NCBI RefSeq assembly: GCF_001523745.2
Contig: NZ_CP013386.1
Location: 3,720,001-3,784,000 of the forward strand
Reading direction: 5' to 3'
DNA: 64,000 nucleotides
Origin: Burkholderia mayonis
Lineage (GTDB): Bacteria > Pseudomonadota > Gammaproteobacteria > Burkholderiales > Burkholderiaceae
The translations under genes and the position numbers were made by a program. The notes under the pieces were generated by a model. The model searched no databases and was not told the origin of the DNA. It saw only the letters and a list, made by a program, of their open reading frames with translations. Positions 1 through 64,000 of this stretch are shown one piece after another; positions within the stretch are counted from its first letter, which is position 1; the number at the start of each line of letters is the position of its first letter.

Positions 1-876
1 GTCAGGAAGCTGTCGGACCACACGCTGCGCGCGTACGCGCATGAACTCGACGAGCTGAAGAAACTCGCGAACGGCCGGCCGCTCGAAAGCCTGACGGCCG
101 TCGACGTGCGCGGCGCGGTCGCGCGCGCGCATGCGGGCGGCCTGTCGGCGCGCTCGATCTCGCACCGGCTGTCCGCATGGCGCGCGTTCTACCGCTGGTT
201 CGCGCAGCACGTCGAGATGAACGCGAACCCGGTGGCCACGATCCGCGCGCCGAAGCGCGCGAAGCTGCTGCCGAAGGCATTGTCCGTCGACGATGCGGCC
301 GCGCTGATGGACGCGCCGATGTCCGGCACCGCCGAGGGCGTGCGCGACCACGCGATCCTCGAGCTGTTCTATTCGTCCGGGTTACGGCTCGCCGAGCTGA
401 TCGGCCTCGACGTCGCGTACGTGAGAAACGGCGAGCATCGCTCCGAAGGCTGGCTCGACCTCGCCGAAGCGGAAGTCACGGTGCGCGGCAAGGGCGACAA
501 GGAGCGCAAGGTGCCCGTCGGCCGCAAGGCGATCGACGCGCTCAACGCATGGCTCGCGGTGCGCGGCGAGTTCGTGAGGCACGATCCGCATCCGCTCTTC
601 CTGTCGGTGCGCGGCAACCGGATGTCGCCCGGCGTCGTGCGCGAGCGCGTGAAGCGCGCGGCGCGCGCGGCGGGCATCCCGGCGAACGTCCATCCGCACG
701 TGCTGCGCCACTCGTTCGCGACACACGTGCTGCAGTCGAGCGGCGACCTGCGCGCGGTGCAGGAGTTGCTCGGCCACGCGAGCATCTCGGCGACGCAGGT
801 CTATACGTCGCTCGACTTCCAGCATCTCGCAAAGATTTACGACAGCGCGCATCCACGCGCGAAGAAGCGCGACTGA
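1..876 (+). CDS. xerC: Tyrosine recombinase XerC (5' end outside window)
   Basis: Site-specific tyrosine recombinase that, with XerD, resolves chromosome dimers at dif in the cytoplasm. The reading frame is open from base 1, so the start lies upstream and about 291 residues are visible. A SAM-like core-binding domain is followed by the catalytic domain. The active-site residues are present: Arg in SSGLRLAEL, Lys in the GKGDKERK beta-hairpin, His-x-x-Arg in HVLRHSFATH, His in LLGHAS and the nucleophile Tyr in TQVYTS. Family assignment is firm. XerC rather than XerD is inferred from the C-terminal sequence and from the usual Burkholderia neighbourhood upstream of hslVU. Confidence 0.93.
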   Translation, partial: VRKLSDHTLRAYAHELDELKKLANGRPLESLTAVDVRGAVARAHAGGLSARSISHRLSAWRAFYRWFAQHVEMNANPVATIRAPKRAKLLPKALSVDDAAALMDAPMSGTAEGVRDHAILELFYSSGLRLAELIGLDVAYVRNGEHRSEGWLDLAEAEVTVRGKGDKERKVPVGRKAIDALNAWLAVRGEFVRHDPHPLFLSVRGNRMSPGVVRERVKRAARAAGIPANVHPHVLRHSFATHVLQSSGDLRAVQELLGHASISATQVYTSLDFQHLAKIYDSAHPRAKKRD

Positions 877-941
877 CGCGCGTCGCCCACGCTCACCGAA
901 TCGCCTTCCGCCGCGTCCGACGCGGCTTTTTCGATCCCGAC

Positions 942-2222
942 ATGCATACCGTTACGCTCAAGCCGTCCAAAGACAAATCCCTGCTGCGCCGCCATCCGTG
1001 GGTCTACGCGAACGCGATCGACCGCGTCGACGGCAAGCCCGCGCCCGGCGCGACCGTCATCGTGCGCGCGCACGACGGGCGTTTCCTCGCGCGCGCGGCG
1101 TACAGCCCGCATTCGCAGATCCGGCTGCGCGTGTGGAGCTTCGACGAGGCCGAGCCGATCGACCACGCGTTCTTCAAGCGGCGCGTGCAGCGCGCGATCG
1201 CGCATCGCAACGCGATGATCTCGGGGACGGGCGCGGTGCGGCTCGTCTTCGGCGAGGCGGACGGCCTGCCGGGGCTCATCGTCGATTACTACATGGCGGC
1301 GCAAGTCCTCTCGGGAGGCACCGCAGCGCACGCTGTCAAAGAAGGTGCGGCGGCGCAAACCACATCGAACGACGGCACCGCCGGCGCGGGCCGCGCGCAG
1401 CTCGTCTGCCAGTTCATGGCGGCGGGCGTCGAGCAGTGGAAGGACGCGATCGTCGCGGCGCTCGTCGCCGCGACCGGCTGCCCGAACGTCTACGAGCGCT
1501 CGGACGTGTCGATCCGCGAGAAAGAAGGCCTCGAACAGACGACGGGCGTGCTCGCCGGCGATGCGCCGCCCGACACGCTGATCACGAACGAGAACGACGT
1601 GCTGTATCACGTCGACGTCCGCAACGGCCACAAGACGGGCTTCTACGTCGACCAGCGCGACAACCGCGCGCTCGTCGCGCAGTACGCGCGCGATCGCGAC
1701 GTGCTGAACTGCTTCTGCTACACGGGCGGCTTCTCGCTCGCGGCGCTGAAAGGCGGCGCGAAGCGGGTCGTGTCGATCGATTCGTCGGGCGACGCGCTCG
1801 CGCTCGCGCGGCAGAACGTCGCGACGAATGGCTTCGACGCGGCGCGCGCCGAGTGGCTCGACGCGGATGCGTTCAAGACGCTGCGCCGTCTCGTCGAAGA
1901 CGGCGAGCGCTTCAACCTCATCGTGCTCGATCCGCCGAAATTCGCGCCGACCCGCGACAGCGTCGACCGCGCCGCGCGCGCCTACAAGGACATCAACCTG
2001 AGCGGCTTCAAGCTGCTGCGCCCAGGCGGCCTCTTGTTCACGTACTCGTGCTCCGGCGCGATCGACATGGACCTGTTCCAGAAGATCGTCGCGGGCGCGG
2101 CGGCCGACGCGAAAGTCGACGCGCGGATCCTGAAGCGCCTCGGCGCGGGCGTCGACCACCCGCTGCTGACCGCGTTCCCCGAAGGCGAATATCTGAAAGG
2201 GCTGCTGTTGCAAATCGCGTGA
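942..2222 (+). CDS. RlmI-like class I SAM-dependent rRNA (cytosine) methyltransferase
   Basis: Predicted 426-residue methyltransferase of the RlmI/YccW family, which makes 5-methylcytosine in 23S rRNA. An N-terminal PUA-like RNA-binding part (KDKSLLRRHPWVY onward) is followed by a Rossmann SAM-binding domain with FCYTGGFSLAA (motif I) and the catalytic-loop motif DPPKFAP. The ATG at 942 is chosen because homology begins there; the frame stays open upstream only because of the high GC. Between roughly residues 120 and 155 there is an Ala/Gly-rich stretch that looks like an insertion relative to the usual ~395-residue family length. It lies 65 bp after xerC and is followed by a good terminator. 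Confidence 0.85.
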   Translation: MHTVTLKPSKDKSLLRRHPWVYANAIDRVDGKPAPGATVIVRAHDGRFLARAAYSPHSQIRLRVWSFDEAEPIDHAFFKRRVQRAIAHRNAMISGTGAVRLVFGEADGLPGLIVDYYMAAQVLSGGTAAHAVKEGAAAQTTSNDGTAGAGRAQLVCQFMAAGVEQWKDAIVAALVAATGCPNVYERSDVSIREKEGLEQTTGVLAGDAPPDTLITNENDVLYHVDVRNGHKTGFYVDQRDNRALVAQYARDRDVLNCFCYTGGFSLAALKGGAKRVVSIDSSGDALALARQNVATNGFDAARAEWLDADAFKTLRRLVEDGERFNLIVLDPPKFAPTRDSVDRAARAYKDINLSGFKLLRPGGLLFTYSCSGAIDMDLFQKIVAGAAADAKVDARILKRLGAGVDHPLLTAFPEGEYLKGLLLQIA

Positions 2223-2321
2223 TCGCCCCGATCTGAACGGGCGACGTAGTGCGAGCCCGCGCCGCCCTGGCCGTCCGGCCGGCGGCGGGGGCTTGACAGA
2301 TATGTTTCAATAAACGATTGA

Positions 2322-2356
2322 GCGCCCGGGAAGTCTCGCCGGGCGCGCTGTTTTTT
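2322..2356 (+). terminator. Rho-independent terminator after the RlmI-like gene
   Basis: An 8 bp GC-only stem (2322-2329 pairing with 2339-2346) and a 9-base loop are followed by a run of six T. It sits 100 bp after the methyltransferase stop and 45 bp before the next start codon. Confidence 0.75.
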
Positions 2357-2400
2357 CAGCGGTTTTGACCCCGTTTCACGAACCACAGGCGATCGACGAC

Positions 2401-3483
<1,083 letters not shown>

Positions 3484-4174
3484 GCGAGCGGCACGGCGCA
3501 CAGGCTCGCACGATGCGGCCTGCGCGGGACGATTCGAACGGACCGAGCGAGCCGGGCGCGCGAAGTCGGCGCGGCTTCGCCGCCGTCGCCGATCTCGATA
3601 GCGCGCGGCCGCCGGACCGCGCGCCGCAAGCCGCAGGACCGCAAGACCTTTGACGGGCGAATCGCAGCAACGCAGATCGACTTGGCCGACCGCAAAGCCC
3701 ACGCGTCACCGCAGCCGCAAGCGGAACGTCCGCGCGTCGGCCACGGGCAAGCCGTCGGCCGCTGCCGCGCGCATGCCGGGAAGGCTGCCGCGCCGGCTGC
3801 GGACCGACATGCGGACGTCATCGCTTTTTCCTGATTTGCGGGTTATATTTTCAGGATACCGCTTGATCGGCAGGGGATCGACCCGATACGGCGAGGGCTT
3901 GCGATTCAGTTACAATACCTGCCCGCTGGAGAAGGGCGACGGCAGGCCCGATCCTTGCGCGGAGCCTGGGCGGCGCGGTGGTGCGCCGGGGATGGCCGCC
4001 CGCCGGTCACGCGCAATCCGGTCCGCCCAAGGGAGTACTGAACGAGATGGGTCCGGTATCCGGAGGCTTTCGGCCCCGCCGCAGCGAATAGCAAACAATT
4101 GCAAGGGCTGTTGCGGGTAATCCCAAAGTGCGGGCAATATCCATGGATTCGCCGCACATTGAAGAAGCAAGCAG
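3484..4174. other. 691 bp gene-free region and presumed dksA leader
   Basis: No supportable gene. The open frames here are GC-driven and lack recognisable protein composition. A TACAAT hexamer at 3911-3916 could be a -10 box for dksA, but its -35 is poor; this would give a leader of about 250 nt. A second AT-rich patch (TTATAT, 3843-3848) could be an alternative promoter. Confidence 0.4.
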
Positions 4175-4591
4175 ATGACGAAGAAACTCTTGACCGAAGC
4201 CGAAATCCTGAAGATGAGCGACAAGGATTACATGAATGAGGATCAGCTCGCCTTCTTCAAAAATCGGCTCGAACAATTGCAGGCGGAAATTCTCCGCAAT
4301 GCGGGCCAGACGACCGAGAATCTGCGCGAAACGGTGATCGTGCCGGACCCCGCCGATCGCGCGACGATCGAGGAAGAGCACGCGCTCGAACTGCGCACGC
4401 GCGACCGCGAACGGAAGCTTCTCAAGAAGGTCCAGCAGTCGCTCGCCCGCATCGATTCGGGCGATTACGGTTGGTGCGAAGAGACGGGCGAGCCGATCGG
4501 CATCCCGCGTCTGCTCGCACGTCCGACGGCCACGCTGTCGCTCGAAGCGCAAGAGCGCCGCGAGCTGCGTCAGAAGCTGTTCGGCGACTGA
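4175..4591 (+). CDS. dksA: DksA-type RNA polymerase-binding regulator lacking most zinc cysteines
   Basis: A 138-residue secondary-channel regulator that works with ppGpp to reset transcription initiation, notably at rRNA promoters. The coiled-coil tip has the key acidic motif DPADRA, and the strongly conserved LELRTRDRERKLLKK segment follows. In the C-terminal zinc-finger region the E. coli CxxC...CxxC cysteines are reduced to one: the first is kept (GWCEETGEP), while the other three positions read T, S and A. This resembles the zinc-independent, cysteine-poor DksA type. It lies downstream of a COG0523 metallochaperone and has its own terminator. Function as DksA is firm; zinc independence is inferred. 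Confidence 0.9.
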   Translation: MTKKLLTEAEILKMSDKDYMNEDQLAFFKNRLEQLQAEILRNAGQTTENLRETVIVPDPADRATIEEEHALELRTRDRERKLLKKVQQSLARIDSGDYGWCEETGEPIGIPRLLARPTATLSLEAQERRELRQKLFGD

Positions 4592-4633
4592 CCTTCCCGG
4601 CGCGGCCCGCCTTCCGCGCCCGACACGCTTTGC

Positions 4634-4668
4634 ACAAAGCGCGCGGCCTGCCGCGCGCTTTTGTTTTT
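4634..4668 (+). terminator. Rho-independent terminator after dksA
   Basis: A stem of eight GC pairs extended by A-T pairs (about 4635-4663) is followed by a T-rich tail, 43 bp after the dksA stop. Confidence 0.85.
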
Positions 4669-4717
4669 CCCGCCGTCGCGCCCTTTCTCCTCGCGGCGAT
4701 GCCCGTCGCACGCCGCT

Positions 4718-4745
4718 CTTGATATCGCGGCGCCCGCCCTAAAAT
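4718..4745 (+). promoter_or_regulatory. Putative sigma32 (heat-shock) promoter of hslVU
   Basis: CTTGAT at 4718-4723 matches the sigma32 -35 core. A C-rich/AT block, GCCCTAAAAT, ends at 4745 at heat-shock spacing. It lies about 80 bp upstream of hslV, a classic heat-shock operon. Inferred by eye. Confidence 0.5.
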
Positions 4746-4825
4746 GAAGACAATGCGCGTTGAGCCAGCCGCCAGGCCGCGGCTTCCGCGCGCCCCGCAT
4801 CCCCCGTCTTTCTCGAGGAATACAG

Positions 4826-5362
4826 ATGGAGCAATTTCACGGCACGACGATCGTCTCCGTGCGGCGCGGCGACAAGGTCGCGCTCGGCGGCGACGGCCAG
4901 GTCACGCTCGGCAACATCGTGATGAAGGGCGGTGCGCGCAAAGTGCGCCGCATCTATAACAACCAGGTGCTCGTCGGCTTCGCGGGCGGCACGGCCGACG
5001 CGTTCTCGCTCCTCGACCGCTTCGAGGCGAAGCTCGAAAAGCACCAGGGCAACCTGACGCGCGCCGCCGTCGAGCTCGCGAAGGACTGGCGCACGGACCG
5101 GATGCTGCGCCGTCTCGAAGCGATGCTGATCACGGCCGATGCGAGCACGACGCTCGTCATCACCGGCAACGGCGACGTGCTCGACCCGGAAGGCGGGATC
5201 TGCGCGATCGGCTCGGGCGGCGCGTACGCACAGGCCGCCGCGCGCGCGCTCGCGGAGAACACCGATCTGTCCCCGCGCGACATCGTGGAGAAGGCGCTCG
5301 AGATCGCGGGCGACATGTGCATCTACACGAATCACAACCGGATCATCGAGACCATCGAGTAA
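4826..5362 (+). CDS. hslV: HslV, peptidase subunit of the HslUV (ClpQY) protease
   Basis: Proteasome-like threonine peptidase of 178 residues that forms a double hexamer degrading proteins unfolded by HslU. After MEQFHG the mature protein begins with the catalytic Thr of TTIVSVRRG; the [10 protein letters not shown] and [10 protein letters not shown] motifs are typical. The ATG at 4826 is preceded by GAGGAA. It is followed 10 bp later by hslU, forming the usual operon behind a putative sigma32 promoter. Confidence 0.97.
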
Positions 5363-5372
5363 GGACGAAGCA

Positions 5373-6716
5373 ATGAGCACCATGACCCCTGCCGAGATCG
5401 TCTCGGAACTCGACAAGCACATCATCGGCCAGGACAAGGCGAAGCGGGCCGTCGCGGTCGCGCTGCGCAACCGCTGGCGCCGCCAGCAGGTTGCCGATCC
5501 GCTGCGCACGGAAATCACGCCGAAGAACATCCTGATGATCGGGCCGACGGGCGTCGGCAAGACCGAAATCGCGCGCCGCCTCGCGAAGCTCGCCGATGCG
5601 CCGTTCATCAAGATCGAAGCGACCAAGTTCACCGAAGTCGGTTACGTCGGCCGCGACGTCGACAGCATCGTGCGCGACCTGATGGAGACCTCGGTCAAGC
5701 AGACGCGCGAAGCGGAAATGCGCAAGGTGCGCAGCAAGGCGACCGACCAGGCCGAGGACCGCATCCTCGACATCCTGCTGCCGCAGCCGCGCGCGGTCGG
5801 CTTCGGCGCGAGCGCCGAGCACGCGAACGACGACAACAACGCGACCCGCCAGACGTTCCGCAAGCGCCTGCGCGAAGGCCAGCTCGACGACAAGGACGTC
5901 GAGCTCGACATCGAGCAGCCGACGGTCGGCATGGACATCATGGCGCCGCCGGGCATGGAAGAGATGACCGAGCAGATCCGCTCGATGTTCTCGAACCTGG
6001 GCGGCGGCAAGAAGACACGCCGCAAGCTGAAGATCAAGGAAGCGCTGAAGCTGCTCACCGACGAGGAAGCGGCGAAGATGCTGAACGAAGAGGAAGTGAA
6101 GACGAAGGCCGTGCAGAACGTCGAGCAGAACGGCATCGTGTTCCTCGACGAGATCGACAAGATCACGTCGCGCAACCACGAAGGCGGCGGCGGCGAGGTG
6201 TCGCGGCAGGGCGTTCAGCGCGATCTGCTGCCGCTCGTCGAGGGTACGACGATCAACACGAAGTACGGGATGGTGAAGACCGATCACATCCTGTTCATCG
6301 CGAGCGGCGCGTTCCATCTCGCGAAGCCGAGCGACCTGATCCCCGAGCTGCAAGGGCGCTTTCCGATCCGCGTCGAGCTCGATTCGCTGTCGGTGAAGGA
6401 CTTCGAAGCGATTCTCATCGCGACCGACGCGAGCCTCGTCAAGCAGTATCAGGCGCTCCTCGCGACCGAGGACGTGCAGCTCGAGTTCGCCGACGACGGC
6501 ATCCGCCGGCTCGCCGAGATCGCGTACTCGGTCAACGAGAAGACCGAGAACATCGGCGCGCGGCGTCTCTACACTGTGATCGAGAAGCTGCTCGAGGAAG
6601 TGTCGTTCGCGGCGGGCAACCATGCCGGCCAGAGCGTGACGATCGACGCGGCGTACGTCGACCGTGCGCTCGGCGAGGTGTCGAAGGACGAGGATCTGTC
6701 GCGCTACGTGCTGTAA
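5373..6716 (+). CDS. hslU: HslU, ATPase subunit of the HslUV protease
   Basis: AAA+ unfoldase of 447 residues that feeds substrates into HslV. Walker A is GPTGVGKTE (about 58-66) and Walker B is VFLDEIDKI. The intermediate domain lies between them, and the C-terminus ends in YVL, the tail that docks into HslV pockets. The ATG at 5373 gives [20 protein letters not shown], the standard start. It is co-transcribed with hslV and ends before a strong terminator. Confidence 0.98.
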
Positions 6717-6743
6717 CGCGAAGCGATTTCGCCGCTGCTGAAT

Positions 6744-6785
6744 GAAAAAAACGGGCAGTCCCTTGCGGGCTGCCCGTTTTTTCGT
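6744..6785 (+). terminator. Rho-independent terminator after hslU
   Basis: A perfect stem of about 11 bp (ACGGGCAGTCCC with its complement) is flanked by A-run and T-run sequence, so it may act in both directions. It ends hslVU and faces the convergent regA-like gene. Confidence 0.93.
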
Positions 6786-6901
6786 TTCGGCGCGGCGCGA
6801 CGCGCACAAGGCGGTACGGGCGCGGTGTCGATGGCGCGGCGGTTGCTGCCGGTCGCCGGCCGTCGCCGCGACACGCCGTGCGCCCGCCGCGCGTCGCCCG
6901 C

Positions 6902-7444
6902 TTACTGCCGCACCGGCTTCTTCGCGAGCTTGCGCTGCAGCGTGCGGCGGTGCATGTTGAGCGCGCGCGCGGTCGCCGAGATGTTGTTGTTGTTCTCCGC
7001 GAGCACGCGCTGGATGTGCTCCCATTCGAGCCGGTCGACCGACAGCACGACCGGATTCTCGAGCGCCTCTTCGGCCTGCACTTCGCTCGCGTTCGTCTGC
7101 AGCGCGGCGAGGATCGACTCGACGTTCGCCGGCTTCGCGAGATAGTTGTCCGCGCCGTCCTTCACCGCCTGCACCGCGGTCGCGATGCTCGCGTAGCCCG
7201 TCAGCACGAGGATCCGCGCATCGGGCTGCAGATCGCACAGCGGCGCGATGAGGCTCAGGCCCGAGTCGTCGCCGAGGTGCAGGTCGACGGTGATGAACTG
7301 GAATTTCTCGGCGCCCGCGAGCTTGAGCGCCTCGTCCTTGTTGTGCGCCTGCCGCACCACGTAGCCGCGGCGCTCGAGCCCGCGCGCCAGCGTGCCGGCA
7401 AACACTTCGTTGTCGTCGATCACGAGGAAATTCTTGTCGCTCAT
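6902..7444 (-). CDS. regA: RegA/PrrA/ActR-type redox response regulator
   Basis: Response regulator of 180 residues. The receiver domain has the acidic pair at 10-11 and the phospho-acceptor Asp at about 54 (TVDLHLGDDSG), then Lys in YLAKP. A short linker leads to a Fis-type helix-turn-helix, NNNNISATARALNMHRRTLQRKL, nearly identical to RegA/PrrA DNA-binding helices. The start at 7444 places GGAG 8 nt upstream; an in-frame ATG two codons earlier (7450) sits too close to it. It lies 19 bp downstream of its kinase gene. RegBA systems control respiration, and in some bacteria carbon and nitrogen fixation, in response to redox state; the targets here are unknown. Confidence 0.88.
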   Translation of the reverse strand: MSDKNFLVIDDNEVFAGTLARGLERRGYVVRQAHNKDEALKLAGAEKFQFITVDLHLGDDSGLSLIAPLCDLQPDARILVLTGYASIATAVQAVKDGADNYLAKPANVESILAALQTNASEVQAEEALENPVVLSVDRLEWEHIQRVLAENNNNISATARALNMHRRTLQRKLAKKPVRQ

Positions 7445-7463
7445 TTGCATCACTCCGTCTTGT

Positions 7464-8744
7464 CTATCCGTTTCCGTTCGCCATCTCGGCCGCGACCTGG
7501 CGCGCAACCGGCAGCCGCAGGATCGCCCGCGTGCCCCGCGGCTGCGCGGCGGCAAGCTCGATCGAGCCGTCCAAGCGCGCCGCCGCGCTGAACGCCAGAT
7601 ACAGGCCAACCCCATGGCCGCCCTGCGTGCTGTCGACCGGCGCCGCGCCGAGCGCGTCGCGCAACGCAGCCGGGATGCCCGGTCCGTTGTCGCATACTTC
7701 GAACTCGATCTCGTCGCGCGCGCCGTCGTGCGCGATCGTTGCCATCAGCGTAACGCGATCGCGGCTCGCGCGCGCGGCATTGTCGAGCAAGATGGTCAGG
7801 ATCTGGCCGACCGCGACCGTGTCGTCGAGCGCGACGCCCACGGGCTGCGGCCCCCGCCGCTCGAACAGCACGTGCGGATGGCGCAGCCGCCAGTGCTCGA
7901 CGAACGTGTCGAGCCATTCGGCGGCCGGCTGCCGGCTCGGCCGCTCCGACGCGCGGCTTCTGAGGCGCGCGAGCGCCGACGTGCACTGCGACATCTGCTC
8001 CTCGAGCACCTTCAGGTCGGCATCGTAGCGCGCAAGCCCCGCGTCCGTGCGAGCGGCCTCGCGCAATTCCTCGGTCAGCATCGCGATCGTCGACAGCGGC
8101 GTGCCCATCTCGTGCGCGACCGTGGCCGCCTGCACGCCGAGCGCGACCGCGCGCTCGTCGCGCAGGAGGGCCTGCTGCGCCTCGCCGAGCGCCGCGTCGC
8201 GCTGGCGCAGCGCGCTCGACATCCGCGCGACGAACCACGCGATGAGCCCGACGCTCACCATGAAGTTCACCCACATTCCCGCACGGAAATAATCGAACAG
8301 ATTCGCCGGATTATCCAGGTTGAGCGGCACCGAATCGAAGCCGAGCGCGAGATAGCAGGCGACCGCGAACGCCGCGAGCCAAATCATCAGGTGCCACGGC
8401 AGCACTGCGGCCGCGATCGCGAGCGACGGCAGATAAAGCGACACGAACGGGTTCGTCGTCCCGCCGGACAGGAAGAGAAGCGCCGACAGCGCGCCCAGGT
8501 CGACCCACAGCTGGCCGAGCAGCTCGAAGTTGGTCTCGGGCCGCGCGCGCAGCACGCGCACCCACGTGAGCGCGTTGAAGACGATTTCGAGCGCGATCAC
8601 CATCAGCATCGCGGGCAACGGCAGATGGACGCCGAAATAGGCCTGTACGACGGCGATCGTGACGAGTTGGCCGATGATCGCGAGATTGCGCAACCAGAAC
8701 AGATGGCTCAGGTTGACGCGTCCGGTGGTGGTGATTCGTTGCAT
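7464..8744 (-). CDS. regB: RegB/PrrB-type redox sensor histidine kinase
   Basis: Membrane sensor kinase of 426 residues with about six N-terminal hydrophobic helices. The loop GGTTNPFVS (residues 94-102) matches the conserved quinone-sensing segment of RegB. The phospho-acceptor is His211 in VAHEMGTPLST. Cys254 (EEQMSQCTS) corresponds in position to the redox-active cysteine of RegB. The ATPase domain has the N box (LLDNAARAS), G1 (DNGPGIP) and a G2-like GGHGVGLYLA. It phosphorylates the adjacent RegA-like regulator. Cysteine equivalence is by pattern, not alignment. Confidence 0.88.
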   Translation of the reverse strand: MQRITTTGRVNLSHLFWLRNLAIIGQLVTIAVVQAYFGVHLPLPAMLMVIALEIVFNALTWVRVLRARPETNFELLGQLWVDLGALSALLFLSGGTTNPFVSLYLPSLAIAAAVLPWHLMIWLAAFAVACYLALGFDSVPLNLDNPANLFDYFRAGMWVNFMVSVGLIAWFVARMSSALRQRDAALGEAQQALLRDERAVALGVQAATVAHEMGTPLSTIAMLTEELREAARTDAGLARYDADLKVLEEQMSQCTSALARLRSRASERPSRQPAAEWLDTFVEHWRLRHPHVLFERRGPQPVGVALDDTVAVGQILTILLDNAARASRDRVTLMATIAHDGARDEIEFEVCDNGPGIPAALRDALGAAPVDSTQGGHGVGLYLAFSAAARLDGSIELAAAQPRGTRAILRLPVARQVAAEMANGNG

Positions 8745-8761
8745 CCGCGCAGTTTACCTTC

Positions 8762-9004
8762 TTAGTCCTCGCGCGCCGGGCGGTCGCCCCCTTCGCTTGC
8801 GGCGACGCGCCGGGCGATCTCGTCGGCGAGACACTCCGGACACAGGCAGCGCGCGCCCGTCGCGGGCTGCGCGCCCGGCGGCAGGCTCGGCATCGCCGCG
8901 CACCAGCAGGTGAACGGACGCGTGCGGGCGCCGCAGTCGAATGCGCTGCCGCAGCGCGGGCAGCGCTTGCTGATCAGGCCGGACGAAGCGGCGGGCACGG
9001 TCAT
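8762..9004 (-). CDS. Cysteine-rich CWC-family small protein
   Basis: An 80-residue protein with CPRCGSAFDCG near the N-terminus, then CWC, then CLCPEC: the spacing of the Cys-rich CWC family (PF14375), probably a metal-binding fold of unknown function. The start at the ATG of 9004 is preferred over an upstream TTG at 9037. It is the first gene of the minus-strand cluster and ends 17 bp before the RegB-type kinase, so it is probably co-transcribed. A link to redox sensing is only suggested by position. Confidence 0.7.
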   Translation of the reverse strand: MTVPAASSGLISKRCPRCGSAFDCGARTRPFTCWCAAMPSLPPGAQPATGARCLCPECLADEIARRVAASEGGDRPARED

Positions 9005-9329
9005 CGCGGATTGGCCGGGTCGAGCCGGAATGGGCAATAAAGGACGAAAGGGCGAGCATCGGCGCCTGCCGGGACAGCCGCCCCGCGACCTCGACGCGAC
9101 CGCTCGGCAACCGCCTCGCGGCCGCAGCCGAGCACTACGCCCCTAGCATAAGCGCCGTACGCGGAAATTGCATGCGGATTGCGCAGGAAAACCCCACTTT
9201 TCGGTCGGCGACCCGGGGTTGCCGCGCGCGCTTTCCACATCGGCCAAACGGCCAAAAACCCCATGCTGCGCCGCGCCACTCCTGTACAATTCGGCCTGTT
9301 TCAACCCGTTTCGCACCAGAGCCGCCGCC
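9005..9329. promoter_or_regulatory. Divergent intergenic region, CWC/regBA and argB promoters
   Basis: No gene is supported in these 325 bp. TACAAT at 9285-9290 is a plausible -10 for argB, with a leader of roughly 33 nt, but no good -35 is visible. Promoter elements for the minus-strand cluster were not identified. Confidence 0.4.
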
Positions 9330-10229
9330 ATGTCCGAGCCGATCGACCTCTCGCAGATCTCCCCCGTACTGAAAGCCGAAGTCCTCGCGGAGGCGCTGCC
9401 TTACATTCGCCGCTACCACGGCAAGACCGTGGTCATCAAATACGGCGGCAACGCGATGACGGAAGAACGGCTCAAGCAAGGCTTCGCGCGCGACGTGATC
9501 CTGCTGAAGCTCGTCGGCATCAATCCGGTGATCGTGCACGGCGGCGGCCCGCAGATCGACCAGGCGCTCAAGAAGATCGGCAAGCAGGGCACGTTCATCC
9601 AGGGGATGCGCGTCACCGACGAAGAAACGATGGAAGTCGTCGAATGGGTGCTGGGCGGCGAGGTGCAGCAGGACATCGTCACGCTGATCAACCACTTCGG
9701 CGGCCACGCAGTCGGCCTGACGGGCAAGGACGGCGGCCTCATCCACGCGCGCAAGCTGATGATGCCGGATCGCGACAACCCGGGCCAGTATGTCGACATC
9801 GGCCAGGTCGGCGAGGTCGAGACGATCAACCCGGCTGTCGTGAGGGCGCTGCAGGACGACGCGTTCATCCCGGTGATCTCGCCGATCGGCTTCGGCGAAG
9901 ACGGCCTCTCGTACAACATCAATGCGGACCTCGTCGCCGGCAAGCTCGCGACCGTGCTGAACGCCGAGAAGCTCGTGATGATGACGAACATTCCCGGCGT
10001 GATGGACAAGGAAGGCAACCTGCTGACCGATCTATCCGCGCGCGAAATCGACGCGCTGTTCGAAGACGGCACGATCTCGGGCGGCATGCTGCCGAAGATC
10101 TCGTCGGCGCTCGACGCAGCGAAGAGCGGCGTGAAGTCGGTGCACATCGTCGACGGCCGGATCGAGCACTCGGTGCTGCTCGAGATTCTGACCGAGCAGC
10201 CGTTCGGCACGATGATCCGCTCGCATTGA
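9330..10229 (+). CDS. argB: Acetylglutamate kinase
   Basis: Second step of arginine synthesis: phosphorylates N-acetyl-L-glutamate. At 299 residues it has the family length. The amino-acid kinase fold motifs are visible: VIKYGGNAM (phosphate-binding Lys/Gly), VHGGGPQI, and the [12 protein letters not shown] substrate/ATP segment. The ATG at 9330 gives [19 protein letters not shown], the typical Burkholderia start; the frame extends upstream without homology. Its stop codon overlaps the TTG start of the next gene. Confidence 0.96.
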
Positions 10230-11029
10230 GCACACGCCGTCCGCCGCCTCGCGCGGCCTCGCCGCCGGCGGGCGAGCAGACGCCCGAACGCCGGCGCGCG
10301 CGGCGCCCCCGCCCGCACGCGGGCGGCCCCGTCTGGCTCTTCGACCTCGACAACACGCTGCACCACGCGTCGCACGCGATCTTCCCGGCGATCAATCAGG
10401 CGATGACGCAGTACATCGTCGATATGCTGAAAGTCGAGCGCGCGCAAGCCGATCACCTGCGCACCCACTACACGCGCCGCTACGGCGCGGCGCTCCTCGG
10501 CCTCGCACGCCATCATCCGATTGATCCGCACGATTTCCTGAAAGTCGTCCACACGTTCGCCGACTTGCCGTCGATGGTGCGCGCCGAGCGCGGGCTCGCG
10601 CGGCTTGTCGCCGCGCTGCCCGGCCGCAAGATCGTGCTGACGAACGCGCCCGAAGCGTACGCGCGCGCCGTGCTGCGCGAGCTGAAGATCGAGCGCCTGT
10701 TCGAACGAGTAATCGCGATCGAGCACATGCGCGACCGCCACGCGTGGCGCGCGAAGCCCGACGCGACGATGCTGCGCCGGGCGATGCGCGCCGCGCACGC
10801 GCGTCTTTCGGACACGATCCTCGTCGAGGACACGCGCGGCCACCTGAAGCGCTACAAGCGGCTCGGCATCCGCACCGTCTGGATCACGGGGCACCTGCCC
10901 CGTCATCTGCCAAGCTACGGACGGCCGCACTATGTCGATCGTCGCATTGGTTCGCTAAAATCGCTGCGATTGGGCACTCGATCGGGGCGACGAAAATGCA
11001 GCCGACTCACCCGCAGGATCCGGCAGTAA
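10226..11029 (+). CDS. HAD-superfamily hydrolase, pyrimidine 5'-nucleotidase-like
   Basis: Predicted cytoplasmic phosphatase of 267 residues. HAD motif I is FDLDNTLH, motif II is ...VLTNAP, and the motif III/IV region is KPD...[17 protein letters not shown]. This matches the YjjG/SDT1-like pyrimidine 5'-nucleotidase branch. The only plausible start before motif I is a TTG at 10226 that overlaps the argB stop codon; there is no ATG in the Arg/Pro-rich N-terminal stretch. The 3' end overlaps the slmA start by 34 bp, suggesting translational coupling of argB, this gene and slmA. Confidence 0.78.
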
Positions 11030-11688
11030 ACGCAGCGGCGGACGACGAACGCAACGCCGCTTCCCGCGCCCGCGCGCGCCCGAAACCGGGCGAGCGCCGC
11101 GTGCACATCCTGCGGACGCTCGCGTCGATGCTCGAATCGCCGAAAAGCGAGAAAATCACGACCGCGGCGCTCGCCGCGCGCCTCGACGTATCGGAGGCCG
11201 CGCTTTACCGGCATTTCGCGAGCAAGGCGCAGATGTTCGAAGGACTCATCGAATTCATCGAGGGAACGTTCTTCGGGCTCGTCAACCAGATCGCATCGAA
11301 CGAGCCGAACGGCGTGCTGCAGGCGCGCTCGATCGCGCTGATGCTGCTCAATTTCTCCGCGAAGAATCCCGGCATGACGCGCGTGCTGACGGGCGAGGCG
11401 CTCGTCGGCGAGCACGAGCGCCTCGCCGAGCGAGTCAATCAGGTGCTCGAGCGGATCGAGGCGTCGATCAAGCAATGCCTGCGCGTCGCGCTCCTCGAGG
11501 CCAACGCCCGCGCCGACGGCGCCGGCGCCCCGCCTGCCGTGCCGCTGCCGGACGACTACGATCCGGCGCTGCGCGCGAGCCTCGTCGTCAGCTACGTGCT
11601 CGGCCGCTGGCACCGCTACGCGAAGAGCGGCTTCACGAAAGCGCCCGGCGAGCATGCCGACGCGCAGTTGCGGCTGATCTTGCAGTGA
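10996..11688 (+). CDS. slmA: Nucleoid occlusion factor SlmA (TetR family)
   Basis: TetR-family DNA-binding protein of 230 residues that, when bound to its chromosomal sites, blocks FtsZ assembly over the nucleoid. The N-terminal helix-turn-helix is ITTAALAARLDVSEAALYRHFASK, followed by GLIEFIEGTFFGLV, typical of SlmA rather than of drug-efflux TetR repressors. The ATG at 10996 lies inside the end of the HAD gene, in another frame. A divergent Ala/Asp/Pro insert is present at about residues 165-180. Confidence 0.88.
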   Translation: MQPTHPQDPAVNAAADDERNAASRARARPKPGERRVHILRTLASMLESPKSEKITTAALAARLDVSEAALYRHFASKAQMFEGLIEFIEGTFFGLVNQIASNEPNGVLQARSIALMLLNFSAKNPGMTRVLTGEALVGEHERLAERVNQVLERIEASIKQCLRVALLEANARADGAGAPPAVPLPDDYDPALRASLVVSYVLGRWHRYAKSGFTKAPGEHADAQLRLILQ

Positions 11689-11733
11689 CGGGGCGCGGCG
11701 CGCCCCGAAGGGCGCCGGCGCGAGGGCCGCGCA

Positions 11734-11803
11734 GCTCTTGGCTCTTGGCTCTTGGCTCTCGGCTCTCGGCTCTCGGCTCTCGACTCTCGACTCTCGACTC
11801 TCG
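11734..11803. repeat. Ten-unit 7 bp tandem repeat (VNTR)
   Basis: Ten consecutive heptamers lie between slmA and metX: three GCTCTTG, four GCTCTCG and three ACTCTCG. The point variants are blocked rather than mixed, which suggests stepwise slippage expansion. It is non-coding. Confidence 0.93.
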
Positions 11804-11945
11804 ATCCACGATTCGCACGCCCGCCCCGGTTCCCGACTCGTCGGCTCCCCGCATCGTGATCTTGCTCCGCGATACGCCGCCCCGTTCCCGCGCCCGATTC
11901 ACCCCATCAGCCGCCACGCCACATGCAACGCCGGCCCGCATCATC

Positions 11946-12293
11946 GCGCCGGATCGCCGGTGGCACATGTTTCGATGCGTCGCCGCAATGGCGCCTCACG
12001 CCGCCCCCCGCGTCTTGCAGCCCGATCGCCGTCCGCCGCCCGCGCCTCGATCACGCCCGCCCCGACCATAGGCCGCGTCCGCGCATCGCCGCATCCGCGA
12101 TGCCGAAGTTTTCCCGTTATGCGCCGGATCGCTGGCCGCACATGCGTCAACGCGCCGCTTCGACCGTGCCTCATCCCCGCCGCCGACTCCCAGCAGCCCG
12201 ATCGCCGTCCACCGCCCGCGCCTCGATCACGCCCGCCCCGACCATGGGCCGCGTCCGCGCATCGCCGCGACACTGAAGTTTTTCCGTTATACT
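11946..12293. repeat. Diverged tandem duplication of about 175 bp upstream of metX
   Basis: Copy 1 (11946-12120) and copy 2 (12121-12293) both begin GCGCCGGATCGC, share a long near-identical core (about 12021-12095 and 12193-12267), and end with a GAAGTTTT..CCGTTAT block. Only copy 2 continues into TATACT, a -10-like element. The segment is non-coding. Confidence 0.8.
12288..12293 (+). promoter_or_regulatory. Putative -10 box of the metX promoter
   Basis: TATACT at the end of repeat copy 2 places the start of transcription near 12300, just upstream of the riboswitch. The -35 is weak. The equivalent position in copy 1 reads TATGCG. Confidence 0.45.
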
Positions 12294-12333
12294 TGCCCGA
12301 CTGTCGTCGCCGCCTTTCGGTGACGCTCGGGAA

Positions 12334-12428
12334 GCGCGCCGATTTGCTGACTCGATTGCGGGCGCGCGAACTGGCCGGGGCTGCGTCCCGGCGGTTCACT
12401 ACAAATGCGGCTAAAGAGGTCGTCAGCC
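12334..12428 (+). ncRNA. SAM-II-type riboswitch in the metX leader
   Basis: The leader matches the SAM-II pattern. P1 is a perfect 7 bp helix (12334-12340 with 12361-12367) enclosing a loop with GATTT and ATTGC. Downstream come ACAAAT and then GCTAAAGAGG (12401-12419), the conserved SAM-binding/pseudoknot segment. GCTGAC in the loop (12346-12351) can pair with GTCAGC (12422-12427). A GC-rich hairpin (about 12368-12397) is inserted between P1 and the ACAAAT segment, which makes it longer than the minimal class. SAM-II riboswitches commonly control metX/metA, and the next gene is metX. Recognised by eye. Confidence 0.75.
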
Positions 12429-12492
12429 GGCTCCCCGCTTCCCGCGCACGCCCGACAACCCCATTTAGCCGCCCAGTCATAAGGCGGAACGA

Positions 12493-13638
12493 ATGGAATC
12501 GATCGGCATCGTCGCTCCACAAACCATGCATTTCGCCGAACCGCTGCGCCTGCAAAGCGGCAGCGTGCTCGGCAGCTATCAGCTCGTCGTCGAGACCTAC
12601 GGCGAGCTCAACGCTGCGCGCTCGAACGCGGTGCTCGTCTGCCACGCGCTCAACGCGTCGCACCACGTCGCGGGCGTCCATGCGGACGATCCGCGCAGCA
12701 CCGGCTGGTGGGACAACATGGTCGGACCGGGCAAGCCGCTCGATACGAACCGCTTCTTCGTGATCGGCGTGAACAATCTCGGCTCGTGTTTCGGCTCGAC
12801 CGGACCGATGAGCATCGATCCCGCGACAGGCGCGCCGTACGGCGCGCGCTTTCCGGTCGTGACGGTCGAGGACTGGGTGCACGCGCAGGCGCGCGTCGCC
12901 GACGCGTTCGGCATCGAGCGCTTCGCCGCGGTGATGGGCGGCAGCCTCGGCGGAATGCAGGCGCTCGCGTGGAGCCTGCTGTATCCGGAGCGCGTCGCGC
13001 ACTGCATCGACATCGCGTCGACGCCAAAGCTGTCCGCGCAGAACATCGCGTTCAACGAGGTCGCGCGCTCGGCGATCCTGTCGGACCCGGATTTCCACGG
13101 CGGCGACTATTACGCGCACGGCGTGAAGCCGCGGCGTGGCCTGCGCGTCGCGCGGATGATCGGCCACATCACGTATTTGTCCGACGACGACATGGCCGAG
13201 AAATTCGGGCGCGCGCTGCGCCGCGCGGACGGCGCGCTCGACGCGTACAACTTCAACTTCGACGTCGAATTCGAAGTCGAGTCGTACCTGCGCTACCAGG
13301 GCGACAAATTCGCCGACTACTTCGATGCGAACACCTACCTGCTCATCACGCGCGCGCTCGACTACTTCGATCCTGCAAAGGCGTTCGGCGGCAACCTGAC
13401 GGCGGCGCTCGCACACACGACGGCGAAGTACCTCGTCGTGAGCTTCGCGACCGACTGGCGCTTCGCGCCCGTGCGCTCGCGCGAGATCGTGAAGGCGCTG
13501 CTCGACAACCGGCGCTCGGTGTCGTACGGGGAGATCGATGCGCCGCACGGGCACGACGCGTTCCTGCTCGACGACGCGCGCTATCACAACCTGGTGCGCG
13601 CCTATTACGAACGGATTGCCGAGGAGGTGGGCGCATGA
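12493..13638 (+). CDS. metX: Homoserine O-acyltransferase MetX
   Basis: Alpha/beta-hydrolase-fold enzyme of 381 residues that acylates homoserine in methionine synthesis. The nucleophile elbow is GGSLGGMQ (Ser151); the acid is in [10 protein letters not shown] and the catalytic His in PHGHDAF (His354). The acyl donor cannot be read with certainty: betaproteobacterial MetX proteins are often succinyl-specific (MetXS). The start is an ATG after GGCGGAACGA. It overlaps metW by ATGA and sits behind a SAM-II-type riboswitch. Confidence 0.95.
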
Positions 13639-14249
13639 ATCAACAAGTGCTGAACATGCTGTCCGCGCGCGCGGACTTTCGCGCGATCGCGCGCTGGGTC
13701 GAGCCGCGCTCGACGGTGCTCGATCTCGGCTGCGGCGACGGGTCGCTGCTGTCGCTGTTGACCGAAGAGCTCGAAGTGTCCGGCTACGGCGTGGAGATCA
13801 ACGATGCCGGCGTGCTCGCGAGCGTGAAGAACGGCATCAACGTGATCCAGCAAAACCTCGAGGACGGTCTGCGTCTTTTCGAAGACCACAGCTTCGATTT
13901 CGCAATCCTGTCGCAGACGCTGCAGACGATTCACCAGACGGCCGCGATCCTGCGCGAGACGGCGCGCGTCGGCCGCGAATGCATCGTGTCGTTCCCGAAC
14001 TTCGGCTATTGGGCGCACCGGCTGTCGGTGCTGCATGGGCGCATGCCGGTGTCGAAATCGCTGCCTTATCAGTGGCACAACACGCCGAACGTGCGGGTGC
14101 TGACCATCAAGGATTTCGAAGCGCTCGCGCCGGAAGTCGGCGTCGAGATCCTCGATCGCGCGGTACTGCACGAAGGACAACCGATTCGATGGGGAGTGAA
14201 CTGGCGTGGTAGTCTTGCGGTCTACCGCGTCAAGCGGAGACAACCCTAG
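13635..14249 (+). CDS. metW: Methionine biosynthesis protein MetW
   Basis: A 204-residue class I SAM-dependent methyltransferase-fold protein (motif [29 protein letters not shown]) found beside metX in many proteobacteria. It is thought to partner or activate MetX in methionine synthesis; a methyl-transfer substrate is not established. Its ATG overlaps the metX stop codon, so translation is coupled. Confidence 0.93.
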
Positions 14250-14258
14250 TATCGTTCG

Positions 14259-15572
14259 ATGACCAAACCGCCTCACGACGCGCCCGCCCTCAACGCCCAC
14301 GAGGACCACCCGGGCTGGCGCGCCTATCTGAACACGCACATGCTGATTTGCGTCTTTCTCGGCTTCACGTCGGGACTGCCGCTCTTCACGCTCGTCTACC
14401 TCGTGCAAGCCTGGCTGCGCTCGGAAGGCGTGAACCTGAAGGAAATCGGCCTCTTCGCGCTGATTCAGTTCCCCTACACATGGAAGTTCCTGTGGGCGCC
14501 GCTGATGGACCGCTTCATCCCGCGCCTGCCAGGCTGGCGGCCCGGTCGGCGGCGCGGCTGGATGGTCGTCACGCAGTTGCTGGTCGCGTGCGCGATCGCG
14601 GCGCTCGGCTTCGTGTCGCCGCGCGAATCGATCTGGACGGTCGCCGCCTTGACGACGCTCGTCGCGTTCTTCGGCGCGAGCGCCGACATCGTGATCGACG
14701 CGTACCGCCGCGAACTGCTGCGCGACACGGAGCAGGGCCTCGGCAACGCGGTGCACGTGAATGCCTACAAGATCGCCGCGCTGATTCCCGGCTCGCTGTC
14801 GCTGATCCTGTCCGATCATCTGCCGTGGGACGTCGTGTTCGCGCTCACCGCCGCGTTTATGCTGCCCGGCATCGTGATGACGTTCGTCGTGCGCGAGCCG
14901 GAAGTGCACGGCGCGCCGCCGAGGAGCCTGACGGAAGCAGTGGTCTTGCCGTTTCGCGAGTTCATCGGCCGCGACGGCTGGCGCGGCGCCCTGCTCGTGC
15001 TCGGCTTCATCTTCCTCTACAAGGTCGGCGACACGATGGCGACGACGCTGTCGACCTCGTTCTTCCTCGACCTCGGCTTCAACAAGACGCAGATCGGTGT
15101 GATCGCGAAGACGACCGCGTTCTGGGCAAGCCTCGCGGGCGGCATCATCGGCGGCGTGTGGCTCGTGAAGATCGGGATCGCGCGCGGGCTCTGGATCTTC
15201 GGCGTCCTGCAGATCGTGTCGACGCTCGGCTTCGCGTGGCTCGCGAAGGCGGGCCCGGATCCCGTGCTGATGGCGGCCATCTACGGCTTCGAGACGTTCT
15301 CGACAGGCCTCACGCTCGCCGCGTTCACCGCGTACATCGCGAGCACGACCGACCCGCGCTACACCGCGACGCAGTTCGCGCTCTTCACGAGCCTCGCGTC
15401 GGTGCCGCGCACGCTCGCGTCGGCGTCGAGCGGCTTCATCGTGTCGCAGATCGGCTGGTTCGACTACTTCCTCGTCTGCGCGGCGCTCGGCATTCCCGGC
15501 ATGTTGCTGTTGCTGAAGATCGCGCCGTGGAACGGCAGCACGACTGGCAACGAGGCCGCCCGTGCGGGCTAA
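14259..15572 (+). CDS. ampG: AmpG muropeptide permease (MFS)
   Basis: Inner-membrane transporter of 437 residues with about 12 hydrophobic helices that imports anhydromuropeptides for cell-wall recycling and so feeds AmpR/AmpC beta-lactamase signalling. Recognisable segments include GFTSGLPLFT, KFLWAPLMDR and ADIVIDAYRRE, all characteristic of AmpG. It starts 9 bp after metW and overlaps the next gene by 11 bp, so it is likely part of the metXW transcript. Confidence 0.93.
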   Translation: MTKPPHDAPALNAHEDHPGWRAYLNTHMLICVFLGFTSGLPLFTLVYLVQAWLRSEGVNLKEIGLFALIQFPYTWKFLWAPLMDRFIPRLPGWRPGRRRGWMVVTQLLVACAIAALGFVSPRESIWTVAALTTLVAFFGASADIVIDAYRRELLRDTEQGLGNAVHVNAYKIAALIPGSLSLILSDHLPWDVVFALTAAFMLPGIVMTFVVREPEVHGAPPRSLTEAVVLPFREFIGRDGWRGALLVLGFIFLYKVGDTMATTLSTSFFLDLGFNKTQIGVIAKTTAFWASLAGGIIGGVWLVKIGIARGLWIFGVLQIVSTLGFAWLAKAGPDPVLMAAIYGFETFSTGLTLAAFTAYIASTTDPRYTATQFALFTSLASVPRTLASASSGFIVSQIGWFDYFLVCAALGIPGMLLLLKIAPWNGSTTGNEAARAG

Positions 15573-16626
15573 GCTGCGCACCGCCCGCGCCGCGCTCACG
15601 TTCGTGGGCGGCGTCGCGCTCGGTGTCGCGGGTCCGGCGGGCGGGCTCGAGCTGTGCATGGCCGAGCCGATGCTCGTCGCCGAAAACGGCACGCCGTCCT
15701 CCGCGCCGCCGACGCCGAGCGCACCGCCCGCAGCCCCGGCAGCTGCTCCGGCCGCAGCGCCCGCAGCCGGCAATGCCCGGTCGTACGGGCTCGGCGACCA
15801 GCAGGTGCGCTACGGCAACGCGATCGTGTTCCGCAGCCTGATTCCGTCGCCGCTCCTCGAGCAGCTGACCGACAACGAATACCGGCAGACCGTGCAGGAT
15901 GCCGCGCAGCGCGACCGCCTCCTGCCGCCGAACAACCCGCGCGTGAAGCGGCTGCGCGCGATCGTCACCCGGCTCGCACCGTATGCGGTCAAGTGGAGCG
16001 ACCGCGTGAAGGGCTGGAACTGGGAAATCGAGGTGCTGCGCTCGCGCTCGATTCGCGCCTTCTGCCTGCCGGGCGGCAAGGTGCTCGTCGACAGCGGGCT
16101 CCTCGACCGGCTGCGTCTCACCGACGACGAACTCGGCGTGCTGTTCGCGCACGAGATCGCGCACGCGCTGCGCGAGCACGCGCGCTCGAGCCTCGGCGAG
16201 CAGCAGGCCGCGTCGCTCGGCACCGGCGCGACCCCGCTGCCGCCGCTCTTCGGACTGTCGGACCCGCTGCCCGCGCCGCTTGGCGTCGTCGAGCGCTTCG
16301 CGTCGGTCCGCTACGGCCCGACCGACGAAACCGAAGCCGACGTGATCGGCGGCGACATCGCCTCGCGCGCGGGCTTCGATCCGCGCGCGGCGATCACGCT
16401 GTGGGACAAGCTCGCGGTCGCGACCCGCGCCGACAAGGACAACGGATTCATCTACGCGCATCCATACGACACGCGGCGCCGCAACGATCTGCGCAAGCGC
16501 CTCGCCGACCTGATGCCGCTCTACAAGAAGGCGCTCGACAAGAACGCCGATGCGCGTGCGAACGTCGCGGGGGCGGGCGCCGCAGCCGGCGCGAAGCAGC
16601 ACGGCGCCGCCGCGGCGAATCGCTGA
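15562..16626 (+). CDS. M48-family zinc metalloprotease, exported
   Basis: A 354-residue Zn-peptidase. An N-terminal hydrophobic signal-like segment is followed by an Ala/Pro-rich linker (about residues 45-72). The catalytic domain carries HEIAH (His197) and the downstream Glu in DETEAD. It resembles periplasmic Oma1/LoiP-type quality-control proteases. The GTG start overlaps the end of ampG. A Cys at about 32 (GLELCMAE) does not fit a lipobox well, so lipoprotein status is uncertain. Substrate unknown. Confidence 0.82.
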   Translation: MRAKLRTARAALTFVGGVALGVAGPAGGLELCMAEPMLVAENGTPSSAPPTPSAPPAAPAAAPAAAPAAGNARSYGLGDQQVRYGNAIVFRSLIPSPLLEQLTDNEYRQTVQDAAQRDRLLPPNNPRVKRLRAIVTRLAPYAVKWSDRVKGWNWEIEVLRSRSIRAFCLPGGKVLVDSGLLDRLRLTDDELGVLFAHEIAHALREHARSSLGEQQAASLGTGATPLPPLFGLSDPLPAPLGVVERFASVRYGPTDETEADVIGGDIASRAGFDPRAAITLWDKLAVATRADKDNGFIYAHPYDTRRRNDLRKRLADLMPLYKKALDKNADARANVAGAGAAAGAKQHGAAAANR

Positions 16627-16729
16627 ACACCGGCGTGTCGACGGCGCGCCGCGTCGAACCTGCGGCTCGCGTGATCGGCCCGCTCCGGCCAACCGGTCGC
16701 GACATTCGCTCGCGCGTTCGCTTCGCCCG

Positions 16730-17674
16730 TCACTCCGCCGTATCGAGCTCGAGCGGCTGCCGGCCGCCCGCTTGCACCCAGCGCACTTCGTCGCTCGGGC
16801 TGCGCCCGAACAGGCGCTTGAACTCGCGGCTGAACTGCGACGCGCTCGCGTAGCCGACGCGCGCCGCCGCCGCGCCCGCGCTCAGTCCGTCCTGCACCAT
16901 CATCAGCCGCGCGTGATGCAGTCGCGTCGCCTTCACGTACTGCATCGGCGACGTCGCCGTCACGCTCTTGAACTGCGCGTGGAACACGGCGAGGCTCATC
17001 CCCGCTTCGCTCGCGAGCATCTCGACATCGAGCTCGCTGCTCAAGTCCGCGTGGATTCGCCGCAGCGCCTTCGCCACGCGCCCGAAGTGATGCTGCTGCG
17101 CGAGCGCCGCGCGGATCGCGTTGCCTTGCGCGCCCGTCAGCACACGATAGCCGATCTCGCGCATGATCGCCGGCCCAAGCACACGCGTGTCGGCAGGCGA
17201 CGCGAGCGCTTCGAGCAGGCGCAGCACCGCGTCGGCGAGCGGTGCGTCGAGCGGCGTCGAATAGATGCCGCGCGGCTCGCTGACCGACGCGCCGTGCGTC
17301 TCGTCCAGCAGGATCGCGAGCTCGGCGATCACCGCGAGATCGATACGGATCGAAATGGCGAGAAACGGCTCTTCCCGCGTCGCAAAGGTCTCACATTCGA
17401 ACGGCAACGGCACCGACAGCACGAGATACTGCTGCGCGTCGTAGACGAAGGCCCGCTCGCCGAGATAGCCTCGCTTGCGCCCCTGGCACACGACGACGAT
17501 GCTCGGCTCGTACAGCACCGGCATCCGCGGCACCCGCCGGTTCGCGCGGATGAAGCGCACGCCGTCGAGATCCGCGTACGTATAGCCTTCGTTCGGCGCG
17601 AGCTGATCGAACAGCGTAATGATGCGACGCTGCAGATGCGCGCCGCCATCAGGGGAAAAGGGCTCGAAGCTCAT
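16730..17674 (-). CDS. AraC-family transcriptional regulator
   Basis: A 314-residue regulator with an N-terminal AraC_N-type cupin ligand domain (LYEPSIVVVCQGRKRGYLG) and two C-terminal helix-turn-helix units (MLASEAGMSLAVFHAQFK; AAARVGYASASQFSREFKR). The ATG at 17674 is chosen because GAAGGA precedes it; a TTG seven codons upstream is the alternative. It is divergent from the alcohol dehydrogenase gene across 221 bp, so it probably regulates that gene. Ligand unknown. Confidence 0.85.
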   Translation of the reverse strand: MSFEPFSPDGGAHLQRRIITLFDQLAPNEGYTYADLDGVRFIRANRRVPRMPVLYEPSIVVVCQGRKRGYLGERAFVYDAQQYLVLSVPLPFECETFATREEPFLAISIRIDLAVIAELAILLDETHGASVSEPRGIYSTPLDAPLADAVLRLLEALASPADTRVLGPAIMREIGYRVLTGAQGNAIRAALAQQHHFGRVAKALRRIHADLSSELDVEMLASEAGMSLAVFHAQFKSVTATSPMQYVKATRLHHARLMMVQDGLSAGAAAARVGYASASQFSREFKRLFGRSPSDEVRWVQAGGRQPLELDTAE

Positions 17675-17895
17675 CGGACGTCCTTCGGACTGCAAGAGAA
17701 TCAGGCTTGCAATCTAGCACCGGAAAAGTCCTTTTTCCGCACCCAGCTCGAAATTCAAGAGAAATAGGCAAAGATTCAAGATCTTCAGGTATTCCTCGTG
17801 TCTACCCGCGTGCTTACGATGTGCTCCCGTGCCGCTGCACCGCTGCATTCCGCGGGCCGCGCACGGCACACGTCTTTTTCGAGTCAGGAGCCCTC

Positions 17896-18960
17896 ATGAG
17901 CACGACTTACGCTTACGCGGCAGCGAGCGCCACGACGCCGCTTGCGCCGTTCGAATTCCAGCGCCGCGCGCTGCGCGATCTCGACGTGCAGATCGAGATC
18001 CTCTACTGCGGCGTCTGCCACTCCGATCTCCACCAGGCCCGCAACGAATGGAAGAACACGGTTTACCCGGTCGTGCCGGGGCATGAGATCGTCGGCCGCG
18101 TGACGGCCGTCGGTCCGCAAGTCACGCGCTTCAACGCGGGCGAGCTGGTCGGCGTCGGCTGTCTCGTCGATTCGTGCCGCGCGTGCCCGAGCTGTGCGGA
18201 AGGGCTCGAGCAGTTTTGCGAGAACGGTTCCGTCGGCACCTACAACGGCCGCGATCGCGCGACGGGCGACGTCACGCTCGGCGGCTACTCGACGCAAATC
18301 GTCGTCGACGAGGCGTTCGTGCTGCGCGTGCCCGACACGCTCGATCCCGCGGGCGCGGCGCCGCTCCTCTGCGCGGGCATCACGACGTATTCGCCGCTGC
18401 GCCAGTGGGGCGCGGGACCCGGCAAGAAAGTCGGCATCGTCGGCCTGGGCGGCTTGGGCCACATGGGCGTGAAGCTCGCGCGCGCGATGGGCGCGCACGT
18501 CGTGCTGTTCACGATGTCGCCGTCGAAGATCGACGACGGCAAGCGGCTCGGCGCGCACGAGGTCGTGATCTCGAAGGACGAAGCGCAGATGCACGCGCAT
18601 CTGAACAGCTTCGACTTCATCCTGAACACGGTCGCCGCGCAGCACGATCTGAATCCGTTCCTCGACCTGCTGATGCGCGACGGCACGATGACGCTCGTCG
18701 GCGCACCGGAGCACGACCATCCGTCGCCGAAGGTGTTCAACCTGATCCGCAAGCGCCGCCGCCTCGCGGGCTCGCTGATCGGCGGGATCGCCGAGACGCA
18801 GGAGATGCTCGATTTCTGCGCACAGCACGGAATCACGTCGGACATCGAAGTGATTCCGATGGCCCAGATCAACGCAGCCTACGAGCGGATGCTGAAGAGC
18901 GACGTCAAGTACCGCTTCGTGATCGACATCGGGTCGATTGCGTCGAAGCGCTCGGCTTAG
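17896..18960 (+). CDS. Zinc-dependent NAD(P) alcohol dehydrogenase, YahK/CAD-like
   Basis: Medium-chain dehydrogenase of 354 residues that reduces aldehydes or oxidises alcohols. Catalytic zinc ligands lie in CGVCHSD and GHEIVG; the structural zinc cysteines are in CRACPSCAEGLEQFC; the dinucleotide-binding motif is GLGGLGHMG. Similarity is to YahK/cinnamyl-alcohol-type NADPH aldehyde reductases. The start at ATG 17896 has CAGGAG upstream. It is divergent from an AraC regulator. Confidence 0.9.
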   Translation: MSTTYAYAAASATTPLAPFEFQRRALRDLDVQIEILYCGVCHSDLHQARNEWKNTVYPVVPGHEIVGRVTAVGPQVTRFNAGELVGVGCLVDSCRACPSCAEGLEQFCENGSVGTYNGRDRATGDVTLGGYSTQIVVDEAFVLRVPDTLDPAGAAPLLCAGITTYSPLRQWGAGPGKKVGIVGLGGLGHMGVKLARAMGAHVVLFTMSPSKIDDGKRLGAHEVVISKDEAQMHAHLNSFDFILNTVAAQHDLNPFLDLLMRDGTMTLVGAPEHDHPSPKVFNLIRKRRRLAGSLIGGIAETQEMLDFCAQHGITSDIEVIPMAQINAAYERMLKSDVKYRFVIDIGSIASKRSA

Positions 18961-19085
18961 CGGGCGACGGTGTGCTCGGCGTGCTCGCGTCGACGCGCCG
19001 AGCGATCGCCGTGCGTTTTGCGCACAGATCGCAACGCCGTGCCCGTGCCCGTACGCGCCGCGACGCAAGCAAGCCGCGCAACGGA

Positions 19086-19115
19086 AACGGGCCGCAAACG
19101 CGACCCGTTTTTTCG
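19086..19115 (+). terminator. Putative terminator after the alcohol dehydrogenase
   Basis: AACGGG pairs with CCCGTT around a GC-rich interior and is followed by TTTTTT, about 130 bp after the stop codon. Confidence 0.65.
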
Positions 19116-19186
19116 TCGTCGCGAATCGCGGCGGCCGCCCGGCCGGCCCATGCGGAGCTGCCGCGCATTCGCCGCGACGCGTCGCG

Positions 19187-19957
19187 TTACTTGTAGTCGT
19201 AGTCGACCGTGAGCGGCGCGTGGTCGCTGAACTTGATGTCGCGGAAGATCGACGTGCGCTTCGCGGTGCCGGCAATGCCCGGCGTCGCGATCTGGTAATC
19301 GATCCGCCACCCGACGTTCTTCGCATACGCCTGGCCGCGATTGCTCCACCACGTGTACTGCTCGGGACGCGCATCGAGCGTGCGGAACACGTCGACGTAG
19401 CCCACGTCGTCGAACAGCTTCGTGAGCCACGCGCGCTCTTCCGGCAGGCAACCGGAGTTCTTCTGGTTGCTCTTCCAGTTCTTGATGTCGATTTCCTTGT
19501 GAACGATGTTCACGTCGCCGCACAGGATCACCTCGCGCTTCGCCTTCAGCTCGGCGAGATGCGGCATGAATTCGTCCATGAAGCGGTACTTCGCCTGCTG
19601 GCGCTCGTCGCCGCTCGATCCGGACGGCACGTACACCGACACGACCGACAGCTTGCCGAAGCGCGCCTCGACATAGCGGCCTTCCGAATCGAATTCACTG
19701 CTGCCATAGCCGATGATCACGTCGTCCGGCTCGCGGCGCAGGTAAAGGCCCGCGCCGCTGTAGCCCTTCTTCTCGGCATGGTGGAAGTAGCTCCTGAAGC
19801 CGTGCGGCTCGACGAACTCGGCGGGCAGATCGTCCGCCGACACCTTGATTTCCTGCACGCAGACGCAGTCGGCGTTCTGCTCGCCGAGCCAGTCGAAAAA
19901 GCCTTTCTTCGCGGCCGAGCGGATGCCGTTCAGATTCGCGGTGATGACACGCAGCAT
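19187..19957 (-). CDS. xth: Exodeoxyribonuclease III (AP endonuclease)
   Basis: Mg-dependent 3'-5' exonuclease and apurinic endonuclease for base-excision repair, 256 residues. Active-site motifs: QEIK (Glu36), GDVNIVH, WRIDYQ and the C-terminal SDHAPL. The ATG at 19957 begins MLRVITANLNGIRSA, the standard start. It follows ppk2 by 29 bp on the same strand. Confidence 0.94.
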   Translation of the reverse strand: MLRVITANLNGIRSAAKKGFFDWLGEQNADCVCVQEIKVSADDLPAEFVEPHGFRSYFHHAEKKGYSGAGLYLRREPDDVIIGYGSSEFDSEGRYVEARFGKLSVVSVYVPSGSSGDERQQAKYRFMDEFMPHLAELKAKREVILCGDVNIVHKEIDIKNWKSNQKNSGCLPEERAWLTKLFDDVGYVDVFRTLDARPEQYTWWSNRGQAYAKNVGWRIDYQIATPGIAGTAKRTSIFRDIKFSDHAPLTVDYDYK

Positions 19958-19986
19958 GATGTTCCGTCCAGTGAATTCGTTGCGGT

Positions 19987-20826
19987 TTATTGGATCTTGA
20001 TGCCCGCAAGCTCGGGCTTCGCGGGAGGAAATTCGAGCTTCATCGCGGTCAGCTCGCGCAGCAGCAGCTCGGCGATCATCACGTTGCGATGCGTCTTCGA
20101 ATCGGCCGGGATCACGTACCACGGCGCATGCTCGGCGGACGTCGCGGCGAGCGCGTCGCGATACGCGGCCTGATACGCATCCCAGTGCTTGCGCGCTTCG
20201 AGGTCCGAAATATCGAACTTCCAGTGCTTGTTCGGATCGTCGATGCGCGCCTGCAGCCGCGCGCGCTGCTCGTCCTTCGAGATATGCAGGAAGCACTTGA
20301 CGACCCGCGTGCCGGATTCGGCAAGCATCTCCTCGAACTGGCGGATCTGCTTGTAGCGCCGCTCGCACTCGGCCTTGTCGATCGCGCCCGTCACGCGGGG
20401 CACGAGCACATCCTCGTAATGGCTGCGGTTGAAGATCGTCAGCTCGCCCGCGGCAGGCGCCTGCGCATGCACGCGCCAGAGGAAGTCGTGCGCGAGCTCG
20501 ACGGGCGTCGGCGCCTTGAACGATACGATGCGCAGCCCGAGCGGGTCGACTTCGTGGAACACCGCCCGCATCGTGCCGTCCTTGCCGCTCGTGTCCATCC
20601 CTTGCAGCACGAGCAGCATCCGCTTGTGCTGCTGCGTGTGCAGACGCTCCTGCAGCGTGTCGAGCTGCAACGCGACGGCGGACAGCCGCTCGCGGTCGGT
20701 TTCCTTCGTTCCACCGGAAAACGGCTTCGCGGCCGGTTCGAACGCATCGAGCGCGAACGCGGCGGCTTCTTTTTCGCGCGTGTGATACGGCACGCGGTAG
20801 TCGTCGAGCGACGGTTGCTTGGCCAT
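19987..20826 (-). CDS. ppk2: PPK2-family polyphosphate kinase / polyphosphate:nucleotide phosphotransferase
   Basis: P-loop kinase of 279 residues that moves phosphate between polyphosphate and nucleotides. Walker A is GMDTSGKDG (77-85), the lid-module Arg/Lys segment follows, and Walker B is IFNRSHYEDVLVPRV, all PPK2 hallmarks. The start at ATG 20826 is chosen because AGGAGG lies 5 nt upstream; a GTG two codons earlier would overlap it. Substrate preference (AMP, ADP or GDP) cannot be judged from the sequence. Confidence 0.9.
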   Translation of the reverse strand: MAKQPSLDDYRVPYHTREKEAAAFALDAFEPAAKPFSGGTKETDRERLSAVALQLDTLQERLHTQQHKRMLLVLQGMDTSGKDGTMRAVFHEVDPLGLRIVSFKAPTPVELAHDFLWRVHAQAPAAGELTIFNRSHYEDVLVPRVTGAIDKAECERRYKQIRQFEEMLAESGTRVVKCFLHISKDEQRARLQARIDDPNKHWKFDISDLEARKHWDAYQAAYRDALAATSAEHAPWYVIPADSKTHRNVMIAELLLRELTAMKLEFPPAKPELAGIKIQ

Positions 20827-20881
20827 CGACACCTCCTGTCGTGTTGCACGAAGCGCGGCCCTTGCGCCTCGCGAAATGCGA

Positions 20882-20918
20882 GCGGGCCGCCCCGAACGCC
20901 GGTTCGGCGGCGGCCCGC
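20882..20918 (-). terminator. Long GC-rich hairpin between gatB and ppk2
   Basis: A 10 bp outer stem (20882-20891 with 20909-20918) and a 6 bp inner stem (CCGAAC/GTTCGG) lie 36 bp past the gatB stop. There is no clear U-run, so it may only partly terminate or may protect the 3' end of the mRNA. Confidence 0.4.
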
Positions 20919-20953
20919 TTGCATCGGTACGGTTTCAATCCGGCGGCGGCCGC

Positions 20954-22441
20954 TCAGCCGAGCTTCTTCTTCAAGAGCTCGTTGACCTGCTGCGGGTTCG
21001 CCTTGCCCTTCGTCGCCTTCATCGCTTGGCCGACGAGCGCGTTGAACGCCTTTTCCTTGCCCGCGCGGAACTCCTCGACCGACTTCGCGTTCGCGGCGAG
21101 CACCTCGTCGATGATCGCTTCGAGCGCGCCCGTGTCGGAGATCTGCTTCAGGCCCTTCGCTTCGATGATTCGGTCGGCTGCGCCTTCGTCGGCCGCCTTC
21201 TCGTCCCAGATCGTCACGAAGATTTCCTTCGCGATCTTGTTCGAGATCGTGCCGTCGGCGATGCGCTGCAGCACGAGCGCGAGCTGCGCCGCGGACACCG
21301 GGCACGCGTCGATGTCGATGCCGTCGCGGTTGAGCTGCGACGATACGTCGCCCATCAGCCAGTTCGCCGCGATCTTCGCGTTCGCGCCGTCGGCGGTTGC
21401 CGCGCCGACCTTCGCGACCACTGCCTCGAAATACTCGGCCATCGCCTTGCTCGACGTCAGCACGCCGGCGTCGTACGCGGACACGCCGTACTGCTCGACG
21501 AAGCGCTGCTGCATCGCGGCCGGCAACTCGGGCATCCCGCCCTTCACGCGCGCGATCCAATCCGCGCCGATCACGAGCGGCATCAGGTCCGGATCGGGGA
21601 AGTAGCGGTAGTCGTGCGCGTCTTCCTTGCTGCGCATCGAGCGCGTCTCGCGCTTGTCCGGATCGTACAGACGCGTTTCCTGCACGACTTCGCCGCCGTC
21701 CTCGATCAGCTCGATCTGGCGACGCACCTCGTAGTTGATTGCTTCCTCGAGGAAGCGGAACGAGTTCAGGTTCTTGATCTCGGCGCGCGTGCCGAACTTC
21801 TCCTGGCCGACCGGACGCACCGACACGTTCGCGTCGCAGCGGAACGAGCCTTCCTGCATGTTGCCGTCGCAGATGCCGAGCCACATGACGAGGCCGTGCA
21901 GCGCCTTCGCGTACGCGACCGCCTCGGCCGCGCTGCGCATTTCCGGCTCGGTGACGATCTCGAGGAGCGGCGTGCCCGCGCGGTTCAGGTCGATGCCCGT
22001 CATCCCCGCGAAGTCCTCGTGCAGCGACTTGCCGGCATCCTCCTCGAGGTGCGCGCGCGTCAGGTTGACCGTCTTCGAATACGCTTCCTTGCCGGCCTTC
22101 TCATTGGCGGGCACCTGGATCGTGATCTGGCCGCCCTGCACGACGGGGATCTCGTACTGGCTGATCTGATAGCCCTTCGGCAGATCCGGATAGAAATAAT
22201 TCTTGCGCGCGAAGACGCTGCGTGACGCCACCGTCGCGCCGATCGCGAGGCCGAAGCGGATCGCCCGCTCGACCGCGCCGCGGTTCAGTACCGGCAGCAC
22301 GCCCGGCAGCGCGAGATCGACCGGGCAGGCCTGCGTGTTCGGTTCCGCGCCGAACTGCGTCGACGCGCCCGAGAAAATCTTCGAGACGGTCGACAGCTGC
22401 GCGTGCGTCTCGAGGCCGATAACGACTTCCCACTGGGTCAT
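20954..22441 (-). CDS. gatB: Aspartyl/glutamyl-tRNA amidotransferase subunit B
   Basis: The subunit of GatCAB that activates and transamidates Glu-tRNA(Gln) or Asp-tRNA(Asn). About 495 residues, beginning [16 protein letters not shown]. Cradle-domain motifs are present ([44 protein letters not shown]), as is the C-terminal YqeY-like tail ending in LLKKKLG. The ATG at 22441 is 2 bp from the gatA stop, so it is coupled to gatA. Confidence 0.97.
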
Positions 22442-22443
22442 GC

Positions 22444-23934
22444 TCACACTCCTGCCGGTTTCTGTTCGTGCCAGTCGGTCGCGCGCTGGAACGCGTCGGC
22501 GACCTGCAGCATCCTGGCTTCGTCGAAATAGTTGCCGATGATCTGCAGACCGACCGGGCGCTTTGCATTCGCGCCCGCGCCGAAGCCGCACGGCACGCTC
22601 ATGCCGGGCAGGCCGGCGAGGCTCACCGACAGCGTGTAGATGTCCGCGAGGTACATCTGGACGGGATCGTCGCCCTTCGCGCCGAGGTCCCACGCGACGG
22701 TCGGCGACGCCGGACCCATGATCACGTCGCACTGCTTGAACGCCTCCTGGAAATCCTGCGCGATGATCCGGCGGATCTTCTGCGCCTGCAGGTAATACGC
22801 ATCGTAATAGCCGTGCGACAGCACGTACGTGCCGACGAGAATCCGGCGCTTCACTTCCGGCCCGAAGCCCTCGGCGCGCGACTTCTTGTACATGTCGAGC
22901 AGATCGCGGTACTCGGCCGCGCGGTGGCCGTAGCGCACGCCGTCGAAACGCGACAGGTTCGACGACGCTTCCGCCGGTGCGATCACGTAATAAACGGGGA
23001 TCGACAGCTCGGTCTTCGGCAGCGACACCGGCACGAGCGTCGCGCCGAGCGCTTCGTACTGCTTGAGCGCGGCGTCGATCGCGGCGCGCACGTCGTCGGC
23101 GAGACCCGCGCCGAAGTATTCGCTCGGCAAGCCGATGCGCAGGCCGGCGAGCGGCTTGCCCGCGTCGGCGTCGGCCGACCACGTCTTGCCGAGGTGGCGC
23201 GTATAGTCCTCATCGGCGCGCTCGAGGCTCGTCGAGTCGCGCTCGTCGAAGCCCGCCATCGCGTTCAGCAGGAGCGCGCAGTCGGCGGCGCTCCGCGCGA
23301 TCGGGCCGCCCTGGTCGAGCGACGACGCGAACGCGATCATCCCGTAGCGCGACACGCGGCCGTACGTCGGCTTGATGCCCGTCACGCCGGCGAACGACGC
23401 CGGCTGGCGGATCGAGCCGCCGGTGTCGGTGCCGGTCGCGGCGGGCGCGAGGCGCGCGGCGACCGCAGCCGAGCTGCCGCCCGAGCTGCCGCCCGGCACC
23501 GCGTTCGTGTCCCAAGGGTTCTTCACCGGGCCGAACGCGGAGTTCTCGTTCGACGAGCCCATCGCGAACTCGTCCATGTTGGTCTTGCCGAGCGTGACCA
23601 TGCCCGCCTTCGCGAGGCGCGCGACGACGGTCGCGTCGAACGGGCTCGTGTAGTTCGCGAGCATCTTCGAGCCGGCGGTCGAGCGCCAGCCGCGCGTGAC
23701 GAATACGTCCTTGTGGGCGATCGGCAGGCCGGCGAGCGGGCCGGCGGCGCCTTGCGCGAGCGCGGCGTCGGCCGCCTTCGCCTGCGCGAGCGTGAGATCC
23801 GCGTCGACGTGGACGAACGCGTTCAGATCGCGCGCGGCGTCGATCCGTTTCAAATAGTGCTGCGCAAGCTCGACGGCCGAGCATTCCTTGGCATCGAGCG
23901 CGGCGCGCAGTTCGGTCAGGCTTTTTGCGTGCAT
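22444..23934 (-). CDS. gatA: Aspartyl/glutamyl-tRNA amidotransferase subunit A
   Basis: Amidase-signature glutaminase of 496 residues that supplies ammonia to GatB. The catalytic triad is visible: Lys75 (PIAHKDVF), the cis-Ser in GGSSGGSS (Ser150) and the nucleophile Ser174 in [12 protein letters not shown]. It lies 115 bp downstream of gatC on the minus strand. The presence of the complex suggests indirect Gln- and/or Asn-tRNA charging. Confidence 0.97.
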
Positions 23935-24049
23935 TGCGTGGGTTTCCTGGATTCTTCGGCGCGCGCGGCAACGGCGCGCGCCCGGGCGAACAAGCTGACG
24001 AAACGGGCCGGCGAGGCCGGCTGCTGGGGCCGCGGCCCGAATCGGGCGC

Positions 24050-24349
24050 TTACTCGATCACCTTCGGCACGAGGTAGAGGCCGTCCTGGACAGCCGGGGC
24101 CGGGCGCTGATTCTCGTCGCGGCTCACGTGTTCCGTGACGGCGTCGTCGCGCAGCCGCTGCGCGACGGCCTGGATCTGCTCGATCGGGTGCGCGAGCGGC
24201 GCGACGCCCGTCGTATCGACGGCCTGCATCTGCTCGACGAGGCTGAAGAATTCGTTGAGCTGGGTAAGCGTATGCTCGGCGTCGGCGTCGGCCATTTCGA
24301 GCCGCGCCAGGTGCGCGATGCGTTTCACATCGGTCAGGGTCAAAGCCAT
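24050..24349 (-). CDS. gatC: Aspartyl/glutamyl-tRNA amidotransferase subunit C
   Basis: Small stabilising subunit (99 residues) of GatCAB, wrapping between GatA and GatB. Starts [19 protein letters not shown] and ends [11 protein letters not shown], both characteristic. It is the first gene of the gatCAB operon and divergent from mreB. Confidence 0.96.
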
Positions 24350-24713
24350 GCGGTCACCGGAAAAACAAGGGCTTGGCGCAGCGTGAAACTTGCGTTGCGT
24401 CAGGGGGTTGGAGGACTCGATCGAACCCTCAAAAATCGGGGACGAAGCGGCGAAAATACCGCCCGTTTCGATTCAAATACTGCGAAATTATAAGGTATCA
24501 TTACGCGTTCGACCCAGACCCGGACTGCCTTTGCCGCGCCGCCGCCGCTTTGACGAAGCCGCGCGGGCTTCGCGCCGGTCCCGGAAGATTTCACTCGCAG
24601 CTTCGCGCTTCCGAGCGGCCGCTCCCGCCCGATCCGAGGCTGTTATTTTTTCCGCTGCCGCCCTTCGCGTCATGTTCGCATGGGGCCGGCCCCAGAGCGA
24701 AACAGGATTCTGA
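24350..24713. promoter_or_regulatory. Divergent gatC / mreB promoter region
   Basis: No gene is present in these 364 bp. A perfect TATAAT lies on the minus strand at 24492-24487 and would give gatC a leader of about 130 nt, although its -35 is poor. The overlapping TATCAT at 24496-24501, with TTCAAA upstream, could serve mreB on the plus strand. Confidence 0.45.
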
Positions 24714-25757
<1,044 letters not shown>

Positions 25758-25876
25758 TCGTCTAGGTATCCGTATGTCGCTCGCGCGGCGTGGCCGGCTC
25801 GCTCGTTTAGAACGAACCGCCGCGCCGTTCGCGCGTCTGAGCAACATCTAAATCGATCACGCGCCCGGCGCCGACC

Positions 25877-26944
25877 ATGGAATACAGTCCGCCGCCCCTC
25901 TTCAAACAAGGTCCGTCCGCGCTCGCGCGGCTGACCTTCTTCGTCGTCCTGGCGATCGCGCTCCTCATCTCGGACGCGCGCTTCAACACACTCGAAATCG
26001 TCCGCGGCGTCCTCGGCACCGTGCTCTATCCGCTGCAGCGCGCGGCGCTCGTGCCGCGCGACCTGTTCGTCGGCGCGACCGAGCTCGCGACGTCGAGCGC
26101 GTCGCTGCGGCACGAAAACCAGCAATTGCGCGACCGCAACCTGACGCTGTCGCTGCAGGCGAACCAGGCAGGCCAGCTCGCTGCCGACAATGCGCACCTG
26201 CGCGCGGTGCTCGAGCTGCGCCAGCAGATCGCCGCGCAGGCGACGCCCGTCGAGATCCAGTACGACACCGGCGACCCGTTCTCGCAAAAGATCATCATCG
26301 GCCACGGCGCGCAGGCGGGCATCCAGGACGGCGCGCCCGTCGTCAACGAGGACGGCGTGATCGGCCAGGTCACGCGCGTGTTCCCGCTGCAGTCGGAAGT
26401 CACGCTCGTCACCGATCGCGACCTCGCGATTCCGGTCCAGGTGCTGCGCACCGGGTTGCGCAGCGTGATCTACGGCACGCCGAAGGGCGACGCGCTCGAT
26501 CTGCGCTTCGTGCCGACGAGCGCCGACCTGCTCGTCGGCGACGAGCTCGTGACGAGCGGCCTCGACGGCGTCTATCCGCCGGGGCTGCCGGTCGCGAAGG
26601 TCGTACGCGTCGACAAGCTCGCCGACACCGCGTTCGCGCACGTCGTCTGCGCACCGGTCGCCGCGGTGCGCGGCGCGCGCGAGATGCTCGTGCTGCACTA
26701 CCGCACCGACGTCCCGCCGCGGCCCGCGACCGACGACGCCGCGAGCGACGCGAAGTCGGCGAAGGGCAAGAAGGCGGCGAAGGGCGCGGACAAAAACGCG
26801 AAGGCGGCGGACAAGAGCGCCGACAAGGGTGCGAAGCCCGCCGCGCAACCGCCCTCGCCCGCCCAGAACCGCCCGGCCGGCGCGGCGCAGCCCGCCGCCC
26901 CGCTCAAACCCGCGGCCGCGCCGTCGCAAGGAGCGCAGCGATGA
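25877..26944 (+). CDS. mreC: Rod-shape determining protein MreC
   Basis: A 355-residue bitopic inner-membrane protein that activates PBP2/RodA. One TM helix (about residues 18-36) is followed by a periplasmic coiled coil (ASLRHENQQLRDRNLTL) and the two beta-barrel domains with GHGAQAGIQDGAPVVNEDGVIGQV. The last 75 residues form a Lys/Ala/Pro-rich low-complexity tail, longer than in E. coli. Its stop codon overlaps the mreD ATG. Confidence 0.95.
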   Translation: MEYSPPPLFKQGPSALARLTFFVVLAIALLISDARFNTLEIVRGVLGTVLYPLQRAALVPRDLFVGATELATSSASLRHENQQLRDRNLTLSLQANQAGQLAADNAHLRAVLELRQQIAAQATPVEIQYDTGDPFSQKIIIGHGAQAGIQDGAPVVNEDGVIGQVTRVFPLQSEVTLVTDRDLAIPVQVLRTGLRSVIYGTPKGDALDLRFVPTSADLLVGDELVTSGLDGVYPPGLPVAKVVRVDKLADTAFAHVVCAPVAAVRGAREMLVLHYRTDVPPRPATDDAASDAKSAKGKKAAKGADKNAKAADKSADKGAKPAAQPPSPAQNRPAGAAQPAAPLKPAAAPSQGAQR

Positions 26945-27453
26945 ACCGCCCTCAGTACATCCTGCAGCCGGTCAATCCGTACTTCATCGTCTTCAGCCTC
27001 GCGGCCGCGTTCCTGCTGAACCTGATGCCGTGGGGGCGGATCCCCGGCGTGCCCGATTTCGTTGCGCTCGTCGTGCTGTTCTGGAACATCCACCAGCCGC
27101 GCAAGGTCGGGATGGGCGTCGCGTTCATGCTCGGCATCCTGATGGACGTCCACGACGCGGGCCTCCTCGGCGAGCACGCGCTCGCGTACACGCTGCTCGC
27201 GTACGGCGCGATCACGATCCACCGGCGCGTGCTGTGGCTGCCGCTCGGCGTGCAAATTTTCTACGTCGCGCCGCTTCTCGTGCTCGCGCAGCTCGTGCCG
27301 TTCGTGATCCGGCTGCTGATGGGCGCCGCGTTTCCCGGCTGGAGCTATCTCGTCGACGGTTTCGTCGAGGCGGCGCTGTGGCCGATCGCGAGCCATCTGC
27401 TGCTAATGCCGCAGCGCCGTCCGGTCGACCCGGACGACACGCGGCCGATCTGA
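26941..27453 (+). CDS. mreD: Rod-shape determining protein MreD
   Basis: Polytopic inner-membrane protein of 170 residues with about five hydrophobic helices, a partner of MreC in the elongasome. It begins MNRPQYILQPVNPYFIVFSL and ends in a short acidic tail after the last helix. The ATG overlaps the mreC stop, giving translational coupling. Confidence 0.94.
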   Translation: MNRPQYILQPVNPYFIVFSLAAAFLLNLMPWGRIPGVPDFVALVVLFWNIHQPRKVGMGVAFMLGILMDVHDAGLLGEHALAYTLLAYGAITIHRRVLWLPLGVQIFYVAPLLVLAQLVPFVIRLLMGAAFPGWSYLVDGFVEAALWPIASHLLLMPQRRPVDPDDTRPI

Positions 27454-27636
27454 CGCGCCGCGCCGCCAGGATTTCCACGTTGAACGCCCGCCGACCGCCC
27501 GCCCGCCCGCCGCTAGCGTTTTGCGGCCGCAGCGCGCCGGCCTGCGAGTGGGCGCGGCCCGCGCGAGCGCGCCGTGTCGGCACCGCCCGACACACCGGCG
27601 CAGCGACGGAAAGCACGCCCCTTCATCCGTAATCGC

Positions 27637-29985
27637 ATGACCGAATTCAAGGACACTCAACAGCAGCTCTCGAAGTTCCGCCTGCGCGTCGCGGCGGCGG
27701 GCGTGTTCGTGTTCGTCTGCTTCGGCCTGCTCGCCACGCGGTTCTTCTACCTGCAGGTCTGGCAGCACGGCAAATACGCGCTGCAGGCCGAGGAAAACCG
27801 GATCTCGGTCGCGCCGATCGTCCCGAACCGCGGGATCATCACCGACCGCAACGGCGTCGTGCTCGCGAAGAACTACTCGGCGTACACGCTCGAGATCACG
27901 CCGTCGAAGCTGACCGACACGCTCGAAAACACGATCAACGCGCTCTCCGAAGTCGTGCAGATCGACGCGCGCGACCGCCGCCGCTTCAAGAAGCTGCAGG
28001 AGGACTCGAAGAACTTCGAGAGCCTGCCGATCCGAACGCGCCTGACCGACGACGAAGTCGCGCGCTTCACCGCGCAGCGCTGGCGCTTCCCGGGCGTCGA
28101 CGTGCGCGCGCGCCTGTTCCGCCAATATCCGCTCGGCCCAACGGCCGCGCACGTGATCGGCTACATCGGCCGGATCTCGAAGCGCGACCAGGACCGCATC
28201 GACGCGATGAGCGACGAGAACGACAGCGATCCGGAAACCTACGATCCGCGCCGCGACGCGAACAACTACAAGGGCACCGACTACATCGGCAAGGTCGGCG
28301 TCGAGCAGAGCTACGAGACGGAGCTGCACGGGATCACGGGCTTCGAGGAAGTCGAGGTGACAGCGGGCGGGCGGCCGGTGCGCACGCTGTCGCGCACGCA
28401 GGCGACGCCCGGCAGCAACCTCGTACTGTCGCTCGACATCGGACTGCAGCAGGTCGCCGAGCAGGCGTTCGCCGGCAAACGCGGCGCGCTCGTCGCGATC
28501 GAGCCGAAGACAGGCGACGTGCTCGCGTTCGTGTCGTCGCCGAGCTTCGACCCGAATTCGTTCGTCGACGGGATCGACCAGCAGACCTGGGACGAGCTCA
28601 ACAACTCGCCCGACAAGCCGCTCCTGAACCGCCCGCTGCACGGCACCTATCCGCCCGGCTCGACGTACAAACCGTTCATGGCGCTCGCAGGCCTGACGCT
28701 CGGCAAGCGCTCGCCGGGCTGGGGCTTCCAGGACCCCGGCTACTTCACGTTCGGCGGCCACACGTTCCGCAACGACGTGCGCTCGGGTCAAGGCTGGGTC
28801 GACATGAACAAGGCGATCATGGTGTCGAACGACACGTATTTCTACATGCTCGCGCGCGACCTCGGCGTGACCGCGATCGCGAATTTCATGAAGCCGTTCG
28901 GATTCGGCCAGATCACCGGCATCGACGTCCAGGGCGAGGCGCGCGGCGTGCTGCCGTCGCCCGAATGGAAGAAGAAGACGTTCAAGAAGGCCGCGCAGCA
29001 GAAGTGGTTCGACGGCGAGACGATCAGCCTCGGGATCGGACAAGGCTACAACTCGTTCACGATCCTGCAGCTCGCGCACGCGACCGCGACGCTCGCGAAC
29101 GACGGCGTCGTCATGAAGCCGCACCTCGTGAAAGAGGTCGAGAACCCGATCTCGCGCGAGCGGCATCTGACCGTGCCGAAGGAAAGCGGCGCGATCCCGC
29201 TCAAGCAGGGCGACCTCGACGTCGTGAAGCGCGGGATGGAAAACGTCGTCGAGAATCCGTCCGGCACCGCGTTCAAGGTGTTCCGCGGCGCGCCGTACCT
29301 CGCGGCGGGCAAGACCGGCACCGCGCAGGTGTTCTCGCTGCAGGGCGGCAACTACCGCGGCCACCTGCTTGCCGAGCATCTGCGCGACCACGCGCTCTTC
29401 ATCGCATACGCGCCCGCCGACCATCCGCAGATCGCGATCGCGCTGATTGTCGAGAACGGCGGCTGGGGCGCACAGTCCGCAGGCCCAATCGCGCGGCGCG
29501 TGCTCGATTTCTATCTGCTCGACCGCAAGAATCCCACGACGGAAGCCGCAGCCGTCGCGGCGGCCGCGTCGGCGACCGAGCCGGTCAACGCGCCCGTGAT
29601 CGGCGACGCGACGAAGCCTGTCGGCGTTGCGGCCGGGTTCAAGGCGCTGCCTCGGCCGACGCCGCCCGCGGCAGCGAGCGGAGCGGAGGCGGCGTCGGGC
29701 GCAAGCGGGGCGGCGGCCAGCGACGCAAATGCCGGCGTCGGCGCAGCGGGCACTCGCGCGGCCCCCCATGCAATCGGCACCGCGACGAGCGCAACGGCCA
29801 GCGCTCCAGGCGCAACCGCGACGGCCGTCAGCGCCGCGAGCGCGCCGCCTGCGGCCCGCCGCCTGCCTACGCGCAAACCGCGCCGCGCGCCGGCGAGCGA
29901 CGCGGCGATCACCGCCGCCGCGCCGCGGAACGACAACCGCGCCATCCCCGCCGAGAAGCCGGCGCGGGGCGGCATCGACGAGTAA
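27637..29985 (+). CDS. mrdA: Penicillin-binding protein 2 (elongation transpeptidase)
   Basis: Class B PBP of 782 residues that cross-links lateral-wall peptidoglycan with RodA. One N-terminal TM helix (VAAAGVFVFVCFGLLATRFFY), then the pedestal/dimerisation domain. The transpeptidase motifs are SxxK at Ser342 (PPGSTYKPF), SxN (VSNDTYF) and KTG at Lys559 (AGKTGTAQ). About 150 residues after the catalytic domain are Ala/Pro/Gly-rich low complexity, unlike the ~630-residue E. coli protein. The start ATG at 27637 was chosen over the longer frame because it gives the normal short cytoplasmic tail. Confidence 0.95.
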   Translation: MTEFKDTQQQLSKFRLRVAAAGVFVFVCFGLLATRFFYLQVWQHGKYALQAEENRISVAPIVPNRGIITDRNGVVLAKNYSAYTLEITPSKLTDTLENTINALSEVVQIDARDRRRFKKLQEDSKNFESLPIRTRLTDDEVARFTAQRWRFPGVDVRARLFRQYPLGPTAAHVIGYIGRISKRDQDRIDAMSDENDSDPETYDPRRDANNYKGTDYIGKVGVEQSYETELHGITGFEEVEVTAGGRPVRTLSRTQATPGSNLVLSLDIGLQQVAEQAFAGKRGALVAIEPKTGDVLAFVSSPSFDPNSFVDGIDQQTWDELNNSPDKPLLNRPLHGTYPPGSTYKPFMALAGLTLGKRSPGWGFQDPGYFTFGGHTFRNDVRSGQGWVDMNKAIMVSNDTYFYMLARDLGVTAIANFMKPFGFGQITGIDVQGEARGVLPSPEWKKKTFKKAAQQKWFDGETISLGIGQGYNSFTILQLAHATATLANDGVVMKPHLVKEVENPISRERHLTVPKESGAIPLKQGDLDVVKRGMENVVENPSGTAFKVFRGAPYLAAGKTGTAQVFSLQGGNYRGHLLAEHLRDHALFIAYAPADHPQIAIALIVENGGWGAQSAGPIARRVLDFYLLDRKNPTTEAAAVAAAASATEPVNAPVIGDATKPVGVAAGFKALPRPTPPAAASGAEAASGASGAAASDANAGVGAAGTRAAPHAIGTATSATASAPGATATAVSAASAPPAARRLPTRKPRRAPASDAAITAAAPRNDNRAIPAEKPARGGIDE

Positions 29986-29996
29986 CGGAGACAGGC

Positions 29997-31145
29997 ATGC
30001 AATTCGACAAGCGCGCCTCGCTCGACAAGATCAAGCAGATGTTCGCGGGCTTCGACCGACCGCTCGCGCTCATCGTGTTCCTGCTGCTGTGCGTCGGCAT
30101 CGTCACGCTCTACAGCGCGAGCATCGACATGCCCGGACGCGTCGAAGACCAGTTGCGCAACATCCTGCTGACGTTCGCGCTGATGTGGGTGATTGCGAAC
30201 ATTCCGCCGCAGACGCTGATGCGCTTCGCCGTGCCGCTCTATTCGTTCGGCGTCGCGCTCCTCGTCGCGGTCGCGCTGTTCGGAATGACGAAAAAGGGGG
30301 CGAAGCGCTGGCTGAACGTCGGCGTCGTGATCCAGCCGTCCGAGATCCTCAAGATCGCGACGCCGCTGATGCTCGCGTGGTACTACCAGCGACGCGAAAG
30401 CAGCCTGCGCTGGTACGACTTCGTCGTCGCGTTCGGCATCCTGATGGTGCCCGTCGGCCTGATCGCGAAACAGCCGGACCTCGGCACCGCCGTCCTCGTG
30501 TTCGCGGCAGGCCTCTTCGTGATCTATCTCGCGGGGCTGTCGTACAAGCTGATCGTGCCGGTGCTCGTCGCCGGCGTGCTCGCGGTCGGCTCGATCGCCG
30601 TGTTCGAGAACCGCATCTGCCAGCCCGAAGTCGTCTGGCCGCTGATGCACGACTACCAGAAGCACCGCGTCTGCACGCTCCTCGACCCGACGTCCGATCC
30701 GCTCGGCAAGGGCTTCCACACGATCCAGGCAGTGATCGCGATCGGCTCCGGCGGCCCGCTCGGCAAGGGTTATCTGAAGGGCACGCAGGCCCACCTCGAA
30801 TTCATTCCGGAGAAGCACACAGACTTCATCTTCGCGGTGTTCTCCGAGGAATTCGGGCTCGTCGGCGGGATCGTGCTGCTCACGCTCTACATGGCGCTGA
30901 TCGCGCGCGGGCTCTACATCGCCGCACAAGGCGCGACGCTGTTCGGGCGGCTGCTCGCGGGGTCGCTCACGCTCGCGTTCTTCGTCTACGCATTCGTCAA
31001 CATCGGGATGGTGAGCGGCGTGCTTCCCGTCGTCGGCGTGCCGCTGCCGTTCATGAGCTACGGCGGCACCGCGCTCACGACGCTCGGTATCGCCATCGGG
31101 CTCATCATGAGCGTCGGACGGCAGAAACGGCTGATGAAGAGTTGA
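29997..31145 (+). CDS. mrdB: RodA, SEDS peptidoglycan glycosyltransferase
   Basis: A 382-residue SEDS polymerase that builds glycan strands for cell elongation. About ten TM helices; the large extracellular loop carries the catalytic Asp region (TLLDPTSDPLGKGFH), with GGPLGKGYLKGTQAHLEFIPEKHTDFIFAV and the late PFMSYGGTAL motif, all SEDS hallmarks. It begins 11 bp after mrdA with CGGAGACAGGC upstream, and a terminator follows. Confidence 0.97.
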   Translation: MQFDKRASLDKIKQMFAGFDRPLALIVFLLLCVGIVTLYSASIDMPGRVEDQLRNILLTFALMWVIANIPPQTLMRFAVPLYSFGVALLVAVALFGMTKKGAKRWLNVGVVIQPSEILKIATPLMLAWYYQRRESSLRWYDFVVAFGILMVPVGLIAKQPDLGTAVLVFAAGLFVIYLAGLSYKLIVPVLVAGVLAVGSIAVFENRICQPEVVWPLMHDYQKHRVCTLLDPTSDPLGKGFHTIQAVIAIGSGGPLGKGYLKGTQAHLEFIPEKHTDFIFAVFSEEFGLVGGIVLLTLYMALIARGLYIAAQGATLFGRLLAGSLTLAFFVYAFVNIGMVSGVLPVVGVPLPFMSYGGTALTTLGIAIGLIMSVGRQKRLMKS

Positions 31146-31148
31146 TCG

Positions 31149-31174
31149 AAGCGGCGCGCGATGTGCCGCTTTTT
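31149..31174 (+). terminator. Rho-independent terminator after mrdB
   Basis: A 7 bp stem AAGCGGC/GCCGCTT directly after the stop codon is followed by TTTTT, closing the mreBCD-mrdAB cluster. Confidence 0.75.
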
Positions 31175-31310
31175 ATGTCCGGCTTTCGGGCTCGCGTTCG
31201 AGCCGGCGTTCAGCGAGCCGGGTGCGGTGAACGCGCGGACTCGCGACGTTCTACCGTGTCGGTCGCGGTTGCCGCGCGTCGTGTCTGGCGCGCCAGCCTT
31301 GCGCGAGCCC

Positions 31311-31373
31311 GGTTTGCGGTTTGCGGTTTGCGGTTTGCGGTTTGCGGTTTGCGGTTTGCGGTTTGCGGTTTGC
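31311..31373. repeat. Nine perfect GGTTTGC heptamers (VNTR)
   Basis: Nine exact tandem copies of a 7 bp unit lie between mrdB and the convergent Sel1-repeat gene. The array is non-coding and 18 bp from the end of that gene. Confidence 0.97.
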
Positions 31374-31390
31374 CAATTCGTCCGGTCCGA

Positions 31391-32167
31391 TCAGTTCGAC
31401 GGACCAGGCACCTTCGGCGCCAACGCACCACCCGGCCCCGCCTTCAGTTCAGCTGTCAGCTCCCGATACTTGAGCGCCGCCGCGTCGTCGCCTTGCGCGG
31501 CGGCCGCCGCGTAGTATGCGCGGGCGATGTTGAGGTTGCGCGCGACGCCGTCGCCGCCGTGCTCGTAGAACGACGCCGTCACGTATTGCGAAACCGGCTC
31601 GCCCGCGTCGGCCGCGCGCTTGTACCACGCGAACGCCTGCCGGTTGTCGCGCGGCGTGCCGCGTCCGTCGAGAAACTGGTTCGCAAGCGCGAGCTCGGCC
31701 TGCACGTGCCCTTGCCGCGCAGCCTTCAGGAACCAGCCGTGCGCGGCCGCCGGATCGCGCGCGACGAACTCGCCGTCGTCGAGCATCCGGCCATACACAT
31801 ATTGCGCCTGCGACATGCCCGCGTCAGCCGCGCGCTTCAGCCAGCGCAGCCCTTCCGGCACGTTCGCCGTCACGCCTTCACCCGTGATCAGCATCATCGC
31901 GTAGTCGAACGCGGCGAGACGGTTGCCGCGCGTCGCCGCGTCGTGAAACTGCACGAGCGCGGCGCGCAGATTGCCCGCGTTGTAGTCGGCGATCGCCGAG
32001 TTGGTTTCGCGCTCCGGATTCGGCTGCCTCTGCGCGCCCGACGCCTGTGCGAATACGCCGCCCGTCGCCGCGCCGAACGCCGTCGCGAGCAGTGCGCCGA
32101 TCGCCGCGTCTTGCAGCGCGCGCCGCGCGCGCGCGAACGTCGGCGCGCGGCGGCTCTTCCCGTTCAT
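31391..32167 (-). CDS. Exported Sel1-like repeat protein
   Basis: A 258-residue protein with an N-terminal hydrophobic segment (GALLATAFGAATGGVFAQA) that looks like a signal peptide, followed by about four to five Sel1-like (TPR-related) repeats. Examples are EGLRWLKRAADAGMSQAQYVYG, AAHGWFLKAARQGHVQAELALA and QAFAWYKRAADAGEPVSQYV. Such repeats mediate protein-protein contact; the partner is unknown. The ATG at 32167 overlaps the stop of the upstream aldolase gene (ATGA), which suggests one transcript although no functional link is evident. Confidence 0.8.
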   Translation of the reverse strand: MNGKSRRAPTFARARRALQDAAIGALLATAFGAATGGVFAQASGAQRQPNPERETNSAIADYNAGNLRAALVQFHDAATRGNRLAAFDYAMMLITGEGVTANVPEGLRWLKRAADAGMSQAQYVYGRMLDDGEFVARDPAAAHGWFLKAARQGHVQAELALANQFLDGRGTPRDNRQAFAWYKRAADAGEPVSQYVTASFYEHGGDGVARNLNIARAYYAAAAAQGDDAAALKYRELTAELKAGPGGALAPKVPGPSN

Positions 32168-32949
32168 CCCCGCACCTCCTGCAGCGCCTGCCGCGTCGCG
32201 CGCAGCAGCCACACGACATCCGCCGACAACGCAATCACGCGAAACCCGGCTTCGAGATACTGGCGCGCACCGGCCGCGTCGGCGGCGAAGATGCCGACCG
32301 GCACGCCGGCGCGCCGCCCCGCCGCGAGCACGTGTTCGAGCGCGGTCGCGACATCCGGATGCTTGGTATCGCCGAGATGCCCGAGGCTCGCCGACAGATC
32401 AGCCGGACCGACGAACATGCAATCGACGCCCGGCGTCGCCGCGATCCGCTCGGCCTCGTCGATCCCGCGCGCCGATTCGATCTGCACGATCGTCGCGATC
32501 TGTGCGTTCGCGGTCTGCACGTAGTCGCGCCGCATCCCGTAAGCCGCCGCGCGGACGACGCCCGCGACGCCGCGCAGCCCATCCGGCGCGTCGGCCGACT
32601 GAAAGCGGGTAAGCCGCACCGCGTGCGCGGCGTCGTCGGCCGTTTCGATGTTCGGGAACATCAGCGTGCGCGCGCCCGCGTCGAGCGCCCGCTTGACGAG
32701 CCACGGCTCGCGCGCCGGCACTCGCACGACGGGCTCGCTCGGCAGATGCGCGGCCGCGAGCGCACGCAGCTGCGCGGCGACGTCGTGGCTGTCGTTCGGC
32801 GCGTGCTCCATGTCGATGCACAGCCAGTCGAAGCCGGCATGCGCGAGCGCCTCGGTCGCCGCCGCGCTCGCGAGCGTGAGCCACAGGCCGAACAACGGCT
32901 CGTCACCGTCGCTCAGACGCGTCTTCAGGGAATTGGTAAGCGTGCTCAT
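32164..32949 (-). CDS. HpcH/HpaI-family aldolase
   Basis: Class II, metal-dependent aldolase of 261 residues of the 2-dehydro-3-deoxyglucarate / 4-hydroxy-2-oxoheptanedioate type, producing pyruvate and an aldehyde from 2-keto acids. Visible motifs: FDWLCIDMEHAPND, the metal-binding Glu in ATIVQIESARG, the FVGPADLSASLG metal/substrate segment and GVPVGIFAADA. The natural substrate cannot be assigned. It is translationally coupled to the Sel1-repeat gene. Confidence 0.85.
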   Translation of the reverse strand: MSTLTNSLKTRLSDGDEPLFGLWLTLASAAATEALAHAGFDWLCIDMEHAPNDSHDVAAQLRALAAAHLPSEPVVRVPAREPWLVKRALDAGARTLMFPNIETADDAAHAVRLTRFQSADAPDGLRGVAGVVRAAAYGMRRDYVQTANAQIATIVQIESARGIDEAERIAATPGVDCMFVGPADLSASLGHLGDTKHPDVATALEHVLAAGRRAGVPVGIFAADAAGARQYLEAGFRVIALSADVVWLLRATRQALQEVRG

Positions 32950-33160
32950 CGGCGGCCTCCTGTCGTGCGGCGCACGAGCGGACTGCGATTCGGAAGGAGC
33001 GGCGGGCTGCCGCCGGGTGGGCGCCGAGCCGCAAGGACGCGCGCGGTTCGTTCGTCGCGGCGGCCGATTCGATCATACCGTGATCGCAGCCGGTGCGCGG
33101 ACTCGGGAAATACTGATGCGGGGTGAAGCCGCGCACGGCGGGGCGCGAACTGGTTGGTGC

Positions 33161-33256
33161 GATTCGGGGATTCGGGGATTCGGGGATTCGGGGATTCGGG
33201 GATTCGGGGATTCGGGGATTCGGAGATTCGGGGATTCGGAGATTCGGGGATTCGGC
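33161..33256. repeat. Twelve GATTCGGG octamers (VNTR)
   Basis: Twelve contiguous 8 bp units. Units 8 and 10 read GATTCGGA and the last reads GATTCGGC, where it passes directly into the next array. Confidence 0.95.
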
Positions 33257-33326
33257 GGGTCGGCGGGTCGGCGGGTCGGCGGGTCGGCGGGTCGGCGGGT
33301 CGGCGGGTCGGCGGGTCGGCGGGTCG
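33257..33326. repeat. Eight GGGTCGGC octamers plus a partial unit (VNTR)
   Basis: It directly continues the previous array with a new 8 bp unit, eight full copies and six further bases. The switch in unit sequence without any spacer indicates a composite slippage locus. Confidence 0.95.
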
Positions 33327-33436
33327 ACAAGTTTGACGAATTATCGAACCAGGGCATCGACAGCTCGAACGATTCGCTGGCCGATCAGACAATTGCCCAG
33401 GACGACAGCAACAGAGGATCAACGAGTCAGCGGCTC

Positions 33437-33471
33437 GTGCTCAGTGCTCGGTGCTCGGTGCTCGGTGCTCG
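33437..33471. repeat. Five GTGCTCG heptamers
   Basis: Five tandem 7 bp units, the first with a terminal A, lie six bases upstream of the CGACAAAT array. Confidence 0.9.
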
Positions 33472-33477
33472 GCGAAT

Positions 33478-33541
33478 CGACAAATCGACAAATCGACAAA
33501 TCGACAAATCGACAAATCGACAAATCGACAAATCGACAAAT
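33478..33541. repeat. Eight perfect CGACAAAT octamers (VNTR)
   Basis: Eight exact 8 bp copies in a non-coding spacer. The unit is AT-rich compared with its surroundings. Confidence 0.96.
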
Positions 33542-33758
33542 GCGACGATCCGCTGATCCGCCGAGTTCAACGAATTCGGCCGAATCGCACCGCCACTGCT
33601 CATCCACACGAAACCGAGCGCCCCAAGCAAACCGGACAAGTACATCGAACGAAGGAGGGCGAAGAAAAAGCGCCGATGCGCGACCGCCTCGCGCACGCCG
33701 ATGCGCATACCGCGGCGCACGCCGGCCGCCGGTGCCGAGCGCCGCGTACCGCCGCGCG

Positions 33759-34211
33759 TCAGACGCGCGCGTCGCGCTCGACGTCGGCCCAGCAGTTCGG
33801 CGTCTCGTAGAGACGCACACGCTCGAGGCGCAGATTGACGCCGTAATGCGCATCGTAGACGTTCGCGAGGATGTCGAACGCGATCGCTGCGAGATTCTCG
33901 ACGGTCGGAATCCGGTCGAGGACGACCGTCTTGTGGTCGGCCATCTTCTCGAGGAACGAGCGCACGACGTCGTCGCGCGCATAGACGAGGAACGCGTGAT
34001 CCCACTTGCTGACGAGGTGCTCCATCGCGAGCGCCTTCACATCGGCGAAATCCATCACCATCCCGCGGTCGGGTGCGCCCTCGGTATCGACAAGATCGCC
34101 GCGCAGCGTGATTTCGAGCACATAGCGATGGCCGTGCAGATTCCGGCACTGGCTGCGGTGATCGGGGATGCGGTGGCCCGCGTCGAATTCGAGTTTTCGG
34201 GTAATCAGCAC
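33759..34211 (-). CDS. queD: 6-carboxytetrahydropterin synthase QueD
   Basis: Converts 7,8-dihydroneopterin triphosphate to 6-carboxytetrahydropterin, step two of the queuosine/7-deazaguanine pathway. 150 residues. Zinc-binding histidines lie in FDAGHRI and NLHGHRY; a catalytic His/Asp region is in KWDHAFLV, and the C-terminus has VRLYETPNCWADV. It is the last gene of a queC-queE-queD minus-strand cluster, 19 bp after queE. Confidence 0.95.
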   Translation of the reverse strand: MLITRKLEFDAGHRIPDHRSQCRNLHGHRYVLEITLRGDLVDTEGAPDRGMVMDFADVKALAMEHLVSKWDHAFLVYARDDVVRSFLEKMADHKTVVLDRIPTVENLAAIAFDILANVYDAHYGVNLRLERVRLYETPNCWADVERDARV

Positions 34212-34230
34212 GATGAATGAAGCGTAAGGC

Positions 34231-34863
34231 TCAAGGAATGTTCAGGTACTTGTGCGTCTGCATCGACAGTCGCCACTGCGGATGGCGCTTGCACCAGTCG
34301 ATCGCGAGCTTGGTGTTGAAGTCGCGCGACGGGCCGTCCATCGGCTGCACGAGGAAGTGCTCGAAGTCGAGCTTCGCATAATCGGCAAGGCGCTGCTTGT
34401 CCTGCGGCACCACCACCTTCAGTTCGTTGCCCTTCGTGACGACGAGCGGCGCATCGGCCTTCGGGCTCACGCAGACCCAGTCGATCGACTCGAGCACGGG
34501 CAGCGACCCGTTCGTCTCGATCGCGATCGTAAAACCCGCCGCATGCAGCGCGTCGACGAGCGGCTGATCGAGCTGCAGCATCGGCTCGCCGCCCGTGCAG
34601 ACGACGAAGCGATACGCTTCGCCTGCCGGCCACAGCGACGCGATCTTCGCTGCGAGCGACACGGCGTCCTTGAACTTGCCGCCGTTCTCGCCGTCGGTGC
34701 CGACGAAGTCGGTGTCACAGAAGCGGCACACCGCGCCGTCGCGATCCGCTTCGCGCCCCGACCACAGGTTGCAGCCGGCGAACCGGCAGAACACGGCCGG
34801 ACGCCCGGCATTCGCGCCCTCGCCCTGCAACGTATAGAAGATTTCCTTGACCGTGTACGTCAT
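34231..34863 (-). CDS. queE: 7-carboxy-7-deazaguanine synthase QueE (radical SAM)
   Basis: Radical SAM enzyme of 210 residues that contracts 6-carboxytetrahydropterin to 7-carboxy-7-deazaguanine. The 4Fe-4S cysteines are Cys31, Cys46 and Cys49, a CX14CX2C pattern instead of the classic CX3CX2C. This variant is known for Burkholderia QueE. The SAM-binding glycines are in CTGGEPMLQ. Begins MTYTVKEIFYTLQGEGANAG. It lies in the middle of the que cluster. Confidence 0.95.
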   Translation of the reverse strand: MTYTVKEIFYTLQGEGANAGRPAVFCRFAGCNLWSGREADRDGAVCRFCDTDFVGTDGENGGKFKDAVSLAAKIASLWPAGEAYRFVVCTGGEPMLQLDQPLVDALHAAGFTIAIETNGSLPVLESIDWVCVSPKADAPLVVTKGNELKVVVPQDKQRLADYAKLDFEHFLVQPMDGPSRDFNTKLAIDWCKRHPQWRLSMQTHKYLNIP

Positions 34864-34951
34864 GCTGCTTCGTTTCGGCTCGCGCCGTTCGCCTTCCGTT
34901 ACTCGATGAATCCAGTTGTCGCCCGCGCCGTCGCGTGAGCACCGCGCCGCG

Positions 34952-35686
34952 TCAGACCGGCGCCTCCGTCACGCGCTCGCCGCGCAGATACGCTTCATAG
35001 CCGCGCTTGCGCAGCTTGCACGCCGGGCATTCGCCACAGCCGAAGCCCCAATCGTGCAGCTCCGAGCGCTCGCCGACGTAGCACGTGTGCGTCTCGATGC
35101 GAATCAGCTCGACGAACGGCTTGCCGCCGAGCTGCTCCGCGAGCCGCCACGTGTCGGCCTTGTCGAGCCACATCAGCGGCGTTTCCAGCACGAAGCGCGC
35201 GTCCATGCCGAGATTGAGCGTGATCTGCAGCGCCTTCATCGTATCGTCGCGGCAATCCGGATAGCCGGAAAAATCGGTCTCGCACATGCCGCCGACGAGC
35301 ACGCGCAACCCGCGCCGATACGCGATCGCCGCGCCGATCGTCATGAACAGCAGATTGCGGCCCGGCACGAACGTGTTCGGCAGGCCGTTCGACGCCGTCT
35401 CGATCTCGATCGCGCGTGTCATCGCGGTGTCGCTGATCGAGCCGAGCACCGACAGATCGATCATGTGATCGTCGCCGAGCTTGTTCTCCCACTGCGGAAA
35501 ACGCCGCTTCAGCGCATCGCGCACGCCCTCGCGGCATTCGAGCTCGACGCGATGGCGCTGGCCGTAGTCGAAGCCGAGCGTCTCGACGGTCTGATAGCGC
35601 TCGAGCGCCCAGGCAACACACGTAGCCGAATCCTGGCCGCCGGAAAACAACACGAGCGCGCCGTCCTTAGCGTCTGTCCGAATCAC
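34952..35686 (-). CDS. queC: 7-cyano-7-deazaguanine synthase QueC
   Basis: ATP-dependent ligase that turns 7-carboxy-7-deazaguanine into preQ0. 244 residues from a GTG start at 35686, which gives the family length and puts the PP-loop [12 protein letters not shown] near the N-terminus; the upstream extension in frame has no homology. The structural zinc site is [17 protein letters not shown]. It is the first gene of queC-queE-queD, preceded by a leader with a terminator-like hairpin. Confidence 0.94.
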
Positions 35687-35858
35687 CTGATACTCCGTGA
35701 ATGATGAGCGAGCGCGCCGGCGATCCGGCACGCGCCGGCGGCGCCGGCCCACCCAGTATAGGCAGCAGCGCCCGGCCGGAAACGGCGCGGCGCTTATGTC
35801 GCTCATCGCTCCGCGATGCAGCGGCGCACGGGCCCATGCCGTCCTCGAGCGCCGAAAC

Positions 35859-35931
35859 GAAAAAAGGACTTGCGGCGCCCACCGGGGCACATCCTCAAGT
35901 CCTCTAAGTCTTTGAGTCGACGGAGATTTTA
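35859..35931 (-). promoter_or_regulatory. Putative promoter and leader terminator/attenuator upstream of queC
   Basis: On the minus strand TAAAAT (35931-35926) can act as a -10. About 15 nt downstream of the predicted start site an 8 bp stem AGGACTTG/CAAGTCCT (35903-35896 with 35872-35865) is followed by six T, a good intrinsic terminator 170 bp before queC. An alternative hairpin CTCAA/TTGAG in the leader overlaps one terminator arm. It could be an attenuator or a short stand-alone RNA. Confidence 0.5.
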
Positions 35932-35981
35932 TCACGCCTCCCCAAAACCGGCCGAGGACCGGAAATGCCGCTCCACAAACG

Positions 35982-36013
35982 AAAAACCCCAAGAATCTGG
36001 CGATTCTTGGGGT
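35982..36013 (-). terminator. Terminator downstream of the tRNA-Phe 3' end
   Basis: A 12 bp stem (ACCCCAAGAATC with its complement, TGGC loop) is followed on the minus strand by TTTTT, 10 bp after the tRNA CCA end. It was the native tRNA-Phe terminator before phage integration. Confidence 0.9.
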
Positions 36014-36023
36014 GGGATACTGC

Positions 36024-36068
36024 TGGTGGCCTGGGGCGGAATCGAACCACCGACACGCGGATTTTCAA
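36024..36068 (-). repeat. attL: Prophage attL: 45 bp 3' fragment of tRNA-Phe
   Basis: On the minus strand this reads from TTGAAAATCC (anticodon loop with GAA) through GGTTCGATTCC (T arm) to GGCCACCA, i.e. the 3' 45 nt of tRNA-Phe including CCA. Beyond 36068 the sequence no longer fits the 5' half: the D arm and acceptor strand are missing. This is the duplicated core left by phage integration. The intact tRNA-Phe should lie at attR, right of the window. Confidence 0.92.
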
Positions 36069-36633
36069 AACGTACCGCTGACACCAGCGCCCCGTCTGGC
36101 AAGGCATCGCGGCCGCCCAAGAAGCGAAAAGCAGCCTGAAGTATTACACAACTTGGCACATTCCGGGCACAGCCCGGTTCATCCTCGGCACACGCGGCAT
36201 CCGCGGGCCAGCCCCCGCGCGACGCTGAACGGGATGCCGGATCGCTCGCGCGCGCCATGCGGCAGAGTTGACTGTGCGCATGTAGCACTCGAGCACTGCC
36301 TTCGGAGTTTTACTGACGCGCACCAATCGCTTATAAATCAATGCCTTGCGCAACTCGCACGCTGCAAGATCAAGGCTAAACAGGGCGAGTCGAAGTCAAT
36401 CCGGCCTATGCAAGCTGCAATTTAGCTGCACAACACCGACCGCTCTTCACCGGTTGTCAGGGGCTTCTGACACCCTGTCCAGCGGCGGGAAAACTCCGTC
36501 CGAGCATGCTAGGCCCTTGACGAATGCCTAATCTTGCACTATCTGACCAGTTAGCAAGGTGCTATGCTTCGCCCTGAAGCTGCACGCAATACTGTGTATA
36601 CATCCAGTACTTTGATAAGATAACAAGGTGGGA
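36069..36633. other. Gene-free left end of the prophage
   Basis: 565 bp between attL and the first prophage gene. The small open frames show no recognisable features. An 18 bp imperfect palindrome, ACTG-N10-CAGT with a central TGTATACA, lies at 36592-36609, just upstream of the ribosome binding site AAGG of the next gene, and could be an operator. Confidence 0.45.
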
Positions 36634-37137
36634 ATGATGGCGACCGGGGAACAAGGGCCTGTTGCACGTTGGTTTGCTCGCGAGACTCGCGGCTTACTCG
36701 GCGGGTTCTGCGGAGGGATCGTAGGATCGATTGTTGCATTCACAGCAATCAATCGCTGGAGCACGCCGCTCACTGTCGCATCGGCGGACTCAGTCTCGAT
36801 CGCCAACACTTACATCGTCTACACAACCTTCGTAATTGCAGCGGTTGCCGCGCTGTTGGCGATTGCCGGCCTTATCTTCACCGAGCACTTTTCGATGGAG
36901 AAGGACGCTCACATAGAGAACGCGTTCAAGGCCCTGCTTGCGCAGCTTGCGACCGACGAAGAGAAGGCTGTGAAGTTCGTCAAAGAGCTGATGAAGAACC
37001 CCGGCGTCGTCCAGAGCGTGAGCGACAGCGTTGAGGAAAAGCTGAGCGAAATTGTCGCAAGGCGGAAAGCTCACGCCGGCCAGCGGGCGAATGATGCTCG
37101 CAACGAGAAGGATGCCTTAGACGATTTATCATCGTAA
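36634..37137 (+). CDS. Two-TM membrane protein of unknown function next to ImmA
   Basis: A 167-residue protein, not recognised. Two hydrophobic helices lie at about residues 20-40 and 60-85, followed by a charged cytoplasmic-looking helix-rich tail (HIENAFKALLAQLATDEEKAVKFVKELMKN, written here in part only as a description of an amphipathic region) and a hydrophilic C-terminus. AAGG at 36625 fits an ATG at 36634 (or 36637). The next gene, an ImmA/IrrE-type peptidase, begins 12 bp later, so the two form one unit. Base composition is lower in GC than the core genome. A membrane sensor or anchor paired with the protease is an inference. Confidence 0.65.
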   Translation: MMATGEQGPVARWFARETRGLLGGFCGGIVGSIVAFTAINRWSTPLTVASADSVSIANTYIVYTTFVIAAVAALLAIAGLIFTEHFSMEKDAHIENAFKALLAQLATDEEKAVKFVKELMKNPGVVQSVSDSVEEKLSEIVARRKAHAGQRANDARNEKDALDDLSS

Positions 37138-37149
37138 GAGGGAGGTCAC

Positions 37150-37755
37150 ATGGTTACCGAAACTACTGCCCCCCAAATGTTGACCGTGTCGGATTTGGGG
37201 AAATACCTGAAGGATGAATTCGACTATGACATCTTTGCGGGCGCACCGCCGGTCGATGTCGATGCCATCGCGCGACTCTTAGATATCAACGTTATCGAGT
37301 CGCCGACTTTCAACGGCTCAACGTCGGCGCCTGTCGATAGCGATACGGTGGGCCTGATTTCTCTTGAGCACGAAGGTAGGGCCACTGTCTGGATAAACAC
37401 CAACCAGAATTCGTACGAACCACGACGTAGGTTTACGCTGGCGCACGAAATCGGCCACTTTTGTATGCATCGCGTTGAGGGACGGCTCGAGTTCGTCGAT
37501 GACAAGAGCACGATGAGCCGCAGCGAATCTTATTGGACGAGACACGAATCGGAAGCAAATAACTTCGCGGCGGAACTCCTTATGCCCTCGCAGCTTATCC
37601 GATCCGTCGGCCGACCGATCATCGACGCTTATAAGCGTGAAAACGGCACGGAAAAGATGCCGCTGGATCGCTTCACTGCTCAAATGGCGCCTCGTTTCCG
37701 CGTCTCGAATCCTGCGATGGAATACCGAGTAAAAAATATGCTTGCTAGGCGCTAG
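37150..37755 (+). CDS. ImmA/IrrE-family zinc metallopeptidase
   Basis: A 201-residue predicted metallopeptidase. The fold starts at PVDVDAIARLLDINVIE and has the HExxH zinc motif at His99-His103 (LAHEIGHF), with a further acidic ligand region in RHESEANNFAAELLMP, the signature of ImmA/IrrE (DUF955). There is no helix-turn-helix domain in this protein or the adjacent one. Relatives cleave phage or ICE repressors or act as peptidase arms of toxin or defence modules. RBS GAGGGAGG lies just upstream. It is paired with the two-TM protein and closed by a terminator. Confidence 0.85.
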   Translation: MVTETTAPQMLTVSDLGKYLKDEFDYDIFAGAPPVDVDAIARLLDINVIESPTFNGSTSAPVDSDTVGLISLEHEGRATVWINTNQNSYEPRRRFTLAHEIGHFCMHRVEGRLEFVDDKSTMSRSESYWTRHESEANNFAAELLMPSQLIRSVGRPIIDAYKRENGTEKMPLDRFTAQMAPRFRVSNPAMEYRVKNMLARR

Positions 37756-37770
37756 CCTAGAATCCACTGA

Positions 37771-37794
37771 AGCTCGCTACGGCGAGCTTTTTTT
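37771..37794 (+). terminator. Rho-independent terminator after the ImmA-like gene
   Basis: AGCTCGC/GCGAGCT stem with a TACG loop, followed by TTTTTTT, 15 bp past the stop codon. Confidence 0.9.
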
Positions 37795-38264
37795 CGCCCA
37801 AACCACGTCAGGCCAGTGATTGCCAAGCCGCATCAAAGCGCACGCGCTTGCATCAGAACGCACTATCCCCGCACACCTGCAAATTCCCCGAAACCCACGC
37901 CACAAGGGCCAGCAAGCAAAGGCGCCCGGTGCACTAGAACCACCCTGTCAAGCGAAGCCCGCAGGCGAGGAGGGGACCGCGCAAAGGCGGCTGCGGCGCC
38001 CTCCTTCGCACATCGGCCTCCTCCCCCCATTTCCGCCCCCATCCGCCCGCCTGACGGGACTACAGCGGCCTCGCGCGATCTGGCTGAAGCCCGGAGAACG
38101 CCCCGCGTCCCAAGGCGCTGTAGCGCCTCTATCCAAACGCAGTCGCATAGGCTTGCACTGGCCGCCAAGTTCCGATAGAAATTAGCGCAAGACTAACGGG
38201 GCGCCGCCGCGCTAGCCGAACCTGCGCCATAACAACCTGAGAGCTCTGTCCCGAGGAATACCCT
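37795..38264. other. 470 bp gene-free region of the prophage left arm
   Basis: Frames open here encode low-complexity Arg/Pro/Ser peptides with no family features, so no gene is called. It contains GC-rich stretches and CTGTAGCGCCTCT-like inverted elements. In P2-type phages cos lies near this side of the portal gene, so the region is one candidate for packaging sequences. A promoter for the following gene pair should also be here. Confidence 0.4.
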
Positions 38265-38747
38265 ATGCCCGCCGAGTGCACATTCGTCCTGAACCGCAGC
38301 CGCCTATCGACGCTGACCTGTCCAGGATTCGGAAGCGTCCCCGCCTTTTCCGGTAACGGCCGATACATCAACGATCCGGGCTCGACCGCCGTAGCGGATA
38401 AGGGGCCACTGCCCGCGGGCGTCTACTACATCATCGACCGGCAAAGCGGCGGCCATCTTGGCTGGTTCCGAGACACGGTGATGGATGCAGCCCTGAACAC
38501 GAATCGCGCGGACTGGTTCGCGCTGTATCGCATTGACGGCCAGATTGACGACTGGACGATCGTCAACGGCATCCGCCGCGGCCATTTCCGCCTGCATCCG
38601 GTCGGCCGGCTGGGCGAAAGCGACGGGTGCATTACGCTGACGAGCCGTGGGCAGTTCGATAAGCTGCGGGCTTTCCTGAAAGCGCAACCGACTATGCAGG
38701 TCCCAGGCACCTCATTCAGGGCATATGGGAGGGTGACGGTTAAATGA
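38265..38747 (+). CDS. Tlde1/DUF2778-like L,D-transpeptidase-fold protein
   Basis: A 160-residue protein. The C-terminal half carries HPVGRLGESDGCITL (about residues 112-126), matching the His...Ser-x-Gly-Cys active-site pattern of YkuD/L,D-transpeptidase folds, as in the DUF2778/Tlde1 group. Those enzymes modify or cleave tetrapeptide stems of peptidoglycan, some of them as toxins. There is no signal peptide. GAGGAATA precedes the ATG. Its stop overlaps the start of a two-TM protein (ATGA), an arrangement like effector/immunity or lysis-accessory pairs. Function in the phage is unknown. Confidence 0.7.
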   Translation: MPAECTFVLNRSRLSTLTCPGFGSVPAFSGNGRYINDPGSTAVADKGPLPAGVYYIIDRQSGGHLGWFRDTVMDAALNTNRADWFALYRIDGQIDDWTIVNGIRRGHFRLHPVGRLGESDGCITLTSRGQFDKLRAFLKAQPTMQVPGTSFRAYGRVTVK

Positions 38748-39022
38748 AGATGATCGGCCGTATATTGCTGGCGCTGCTGCTTACCTGGCCTCTTCTGACG
38801 GGCATCTCGTCATCGCCGTTGCTGGTGCATTGGTTCGCAAACGGCGGCGAAGGCTGGAACGCGCTGTCGCCCGTGTTTCGCGCGCTCGGCTCTGACGGCG
38901 GCGAACAAAACGAAGAGATCTTCGTCGGCATCCTGCTCGTCATCAGCTTCGTCCTCGCGCTCGTTCTGTCGTTCGCCTTCTTCGGCTTGGTCGGCCGCCT
39001 CCGGCATTCGACCAATCGCTGA
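38744..39022 (+). CDS. Small two-TM membrane protein coupled to the Tlde1-like gene
   Basis: A 92-residue protein with an N-terminal hydrophobic segment (about 5-24, possibly an uncleaved signal), a periplasm-sized loop of about 35 residues, and a second helix at about 61-84. It is not recognised as a known family. The ATG overlaps the stop of the peptidoglycan-active-site gene, so the two are translated together. It may localise or neutralise that enzyme; this is inference. Confidence 0.6.
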   Translation: MKMIGRILLALLLTWPLLTGISSSPLLVHWFANGGEGWNALSPVFRALGSDGGEQNEEIFVGILLVISFVLALVLSFAFFGLVGRLRHSTNR

Positions 39023-39050
39023 CATTCGCAGCCTCGCGGCAACAGAAATC

Positions 39051-39117
39051 GGGACGATGGGACGCTAGACGGGACAACGGGACGCTAGTCGGGACACGAA
39101 TGGGACAGCGACGGGAT
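39051..39117. repeat. GGGAC iteron cluster
   Basis: GGGAC occurs at 39051, 39059, 39071, 39079, 39091 and 39102, and GGGAT at 39113. The first four form two 20 bp direct repeats (GGGAC-N3-GGGACGCTAG-N2), followed by a looser third. It is intergenic, between convergent units, and upstream of the portal/terminase side, so it is a candidate terminase-binding (cosB-like) or other protein-binding site. Confidence 0.7.
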
Positions 39118-39167
39118 GCCTATGCGCCGTCGCGCCGAGCGACTCAGCAGCTCGCGCTCGTCAGACG

Positions 39168-39207
39168 CAAAAAAGGGCCGCGCCCGGTTGCCCGGTGCGC
39201 GGCCCTT
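39168..39207 (-). terminator. Rho-independent terminator after brnTA
   Basis: A 10 bp stem AAGGGCCGCG/CGCGGCCCTT (39173-39182 with 39198-39207) has six A on the plus strand, giving a U-run for minus-strand transcripts, 20 bp past brnA. Confidence 0.88.
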
Positions 39208-39227
39208 CGTTCGGCGAATGCGATTCG

Positions 39228-39500
39228 CTATGCTGGCTTGTGCGTCTTGAGCCACTCCTTCAACGCAGCATTCACCCGCGTTTGCCAGCCTCGGCCGGTC
39301 GCTTTGAACGCGTCGAGCACGTCGTCGTCGAGTCGGATCGTCGTCGCGGTTTTGTGACTGCCGAGCGGCCGGCCCGGCCCGCGACGGACCAAGCGGTCGC
39401 CGACGTACTCGTCCGCCCTCTCAAAAAATTCGTCGGTCAGCTCCGGCGCGTCGTCCGGATCAACCCAATTGGTGTGCGTAGCTCGCTTGCTCACGGTCAT
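39228..39500 (-). CDS. brnA: BrnA-type antitoxin
   Basis: A 90-residue antitoxin. The C-terminal part (RPLGSHKTATTIRLDDDVLDAFKATGRGWQTRVNAALKEWL, named here only as a region) is the ribbon-helix-helix DNA-binding domain typical of BrnA/COG3514. The N-terminal part presumably wraps the toxin. It is encoded directly after brnT, overlapping it by about 41 bp, the normal order for BrnTA, and followed by a terminator. It would neutralise BrnT and autorepress the operon. Confidence 0.88.
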   Translation of the reverse strand: MTVSKRATHTNWVDPDDAPELTDEFFERADEYVGDRLVRRGPGRPLGSHKTATTIRLDDDVLDAFKATGRGWQTRVNAALKEWLKTHKPA

Positions 39501-39732
39501 TTGCTTTCCTCATGCTGATAATGCGGCGAGCCTCGCCGCGAGGCGTCCAAACCATCACGATCATGCGGCCGTCCAGCGTGCCGACCGTGATGTAACGCGA
39601 TTCCACGTAATCCTCCCGCGTATCCTCCAATGTGAAGTGGTGCCCGGCGAACACCTCCACGGCACGCGCGAAATCCAGCCCCCGCTCGGTCAGTGTCTTG
39701 TCGCGTTTGTTGGGATCGAATTCAAGTTCCAT
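39460..39732 (-). CDS. brnT: BrnT-type ribonuclease toxin
   Basis: RNase toxin of about 90 residues with a RelE-like fold. The family motifs are present: MELEFDPNKRD at the start, AVEVFAGHHFTLEDTREDYVESRY, the RxxxxG region, and the C-terminal RRIISMRKANDRE with catalytic basic residues. Start codon: ATG at 39732 (MELEF) is preferred; the alternative at 39738 adds two residues and would lie upstream of the start site predicted from a good promoter. It is first in a two-gene operon with brnA. Confidence 0.87.
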   Translation of the reverse strand: MELEFDPNKRDKTLTERGLDFARAVEVFAGHHFTLEDTREDYVESRYITVGTLDGRMIVMVWTPRGEARRIISMRKANDREQASYAHQLG

Positions 39733-39739
39733 AGCCATT

Positions 39740-39785
39740 ATTGTATGTACAAAAACACCCTGTTGCAACGAATATTTGTACATAC
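39740..39785 (-). promoter_or_regulatory. brnTA promoter with paired TGTACA operators
   Basis: On the minus strand TTGCAA (39768-39763) and TACAAT (39745-39740) are separated by 17 bp, a good sigma70 promoter. A perfect 10 bp inverted repeat, GTATGTACAA (39743-39752) and TTGTACATAC (39776-39785), brackets it, with centres 33 bp apart (about three helical turns). It is a likely BrnA operator. The predicted start site falls almost on the ATG, so the mRNA may be leaderless. Confidence 0.7.
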
Positions 39786-39845
39786 TTTTATCCGTATGAG
39801 CCAGCCGGCATCGGGGCTCGCACGCGTCCGCACGCGGTCAATGCG

Positions 39846-40901
39846 CTATGCCGCGAACGGCGCCGGCGGAATCTCGTAATCGTCGAACGCCACGACCTCC
39901 TCGCCGAGCCAGTCGTTCAGCTCGGCGAAGCGAGCCTGCAGCGGCTTGATTTCGTTGCGCCCGAACACGCGCGCGGCGGTGTCCGGCGTGCCGAACCCGC
40001 CCGAATTGCTCGGCACGATACCGAGCAGTTGCGGCGGCACGCGGTGCGCGGCGAGCAGATCGTCGCGCGTCACGTTCTTGATGTTGAAAAACTCGTCCTT
40101 CGCGGCGACCTCGGACACGGGGATGAGCTGGATGCCGTCCTTCTTCCCGCCCGGCGCGTACATGAAGACGTTGCGGAAGTTGCCCGGCCCCTTCGCGTTC
40201 TTTAACGCTTCCCGCATGTTGTCGACGTCGTCCTGCTTCTGCGCGGCGTCCGTCATGTACAGGATGAAGCCGGCGTGGCTGCCGTTCTCGTAGTACTTCC
40301 GCCGGAACAGCGTCGACGATTCGTTCAGCCAGGCCGAGTGCAGCGAGCTCAGATACTCGGGCAGGCCGTAGACCTCCTGATTGATGTCCGGCCGCATGAG
40401 CTGGAACACGCTGTCGGGCGCGAACTCGTGCCGGTCCTGCCAGCCGTTCACGTACACGAAGCCGCTGAAATCCGCCTTGCGCCGTACGTACTTCGCGAGC
40501 GCCGGCTCAAGCCGCAGCGTGCCGCCGACCATGTTGCGGCGGCGTTCCAGATAGCCGTTGCCGAACGTCAGGAAATCGAGCGCCCACCGCTCGAACGCGT
40601 GCCGCGACAGCCAGCGGTGCGGGCGGAACGTCGACGCGAGCACGTTCGCCTTGAAAAAGAGCGCCGAGCTATGGTGCGTGCTCGCGCGAAACGATTTCGC
40701 CAGGCCGGCGAAGCTGACCGGCGGCTCGAACCATTCGCCGTTCGACCAACACTCGACGTAATCGAGAATCTCGGCCCGGTTCATGACGGGCGTGGGATCG
40801 TCGAACGTGAAGACCTCGGCGCGCGCCGGCGCGGCGCTGCCGGCGCTCGGATTGGGCGCGGCCGCGAACGTGCGCGGCGCGCGCGATCGGCGCTTGCTCA
40901 T
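39846..40901 (-). CDS. Q: Phage portal protein (P2 gpQ)
   Basis: P2/PBSX-type portal protein of 351 residues that forms the dodecameric DNA entry ring. Typical segments are WFEPPVSFAGLAKSFRAS (partial), SSALFFKANVL, RRKYYENGSHAGFILY and VPPQLLGIVPSNSGGFGTPDTAARVF. The ATG at 40901 overlaps the stop of the terminase gene (TCAT), and the pair is transcribed leftwards as in P2. The N-terminal 25 residues are a basic, Ala-rich tail. Confidence 0.95.
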   Translation of the reverse strand: MSKRRSRAPRTFAAAPNPSAGSAAPARAEVFTFDDPTPVMNRAEILDYVECWSNGEWFEPPVSFAGLAKSFRASTHHSSALFFKANVLASTFRPHRWLSRHAFERWALDFLTFGNGYLERRRNMVGGTLRLEPALAKYVRRKADFSGFVYVNGWQDRHEFAPDSVFQLMRPDINQEVYGLPEYLSSLHSAWLNESSTLFRRKYYENGSHAGFILYMTDAAQKQDDVDNMREALKNAKGPGNFRNVFMYAPGGKKDGIQLIPVSEVAAKDEFFNIKNVTRDDLLAAHRVPPQLLGIVPSNSGGFGTPDTAARVFGRNEIKPLQARFAELNDWLGEEVVAFDDYEIPPAPFAA

Positions 40902-42667
40902 GAGTAGAACTCCGTGAAAGAAGATGAATGGATGCCGCCGCCGGCGAGCGGCTCGCGGTCGATCGCGTGCAGGCAGGCCCACGCCAGGTCGGCGTGGCCC
41001 GTCTCGTCGTTGCGGCCGGCGGTGTAGGTGGATTGGCGGCCGCTTGCCGTCATCGTCTGCTTGATCGCCATGAACGACGCGGCCAGATCGATCCACCCCG
41101 CGTCGAATTGCAGGCGGCCGTTGCGGATGACGGACTGGCCCTTGAGCACGAGGCGGGTTTTCACCTCGGGCGAGTAGTTCAGCGCGACGGCGGCCGGGAA
41201 GAATTTACACACGAGCTGATAGACGCCCTGGCCCATGCCCGTCGTGTCGATCGCGATATAGCCGACGTTGTAGCGCTGCGTGATCGCCTCGATCGCCGCG
41301 GCCTGCTCTTCGAAGTCGTTGCCGCGGAACTGGTGACGTTCGAGCACGCGGAAGGCGCCGCCGTCGACGCGCGGCGGCGCCACGACGACGAGCCCCGCCG
41401 AGTCGCCCGTGAGCGCCGGATCGTAGCCGACCCACACCTCGCGATGACCGAACGGCCGCAGCAGCAGCGGCGAGAAGTCCTCCGCCCATTCTTCCCACGA
41501 GTCGACCATGCAGCGCTGCAGGTCCGACAGCTTGAACACCGACAGCGAATCGTCGATGAACTGGCACATCAGCAGATTCGCGAATTCCTCGGCGCTGTAC
41601 TCGCGGCGCAGCTCGTCAATATCGAACAGGTCGCAGCCGCCCGCCATCGCGTCGAGCACGGTCACGATCTGCCGCCACTGCGCGTCCTCGCACAACATGC
41701 CGCGCACGAGTGCCTCGTGGCTCGTGTCGATCTGGATGCGATCGGCCGCGGCGCGGCCGCGATTCGCGTGCGCGCCGCTCCAAAACGCGTACGCCTCGTG
41801 CGTGACGCTCGACGGCGTGCTGAAGTAGGTCTTGCGCCAGCGCTTGTGCATCGCCATGCCGGACGCGACCTTGTTCAGCTCGCGGAACTTCGGAACCCAA
41901 AAGTATTCGTCGAAATAGAAATTGCCGTGGTACGACTGCGCGGTACGCGCGTTCGTCCCCAGGAAATACAGCGTCGCGCCGCTCGGCAAGATGATCGGAT
42001 CGCCCGTGAGCTCGACGTCGGCGGCGTCGCGCGAGAACTGCGTGATGTACTGCTTGAAGACGTGCGCCTGCGCCTTGCTGGCCGATAGGAAGATCTGATT
42101 GCGGTCGGTGTCGAGCGCGTCGACGAGCGCCTCGCGCGCGAAGTACCACGTCGCACCGATCTGCCGCGACTTCAGAATGTTGCGCGTGCGCTGATCGCCG
42201 TTCCGATACCAGACCTTCTGATAGTCGAACAGCGATTCGCGGAACGCTTCGATGATGCGCTCGTGCTGTTCCTCGCTGATTTCGTTGCGCGGCGCGCGGC
42301 GCTTCGGGCCGGCGTTGCGCGACGCAATCTTCGGGTTCAGGTCCGATTCCTTGCCCGTCTCGTCGTACTTGCGCACGCGCGCGAGCCGCTCGACCTGTCG
42401 GCCGAGTAGATCGATTTCCTTGTAGTCCGCGCCGTCCTTCTTGTCCTTCGCAATCAGCACCATCATGCGCACTTCGAGCGATGCCTCGATGCGCTCGATG
42501 GGTGTCGCATCCTTCCACTTTTCGCGGCGGCACCACGACGCGACGGTCGCGGGTTTCACGTCGAGATGGCGGGCGATCGACGAGAGGCGCCAGCCCTGCC
42601 AATAGAGCGTGCGCGCGACCTTGCGCACGTCGTTTTCGAGCTGATGGGAGTCCGTAGTTTCAAGCAT
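40898..42667 (-). CDS. P: Terminase ATPase subunit (P2 gpP)
   Basis: A 589-residue DNA-packaging motor, essentially the length of P2 gpP. An N-terminal helix-turn-helix (WRLSSIARHLDVKPATVASWC) is followed by the ATPase with the adenine/Walker A-like ILKSRQIGATWYFAREAL, Walker B around GNFYFDEYFWV, and a C-terminal nuclease-like domain with GYDPALTGDSAG. The ATG at 42667 is preferred over a GTG at 42703. It is translationally coupled to the portal gene. Confidence 0.94.
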   Translation of the reverse strand: MLETTDSHQLENDVRKVARTLYWQGWRLSSIARHLDVKPATVASWCRREKWKDATPIERIEASLEVRMMVLIAKDKKDGADYKEIDLLGRQVERLARVRKYDETGKESDLNPKIASRNAGPKRRAPRNEISEEQHERIIEAFRESLFDYQKVWYRNGDQRTRNILKSRQIGATWYFAREALVDALDTDRNQIFLSASKAQAHVFKQYITQFSRDAADVELTGDPIILPSGATLYFLGTNARTAQSYHGNFYFDEYFWVPKFRELNKVASGMAMHKRWRKTYFSTPSSVTHEAYAFWSGAHANRGRAAADRIQIDTSHEALVRGMLCEDAQWRQIVTVLDAMAGGCDLFDIDELRREYSAEEFANLLMCQFIDDSLSVFKLSDLQRCMVDSWEEWAEDFSPLLLRPFGHREVWVGYDPALTGDSAGLVVVAPPRVDGGAFRVLERHQFRGNDFEEQAAAIEAITQRYNVGYIAIDTTGMGQGVYQLVCKFFPAAVALNYSPEVKTRLVLKGQSVIRNGRLQFDAGWIDLAASFMAIKQTMTASGRQSTYTAGRNDETGHADLAWACLHAIDREPLAGGGIHSSSFTEFYS

Positions 42668-42810
42668 GCGGCCAAGCGTAGGCCGCCGCGCACGCGCGAG
42701 CACGCGCAGCGGACTGTACCGGCGTGAGCCACAAACGCCACTCGTTGAGCCGTAGCGCGTGAACGTCGAACATGAGAACCACGCTCACTCAACCACGTTC
42801 GACCCTCTCT

Positions 42811-43620
42811 ATGGCAAGCAAATCGAAATTCTTCCGCGTCGCAGTGGAAGGCGCGACCGTCGACGGTCGCGAGATCAAGCGTGAATGGCTCACGCAGATG
42901 GCGAAAAACTACGACCCGAAACTGTACGGCGCGCGACTGAACATCGAGCACATCAAGGGCTGGGCGCCGCTCTCGAATTTCAACCCGTTCGGCGCATACG
43001 GCGACGTGATCGCGCTGAAGGCGGCCGAAATCGAAGACGGCCCGCTGAAAGGAAAGATGGCGCTGTTTGCGCAAATCGATCCGACCGACGAGCTCGTCGC
43101 GCTGTCGAAGAAGCGCCAGAAGATTTTCACGTCGATCGAAATCAACCCCGACTTCGCGGACATCGGCGAGGCGTATCTCGTCGGGCTCGCCGCGACCGAC
43201 GACCCGGCGAGCCTCGGCACCGAAGCGCTGCAATTCGCCGCGAAGCGCACGAACAACGTGTACTCGGCCGCGTGCGAAACGTCGATCGAATTCGAAGGCG
43301 CGACCGAGACGGCCGGCCTCAAGGAATGGGTGAAGGGCCTGTTCGCCCGCAACCGCGAGAACGACGACGAGCGCTTCGCCGACGTGCGCGAAGCCGTCGA
43401 ACAGGTCGCGACCCATGCGCACGACACGGACCGCGAAGTCGCGACGCTGAGCGCGGCCGTGACGAGCGCCACGAGCGCGGCGGCCGACGCGAAGAAGCGC
43501 GCAGACGAAGCCTTCGCCGCCGTCGAAGCGCTCACCGAAAAGCTGTCGAACACCGACAACGGCGCGCCGCAGCGCCCGCCGTCGACCGGCTCGACGGGCG
43601 AGCTCGTGACCGACTGCTGA
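42811..43620 (+). CDS. O: Capsid scaffold and maturation protease (P2 gpO)
   Basis: Scaffolding protein of 269 residues with an N-terminal serine protease and a C-terminal coiled-coil scaffold. A catalytic triad like that of P2 gpO is seen at Asp18 (TVDGRE), His47 (NIEHIKGWAP) and Ser108 (IFTSIEINP). The Ala-rich C-terminal half is a long amphipathic helix. The ATG at 42811 (MASKSKFF) is chosen; an upstream ATG at 42772 adds 13 residues without homology. First rightward late gene, divergent from P. Confidence 0.92.
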   Translation: MASKSKFFRVAVEGATVDGREIKREWLTQMAKNYDPKLYGARLNIEHIKGWAPLSNFNPFGAYGDVIALKAAEIEDGPLKGKMALFAQIDPTDELVALSKKRQKIFTSIEINPDFADIGEAYLVGLAATDDPASLGTEALQFAAKRTNNVYSAACETSIEFEGATETAGLKEWVKGLFARNRENDDERFADVREAVEQVATHAHDTDREVATLSAAVTSATSAAADAKKRADEAFAAVEALTEKLSNTDNGAPQRPPSTGSTGELVTDC

Positions 43621-43653
43621 CCCATCCCGCACACCACACAGGAGCATTCCCCG

Positions 43654-44664
43654 ATGAGGAAGGAAACGCGCAAGGCGTACGAAGGGTACGCCACGCAAAT
43701 CGCCAAGCTGAACGACACGGGCGACGTGTCGAAGAAGTTCGCGGTCGAGCCGACCGTGCAACAGAAACTCGAAACCAAAATCCAGGAATCCAGCGCGTTC
43801 CTGAAAAGCATCAACATCCTGCCCGTGATCGAGCTCGAAGGCGAGAAGCTCGGCCTGTCCGTGTCCGGCCCGATCGCGAGCCGCACCGACACCACGAAGG
43901 CCGCGCGGCAACCGGTCGACCCGACGGCGCTCGACAGCAACCGCTACCGCTGCGAGAAGACCGACTACGACACGGCGATTCCGTATCGCAAGCTCGACGC
44001 GTGGGCGAAGTTCCCTGACTTCCAGCAGCGCATCCGCGACGTGATCGTGAATCAAGCCGCGCTCGATCGCATCATGATCGGCTGGCACGGCGTGAAGGCG
44101 GCCGCGACGACCGACAAGCAGGCGAATCCGCTGTTGCAGGACGTCAATATCGGCTGGCTGCAACAGTACCGTGACCGCGCAGCGCAGCGCGTGCTGCACG
44201 AGGGCAAGCAGGCCGGCAAGGTGCTCGTCGGCAAGGCCGGCGATTACGAGAACCTCGACGCGCTCGTGATGGATATCGTCTCGTCGATGATCGATCCGTG
44301 GTTCCAGGAAGACACGGGCCTCGTCGCGATCTGCGGCCGCGAGCTGCTGCACGACAAGTATTTCCCGATCGTCAACACGACGCAGGCGCCGACCGAGCAG
44401 CTCGCGGCCGACCTGATCGTGAGCCAGAAACGCATCGGCAACTTGCCGGCCGTGCGCGTGCCGTTCTTCCCGAAGCGCGCGCTGATGGTGACGAAGCTCT
44501 CGAACCTGTCGATCTACTACCAGGAAGGCGCACGCCGGCGCACGCTCAAGGAAGTGCCGGAACGCGACCGCATCGAGAACTACGAATCGTCGAACGACGC
44601 CTACGTCGTCGAAGACTTCGGCTGCGGCTGCGTCGCGGAGAACATCGAACTGGTGACCGCATGA
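43654..44664 (+). CDS. N: Major capsid protein (P2 gpN)
   Basis: HK97-fold major capsid protein of 336 residues, cleaved by gpO during head maturation. Begins MRKETRKAYEGYATQIAKLN; the long N-terminal helix is followed by conserved segments such as TDYDTAIPYRKLDAWAKF and DVNIGWLQQYRDRAAQRVL. ACAGGAG lies upstream. The stop codon overlaps the gpM start. Confidence 0.95.
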   Translation: MRKETRKAYEGYATQIAKLNDTGDVSKKFAVEPTVQQKLETKIQESSAFLKSINILPVIELEGEKLGLSVSGPIASRTDTTKAARQPVDPTALDSNRYRCEKTDYDTAIPYRKLDAWAKFPDFQQRIRDVIVNQAALDRIMIGWHGVKAAATTDKQANPLLQDVNIGWLQQYRDRAAQRVLHEGKQAGKVLVGKAGDYENLDALVMDIVSSMIDPWFQEDTGLVAICGRELLHDKYFPIVNTTQAPTEQLAADLIVSQKRIGNLPAVRVPFFPKRALMVTKLSNLSIYYQEGARRRTLKEVPERDRIENYESSNDAYVVEDFGCGCVAENIELVTA

Positions 44665-45350
44665 CGATCAACACGCCCGCTCGCGCGCACTTCGAACGCG
44701 TCTCGGCCGCGCGCGCGGCGGCCGCCGTGTCGCCCGGCGAGACGATGAAAGGCGCGACGCCGTATGAGCTGATGCTCGCGAAGCTCGCGGCCGACCGCCG
44801 CGCGCTCAAGGGTATTCAGTCGATCGAGCGGAAGGTCGAGCTGAAACGCAAGCTGCTGCCGGAGTACGCCGACTACGTGGCGGGCGTGTTGAACGGCGGC
44901 CGCGGCGCGCAGGACGACGTGCTCGTGACGGTGATGGTCTGGCGCATCGACGCCGGCGACTTCGACGGCGCGCTCGCGATCGCGGCCTACGCGCTCGCGC
45001 ACGGCTTGGCGCTGCCCGACCAGTTCGAGCGCTCGCTCGCGTCGCTCGTCGCCGAGCAGTTCGCCGACGCCGCGCTGTCGGCGTTCATGGATGGCGGGAC
45101 GTTCGACGCGGCGAGTCTCGAGCTCGTCGACGATCTGACGCGCGATGCGGACATGCACGACCAGGTGCGCGCGAAGTTATGCAAGGCGCTCGGCTACGCG
45201 ACGCAGGCCGACGCGCCGGCGCGCGCGCTCGACTATCTGCGCCGCGCGGTCGCGCTGAACGATCGCGTCGGCGTGAAAAAGGACATCGACCGGCTGACGA
45301 AGCAGGTCGAAGCCGCGGGCCGTCGGGGCGACGGCACCGACGGCACGTAA
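44661..45350 (+). CDS. M: Terminase small/endonuclease subunit (P2 gpM)
   Basis: A 229-residue cos-cleavage partner of gpP. Conserved features include the TPYELMLAKLAADRRALKGIQS region and LLPEYADYVAGVLNGGRGAQDDVLVTVMVWRIDAGDF (region named only), then an Asp/Ala-rich helical C-terminus. The ATG overlaps the gpN stop codon. Recognised from sequence and gene position. Confidence 0.9.
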   Translation: MTINTPARAHFERVSAARAAAAVSPGETMKGATPYELMLAKLAADRRALKGIQSIERKVELKRKLLPEYADYVAGVLNGGRGAQDDVLVTVMVWRIDAGDFDGALAIAAYALAHGLALPDQFERSLASLVAEQFADAALSAFMDGGTFDAASLELVDDLTRDADMHDQVRAKLCKALGYATQADAPARALDYLRRAVALNDRVGVKKDIDRLTKQVEAAGRRGDGTDGT

Positions 45351-45449
45351 AGAGCCCACCTCGGCATGGCGGCACCGGCGCCCAGGCCCCACGCCTGACG
45401 GTTTCGGATCTTGTGCGCCGGTCCACCGCCACCTCATTGCGAATCGACC

Positions 45450-45929
45450 ATGAACAGTTTTGTCGCTACTGCCGCGCCCACCGTCGCGGCGACGCCGATC
45501 GAAGGCACGTTGACGAACGACGGCTTCTTCCCGGACATCGACCTGTCCGCGCTGCGCGATGCGATGCGCCTGGACGGCACCGTGACGCGCGAACGGCTGC
45601 GGCACGCCGCGCGCGATGCGATGCTGACCGTGAACGACGAGCTCGCCGCGTGGCGCGCACGGCAGCGCGCGGCGGGCGCGGCGACGCTCGCCGACGTGCC
45701 GGCGCCGCGCATCGATGGCGAATCGGCACACGTGGCCCGCTACCGGCGCGCGGTGTACCACCTGACGCACGCGGACGTGACGGAGAAGTACCGCGGCTAC
45801 GACACGACGAAGAGCGGCGGCCAGGTCGCGGCCGATCTGGCCGCGACGGTCGACGATTCGCGCCGCGCCGCGCGATGGGCGATCAGCGACATCCTCGGCA
45901 TCGCGCGCTCGACGGTGGAGCTGATCTGA
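45450..45929 (+). CDS. L: Head completion/stabilisation protein (P2 gpL)
   Basis: A 159-residue head-completion protein of the phage GPL family. LTNDGFFPDIDLSALRDAMRLDG is the typical N-terminal block, with YRRAVYHLTHADVTEKYRGYDTT later. The ATG at 45450 was chosen over the longer frame because homology begins at MNSFVA. Last head gene before the tail genes. Confidence 0.92.
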   Translation: MNSFVATAAPTVAATPIEGTLTNDGFFPDIDLSALRDAMRLDGTVTRERLRHAARDAMLTVNDELAAWRARQRAAGAATLADVPAPRIDGESAHVARYRRAVYHLTHADVTEKYRGYDTTKSGGQVAADLAATVDDSRRAARWAISDILGIARSTVELI

Positions 45930-46180
45930 TGGCCCGCCCCCTGTACCGCATTCGTCAGTTCGCGCAGTCCCGCGTGCGCGGCGGGAAACTGTTCTGCGCC
46001 GGCGCGTGCCAGGTGCAGCAGCACGTCGCTGGCCTGTTCTGGCTTGAGATTGCCTATTGCTCGGATCGCACCGGCGCGGAGGCGGCCATACGAGCCGCCG
46101 TGATCGCGCGCCGGCGAGCCCGGCTCAAGCCGCGCGTGCTCGGCCTGTTCGATCGCGACGGGCAGGCGCTCGGGCAATGA
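45929..46180 (+). CDS. Small basic phage protein of unknown function
   Basis: An 83-residue, Arg-rich protein with two central cysteines and an N-terminal Arg/Lys-rich part (MARPLYRIRQFAQSRVRGGK). Not recognised. It is inserted between L and X, where P2 itself has no gene. Its ATG overlaps the gpL stop and its stop overlaps the gpX start, so it is tightly coupled and almost surely expressed with the head/tail genes. Confidence 0.7.
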   Translation: MARPLYRIRQFAQSRVRGGKLFCAGACQVQQHVAGLFWLEIAYCSDRTGAEAAIRAAVIARRRARLKPRVLGLFDRDGQALGQ

Positions 46181-46383
46181 AGATCGCGGCGCTGCAAGGC
46201 GAGACGCTCGACGCGCTGTGCTGGCGGCACTACGGCAGCACGGCGGGCACGGTTGAAGCCGTGCTCGAAGCGAACCCCGGCCTCGCCGAGCTCGGCGTGG
46301 TGCTGCCGATGGGAACCGTCGTGGAGATGCCCGAGCGCCGCGCGATCGAGACGACCACGCCGCTATTGCAACTGTTTGACTGA
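46177..46383 (+). CDS. X: Tail protein X (P2 gpX, LysM-like)
   Basis: A 68-residue tail protein with a LysM-like fold (GETLDALCWRHYGSTAGTVEAVLEANPGL region), required for tail assembly in P2. It ends with ATTPLLQLFD-like residues typical of gpX. The ATG overlaps the stop of the preceding small gene. Confidence 0.92.
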   Translation: MKIAALQGETLDALCWRHYGSTAGTVEAVLEANPGLAELGVVLPMGTVVEMPERRAIETTTPLLQLFD

Positions 46384-46397
46384 CCGGAGCCGAATGA

Positions 46398-46742
46398 ATG
46401 GCTGAACCGAACACTTCTTCGGCCGCGGCGCTGTTCGCCGCGGTCGGCCTCGCCGGCATCGCGCCGGGCATCGACGGCGACGCGCTAATCGGCGCGTTCG
46501 CGGGCGCGGCGCTCGTCGTCGTCACGTCGAAAGACCTCGGCCTCGCGAAGCGCGCCGCATACATGCTCATCTCGCTCGTGATGGGCTACCTCGCCGCGCC
46601 TGAAATCATCCACGCCGTGCCGATCCGCTCGACGGGTGTCGCCGCGTTCTTCGCGGCCGCGCTCGTGATCGCGGTCACGCTGACGCTGATCGAGCGCGTG
46701 AAGGGCATGGACCTGTTCGCGCTGTTTCGCAAGGGAGACTGA
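46398..46742 (+). CDS. Holin-like membrane protein 1
   Basis: A 114-residue protein with three to four hydrophobic stretches (about 8-22, 30-48, 55-72, 80-98) and a short basic C-terminus. It starts the lysis cassette, 14 bp after X and with GGAG upstream of the ATG. It replaces P2 gpY by position; assignment as holin or holin partner is from topology and position, not from a family motif. Confidence 0.7.
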   Translation: MAEPNTSSAAALFAAVGLAGIAPGIDGDALIGAFAGAALVVVTSKDLGLAKRAAYMLISLVMGYLAAPEIIHAVPIRSTGVAAFFAAALVIAVTLTLIERVKGMDLFALFRKGD

Positions 46743-46743
46743 C

Positions 46744-47016
46744 GTGCATGTCTCGTCCGCACTCGTCGCGCTCGCCGCACACCTCGCCGTCATCGTGCGC
46801 GTGCTGACCTACCGCAAGAACGGCGCGCGGCATCGCTTCCACGTCGCGTGGGCAGCCTGGGTGATCGTCGCGATTTCGGGCGGCTCAGCCATCGAGCTGC
46901 TGTTTCATCCGAAGCCGACCGGCTTCTTTCACGCGGCGCTCGCGGTTCTGCTCGCCGTGCTGGTCTATCTCGCGCGCGGAAACGTCGCGCGCCTTCTACG
47001 GAGTGACGAAGCGTGA
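46744..47016 (+). CDS. Holin-like membrane protein 2 (phage holin family 3 type)
   Basis: A 90-residue protein with three predicted TM helices and a basic C-terminal tail, starting from a GTG right after the previous stop. It resembles the short 3-TM putative holins found in Burkholderia P2-like phages. Two holin-like genes in a row suggest a holin/antiholin pair. It overlaps the endolysin start by 4 bp. Confidence 0.72.
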   Translation: MHVSSALVALAAHLAVIVRVLTYRKNGARHRFHVAWAAWVIVAISGGSAIELLFHPKPTGFFHAALAVLLAVLVYLARGNVARLLRSDEA

Positions 47017-47825
47017 ACATCCTTCGATTCAACGATCACGGCGCGGAAGTCGGGCTACTGCAGCAGCGCCTCGTGCGCGCCGGCTATCCGGTCGACGTGT
47101 CGCACCTCTACGACGAACAGACCGAGCGCGCCGTCCAGACGTTACAGGCGGCCGCGGGCCTCGTCGTCGACGGCATCGCCGGCCCGAAGACGTACCGGGT
47201 GCTCGCCAGCGGGCAGCGCGATCCGAAGCACCTGACGGACGCCGACCTCGTGCGCGCGGCCGACACGCTCGGCGTATCCGTCGCGTGCGTGCGCGCCGTC
47301 AACGAAGTCGAGTCGCGCGGCGTGGGCTTTCTGGACGACGGCCGGCCGAAGATTCTGTTCGAGCGGCATGTCATGTATCAGCGGCTCGGCGTGAATCTCG
47401 GCAAGGACGCGGCGGATGCGGCCGCCGCACGCTGGCCGAGCGTCGTCAATCCGAAGCGCGGCGGCTACCAGGGCGGCGCCGCCGAATACGTGCGGCTCGA
47501 CACCGCGGCGCGCATCGACGCGGCATCCGCTTACGAGTCGGCGAGCTGGGGCGCGTTCCAGATCATGGCGTATCACTGGAAGCGCCTGGGTTACGCGAGC
47601 GTCGACGAATTCGTGTCCCGCATGGAGCTGGGCGAAGCCGAGCACCTCGACGCGTTCGTGCGGTACGTCGCGGCCGACAAGAAGCTGTTGGCCGCGCTTC
47701 GTGCCCGGAAGTGGGCGGCGTTCGCAGAAGGCTACAACGGCCCGGATTTCGCGATCAACCTGTACGACGTGAAGCTCGAACGGGCGTACGAAAAGTACGC
47801 CGGCACGGGCAAGGCGGCCGCATGA
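47013..47825 (+). CDS. Endolysin: peptidoglycan-binding + N-acetylmuramidase (DUF3380)
   Basis: A 270-residue lysin. An N-terminal PG-binding-1 domain (EVGLLQQRLVRAGYPVD...VVDGIAGPKTYRVL) is followed by a DUF3380 muramidase domain with VNEVESRGVGFLDDGRPKILFERHVMY and ASWGAFQIMAYHWKRLGY. It would cut the cell wall once holins open the membrane. There is no signal peptide. GTG start at 47013. It overlaps Rz by ATGA. Confidence 0.93.
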   Translation: MNILRFNDHGAEVGLLQQRLVRAGYPVDVSHLYDEQTERAVQTLQAAAGLVVDGIAGPKTYRVLASGQRDPKHLTDADLVRAADTLGVSVACVRAVNEVESRGVGFLDDGRPKILFERHVMYQRLGVNLGKDAADAAAARWPSVVNPKRGGYQGGAAEYVRLDTAARIDAASAYESASWGAFQIMAYHWKRLGYASVDEFVSRMELGEAEHLDAFVRYVAADKKLLAALRARKWAAFAEGYNGPDFAINLYDVKLERAYEKYAGTGKAAA

Positions 47826-48262
47826 ACCTGTCGCGCCTTCTGCCGTGGGCATTGCTGGCCGTCGTGTTCGCGCTCGTCGCGAGCTGCGGGCACAACCGTG
47901 CACTGCGCGTGGAGCGCGACCGGGCGACGGAAGACGCGCGCCGGGCCAACCGGGACGCGGAAGCCCGAGCAGCGGTCATCGAGCGTTTGTTGACTGACGC
48001 CCGCGCGAAGGACGAGCAGCGCGCGCAGCTCGACCGCGCGCGCGCCGGCGTCGACGCGACGCTCGCGACCTATCGAAACGAACTGCGGAGACTGATCGAT
48101 GAAAACGCCGCCGTGCGCACCTGGGCTGCTGGCGCTCTGCCTGACGATGTTGTGCGCCTGCACGCAAGCCCCGCCCTCAATGGCGCCGACGATTACGCTC
48201 AACGAATGCGCGAGCGTGACGCGCTGCACGATGCCGGCGATGGCGCCGCGAACCAACGGTGA
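47822..48262 (+). CDS. lysB: Rz-like spanin (LysB)
   Basis: A 146-residue i-spanin. A single N-terminal TM helix (LLPWALLAVVFALVASC) is followed by a long charged coiled coil rich in Arg/Asp/Glu/Ala. It partners with the Rz1-like lipoprotein encoded in its 3' part to disrupt the outer membrane at lysis. Confidence 0.85.
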   Translation: MNLSRLLPWALLAVVFALVASCGHNRALRVERDRATEDARRANRDAEARAAVIERLLTDARAKDEQRAQLDRARAGVDATLATYRNELRRLIDENAAVRTWAAGALPDDVVRLHASPALNGADDYAQRMRERDALHDAGDGAANQR

Positions 48263-48374
48263 ACTCAGCGACGCGCTGCACGTCGCGCGCGCGGCGTGGG
48301 CGCGCTGCGCGTCCGAAGTCGACATGATCGCGACGTGCCAGGCGCGCGTGCCGCAGGCGGACAGCGATGAATAA
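48099..48374 (+). CDS. lysC: Rz1-like spanin lipoprotein (LysC), overlapping Rz
   Basis: A 91-residue lipoprotein read in the +1 frame, starting inside Rz and running past its end. The lipobox is LCAC at about residue 21 after a hydrophobic h-region (LLALCLTML), followed by Pro-rich residues, as expected for an outer-membrane o-spanin. Nested overlapping Rz/Rz1 is common in P2-like phages. Confidence 0.87.
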   Translation: MKTPPCAPGLLALCLTMLCACTQAPPSMAPTITLNECASVTRCTMPAMAPRTNGELSDALHVARAAWARCASEVDMIATCQARVPQADSDE

Positions 48375-48783
48375 GCCGAACAGCCTGCGTGCGGCGCTCG
48401 TCGCCGCGTTGCCGCAGCTCAACGCGTCGCCGGATCAACTGCTCGTGTTCGTCAACGAAGGCCGGATCGAAGCGACGGGCACGCGCACGGCGTCGTTCGA
48501 CTGCGAATACGAGTGCGAGATCATCATTCGCGATTTCATCGGCAGCGCGGACGATGTGATGATCGCCGTCGTCGAGTGGGCGCGCGCGAATCAGCCGGAC
48601 CTCGTGACGAACCGGGACGCGCGCCGCAACAGCATCACGTTTGTCGCGGACATCCTGTCGAACAACGCCGTCGACCTCGGGCTGAAAGTGAAGTTGTCGG
48701 AAAGCATCGTGGTCGGAACGGACGAAGCCGGCAACCGAACGGTCGAGCACATCGACGATGCGGCCGACGAGTGGCTCACATGA
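48367..48783 (+). CDS. R: Tail completion protein (P2 gpR)
   Basis: A 138-residue tail-completion protein. LRAALVAALPQLNASPDQLLVFVNEGRIEATGT (region) is characteristic of P2 gpR, as is the FEY-like acidic middle with CEIIIRDF. It overlaps Rz1 by 8 bp and gpS by 4 bp. Confidence 0.92.
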   Translation: MNKPNSLRAALVAALPQLNASPDQLLVFVNEGRIEATGTRTASFDCEYECEIIIRDFIGSADDVMIAVVEWARANQPDLVTNRDARRNSITFVADILSNNAVDLGLKVKLSESIVVGTDEAGNRTVEHIDDAADEWLT

Positions 48784-49247
48784 CGGACGATCTTCAGGCG
48801 CTCGAGCAGTGGGCCGGCGCGCTGCTCGCGAAGCTGTCGCCGGCGGCCCGCCGTCAACTGCTGCGCGAGCTCGGCCGCGATCTGCGCCGCGCGCAGCAGT
48901 CGCGCGTCGCCGCGCAGAGGAACCCGGATGGTTCGGCGTATGCGCCGCGGAAGGTAAAGCGCGGCGGCAAGCGCTTGCGTGAGAAGGCCGGCCGCGTGAA
49001 GCGCGAGGCGATGTTTCGGAAGCTGCGCACGGCGCGCTATTTGCGAATCGACGTAGACGACGCCGGGCTCGCGATTGGTTTCGATGAGCGGCTGTCGCGT
49101 ATCGCGCGCGTCCACCAGGAAGGCCAGAAAGCGCCCGTCGAGCCGGGCGGGCCGCTCGCGCAGTATCCGGTTCGCGTCGTGCTCGGTTTCGCGGATGCCG
49201 ATCGCGAGCTCGTGCGCGATCGGCTAATACAGTATCTCAACCGATGA
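48780..49247 (+). CDS. S: Tail completion protein (P2 gpS)
   Basis: A 155-residue phage virion morphogenesis protein needed to finish the tail. Typical segments are LEQWAGALLAKLSPAARRQLLREL, QRNPDGSAYAPRK, MFRKLRTARYL and, at the C-terminus, QYPVRVVLGFADADRELVRD. A second, diverged copy of the last ~45 codons lies at about 50,810-50,956, on the far side of the cytochrome-like gene. Confidence 0.93.
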   Translation: MTDDLQALEQWAGALLAKLSPAARRQLLRELGRDLRRAQQSRVAAQRNPDGSAYAPRKVKRGGKRLREKAGRVKREAMFRKLRTARYLRIDVDDAGLAIGFDERLSRIARVHQEGQKAPVEPGGPLAQYPVRVVLGFADADRELVRDRLIQYLNR

Positions 49248-49250
49248 CAC

Positions 49251-49272
49251 ACGCCGCCCAGATCGGCGGCGT
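49251..49272. other. Hairpin after gpS, at the cargo boundary
   Basis: An 8 bp inverted repeat ACGCCGCC/GGCGGCGT with a 6-base loop lies directly after the gpS stop and before the convergent end of the cytochrome-like gene. There is no U-run on either side. It may separate the two convergent transcripts. Confidence 0.45.
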
Positions 49273-49307
49273 AGAACGAGCGAAGTGCACTGACTGCGAA
49301 CTTCCCT

Positions 49308-50534
49308 CTATTTCTTGCCGGCACTCACGAAATCATTGGGTGGCATGACGCCGAGCAACCATGAAAAGTCCTGCTTTGTCCAATTGGTTAACGGGGCTGG
49401 CAGTCCAATCGGCTGCGTCCCCGGAAAGGCGCCGAAATATGGATTTTGGACAATTGGCTTCGTATCGCTAGTAAATGAAGCATAAGCATGGCAGGTCATG
49501 CATGACGCTTTCTTCGGAGCCACTCCTGCATTAAATTCTGTAAATGAATTTCCTAGCAATACCGGCTTCCGGACAGGAGTATCAACCCCCGAAGTATAAT
49601 TTGTTTGCACCCCAACCAAACGATAATTTTTGAATGCAATCGAAAGGTTGGCTTTATCAATTAAGGTATCCAAATCGGCTGTTCGAGAAGTCACTTGGCC
49701 GTTGCTAATCGGAGGGCTTGACCCCCATGGATCGTTACAATTTGAGTAGAGATCTGATTTGCAGCGATTCGGATTTGTAATTTCACTCTGGGGTTCGAAC
49801 GTGGCCCACACCCAATTATTTGTTAACTTTGAATTCAAATGGAAGCTGACCATAGCATAACACACGCCGTCAATTTTCTCCAAATAATATTCTTTAGAAT
49901 CAATATCACAATTAAGTTTTTCCTTGATTGAGCTGGCTGGCAGCCAATCCACCTTAATCTCGATGGCTGTTCGAGGAAAATTGATCTTTCCGTTGTTAGC
50001 GACATAATCTTTCTGCCCAGGAAGAGTTTGCAGACTATATTTGACGCTTTTCCCAGATGGAGAGGTAATAAAATCCGCAGCATCTTGATTGACATGCACC
50101 TCTTCACAGAACTCTGGATTCTTCGTCAAATTTTTTGGCACGAAAGGCAAGAAAGCGCCAGACGGCGCGTTATCTTTTGTCGTCATTGGCTGACAGGTTT
50201 TCTTAAAATCAAAATTTCTCGTTGCAAGTATGCTGGCATGCAAGCGCGTTTGATTAGCATTATTGGTGCAGTCCTTTTTGCCGCTCTTTAAACAATCTTG
50301 TTCCGGCCAAGTCTCCCATGTGAGAGGAAGATCGGTTTTCCCGGAATCGCAGTTAGCGGCAACAAAAATCTGCCATGCCAAATGTTGATATCTATTATTC
50401 CCATCTGGAATTTTAGTTGGGAGCTTGCAAGCTGCCGGATCTCTGGGCTGACCGGCATATGTTTGTGTGGAATACAAAGGAATAGTTGAATAAATTAATG
50501 CAATAGCAACGGGAATCGCATTGAGCTTCTTCAT
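49308..50534 (-). CDS. Secreted protein with CxxCH haem motif, AT-rich phage cargo (moron)
   Basis: A 408-residue protein. A Sec signal peptide (residues 1-27, ending TQTYA before GQ) is followed by a region with HLAWQIFVAANCD and LTWETWPEQ, then WVWATFEPQ, YRLVGVQTNY and, near the C-terminus, one c-type haem-binding motif Cys345-Met-Thr-Cys-His349. Further cysteines could form disulfides. The layout recalls a broad proteobacterial family of uncharacterised periplasmic CxxCH proteins, usually chromosomal. It is read against the late operon, with its own RBS (AGGGAGGG). Its GC content is far below that of every neighbour. It is probably a lysogenic-conversion gene; function unknown. Confidence 0.8.
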   Translation of the reverse strand: MKKLNAIPVAIALIYSTIPLYSTQTYAGQPRDPAACKLPTKIPDGNNRYQHLAWQIFVAANCDSGKTDLPLTWETWPEQDCLKSGKKDCTNNANQTRLHASILATRNFDFKKTCQPMTTKDNAPSGAFLPFVPKNLTKNPEFCEEVHVNQDAADFITSPSGKSVKYSLQTLPGQKDYVANNGKINFPRTAIEIKVDWLPASSIKEKLNCDIDSKEYYLEKIDGVCYAMVSFHLNSKLTNNWVWATFEPQSEITNPNRCKSDLYSNCNDPWGSSPPISNGQVTSRTADLDTLIDKANLSIAFKNYRLVGVQTNYTSGVDTPVRKPVLLGNSFTEFNAGVAPKKASCMTCHAYASFTSDTKPIVQNPYFGAFPGTQPIGLPAPLTNWTKQDFSWLLGVMPPNDFVSAGKK

Positions 50535-50755
50535 GCTCTTACCCTCCCTATGGTGGATTGCCCTGTTGCGGCGCAGTAAACTTCGCCGCCATTCTGAAAA
50601 TTGTGGGAAATATATCTCTACTTAAAATGTCCGACTTTCCTTAATCGCCTTAATGGAGTCGATCAGTATTCGATGATATATTGATCGCAGCGGCGTTATC
50701 CGGCAACTACCTGTTTTGGTAGAGCCATCGCCTCTCAACAGAAGCGAAACGACGC
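50535..50755. promoter_or_regulatory. AT-rich upstream region of the cytochrome-like gene
   Basis: 221 bp with clearly lower GC than the flanking phage DNA. On the minus strand GATATATTT (about 50,619-50,611) and neighbouring T-rich stretches are plausible promoter elements for the cargo gene, but no single -35/-10 pair stands out. Confidence 0.4.
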
Positions 50756-50809
50756 GTGCATACCTACGTGCCGGCAACTGGGTCACCTGTTATTACGGTT
50801 TGCGCACTG

Positions 50810-50956
50810 ATCGCACGCGTCCTTCAGGAAGATTGGAAAGTGCCCATCGAGCCGAGCGGGCCGCTCGTGCAGTATCCGGTTCGCGTCGTGCTCGGTTTCG
50901 CGGACGCCGATCGCGAGCTCGTGCGCGATCGGCTGTTACGCTACCTAAACCGCTGA
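50810..50956 (+). pseudogene. Duplicated 3' remnant of gpS
   Basis: It encodes IARVLQEDWKVPIEPSGPLVQYP and VVLGFADADRELVRDRLLRYLNR, closely matching the last 49 residues of gpS (48,780-49,247), and ends with the same LNR-stop. The DNA is about 85-90% identical by eye over ~145 bp. An open frame from 50,756 would add 18 unrelated residues but lacks the N-terminal two thirds of gpS. It flanks the cytochrome-like gene opposite to the intact gene. Confidence 0.88.
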
Positions 50957-51715
50957 ATCGTTCGCTGCGGCATCGAGCCGGGCCGACGCGATCACGTGAT
51001 ACGCCGCATTCGTCTCGCATCCAATCCAGTGCAAGCCGGCCTCGCGCGCCGCGGCGAGAAACGTGCCCGAACCGGCGAACAGGTCGCACACGACGCCGCC
51101 GGCCGGCACGAGCCGCACGACCTCACGCGCCACGTCGAGCGGCTTCTCGGTGACGTGACGCTTCGGCAGCGGCAGACGCGACGGAAACACGCCCGGCAGA
51201 TACACATCGCTGTCGCGCATCGCGCCGCGGCTTGCCCACACGACGAATTCGGCCTGCTGCGCGAAGCCGCCGCGCCGCGGTCGCGCGCGGCCGGGCGTCT
51301 TGTCCCATACCGCGACGCCGCGCAGGATCAAGCCGGCCGCCTGCACGACATCCGTGAGCGTCGGGAGCTGCCGCCAGTCGATGAAGCACACGAGCAGGCC
51401 GCCCGACTTCAACGCGCGGCGGCATTCCGTCAGCCACGCGTGGCACCAGAACGCCCACGCGCGCTGGTCCATGTTGTCGCTGTCGAAGTCCTCGTACTCG
51501 GCTTTCGTGCCGCTGTTGATGTACTTCTCGCTCGGCGGCCGCGTGCGCGCCGACGTGTGCAGCCCCCCGGACGAATACGGCGGATCGGTGAACACCATAT
51601 CGATTGAAGCATCGGGCAGCATGCGCGCCATCGTGAGCGCGTCCATTGCGTGAAGTCGGTCGAGTAGCGGGGCAAGATCGGCCGCGGGCGCGGCGTCGGT
51701 AGGTTGAATCGTCAT
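50945..51715 (-). CDS. Orphan beta-class DNA methyltransferase
   Basis: A 256-residue N6-adenine or N4-cytosine methyltransferase. Motif IV is DPPY (44-47) and precedes motif I FAGSGT (213-218), the beta-class order. The specificity region lies between, with KRHVTEKPLDVAREVVRL before motif I. No restriction gene is adjacent, so it is likely a protective or regulatory phage methylase. The ATG at 51715 is preferred over a longer frame. The 3' end overlaps the gpS remnant by about 12 bp. The gene faces against the late operon. Confidence 0.9.
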   Translation of the reverse strand: MTIQPTDAAPAADLAPLLDRLHAMDALTMARMLPDASIDMVFTDPPYSSGGLHTSARTRPPSEKYINSGTKAEYEDFDSDNMDQRAWAFWCHAWLTECRRALKSGGLLVCFIDWRQLPTLTDVVQAAGLILRGVAVWDKTPGRARPRRGGFAQQAEFVVWASRGAMRDSDVYLPGVFPSRLPLPKRHVTEKPLDVAREVVRLVPAGGVVCDLFAGSGTFLAAAREAGLHWIGCETNAAYHVIASARLDAAANDSAV

Positions 51716-51889
51716 CGTGTTGCGAGAGTAAAAAATGCGCGCGCGGCGCTCGCCGCACGCGTCGTTGCGTGTATCGAGCGGCCATTGTCGACGCACGTTT
51801 CACTGCGCGGATCACGAACGCGCTGTACCCGGCGGCACGACAAAGGCGAGTGCTCGCGCCACGCGCGGGCGACCGGCACCATTGCCGGT

Positions 51890-52570
51890 ATGGATGCGAA
51901 CGAAATTCAACGGCAAGCACGCAACGTCGTGCGCAAAGGCTCGATTCTCGATGTCGACCACAAGGCGGGCCTCTGCCGCGTGTCGGTCGGCGAGTCGGAC
52001 GACGACGGCCTGCAAACGAACTGGATTCCCTGGCTCGCGCCGGCGGCCGGTAACACGCGCGAGTGGTCGCCGCCGACGAAGGGCGAGCAGGTCGTCGTGC
52101 TCGGCGCGATGGGCGACCTTGCGCAAGGCGTCGCGCTGCGCGGCGTTTTCTCCGACACGTTCCCCGCGCCCGACAACCTGCCGAACACGCACACCCGCGT
52201 CTACGCGGACGGCGCGCGTGTGAGCTACGACCACGACGCGCATGCGCTCACGGCCGAGCTGCCCGCCGGCGCGACCGTGCGCGTTGTCGCGCCCGTGTCG
52301 ATCACGGTCGAGACGGAATCGGCGACCGTGAAGGCCGCATCGGTCACGCTCGACGCCGAGCAGACGACCTGCACGGGCGCATTGCTCGTAAAAGGGCCGC
52401 TTGCGTTCGAGTCTGGCATGACGGGCTCGGGCAGCGCGGGCGGCGGCAACGTCATGCGCATCGACGGCGCGGCCGATTTCACGGGCGAAGTGCGCTCGAT
52501 GGGCAAGAGCGTGCCGCACCACACGCACCAGGCGCGTGGCGAATCGGCCGAAGTGAGCCAGCCGCTATGA
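51890..52570 (+). CDS. V: Baseplate spike protein (P2 gpV)
   Basis: A 226-residue membrane-piercing baseplate spike. N-terminal OB-fold (RVSVGESDDDGLQTNWIPWLAP), the GEQVVVLGAMGDLAQGVALRGVFS block, then a repeated beta-helix and a His-containing tip (VPHHTHQ), as in gpV. The ATG at 51890 fits the family start; the 170 bp between the methyltransferase and this gene presumably carries the promoter for V-G. Confidence 0.92.
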   Translation: MDANEIQRQARNVVRKGSILDVDHKAGLCRVSVGESDDDGLQTNWIPWLAPAAGNTREWSPPTKGEQVVVLGAMGDLAQGVALRGVFSDTFPAPDNLPNTHTRVYADGARVSYDHDAHALTAELPAGATVRVVAPVSITVETESATVKAASVTLDAEQTTCTGALLVKGPLAFESGMTGSGSAGGGNVMRIDGAADFTGEVRSMGKSVPHHTHQARGESAEVSQPL

Positions 52571-52929
52571 GGGGCATGAACGCAGAGACGGGCCGCTCAA
52601 TGTCCGGGCTCGATCACCTCGCGCAGTCCATCGGCCGCATCGTCACGACGCCGCTTGGCTCATGCATCCAACGCCGCACGTTCGGCTCGGAGCTGCCCGA
52701 CCTGATCGACGCGCCGGCGAACGGCGCGACCCGGATTCGCCTGTATGCGGCGATCGCAACCGCGTTGATGCGATGGGAACCTCGCCTGACGGTCACGCGC
52801 ATTCAGATTTCTGCGGCCGCCACCGACGCGTTCGCGGGCCGGCAGTTCGTCGACATCGAAGGATGGACCGACGAGCGAGACGAACTCGTCTCGCTGCGCG
52901 TGCCGCTGACGAACGGAGGAACAACGTGA
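52567..52929 (+). CDS. W: Baseplate protein (P2 gpW, gp25-like)
   Basis: A 120-residue baseplate wedge protein homologous to T4 gp25. MRGMNAETGRSMSGLDHLAQSI leads into TTPLGSCIQRRTFGSELPDLIDAP, the conserved gp25/gpW block. The ATG overlaps the gpV stop codon and its stop overlaps the gpJ start. Confidence 0.92.
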   Translation: MRGMNAETGRSMSGLDHLAQSIGRIVTTPLGSCIQRRTFGSELPDLIDAPANGATRIRLYAAIATALMRWEPRLTVTRIQISAAATDAFAGRQFVDIEGWTDERDELVSLRVPLTNGGTT

Positions 52930-53831
52930 GAAGCACGCCCATCGATCTTTCGCAGCTCCCCGCGCCGGACATCGTCGAGCCGCTCGACTTCGAGACGCTG
53001 TTCGCCGAGCGCAAGGCGCGCCTCGTGTCGCTGTATCCCGTCGAGCACCAGGCGGAAATCGCCGCGACGCTGGAACTTGAATCCGAGCCCGTGACGCGCG
53101 TTCTACAGGAGAACGCCTATCGCGAAGTGCTGCTGCGCCAGCTCATCAACGACACGTCGCGCGGCGTGCTGCTCGCGTACGCCCGCGGCACGACGCTCGA
53201 CCACATCGCCGCGCTGTTCGATGTCGAGCGGCTCGTGATCACGGCGGCCGACCCGGAGCACGACGTCGAGCAGGTCGACGAAGACGACGACAGTCTGCGC
53301 GAACGCGTGCAGCTCGCGCCGCGCGGCTTCTCCGTCGCCGGCCCCGAAGAGGCGTACGTGTTCCACGCGCGCGCGGCGGACGGCCGCGTGCTGTCCGCGT
53401 CCGCGCGCAGTCCCGAACCGTGCGTGATGGTCGTCACGGTCCTGTCGCGCGAAGGCGACGGCACGGCGAGCGACGAACTGATCGGCATCGTGCGTGCGGC
53501 GCTGGAAGGCGTGCGGCCGCAAACCGACCAGGTGATCGTGCAGAGCGCGAAAGTCGTGCCGTACGCGATCCGCGCGACGCTGCGCTTCTTCACGGGTCCG
53601 GATCGCGCCGTCGCGCTCGCGGAGGCGAACAAGCGCACCGCGAAGTTCGCCGCCGACATGCGGCGCATCGGCATGGAAATCACGGTCGACGGCCTGCATG
53701 CGGCGATGCGCGTCGCCGGCGTGCAGAAGGTGCTGCTCGACTCGCCCGCCGGCGGCGTCACCGTGACGCCCGAGCAGGCGCCGTTCTGCACCGGAATCGA
53801 GCTGATCGACGGCGGGGTCGCGGATGACTAA
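52926..53831 (+). CDS. J: Baseplate assembly protein (P2 gpJ)
   Basis: A 301-residue baseplate wedge protein. Begins with GTG: MRSTPIDLSQLPAPDIVEPLDFE. The VTRVLQENAYREVLLRQLIND region and AARGTTLDHIAALF-like block identify the family. It overlaps W and I. Confidence 0.93.
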   Translation: MRSTPIDLSQLPAPDIVEPLDFETLFAERKARLVSLYPVEHQAEIAATLELESEPVTRVLQENAYREVLLRQLINDTSRGVLLAYARGTTLDHIAALFDVERLVITAADPEHDVEQVDEDDDSLRERVQLAPRGFSVAGPEEAYVFHARAADGRVLSASARSPEPCVMVVTVLSREGDGTASDELIGIVRAALEGVRPQTDQVIVQSAKVVPYAIRATLRFFTGPDRAVALAEANKRTAKFAADMRRIGMEITVDGLHAAMRVAGVQKVLLDSPAGGVTVTPEQAPFCTGIELIDGGVADD

Positions 53832-54378
53832 GTTGGCAACCTCGCTGCTGCCCCCGAACGCGACCGCGCTCGAACGCCGGATCGCGGAGACGAACGCGCG
53901 CATCAGCGCGATTCCGGTCGACATCGGCACGCTGATGAACCCGGACACGATCCCGCTGCGGTTCCTGCCGTGGCTCGCGTGGCACCTCGGCGTCGAGACG
54001 TGGAAGGACTACTGGCCCGAGCAGGTGAAGCGCGCGCGCGTGAAAGCGGCGATTCGGATCGCACGCAAGAAAGGCACGGCCGCGGCCGTGCGCGACGTGT
54101 GCGCGTCGTTCGGCGCGAACGTCGCGATGCGCGAATGGTTCGAGAAGACGCCGAAGGGCCGGCCGGGCACGTTCGAGATTCTCATGACGGTCGGCGCGCG
54201 CGACGGCATCCCGGCAACCGCCGAATACGTCGCCGACATCATCGCCGAAGTCGATCGGGCGAAACGCGGCACCGCGCACTACACGTTCACGCAGGGCTTC
54301 AACGCGACCGGCACGCAGCGCATCGGCGCCGGCGCGCGCGCGGCGATCTATCGCCGGCTGTCCCTCACGGATATCTGA
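53824..54378 (+). CDS. I: Tail protein I (P2 gpI)
   Basis: A 184-residue baseplate/tail-fibre attachment protein. SLLPPNATALERRIAETNARI, PLRFLPWLAWHLGVETW and the RIARKKGTAAAVRDVC segment are the conserved P2 gpI blocks. It overlaps J by 8 bp and ends 1 bp before H. Confidence 0.93.
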   Translation: MTKLATSLLPPNATALERRIAETNARISAIPVDIGTLMNPDTIPLRFLPWLAWHLGVETWKDYWPEQVKRARVKAAIRIARKKGTAAAVRDVCASFGANVAMREWFEKTPKGRPGTFEILMTVGARDGIPATAEYVADIIAEVDRAKRGTAHYTFTQGFNATGTQRIGAGARAAIYRRLSLTDI

Positions 54379-54379
54379 C

Positions 54380-56752
54380 ATGGCTGGAACCCTCATCAAC
54401 CTCACCGACGCCGGCCGGGCGGCACTCGTCGCTCCCGGCAACACCGGCACCACCGCGCGTCGCGTCGTCGAGATCGGGCTCGGCACCGCGCCGTTCGCAT
54501 TCGACCGCGGCATGAAGGCGATGCCGAGCGAGCGCAAGCGTGTGACGACGTTCGGCGGCGACAACGTGGCGCCGGACACGGTGCACGTCGTGATCCAGGA
54601 CGATTCGAACGATCAATACTCGCTGTACGCGTTCGGCCTTTACCTCGACAACGGCGTGCTGTTCGGCGTCTATGTGCAGGACGCGCCGATTCTGGAAAAA
54701 TCGCCCGCGGCGTTGCTGCTGCTCGCAACCGACGTCGTCTTCGCGACGATCGACGCGGCGAAGCTCGAGTTCGGGCCGGCGACGTTCCTGAATCCGCCGG
54801 CGACGACCGAGCGCAAGGGCGTCGTCGAGCTCGCGACGCAGGCGGAAGTCGACGCCGGCGACGACGACACGCGCGCCGTCACGCCGAAGACGGCGAAGCG
54901 ACGCTACGCGGCGCTGTCGGGCGCGACGTTCGACGGCCGCGTGCGTGTCGTCGCCGATGCCGACGATCACACGGCGCAAGTCGAGGTATCGCCGAAGACA
55001 GCCGGGGCCGGCAAGGAAAGCAAGGGCCGCCTGTTCGCCACGTTCAGCGACGCCTCGCTGCCTGACCTGAGCCCGCGCCTCGTCGCGTCGTATCGCGCCG
55101 GCTTCGGTGCGGGCGCATGGGGCAGTGAATACTTCGATATCTGGCTGAACGACGGCACGAACAACGACGCGCGCAGCGACGCGAAGCAGACGCGCGCGGT
55201 GCGCCTCACATCCGGCGGCCGCGTGCTGATCGGCGACCGGGAGGACGACGGCAAGACTGCGCTGCAGGTGCGCGGCGGCATTGACGCGTCGGAGGGCGTC
55301 ACGTCGCGCGCGATCGATGCGAGCGGCGCTGGCGGGCAGCTCCGCGCAATCTGCGACGGCTACGGCGCGCTCGTGCGCAACGATGGTCAGCTCGTCTATC
55401 TGCTGTCGACGAAAAAGGGCGATGCGAACGGCACGTACAACGACTATCGGCCGTTCTCGTGGTCGCTGTCGACGGGCAAGGTGATCATCGACGGCAACGG
55501 ATCGGGCGCCGCATTCGGCGGCAACGTCGATGTCGCTCGCGACCTGAGCGTCGGTCAAGCCGCGACGGAAGCGCATATTCGCCTCGGCCCGCTCGACGGC
55601 TACCACTACGCGAGCCAGCACGGCGTCGGCTGGTGGTCGCCTTCGCTCGGCTCGTTTCATTACGAATTCGCGAGCCGCACGTTTCGCATCGACGGAAGGG
55701 GTGCGTGGCACGAAGGCAATCTCGACCCGCTCGACAAGAGCAAGGGCGGCACGTTGGGCGGCGACGTGGCGTTCGCGCCGGGCAAGCGGCTCGTGCTCGC
55801 TGAAGGCAGCCCGTCCGTGCCTTCGCTCACGTTCGCCAACGATGGCGTGCCGGATACCGGCCTCTATCACGCGGCGGACGGCGAATTTGGCGTGACGTGC
55901 AACACGAGCGTCGTCGTGCGCTTCTCGCCGACGCTCGCCGTGTTCGAACAGCCCGTCACAGGGCCAACGCCACCGGCGGCCGACCGCTCGACGCGCCTCG
56001 CGACGACCGAATGGGTTCGGTCCGTCCTGTCGACGACCACGATTGGACAGATCGTTTTCGAGCCGCGCACGACCGTGCGGCCGGGCTTCCTCAAGGCGAA
56101 CGGCGTGCTCGTGAACCGCGCCGACTACCCGGAATTGTGGGCGTATGCACAGGCGAGCGGCGCGCTCGTGTCCGACGCGGAGTGGATGAAGGATCGGTGG
56201 GGCTGCTTCTCGACCGGCGACGGCGCGGCGACGTTCCGCTTGCCCGAGCTGCGCGGCGAGTTCATTCGCTGCTGGTCCGACGCGCGCGGCGGCGTCGACG
56301 CGAGCCGGCAGATTGGCGCGTTCCAGGGCGACCAAAACCACGCGCACACACACGGCGCGGGCGCGAGCGAAGTGCCTGACCATGCCCACAGCGCATGGAC
56401 CGACGTTCAGGGCTGGCACGGCCACCACGGCTGGACGAACGGCGTGGGCGATCACCAGCACGTCGTCCCGTTCGGGCAAAACGATCGGTCATTTACGCCA
56501 CCGTGGGGAACCAACGGTGAGAACGACCGCTTCGGCGCGCAAACGGAAGACTGGGACAACAAGTGGTTCCTCACCAGCCCCGCGGGCAACCACAACCACG
56601 AGTTCAACACGGAAGGAAACGGCAATCACGGCCACACCGTCGGCATCGGCGCCGCGGGCAGGCACGCGCACGTCATCACGGTTCAGCCCGACGGCGGCGA
56701 CGAGTCCCGCCCCCGCAACGTCGCGCTGCTCGCGTTGATTCGCGCCTACTAA
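54380..56752 (+). CDS. H: Tail fibre protein (P2 gpH-like)
   Basis: A 790-residue receptor-binding fibre. N-terminal tail-attachment domain (MAGTLINLTDAGRAALVAP), a linker with TERKGVVELATQAEVDAGDDDTRAVTPKTA, a long repetitive shaft, and a C-terminal tail-collar domain starting at TTTIGQIVFEPRT. The last third is His/Gly/Asn-rich (HAHTHGAG, NHNHEFNT, NHGHTVG), which suggests metal-coordinating beta structure as in collar fibres. Host-range determinant. Confidence 0.9.
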   Translation: MAGTLINLTDAGRAALVAPGNTGTTARRVVEIGLGTAPFAFDRGMKAMPSERKRVTTFGGDNVAPDTVHVVIQDDSNDQYSLYAFGLYLDNGVLFGVYVQDAPILEKSPAALLLLATDVVFATIDAAKLEFGPATFLNPPATTERKGVVELATQAEVDAGDDDTRAVTPKTAKRRYAALSGATFDGRVRVVADADDHTAQVEVSPKTAGAGKESKGRLFATFSDASLPDLSPRLVASYRAGFGAGAWGSEYFDIWLNDGTNNDARSDAKQTRAVRLTSGGRVLIGDREDDGKTALQVRGGIDASEGVTSRAIDASGAGGQLRAICDGYGALVRNDGQLVYLLSTKKGDANGTYNDYRPFSWSLSTGKVIIDGNGSGAAFGGNVDVARDLSVGQAATEAHIRLGPLDGYHYASQHGVGWWSPSLGSFHYEFASRTFRIDGRGAWHEGNLDPLDKSKGGTLGGDVAFAPGKRLVLAEGSPSVPSLTFANDGVPDTGLYHAADGEFGVTCNTSVVVRFSPTLAVFEQPVTGPTPPAADRSTRLATTEWVRSVLSTTTIGQIVFEPRTTVRPGFLKANGVLVNRADYPELWAYAQASGALVSDAEWMKDRWGCFSTGDGAATFRLPELRGEFIRCWSDARGGVDASRQIGAFQGDQNHAHTHGAGASEVPDHAHSAWTDVQGWHGHHGWTNGVGDHQHVVPFGQNDRSFTPPWGTNGENDRFGAQTEDWDNKWFLTSPAGNHNHEFNTEGNGNHGHTVGIGAAGRHAHVITVQPDGGDESRPRNVALLALIRAY

Positions 56753-56768
56753 CCACGAGAGACACGAC

Positions 56769-57437
56769 ATGTTGATTCATCACTACAGCCCGTCGACGGG
56801 CGAATACATGAGCAGCGGCCAGCCGGACGCCGATCCGCGCAACGACGGCCGCTGGCTGATTCCGGCGTCCGCGACGCTCGATGCTCCGCCGGCGCGCACG
56901 CCGACCACGTGGCCGTTCTATCGCGACGGCGCGTGGTTCCTGCTGCCCGACTATCGCGGCCGCGTCTGCTATCGGACGGACACGGGCGAGCCGGTCGAGA
57001 TCGCGATCGCGGGCAAGACGCCGGCCGACCTTGGCCTGACGACCGAGCCGCGGCCGTCCGATCGGCACGCGTGGATCGACGGCGCGTGGGCCGTGCCGCC
57101 CGAGCTGATCGCGCGTGAGAAGCGCGACGCCGCGATGGCCGAGTTCGAACGGCGGTTGGCGATCGCGCGCCGGGAGAACCTCGGCAAAGCCGACGCCTAC
57201 GCGGCGGGCCAGCTCGACGACGAGCAGACGCATTACTTCAAGGCCTGGTCGGCCTACCAGATGGCGCTCGTCGCCGCGATCCAGAAAGACACGTTCCCGG
57301 ACGCGATCGCGTGGCCCGACACGCCCGCGCCATACGTGCCGCCCGCGCCCGAGCCGATCGCACCAGAAGGCATGCCGCCCGACGACGACGAAACGCAACC
57401 GGCGGCGCAGTTGTACACCGAACGCACCCCGGCCTGA
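56769..57437 (+). CDS. G: Tail fibre assembly protein (P2 gpG-like)
   Basis: A 222-residue chaperone-like protein with phage tail assembly features (YYSPSTGEYMSSG, WLIPASATLDAPP, RENLGKADAYAAGQLDDEQTHYFKAWSAYQMAL region). Acidic, Pro-rich C-terminal tail. It follows the fibre gene by 16 bp, as expected for a fibre-specific assembly factor. Confidence 0.87.
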   Translation: MLIHHYSPSTGEYMSSGQPDADPRNDGRWLIPASATLDAPPARTPTTWPFYRDGAWFLLPDYRGRVCYRTDTGEPVEIAIAGKTPADLGLTTEPRPSDRHAWIDGAWAVPPELIAREKRDAAMAEFERRLAIARRENLGKADAYAAGQLDDEQTHYFKAWSAYQMALVAAIQKDTFPDAIAWPDTPAPYVPPAPEPIAPEGMPPDDDETQPAAQLYTERTPA

Positions 57438-57493
57438 CGCCGCATCGATCACCGGGAACCCTCCCGATTTTTACGTAACAGGAGTTGCACACC

Positions 57494-58666
57494 ATGCCGC
57501 AGGACTACCACCACGGCGTACGCGTCATCGAAATCAACGAAGGCGGCCGACCGATTCGCTCGGTGTCGACGGCCGTGCTCGGCGTCGTCTGCACCGCGGG
57601 CGACGCCGACGCGAGCGCCTTTCCGCTCAATACGCCCGTGCTGCTGACGAACGTCGTCGCCGCGCTCGGCAAGGCTGGCAAGAAAGGCACGCTGCGCCGC
57701 ACGCTCGACGCGATCGGCAAGCAGACGAAGCCGCTCACGGTCGTCGTGCGCGTCGCCGAAGGCAAGGACGAAGCCGAGACGACCTCGAACGTCATCGGCA
57801 CCGTGACGCCGGAAGGCAAGTACACGGGCATCAAGGCGCTGCTCGCCGCGCAGGGCGCGCTCGGCGTCAAGCCGCGCATCCTCGCCGCGCCCGCCCTTGA
57901 TACGCAGCCGGTCGCAGCCGCGCTCGCGGCGACCGCGCAGTCGCTGCGCGCGATGGCGTACGTCGCGGCGTCCGGCTGCAAGACGAAGGAAGAAGCCGCC
58001 GCGTACCGCAAGCAGTTCGGCCAGCGCGAAATCATGGTGATCTGGCCGGACTGGCTCGGCTGGGACGACACGACGAATGCGACGGCCGTCATCCCGGCGC
58101 CGGCGATCGCCGCCGGCTTGCGCGCGAAGATCGACAACGACGTCGGCTGGCACAAGACGCTCTCGAACGTCGTCGTGAACGGCGTGTCCGGCATCAGCGC
58201 CGACGTGTCGTGGGATTTGCAGGACCCGGCGACCGACGCCGGCTATCTGAACGAGCACGAAGTGACGACGCTCGTGAACCGCAACGGCTTCCGGTTCTGG
58301 GGCTCGCGCACGTGCTCGGACGATCCGAAATTCGCGTTCGAGAACTACACGCGCACCGCGCAGGTCGCGGCGGATTCGATCGCGGAGGCTCAGATGCCGG
58401 TCGTCGACGGCCCGCTGAACCCGTCACTCGCGCGCGACATCGTGGAAAGCATCAACGGCTGGTTTCGGCAGCAGACCACGAACGGCTATCTGATCGGCGG
58501 CGGCGCCTGGATCGATCCCGAGCCGAACACGGCCGACGTGCTTGCGTCCGGCAAAGCGTACATCGACTACGACTTCACGCCGGTTCCGCCTCTCGAAAAC
58601 CTGGTGCTGCGCCAGCGCATCACCGATCGCTACCTCGCCGATTTCCCGGCGCGCGTGGCGGGCTAA
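57494..58666 (+). CDS. FI: Tail sheath protein (P2 gpFI)
   Basis: Contractile tail sheath of 390 residues, P2 FI length. Starts MPQDYHHGVRVIEINEGGRPI; conserved blocks include STAVLGVVCTAGDAD, PVLLTN, WPDWLGWDD and FRFWGSRTCSDDPKFAFENYTRT. AACAGGAG precedes the ATG; a GTG three codons upstream is less likely. Confidence 0.95.
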   Translation: MPQDYHHGVRVIEINEGGRPIRSVSTAVLGVVCTAGDADASAFPLNTPVLLTNVVAALGKAGKKGTLRRTLDAIGKQTKPLTVVVRVAEGKDEAETTSNVIGTVTPEGKYTGIKALLAAQGALGVKPRILAAPALDTQPVAAALAATAQSLRAMAYVAASGCKTKEEAAAYRKQFGQREIMVIWPDWLGWDDTTNATAVIPAPAIAAGLRAKIDNDVGWHKTLSNVVVNGVSGISADVSWDLQDPATDAGYLNEHEVTTLVNRNGFRFWGSRTCSDDPKFAFENYTRTAQVAADSIAEAQMPVVDGPLNPSLARDIVESINGWFRQQTTNGYLIGGGAWIDPEPNTADVLASGKAYIDYDFTPVPPLENLVLRQRITDRYLADFPARVAG

Positions 58667-58681
58667 CAGGAGTCAAACGCA

Positions 58682-59191
58682 ATGGGTATGCCTCGAAAAC
58701 TCAAGGGCTTCAACGTCTTCCACAACGGCGCGAATTTCGCGGGCGAAGTCGACGAGCTCGTTCTTCCGAAGCTCAAGCGCAAGATGGAAGCGTGGCAGGG
58801 CAGCGGCATGACCGGCCCCGTGAAGATCGACTTCGGCAGCGAAGAGCTTCAGCTCGAATGGACGTGCGGCGGCTTCATGGTCGAAGTGCTCGAACAGTAC
58901 GGCGCCATGCAGCACGACGGCGTGCTGCTGCGCTTTTCCGGCGGCTATCGGCGCGAGGACAGCAAGAAGCACGACCAGATTGAAGTGGTCGTGAAGGGCC
59001 GGCACGAAGAAATCGACATGGGCACCGCGAAGGCGAAGGAAGACACGAAATTCAAGATCACGACCAACGCCAGCTACTACAAGCTGACCGTGAACGGGCG
59101 CGACCTCATCGAGCTCGACTTCGTGAACGCGGTCGAGAAGATCAACGGCATCGACCTTGCGGCGGACCTTCGCCGCGCGATGGGCCTGTAA
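58682..59191 (+). CDS. FII: Tail tube protein (P2 gpFII)
   Basis: Major tail tube protein of 169 residues. MGMPRKLKGFNVFHNGANFAG and the LPKLKRKMEAWQGSGMTGPVKIDFG block are characteristic of FII. ACAGGAG upstream. It follows the sheath gene by 15 bp; the two structural proteins are needed in high amounts. Confidence 0.95.
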   Translation: MGMPRKLKGFNVFHNGANFAGEVDELVLPKLKRKMEAWQGSGMTGPVKIDFGSEELQLEWTCGGFMVEVLEQYGAMQHDGVLLRFSGGYRREDSKKHDQIEVVVKGRHEEIDMGTAKAKEDTKFKITTNASYYKLTVNGRDLIELDFVNAVEKINGIDLAADLRRAMGL

Positions 59192-59247
59192 TCGACACCC
59201 GCGTCGAGCGCGGGCCATTCCAATTTCACATCCAACCAGGAAACATC

Positions 59248-59592
59248 ATGACGACCATCGATACCGACAACATCGAAACGACAGGCCACGCCGCGCTCGA
59301 CGAGAACACGCACACGCTCGACACGCCGATCGAGCGCGAAGGGCAAACCATCACGCAGGTGACGCTGCGCAAGCCGACGTCGGGCGCGCTGCGCGGCACG
59401 TCGCTTGCCGCGCTCGTGAATCTCGATGTCGATGCGCTGCGCAAGGTGCTGCCGCGCATCAGCACGCCGACGCTGACCGAGTTCGACGTGGCCGGCATGG
59501 ACCCGGCCGACCTCGTTGCACTGGGGGGCATCTTCGCCGGTTTTTTGATGCCGAAGGCGCTGAAAGCGAGCATGGAATCCCGGACCGCGTAG
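59248..59592 (+). CDS. E: Tail assembly protein E (P2 gpE)
   Basis: A 114-residue tail chaperone, whose 3' half contains a T-TTT-TTG slippery heptamer (59541-59547) in the correct frame. The VTLRKPTSGALRGTSLAALVNLDVDALRKVLPRIS block is typical. In P2 the product and its frameshifted form E+E' assist tape-measure folding and tail assembly. Confidence 0.92.
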   Translation: MTTIDTDNIETTGHAALDENTHTLDTPIEREGQTITQVTLRKPTSGALRGTSLAALVNLDVDALRKVLPRISTPTLTEFDVAGMDPADLVALGGIFAGFLMPKALKASMESRTA

Positions 59593-59714
59593 AAGACGCG
59601 ATGGCCGATATCGCGACGGTGTTTGGCTGGACGCCGCGCGATATGGACGGCTTCGCCCTGGCCGAATTGATGGACTGGCGCGAGCGCGCCCGGATACGTA
59701 GCGGAAACGAGTAA
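59547..59714 (+). CDS. E' extension made by -1 frameshift (gpE+E')
   Basis: Slipping back one base at T-TTT-TTG lets ribosomes enter a frame encoding 55 further residues ending DWRERARIRSGNE, giving a fused product of about 155 residues. The segment from the ATG at 59601 (MADIATVFGWTPRDMDGFALAELM) is the conserved GpE'-type block and could also be made on its own. It lies directly before the tape-measure gene, as in P2. Confidence 0.85.
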   Translation, partial: DAEGAESEHGIPDRVEDAMADIATVFGWTPRDMDGFALAELMDWRERARIRSGNE

Positions 59715-59716
59715 CG

Positions 59717-62677
59717 ATGGACAACGCCCTGAAACTGCGCGTCATGTTCGATATGATCGACAACTGGACGAAGCCCCTGAAGAACGTGCTGAACAGCAAC
59801 AAGGGGCTTGCGCAGTCGCTCAAGCAGACGCGCGGCGAGCTTGCCGAGCTCGGCAAGCAGCAGAAGGCCGTCGCCTCGTTTCGTGAGATGCGATCCGGGC
59901 TCGCTGAAACGTCGACGAAGCTGTCGGCCGCGCAGGGCCATGTGAAGCAGCTCGCCGGCTCGTTGCGCGCGTTCGGCCCGCCGTCTCGGCAGATGATCGC
60001 CGACTTGGGGCGTGCCCGCCAGGCGGCGTCGAAGCTGCGCGCCGAGCAGAAGAAGCAGACGATCGCGCTCGAGGAGATGCGCGGCAAGCTCTCGCAGACC
60101 GGCATCGACACGCGCAATCTCGCCGCGCACGAGCGCACGCTGCGCGCCAACATCGCGCAAACGACGGCGGCGATGCAGGCGCAAACACGCCAGCTCGACG
60201 TGATGAGCGAGCGCGAAAGAAAGCTCGCTGCCGCGCGCGGCAAGATGCAGGCGATGCAGGGCGTCGCCGGCGGGATGGCGATCGGCGGTTACGCGGCGCG
60301 CTCGACCGGCGCGCACGCGCTCGGCGATCTGCGCGAGGCGCTCGACGAGACGAAGAAAATCCAGAACGAGCGCGCACGCATCACGGCGCTCGGCCTCGGC
60401 GACCAAGCGACGAAAGACGCCGAGAAGTACGTCCGTTCGATGAAGATGATGGGCGTCAGCACGTCGGACAACATGACGCTGATGCGCGATGCGCTGTCGA
60501 TCTTCGCGGACGAACACCACGCGCAGATGGTGATGCCAACGCTGGCGAAGATGAAGTTCGCGAACGAAGCGATGTTCGGCGCGGAAGACGCGCACGCGAA
60601 CGAAGAAAAGTTCATGAACATGCTGAAGGTGATCGAGCTGCGCGGCGGCACGAAGGACGAAGCGACGTTCAGGAACGAAGCGAACATGGTGCAGAAGGTG
60701 CTGTCGGCGACGGGCGGTCGCGTCGGCGGCGACGAGTGGCGCAACTTCATCCAGACGGGCGGCGTCGCCGCGAAGCAGATGCGCCAGGACGCGTTCTATT
60801 ACCAGATGGAGCCGCTGATTCAGGAAATGGGCGGACACGCGGTCGGCACAGGTCTCATGTCCATGTACAACAACGTCTATCAGGGTAAAACGACGGTCAA
60901 AGCGGCGCGCGAACTGGTGAACCTCGGCCTCATCAAGAAAGAAGGGATCGAGTACAACAAGATGGGGCAGGTCAACCACTTCAAGACGGGCGCACTGAAG
61001 GGCAGCGACCTGCTGAAAGCGTCCCCGCTCGAATGGCTGGAGAAGGTGTTTCTGCCGCAGCTCGCCGCGAAGGGGATTACTGATCCGGACAAGATCAAGG
61101 ACGTTATCGCAACCGTATTCACCAACCGCACCGCTGCGAACCTGGCGACGACGATGGTCATGCAGCGGGACCAGATTCATAAGAACGAGAAGCTGAACAC
61201 GGGCGCGTATGGCATCGACGAAATGCACAAGCTCGCGTCCGAACAGACACCCGGCAAGGAGCTCGACGCACGCGCGAAGCTGCGCGACCTCCTGAACGAA
61301 ATCGGCGAGCGCATCGCGCCGATGTACAACGCCGCGCTCGACCAGACACGCGCGCTTGCCGACAACCTGCTGAAGACGATTCAGGCGCATCCGCAAGCGA
61401 CGAAGGTCATCGTCGCGCTCGTGGCCGCTTTCGCCGCGCTACTCGCCGTGCTCGGCACATTCACGATCGTCCTCGCCGGCGTGCTCGGTCCGCTCGCGAT
61501 TGTGCGTTTCAGCATGGCAACGCTCGGCATCCAAGGCGGGATTCTGTCGCGCGCGCTCGGTATCGGCGCGGCCGCATGGCGGATGTTCGGCGCGGCCGCC
61601 ATGGGAGCGGGGCGCCTGTTGCTCACGACGCCGATCGGCCTGTACGCCGCGGCGTTCGCCGTCGCCGCGCTGCTGATTTACCGCTATTGGGGGCCGATTA
61701 AGGCATTCGTCGCGGGCGCGCTCGCGGCGATCGGCAAAGCGCTCGCGCCGATGCGCGGCGCATTTCTCGCGGCGTTGCAGCCGCTTGGCCGTGCGCTCGC
61801 GGCGGCGAAACCGATGTGGGACTGGCTGGGCCGTGCGCTGTCGACGGCGGCCGGTTGGCTCGGCAAGCTCTTCGCGCCGGCGCGCGCGAGCGCCGATGGC
61901 CTGTCCGCAGCGGCGGCGGCCGGCCGTGGGTTCGGTGCGGTGCTCGGTGCGGTGCTGCGCGCCGCGCTTGCGCCGCTCACATGGCTCGGCCGCGCGCTCG
62001 GCGGGCTCGCCGGCCTATTCGTCGAAGCGATGGGCGACGCGCGCGCGGCGATGCACGGCGGGCTCGCTGCGCTCGGCGCGCTGATCCTGAACTGGTCGCC
62101 GCTCGGCATGTTCTACCGCGCGTTCGCGGGTGTGCTTTCGCTGTTCGGCGTCGAGCTGCCCGCGAAGTTCACCGAGTTCGGCGGCCACCTCGTCGACGGG
62201 CTCGTCGGCGGCATCAGCAGCGGGCTCGGCAAGGTGAAGGACGCGATTTCGAATATGGCGAACAGCACCGTGGGCTGGTTCAAAGAGAAGCTCGGCATTC
62301 ACAGTCCGAGCCGCGTATTCGCCGCGCTCGGCGGCTTCGTCGGCGAGGGCGCGGCGCTCGGCATGCAGGGCGAGCAGCAGCGCGTCGCGAAAGCGGCGCT
62401 CGGCCTCGCAACCGCGGCTGTCGCGTCATTCGGCACGCCGGCGCTCGCGACGCCCACGACGCCGCTCGTGCAGCCGACCGTGCCGATCGATCGCCGCGCG
62501 CCGCTTGCGGCGGCAACCGCCGCACCTTCGGCGGCCGCGCCGGCATCGCCGATCGTCATCAACATCTACCCGCAAGCCGGGCAGGACCCGCACGCGATCG
62601 CGCGCGCCGTCGAAGCGGCGCTCGATCGCCGCGAGCGCGCGAAGCAGTCGCGCATCGGCTCGCGCCTGTCGGACTGA
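59717..62677 (+). CDS. T: Tape measure protein (P2 gpT)
   Basis: A 986-residue tail-length ruler and channel protein. The N-terminal half is Ala/Lys-rich coiled coil (NSNKGLAQSLKQTRGELAELGK onward). In the middle are hydrophobic helices (about 550-650, including LVAAFAALLAVLGTFTIVLAGVLGPLAIV) and Ala-rich repeats. The C-terminal third has the conserved GIHSPSRVFAALGGFVGEGAALGM block. It begins 2 bp after E'. Confidence 0.95.
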   Translation: MDNALKLRVMFDMIDNWTKPLKNVLNSNKGLAQSLKQTRGELAELGKQQKAVASFREMRSGLAETSTKLSAAQGHVKQLAGSLRAFGPPSRQMIADLGRARQAASKLRAEQKKQTIALEEMRGKLSQTGIDTRNLAAHERTLRANIAQTTAAMQAQTRQLDVMSERERKLAAARGKMQAMQGVAGGMAIGGYAARSTGAHALGDLREALDETKKIQNERARITALGLGDQATKDAEKYVRSMKMMGVSTSDNMTLMRDALSIFADEHHAQMVMPTLAKMKFANEAMFGAEDAHANEEKFMNMLKVIELRGGTKDEATFRNEANMVQKVLSATGGRVGGDEWRNFIQTGGVAAKQMRQDAFYYQMEPLIQEMGGHAVGTGLMSMYNNVYQGKTTVKAARELVNLGLIKKEGIEYNKMGQVNHFKTGALKGSDLLKASPLEWLEKVFLPQLAAKGITDPDKIKDVIATVFTNRTAANLATTMVMQRDQIHKNEKLNTGAYGIDEMHKLASEQTPGKELDARAKLRDLLNEIGERIAPMYNAALDQTRALADNLLKTIQAHPQATKVIVALVAAFAALLAVLGTFTIVLAGVLGPLAIVRFSMATLGIQGGILSRALGIGAAAWRMFGAAAMGAGRLLLTTPIGLYAAAFAVAALLIYRYWGPIKAFVAGALAAIGKALAPMRGAFLAALQPLGRALAAAKPMWDWLGRALSTAAGWLGKLFAPARASADGLSAAAAAGRGFGAVLGAVLRAALAPLTWLGRALGGLAGLFVEAMGDARAAMHGGLAALGALILNWSPLGMFYRAFAGVLSLFGVELPAKFTEFGGHLVDGLVGGISSGLGKVKDAISNMANSTVGWFKEKLGIHSPSRVFAALGGFVGEGAALGMQGEQQRVAKAALGLATAAVASFGTPALATPTTPLVQPTVPIDRRAPLAAATAAPSAAAPASPIVINIYPQAGQDPHAIARAVEAALDRRERAKQSRIGSRLSD

Positions 62678-62694
62678 CGCATACGGAGTCACGC

Positions 62695-63120
62695 ATGCTC
62701 ATGTCCCTCAACCAATTTGTTTTCAGTCTCACGAGCGCGCCGTTCCGCGAGTTACAGCGGCGGCGCACCTGGAAGCATCCGACGAGCTCGCGCGTCGGTG
62801 CGCGCGACGGCCGCCAGTTCGCCGGCGTCGGCGACGACACGATCACGCTGAACGGCCTGGTCGCCCCCGAGACGTTCGGCTCGATCGCGTCGATTCGCGA
62901 GCTCGCCGCAATGGCGGACACTGGCGAAGCGTACGTGCTCGTCGACGGCGCCGGCAACGTCTACGGCGCCTACGTCATTGCCGAGCTGAACGAGACGCAG
63001 AGCTACCACACGGCGGACGGCACGCCGCGGCGCATCGAGTTTCAGCTCACGATCGAACGCGTCGACGACGACGTGCTGCGCACGGCGCGCGACAAGAACA
63101 CGCGGAAGGACAAGCGCTGA
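62695..63120 (+). CDS. U: Tail protein U (P2 gpU)
   Basis: A 141-residue tail-terminator-like protein. FVFSLTSAPFRELQRRRTWKHPTSSRVG and LVDGAGNVYGAYVIAELNETQSYHTADG are conserved blocks. CGGAG lies 7 nt upstream of the ATG at 62695. The stop overlaps the gpD start codon (TGATG). Confidence 0.93.
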   Translation: MLMSLNQFVFSLTSAPFRELQRRRTWKHPTSSRVGARDGRQFAGVGDDTITLNGLVAPETFGSIASIRELAAMADTGEAYVLVDGAGNVYGAYVIAELNETQSYHTADGTPRRIEFQLTIERVDDDVLRTARDKNTRKDKR

Positions 63121-64000
63121 TGGCCACGTCGACGAACGAACGCACCACGAGGACGGATTCGCACGACGCGCCGCGCGTCGCGCGCCTGCATCCGCAGCCG
63201 GACTACCGCATTTCGGTGGGTGGCCGCGATCTGTCGCGCCTGTTCGCGCCGCGGCTCGTGTCGCTGTCGATTTCGGAGTCGCGCTCCGACGAGGCGGATA
63301 CGATTGACATCGTGCTCGACGATTCCAAGAACGACCTCGACATCCCAAAGCGCGGCGCCACGATCAAGGCGTCGATCGGATGGGCGGGCGAGCCGCTCGT
63401 CGACAAGGGTAGCTTCGTCGTGAACGAAGTCGAGCACAGCGGCAGCCCCGACATCATCACGGTACGCGCGCGCTCGGCCGCGATGACGAGCGGCATGCAG
63501 GAGCGCCGCGAAAAGAGCTGGCATCGACAGACGATCGGCTCGATCGTGCGCTCGATCGCCGGCCGGTACTCACTCTCGCCGACAGTCGGCGACGCGCTCG
63601 CCAAAATCCTGATCGCGCACATCGACCAGACACACGAATCGGACATGTCGTTTCTCACGCGCCTCGCGAAACGCTACGACGCCGTGATGAACGTGAAAGA
63701 CCTACGCCTGTTGTTCATGCCGATCGGCACCGGCCAGACGGCGAGCGGTAAGCGGCTCGACGTGCTCGAACTGACGCGCGCGAGCGGCGACAGTCATCGC
63801 TACCACGTGTCCGAACGCGAGAACTACGCGGCCGTGCGCGCGCACTACCATTCGAACGGACGCGCGAAACGCAAGTCGGTCATCGTCGGGGGCGAGAACA
63901 ACAAGAACGTGAAGGTGCTGCCGGAAGACTACGCGACGGAAGCGGAAGCGCGTGCGGCCGCGCAAGCTGAATTCAAGCGGATGCAGCGCAGCCAGGCGAC
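63120..64000 (+). CDS. D: Late control / tail protein D (P2 gpD), truncated by window end
   Basis: The frame is open to base 64,000 with 293 residues visible; the 3' end is outside. The segments LHPQPDYRISVGGRDLSRLFAPRLVSLSI, DEADTIDIVLDD and HIDQTHESDMSFLTRLAKRYDA identify gpD, a baseplate hub protein. The ATG at 63120 overlaps the gpU stop. In P2 the ogr activator follows. Confidence 0.93.
   Translation, partial: MATSTNERTTRTDSHDAPRVARLHPQPDYRISVGGRDLSRLFAPRLVSLSISESRSDEADTIDIVLDDSKNDLDIPKRGATIKASIGWAGEPLVDKGSFVVNEVEHSGSPDIITVRARSAAMTSGMQERREKSWHRQTIGSIVRSIAGRYSLSPTVGDALAKILIAHIDQTHESDMSFLTRLAKRYDAVMNVKDLRLLFMPIGTGQTASGKRLDVLELTRASGDSHRYHVSERENYAAVRAHYHSNGRAKRKSVIVGGENNKNVKVLPEDYATEAEARAAAQAEFKRMQRSQA

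What the first reader, a model, noticed from the sequence alone, without database searches (positions are those of the whole stretch)
49308..50534. Phage-borne secreted CxxCH (cytochrome c-like) protein as lysogenic cargo
An AT-rich minus-strand gene interrupts the P2 late operon between S and V. It encodes a 408-residue protein with a clear signal peptide and one CxxCH haem motif at 345-349. It has its own RBS and an AT-rich upstream region, and its composition is unlike both host and phage. Periplasmic redox or haem proteins are rare phage cargo, and the conserved W/F-rich framework suggests an uncharacterised enzyme family. It could change lysogen respiration, redox defence or surface properties.
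Basis: partly seen in the sequence, partly recalled or inferred. Interest (0 to 1): 0.72.

Follow-up and report, generated by a model that had tools for sequence, protein, structure and literature searches.

The report
Phage-carried P460-like secreted haem protein
A virus lying dormant in a Burkholderia chromosome carries one extra gene, wedged between two of its own genes, for a protein with a conserved haem-binding motif; the protein is predicted to be exported and to fold like cytochrome P460, and would likely give the host bacterium a new way to handle small reactive nitrogen molecules.

Summary
A 408-codon AT-rich gene (49308-50534, minus; 44% GC, window 66%) sits in the late operon of a P2-like prophage, between S and a DNA methylase gene. 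Its CxxCH (C345-H349) is no coincidence: present in 46 of 46 close family members that cover it and in 47 of 49 wider loci (one cut by its contig end, one with CxxCQ), even where other cysteines are lost.

No Pfam or NCBIfam family claims the protein. Two structure models (this protein; a 24%-identical relative) both rank cytochrome P460 and cytochrome c'-beta structures first, with modest scores, and profile comparison beats all shuffled controls. The haem-cross-linking lysine of P460 aligns with K194, which never varies; its catalytic carboxylate position aligns, less surely, with near-invariant H232. Best reading: a phage-borne, predicted secreted, enlarged P460-type haem protein, likely acting on NO, hydroxylamine or peroxide in lysogens. 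Chemistry and expression are untested.

The insert seems to have brought its own S 3' end; a 147-bp decaying S tail remains beyond it. The same slot is filled in 13 of 28 related loci, with about six unrelated cargoes. Such slots are known; the haem-protein branch and its phage carriage appear new.

The parts
49308..50534 (-). Cargo gene, 408 aa, P460-like c-type haem protein (predicted)
   Evidence: ORF and composition; family and fold
50454..50534 (-). Signal-peptide-like N-terminus, residues 1-27 (by eye)
   Evidence: Sequence; no prediction program available
49488..49502 (-). CxxCH, residues 345-349 (predicted haem attachment, H349 proximal ligand)
   Evidence: 46 of 46 covering members, 47 of 49 loci, one CxxCQ exception
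49953..49955 (-). K194, aligned with the haem-cross-linking lysine of cytochrome P460
   Evidence: 48/48, 25/25, 16/16 with one gap; pairing; Lys106 identified
49839..49841 (-). H232, aligned with the distal carboxylate position of P460
   Evidence: 47/48, 25/25, 16/17; pairing in two of four profile sets
50542..50548 (-). Ribosome-binding site GGGAGGG, 7 bases before the ATG
   Evidence: Sequence
50535..50809 (.). AT-rich (49% GC) stretch between the cargo start and the orphan S tail, part of the insert
   Evidence: no promoter above background
48367..48783 (+). Phage gene R (tail completion)
   Evidence: PF06891, E 1.6e-41
48780..49247 (+). Phage gene S (tail completion), complete; its last 147 bp is the proximal repeat copy
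   Evidence: PF05069, E 7.3e-40; repeat
50810..50956 (+). Orphan, decaying copy of the S 3' end that overlaps the methylase 3' end
   Evidence: 87% direct repeat; 9 nonsynonymous and 6 synonymous codon differences
50945..51796 (-). DNA methylase gene, convergent with S; end of the slot
   Evidence: PF01555, E 2.3e-28
51890..52570 (+). Phage gene V (baseplate)
   Evidence: phrog_9992 baseplate assembly, E 1.7e-31

Best explanation
A gene inserted between S and the methylase gene of a P2-like Burkholderia prophage encodes a protein with a conserved CxxCH motif that is predicted to be exported, to carry a covalent c-type haem and to fold as an enlarged member of the cytochrome P460 / c'-beta superfamily, and that likely works in lysogens as a P460-type haem enzyme on small reactive molecules such as nitric oxide, hydroxylamine or peroxide. 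Shown: foreign composition, position, S-tail duplication, conservation of CxxCH, K194 and H232, and P460 / c'-beta structures as the top fold matches of two models. Inferred: export; haem attachment by the host's cytochrome c assembly proteins; cross-linking of K194 to the haem; a polar pocket with H232 where P460 has its catalytic carboxylate; substrate; expression without induction; benefit to the lysogen; and arrival of the cargo together with a replacement S 3' end, which left S readable and the old S tail stranded beside the methylase gene.
Confidence: 0.58

Rival explanations
1. A c'-beta-like gas binder or electron carrier: same fold and covalent haem, but K194 is not cross-linked and there is no catalysis.
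For: The top fold matches of the window protein are c'-beta structures (7ead, 9hqt), tied with P460; no distal carboxylate at the aligned position.
Against: K194 is invariant, whereas c'-beta proteins have Phe, Met or other residues there (PMC11928373, Table 2 passage); conserved H232 suggests a polar pocket.
Confidence: 0.2
2. The CxxCH is a thiol, disulphide or metal site in a protein without haem.
For: Close members have ten other near-invariant cysteines, and one relative has CxxCQ.
Against: The motif outlives the other cysteines in distant members, sits at the C-terminal place that it has in P460s, and includes the His ligand in 47 of 49 loci.
Confidence: 0.1
3. A superinfection-exclusion or defence moron whose target is other phages; the haem-like fold serves another end.
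For: The slot swaps unrelated cargo among related phages, as exclusion genes do.
Against: No PADLOC match; relatives lie outside phages, in soil bacteria and rhizobial plasmids.
Confidence: 0.07
4. A passenger without function in the lysogen.
For: No promoter above background; one copy in its own genome and 3 of 65 genus genomes.
Against: Open frame with the invariant residues kept; a second phage contig, 97.4% identical over 4.26 kb, keeps it with one amino-acid change in 408, while the orphan S tail beside it decays.
Confidence: 0.05

Closest known systems
Cytochrome P460 (PF16694; 2je2, 6amg, 6hiu)
   Same: Top fold matches; C-terminal CxxCH; lysine at the cross-link position; overall order helix, strand, helix, FPxxxxxxK strand, strand pair, CxxCH, DFxW/DYVF end
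   Different: About 400 residues instead of about 160; up to ten extra cysteines; His where the catalytic Glu/Asp stands; not matched by the Pfam model
Cytochrome c'-beta (7ead, 6hih, 7s5o)
   Same: Same fold and CxxCH; equal fold scores
   Different: c'-beta lacks the lysine (Phe or Met, PMC11928373 passage); here it is invariant
Morons and insertion hotspots of Burkholderia phages (PMC2920897) and P2 Orf30 between S and V (PMC3091744)
   Same: Low-GC cargo in a fixed slot of a P2-like late operon
   Different: This cargo type is not in the passages and sections seen (the word cytochrome occurs 0 times in both papers); the replacement S 3' end is not described there in what I read
Burkholderia phages KL3 and Milagro
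   Same: Same late operon with S and the convergent methylase gene
   Different: Slot empty: the S stop overlaps the methylase 3' end

Membership tests
Cytochrome P460 | Match to the Pfam model PF16694 | tested here: not met
   0 of 48 members at E<=0.1
Cytochrome P460 | P460 / c'-beta beta-sheet fold | tested here: inconclusive
Cytochrome P460 | CxxCH near the C-terminus | tested here: met
   Residues 345-349 of 408; 47 of 49 loci
Cytochrome P460 | Lysine at the cross-link position (Lys70/78/106) | tested here: met
   K194 by profile pairing, invariant where not gapped
Cytochrome P460 | The lysine-haem cross-link itself | not testable with these tools
   Needs spectra or mass spectrometry
Cytochrome P460 | Distal carboxylate (needed for hydroxylamine oxidation; absent also in wild-type NsP460) | tested here: inconclusive
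   H232 aligns there in two of four profile sets; other acids (E144, E145, E192) could lie in the pocket, not tested
Cytochrome P460 | Distal capping Phe or Arg | not tested
   No coordinates available for the model
Cytochrome c'-beta | Hydrophobic residue in place of the lysine | tested here: not met
   K194 invariant
Phage moron | Extra gene of foreign composition between conserved phage genes, absent from related phages | tested here: met
Phage moron | Own promoter and terminator, expression in the lysogen | tested here: inconclusive
   Promoter scan at background; expression not testable here

The most novel reading that the evidence does not exclude
A temperate phage carries a new, enlarged and disulphide-clamped branch of P460 haem enzymes, with a lysine-cross-linked haem and a catalytic histidine in place of the usual carboxylate: lysogenic conversion that arms the cell envelope with a new haem-nitrogen chemistry.
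Probability: 0.32. Interest if true: 0.78.

Novelty: new variant of a known kind. Interest (0 to 1): 0.6.

Why it matters
If right, it links a large unnamed protein family (208 homologues in one search; Burkholderiales, Acidobacteria, rhizobial plasmids and others) to a fold that oxidises hydroxylamine or binds NO, and shows a temperate phage spreading it. The prediction is cheap to test: P460 haems absorb near 440 nm (ferric) and 460 nm (ferrous), ordinary ones of this fold near 400 and 432 nm (PMC11928373, section 8). It also shows a cargo slot where the incoming DNA seems to bring a new end for the essential gene that it interrupts, so that the phage can stay viable.

Tried and rejected
Ordinary cytochrome c, NapB or MauG: only stray weak hits (NCBIfam NapB-type 0.061; NapB and MauG each in 1 of 48 members, best 0.021). 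PHROG hit phrog_19967 at 0.015, unknown function. PADLOC: none. Viral fold library: 0 with E<=0.001. Solved structures by sequence: best E 0.2, unrelated. Two P460 queries match no PHROG. Conserved operon partners: clustering of neighbour ORFs in 49 loci gave the family itself and its frame shadows; other recurrent clusters were confined to the Bradyrhizobium and similar loci (top 25 clusters printed); three annotated plasmid loci share no neighbour by name. The first genome-contig scan with the single protein found no relative; the alignment found 47 loci. Sequence alone is weak: 11 of 90 members beat the best of 880 shuffles that keep the CxxCH context. Four paper searches touching phage-borne cytochromes or P460 (listings only) listed none, which does not prove absence. 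The S pair in L139 (47%) was set aside: that locus has an inverted tail module. In checking, L044 was found to read CxxCQ; I had dropped it as a fragment before the count. In the same of 11 further loci show CxxCH in the matched stretch; in the other three (L194, L197, L198) the main match ends before it.

Full report
Observation. The ORF 49308-50534 (minus) encodes 408 residues with a signal-peptide-like start and CxxCH at 345-349. It is the most AT-rich gene-sized stretch of the window. It lies in the late operon of a prophage colinear with Burkholderia phages Momento, Menos, KL3, Milagro and Musica (77-85% of 24.5 kb covered, 82-83% identity). The genus is Burkholderia: a same-genus genome has a 116,185-base contig with the same family protein as B. 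multivorans WS-FJ9 (L004, L005). The species of the window's own genome was not established.

Insertion anatomy. In KL3 and Milagro the S stop overlaps the 3' end of the convergent methylase gene. In the window S is complete (48780-49247), then comes the cargo, then an orphan copy of the last 147 bp of S (50810-50956, 87%) that overlaps the methylase end as in the empty phages. Against 17 relatives the orphan is 74-88% and the proximal copy 78-92% identical; the two copies differ at 9 nonsynonymous and 6 synonymous codons, as expected if the orphan is a relic. So the incoming DNA likely brought its own S 3' end. By eye, four other filled loci (L076, L089, L091, L093) keep a remnant of about 20 bp of the S tail at the methylase side; this is where S and the methylase gene overlap in empty phages.

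A cargo slot. Of 53 loci examined, the window included, 31 have S at 75% identity or more; three fragments (L077, L079, L085) were dropped. Of the other 28, 13 are filled and 15 empty; the loci are not all independent. Cargoes: this gene (window, L104); a 242-266-aa TENA/THI-4-like protein (L076, L090, L091, L092; Pfam 2.9e-5 for one of them); two small exported-looking proteins (L089, L093); a 176-aa protein (L094); a 131-155-aa membrane protein (L101, L109, L116); another small membrane protein (L078). The other five ORFs tested have no Pfam match at 0.01. The 22 loci with lower S identity were not counted. Ronning et al. describe low-GC morons and insertion hotspots in Burkholderia phages and expression of some morons in a lysogen of another phage (PMC2920897: passages; sections 26 and 19). 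Lynch et al. list Orf30 between V and S of P2 (PMC3091744: passages). The kind of slot is thus known.

The family. One search gave 208 homologues at E<=0.001 (the best 120 listed; 47 of these aligned with the query as A1). It is patchy: 3 of 65 genus genomes and 7 of 398 genomes of a phylum sample, own genome included; no match in 50,697 phage records; one viral contig; 38 plasmid records, 29 of them Rhizobium. The viral contig comes from another genome record and shares 97.4% over 4.26 kb with the window, cargo included, with 3 codon differences in the cargo, one of them nonsynonymous. A1 members have ten further near-invariant cysteines. In a 90-sequence alignment (48 A1 members and 42 of 49 loci; L014, L036, L037, L040, L044, L050, L051 dropped as short, fragmentary or weak; L004 and L005 are one gene) K194, H232, K236, W241, W243, S330, CxxCH, D389 and W392 persist with few exceptions, while most of those cysteines are lost in the distant set. 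Among the dropped rows L044 reads CxxCQ, and L036 ends before the motif.

Residues. P460 proteins were collected with PF16694 (38 sequences used). Full-length profile score 32.8, 0 of 200 column shuffles as high (max 23.3); 0 of 100 in each of eight further tests. FPRTAIEIKVDW pairs with FPDGTVLVKLAW, so K194 pairs with the P460 lysine, in six of the eight tests; in the other two the best local alignment covers only the CxxCH end. A plain HMM alignment gives the same pairing at low score. One search shows that this lysine is Lys106, because the K106L structure (6w6n) differs there. The superfamily review (PMC11928373: outline and abstract, passages, part 1 of section 4, section 8) defines P460s by this cross-link and ties hydroxylamine oxidation to a distal carboxylate; that position pairs here with H232 in the two sets where it is aligned. 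The strand before CxxCH aligns in two competing ways, so H232 is less certain than K194.

Mechanism. The host has two cytochrome c assembly genes. Predicted course: export, haem attachment at C345 and C348 with H349 as proximal ligand, cross-linking by K194, and reaction of small nitrogen or oxygen species in a polar pocket, giving the lysogen protection or a redox gain. Everything beyond sequence and fold match is inference. Rivals are a non-cross-linked gas binder, a thiol or metal site, an exclusion factor, or a passenger.

Verdict. Confirmed observation, partly supported interpretation, new variant of a known kind: a phage-borne, enlarged P460-like haem protein in a swapped-cargo slot.

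Noticed in passing
L076:5773-6501 (second, degenerate P2-like prophage of the same genome); also L090, L091, L092: A TENA/THI-4-like protein fills the same S-methylase slot (Pfam 2.9e-5 for the L090 copy).
   Followed up: partly
L094, slot positions 130-660: A 176-aa protein with no Pfam match has SHG and SCHTG motifs, which recall (from memory) a His-Cys protease dyad.
   Followed up: no
L079:4365-5052: Another orphan S tail (residues 97-160) lies beside a small exported-looking ORF on the opposite strand, with no other phage gene of the query set in the stretch: possibly the same cargo geometry left after phage decay.
   Followed up: no
PHROG phrog_8396 (78 positions), hit by S residues 83-159: A phage family of S C-terminal ends exists on its own, hinting that the S-tail duplication recurs.
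   Followed up: no
Homologues P0097 and P0117: Two members carry an extra MVL (mannan-binding) domain, PF12151.
   Followed up: no
window 49250-49274: A GC-rich inverted repeat (CGCCGCC...GGCGGCG) lies between the convergent S and cargo stops; it has no T run and the terminator scan does not list it (seen by eye).
   Followed up: no
L047, L048, L049 around 7200-11000: Bradyrhizobium relatives sit beside a Rieske-like and a small haem-protein-like ORF (by eye).
   Followed up: no
L044:2252-2890: One relative reads CxxCQ instead of CxxCH: possible loss of the proximal haem ligand.
   Followed up: partly
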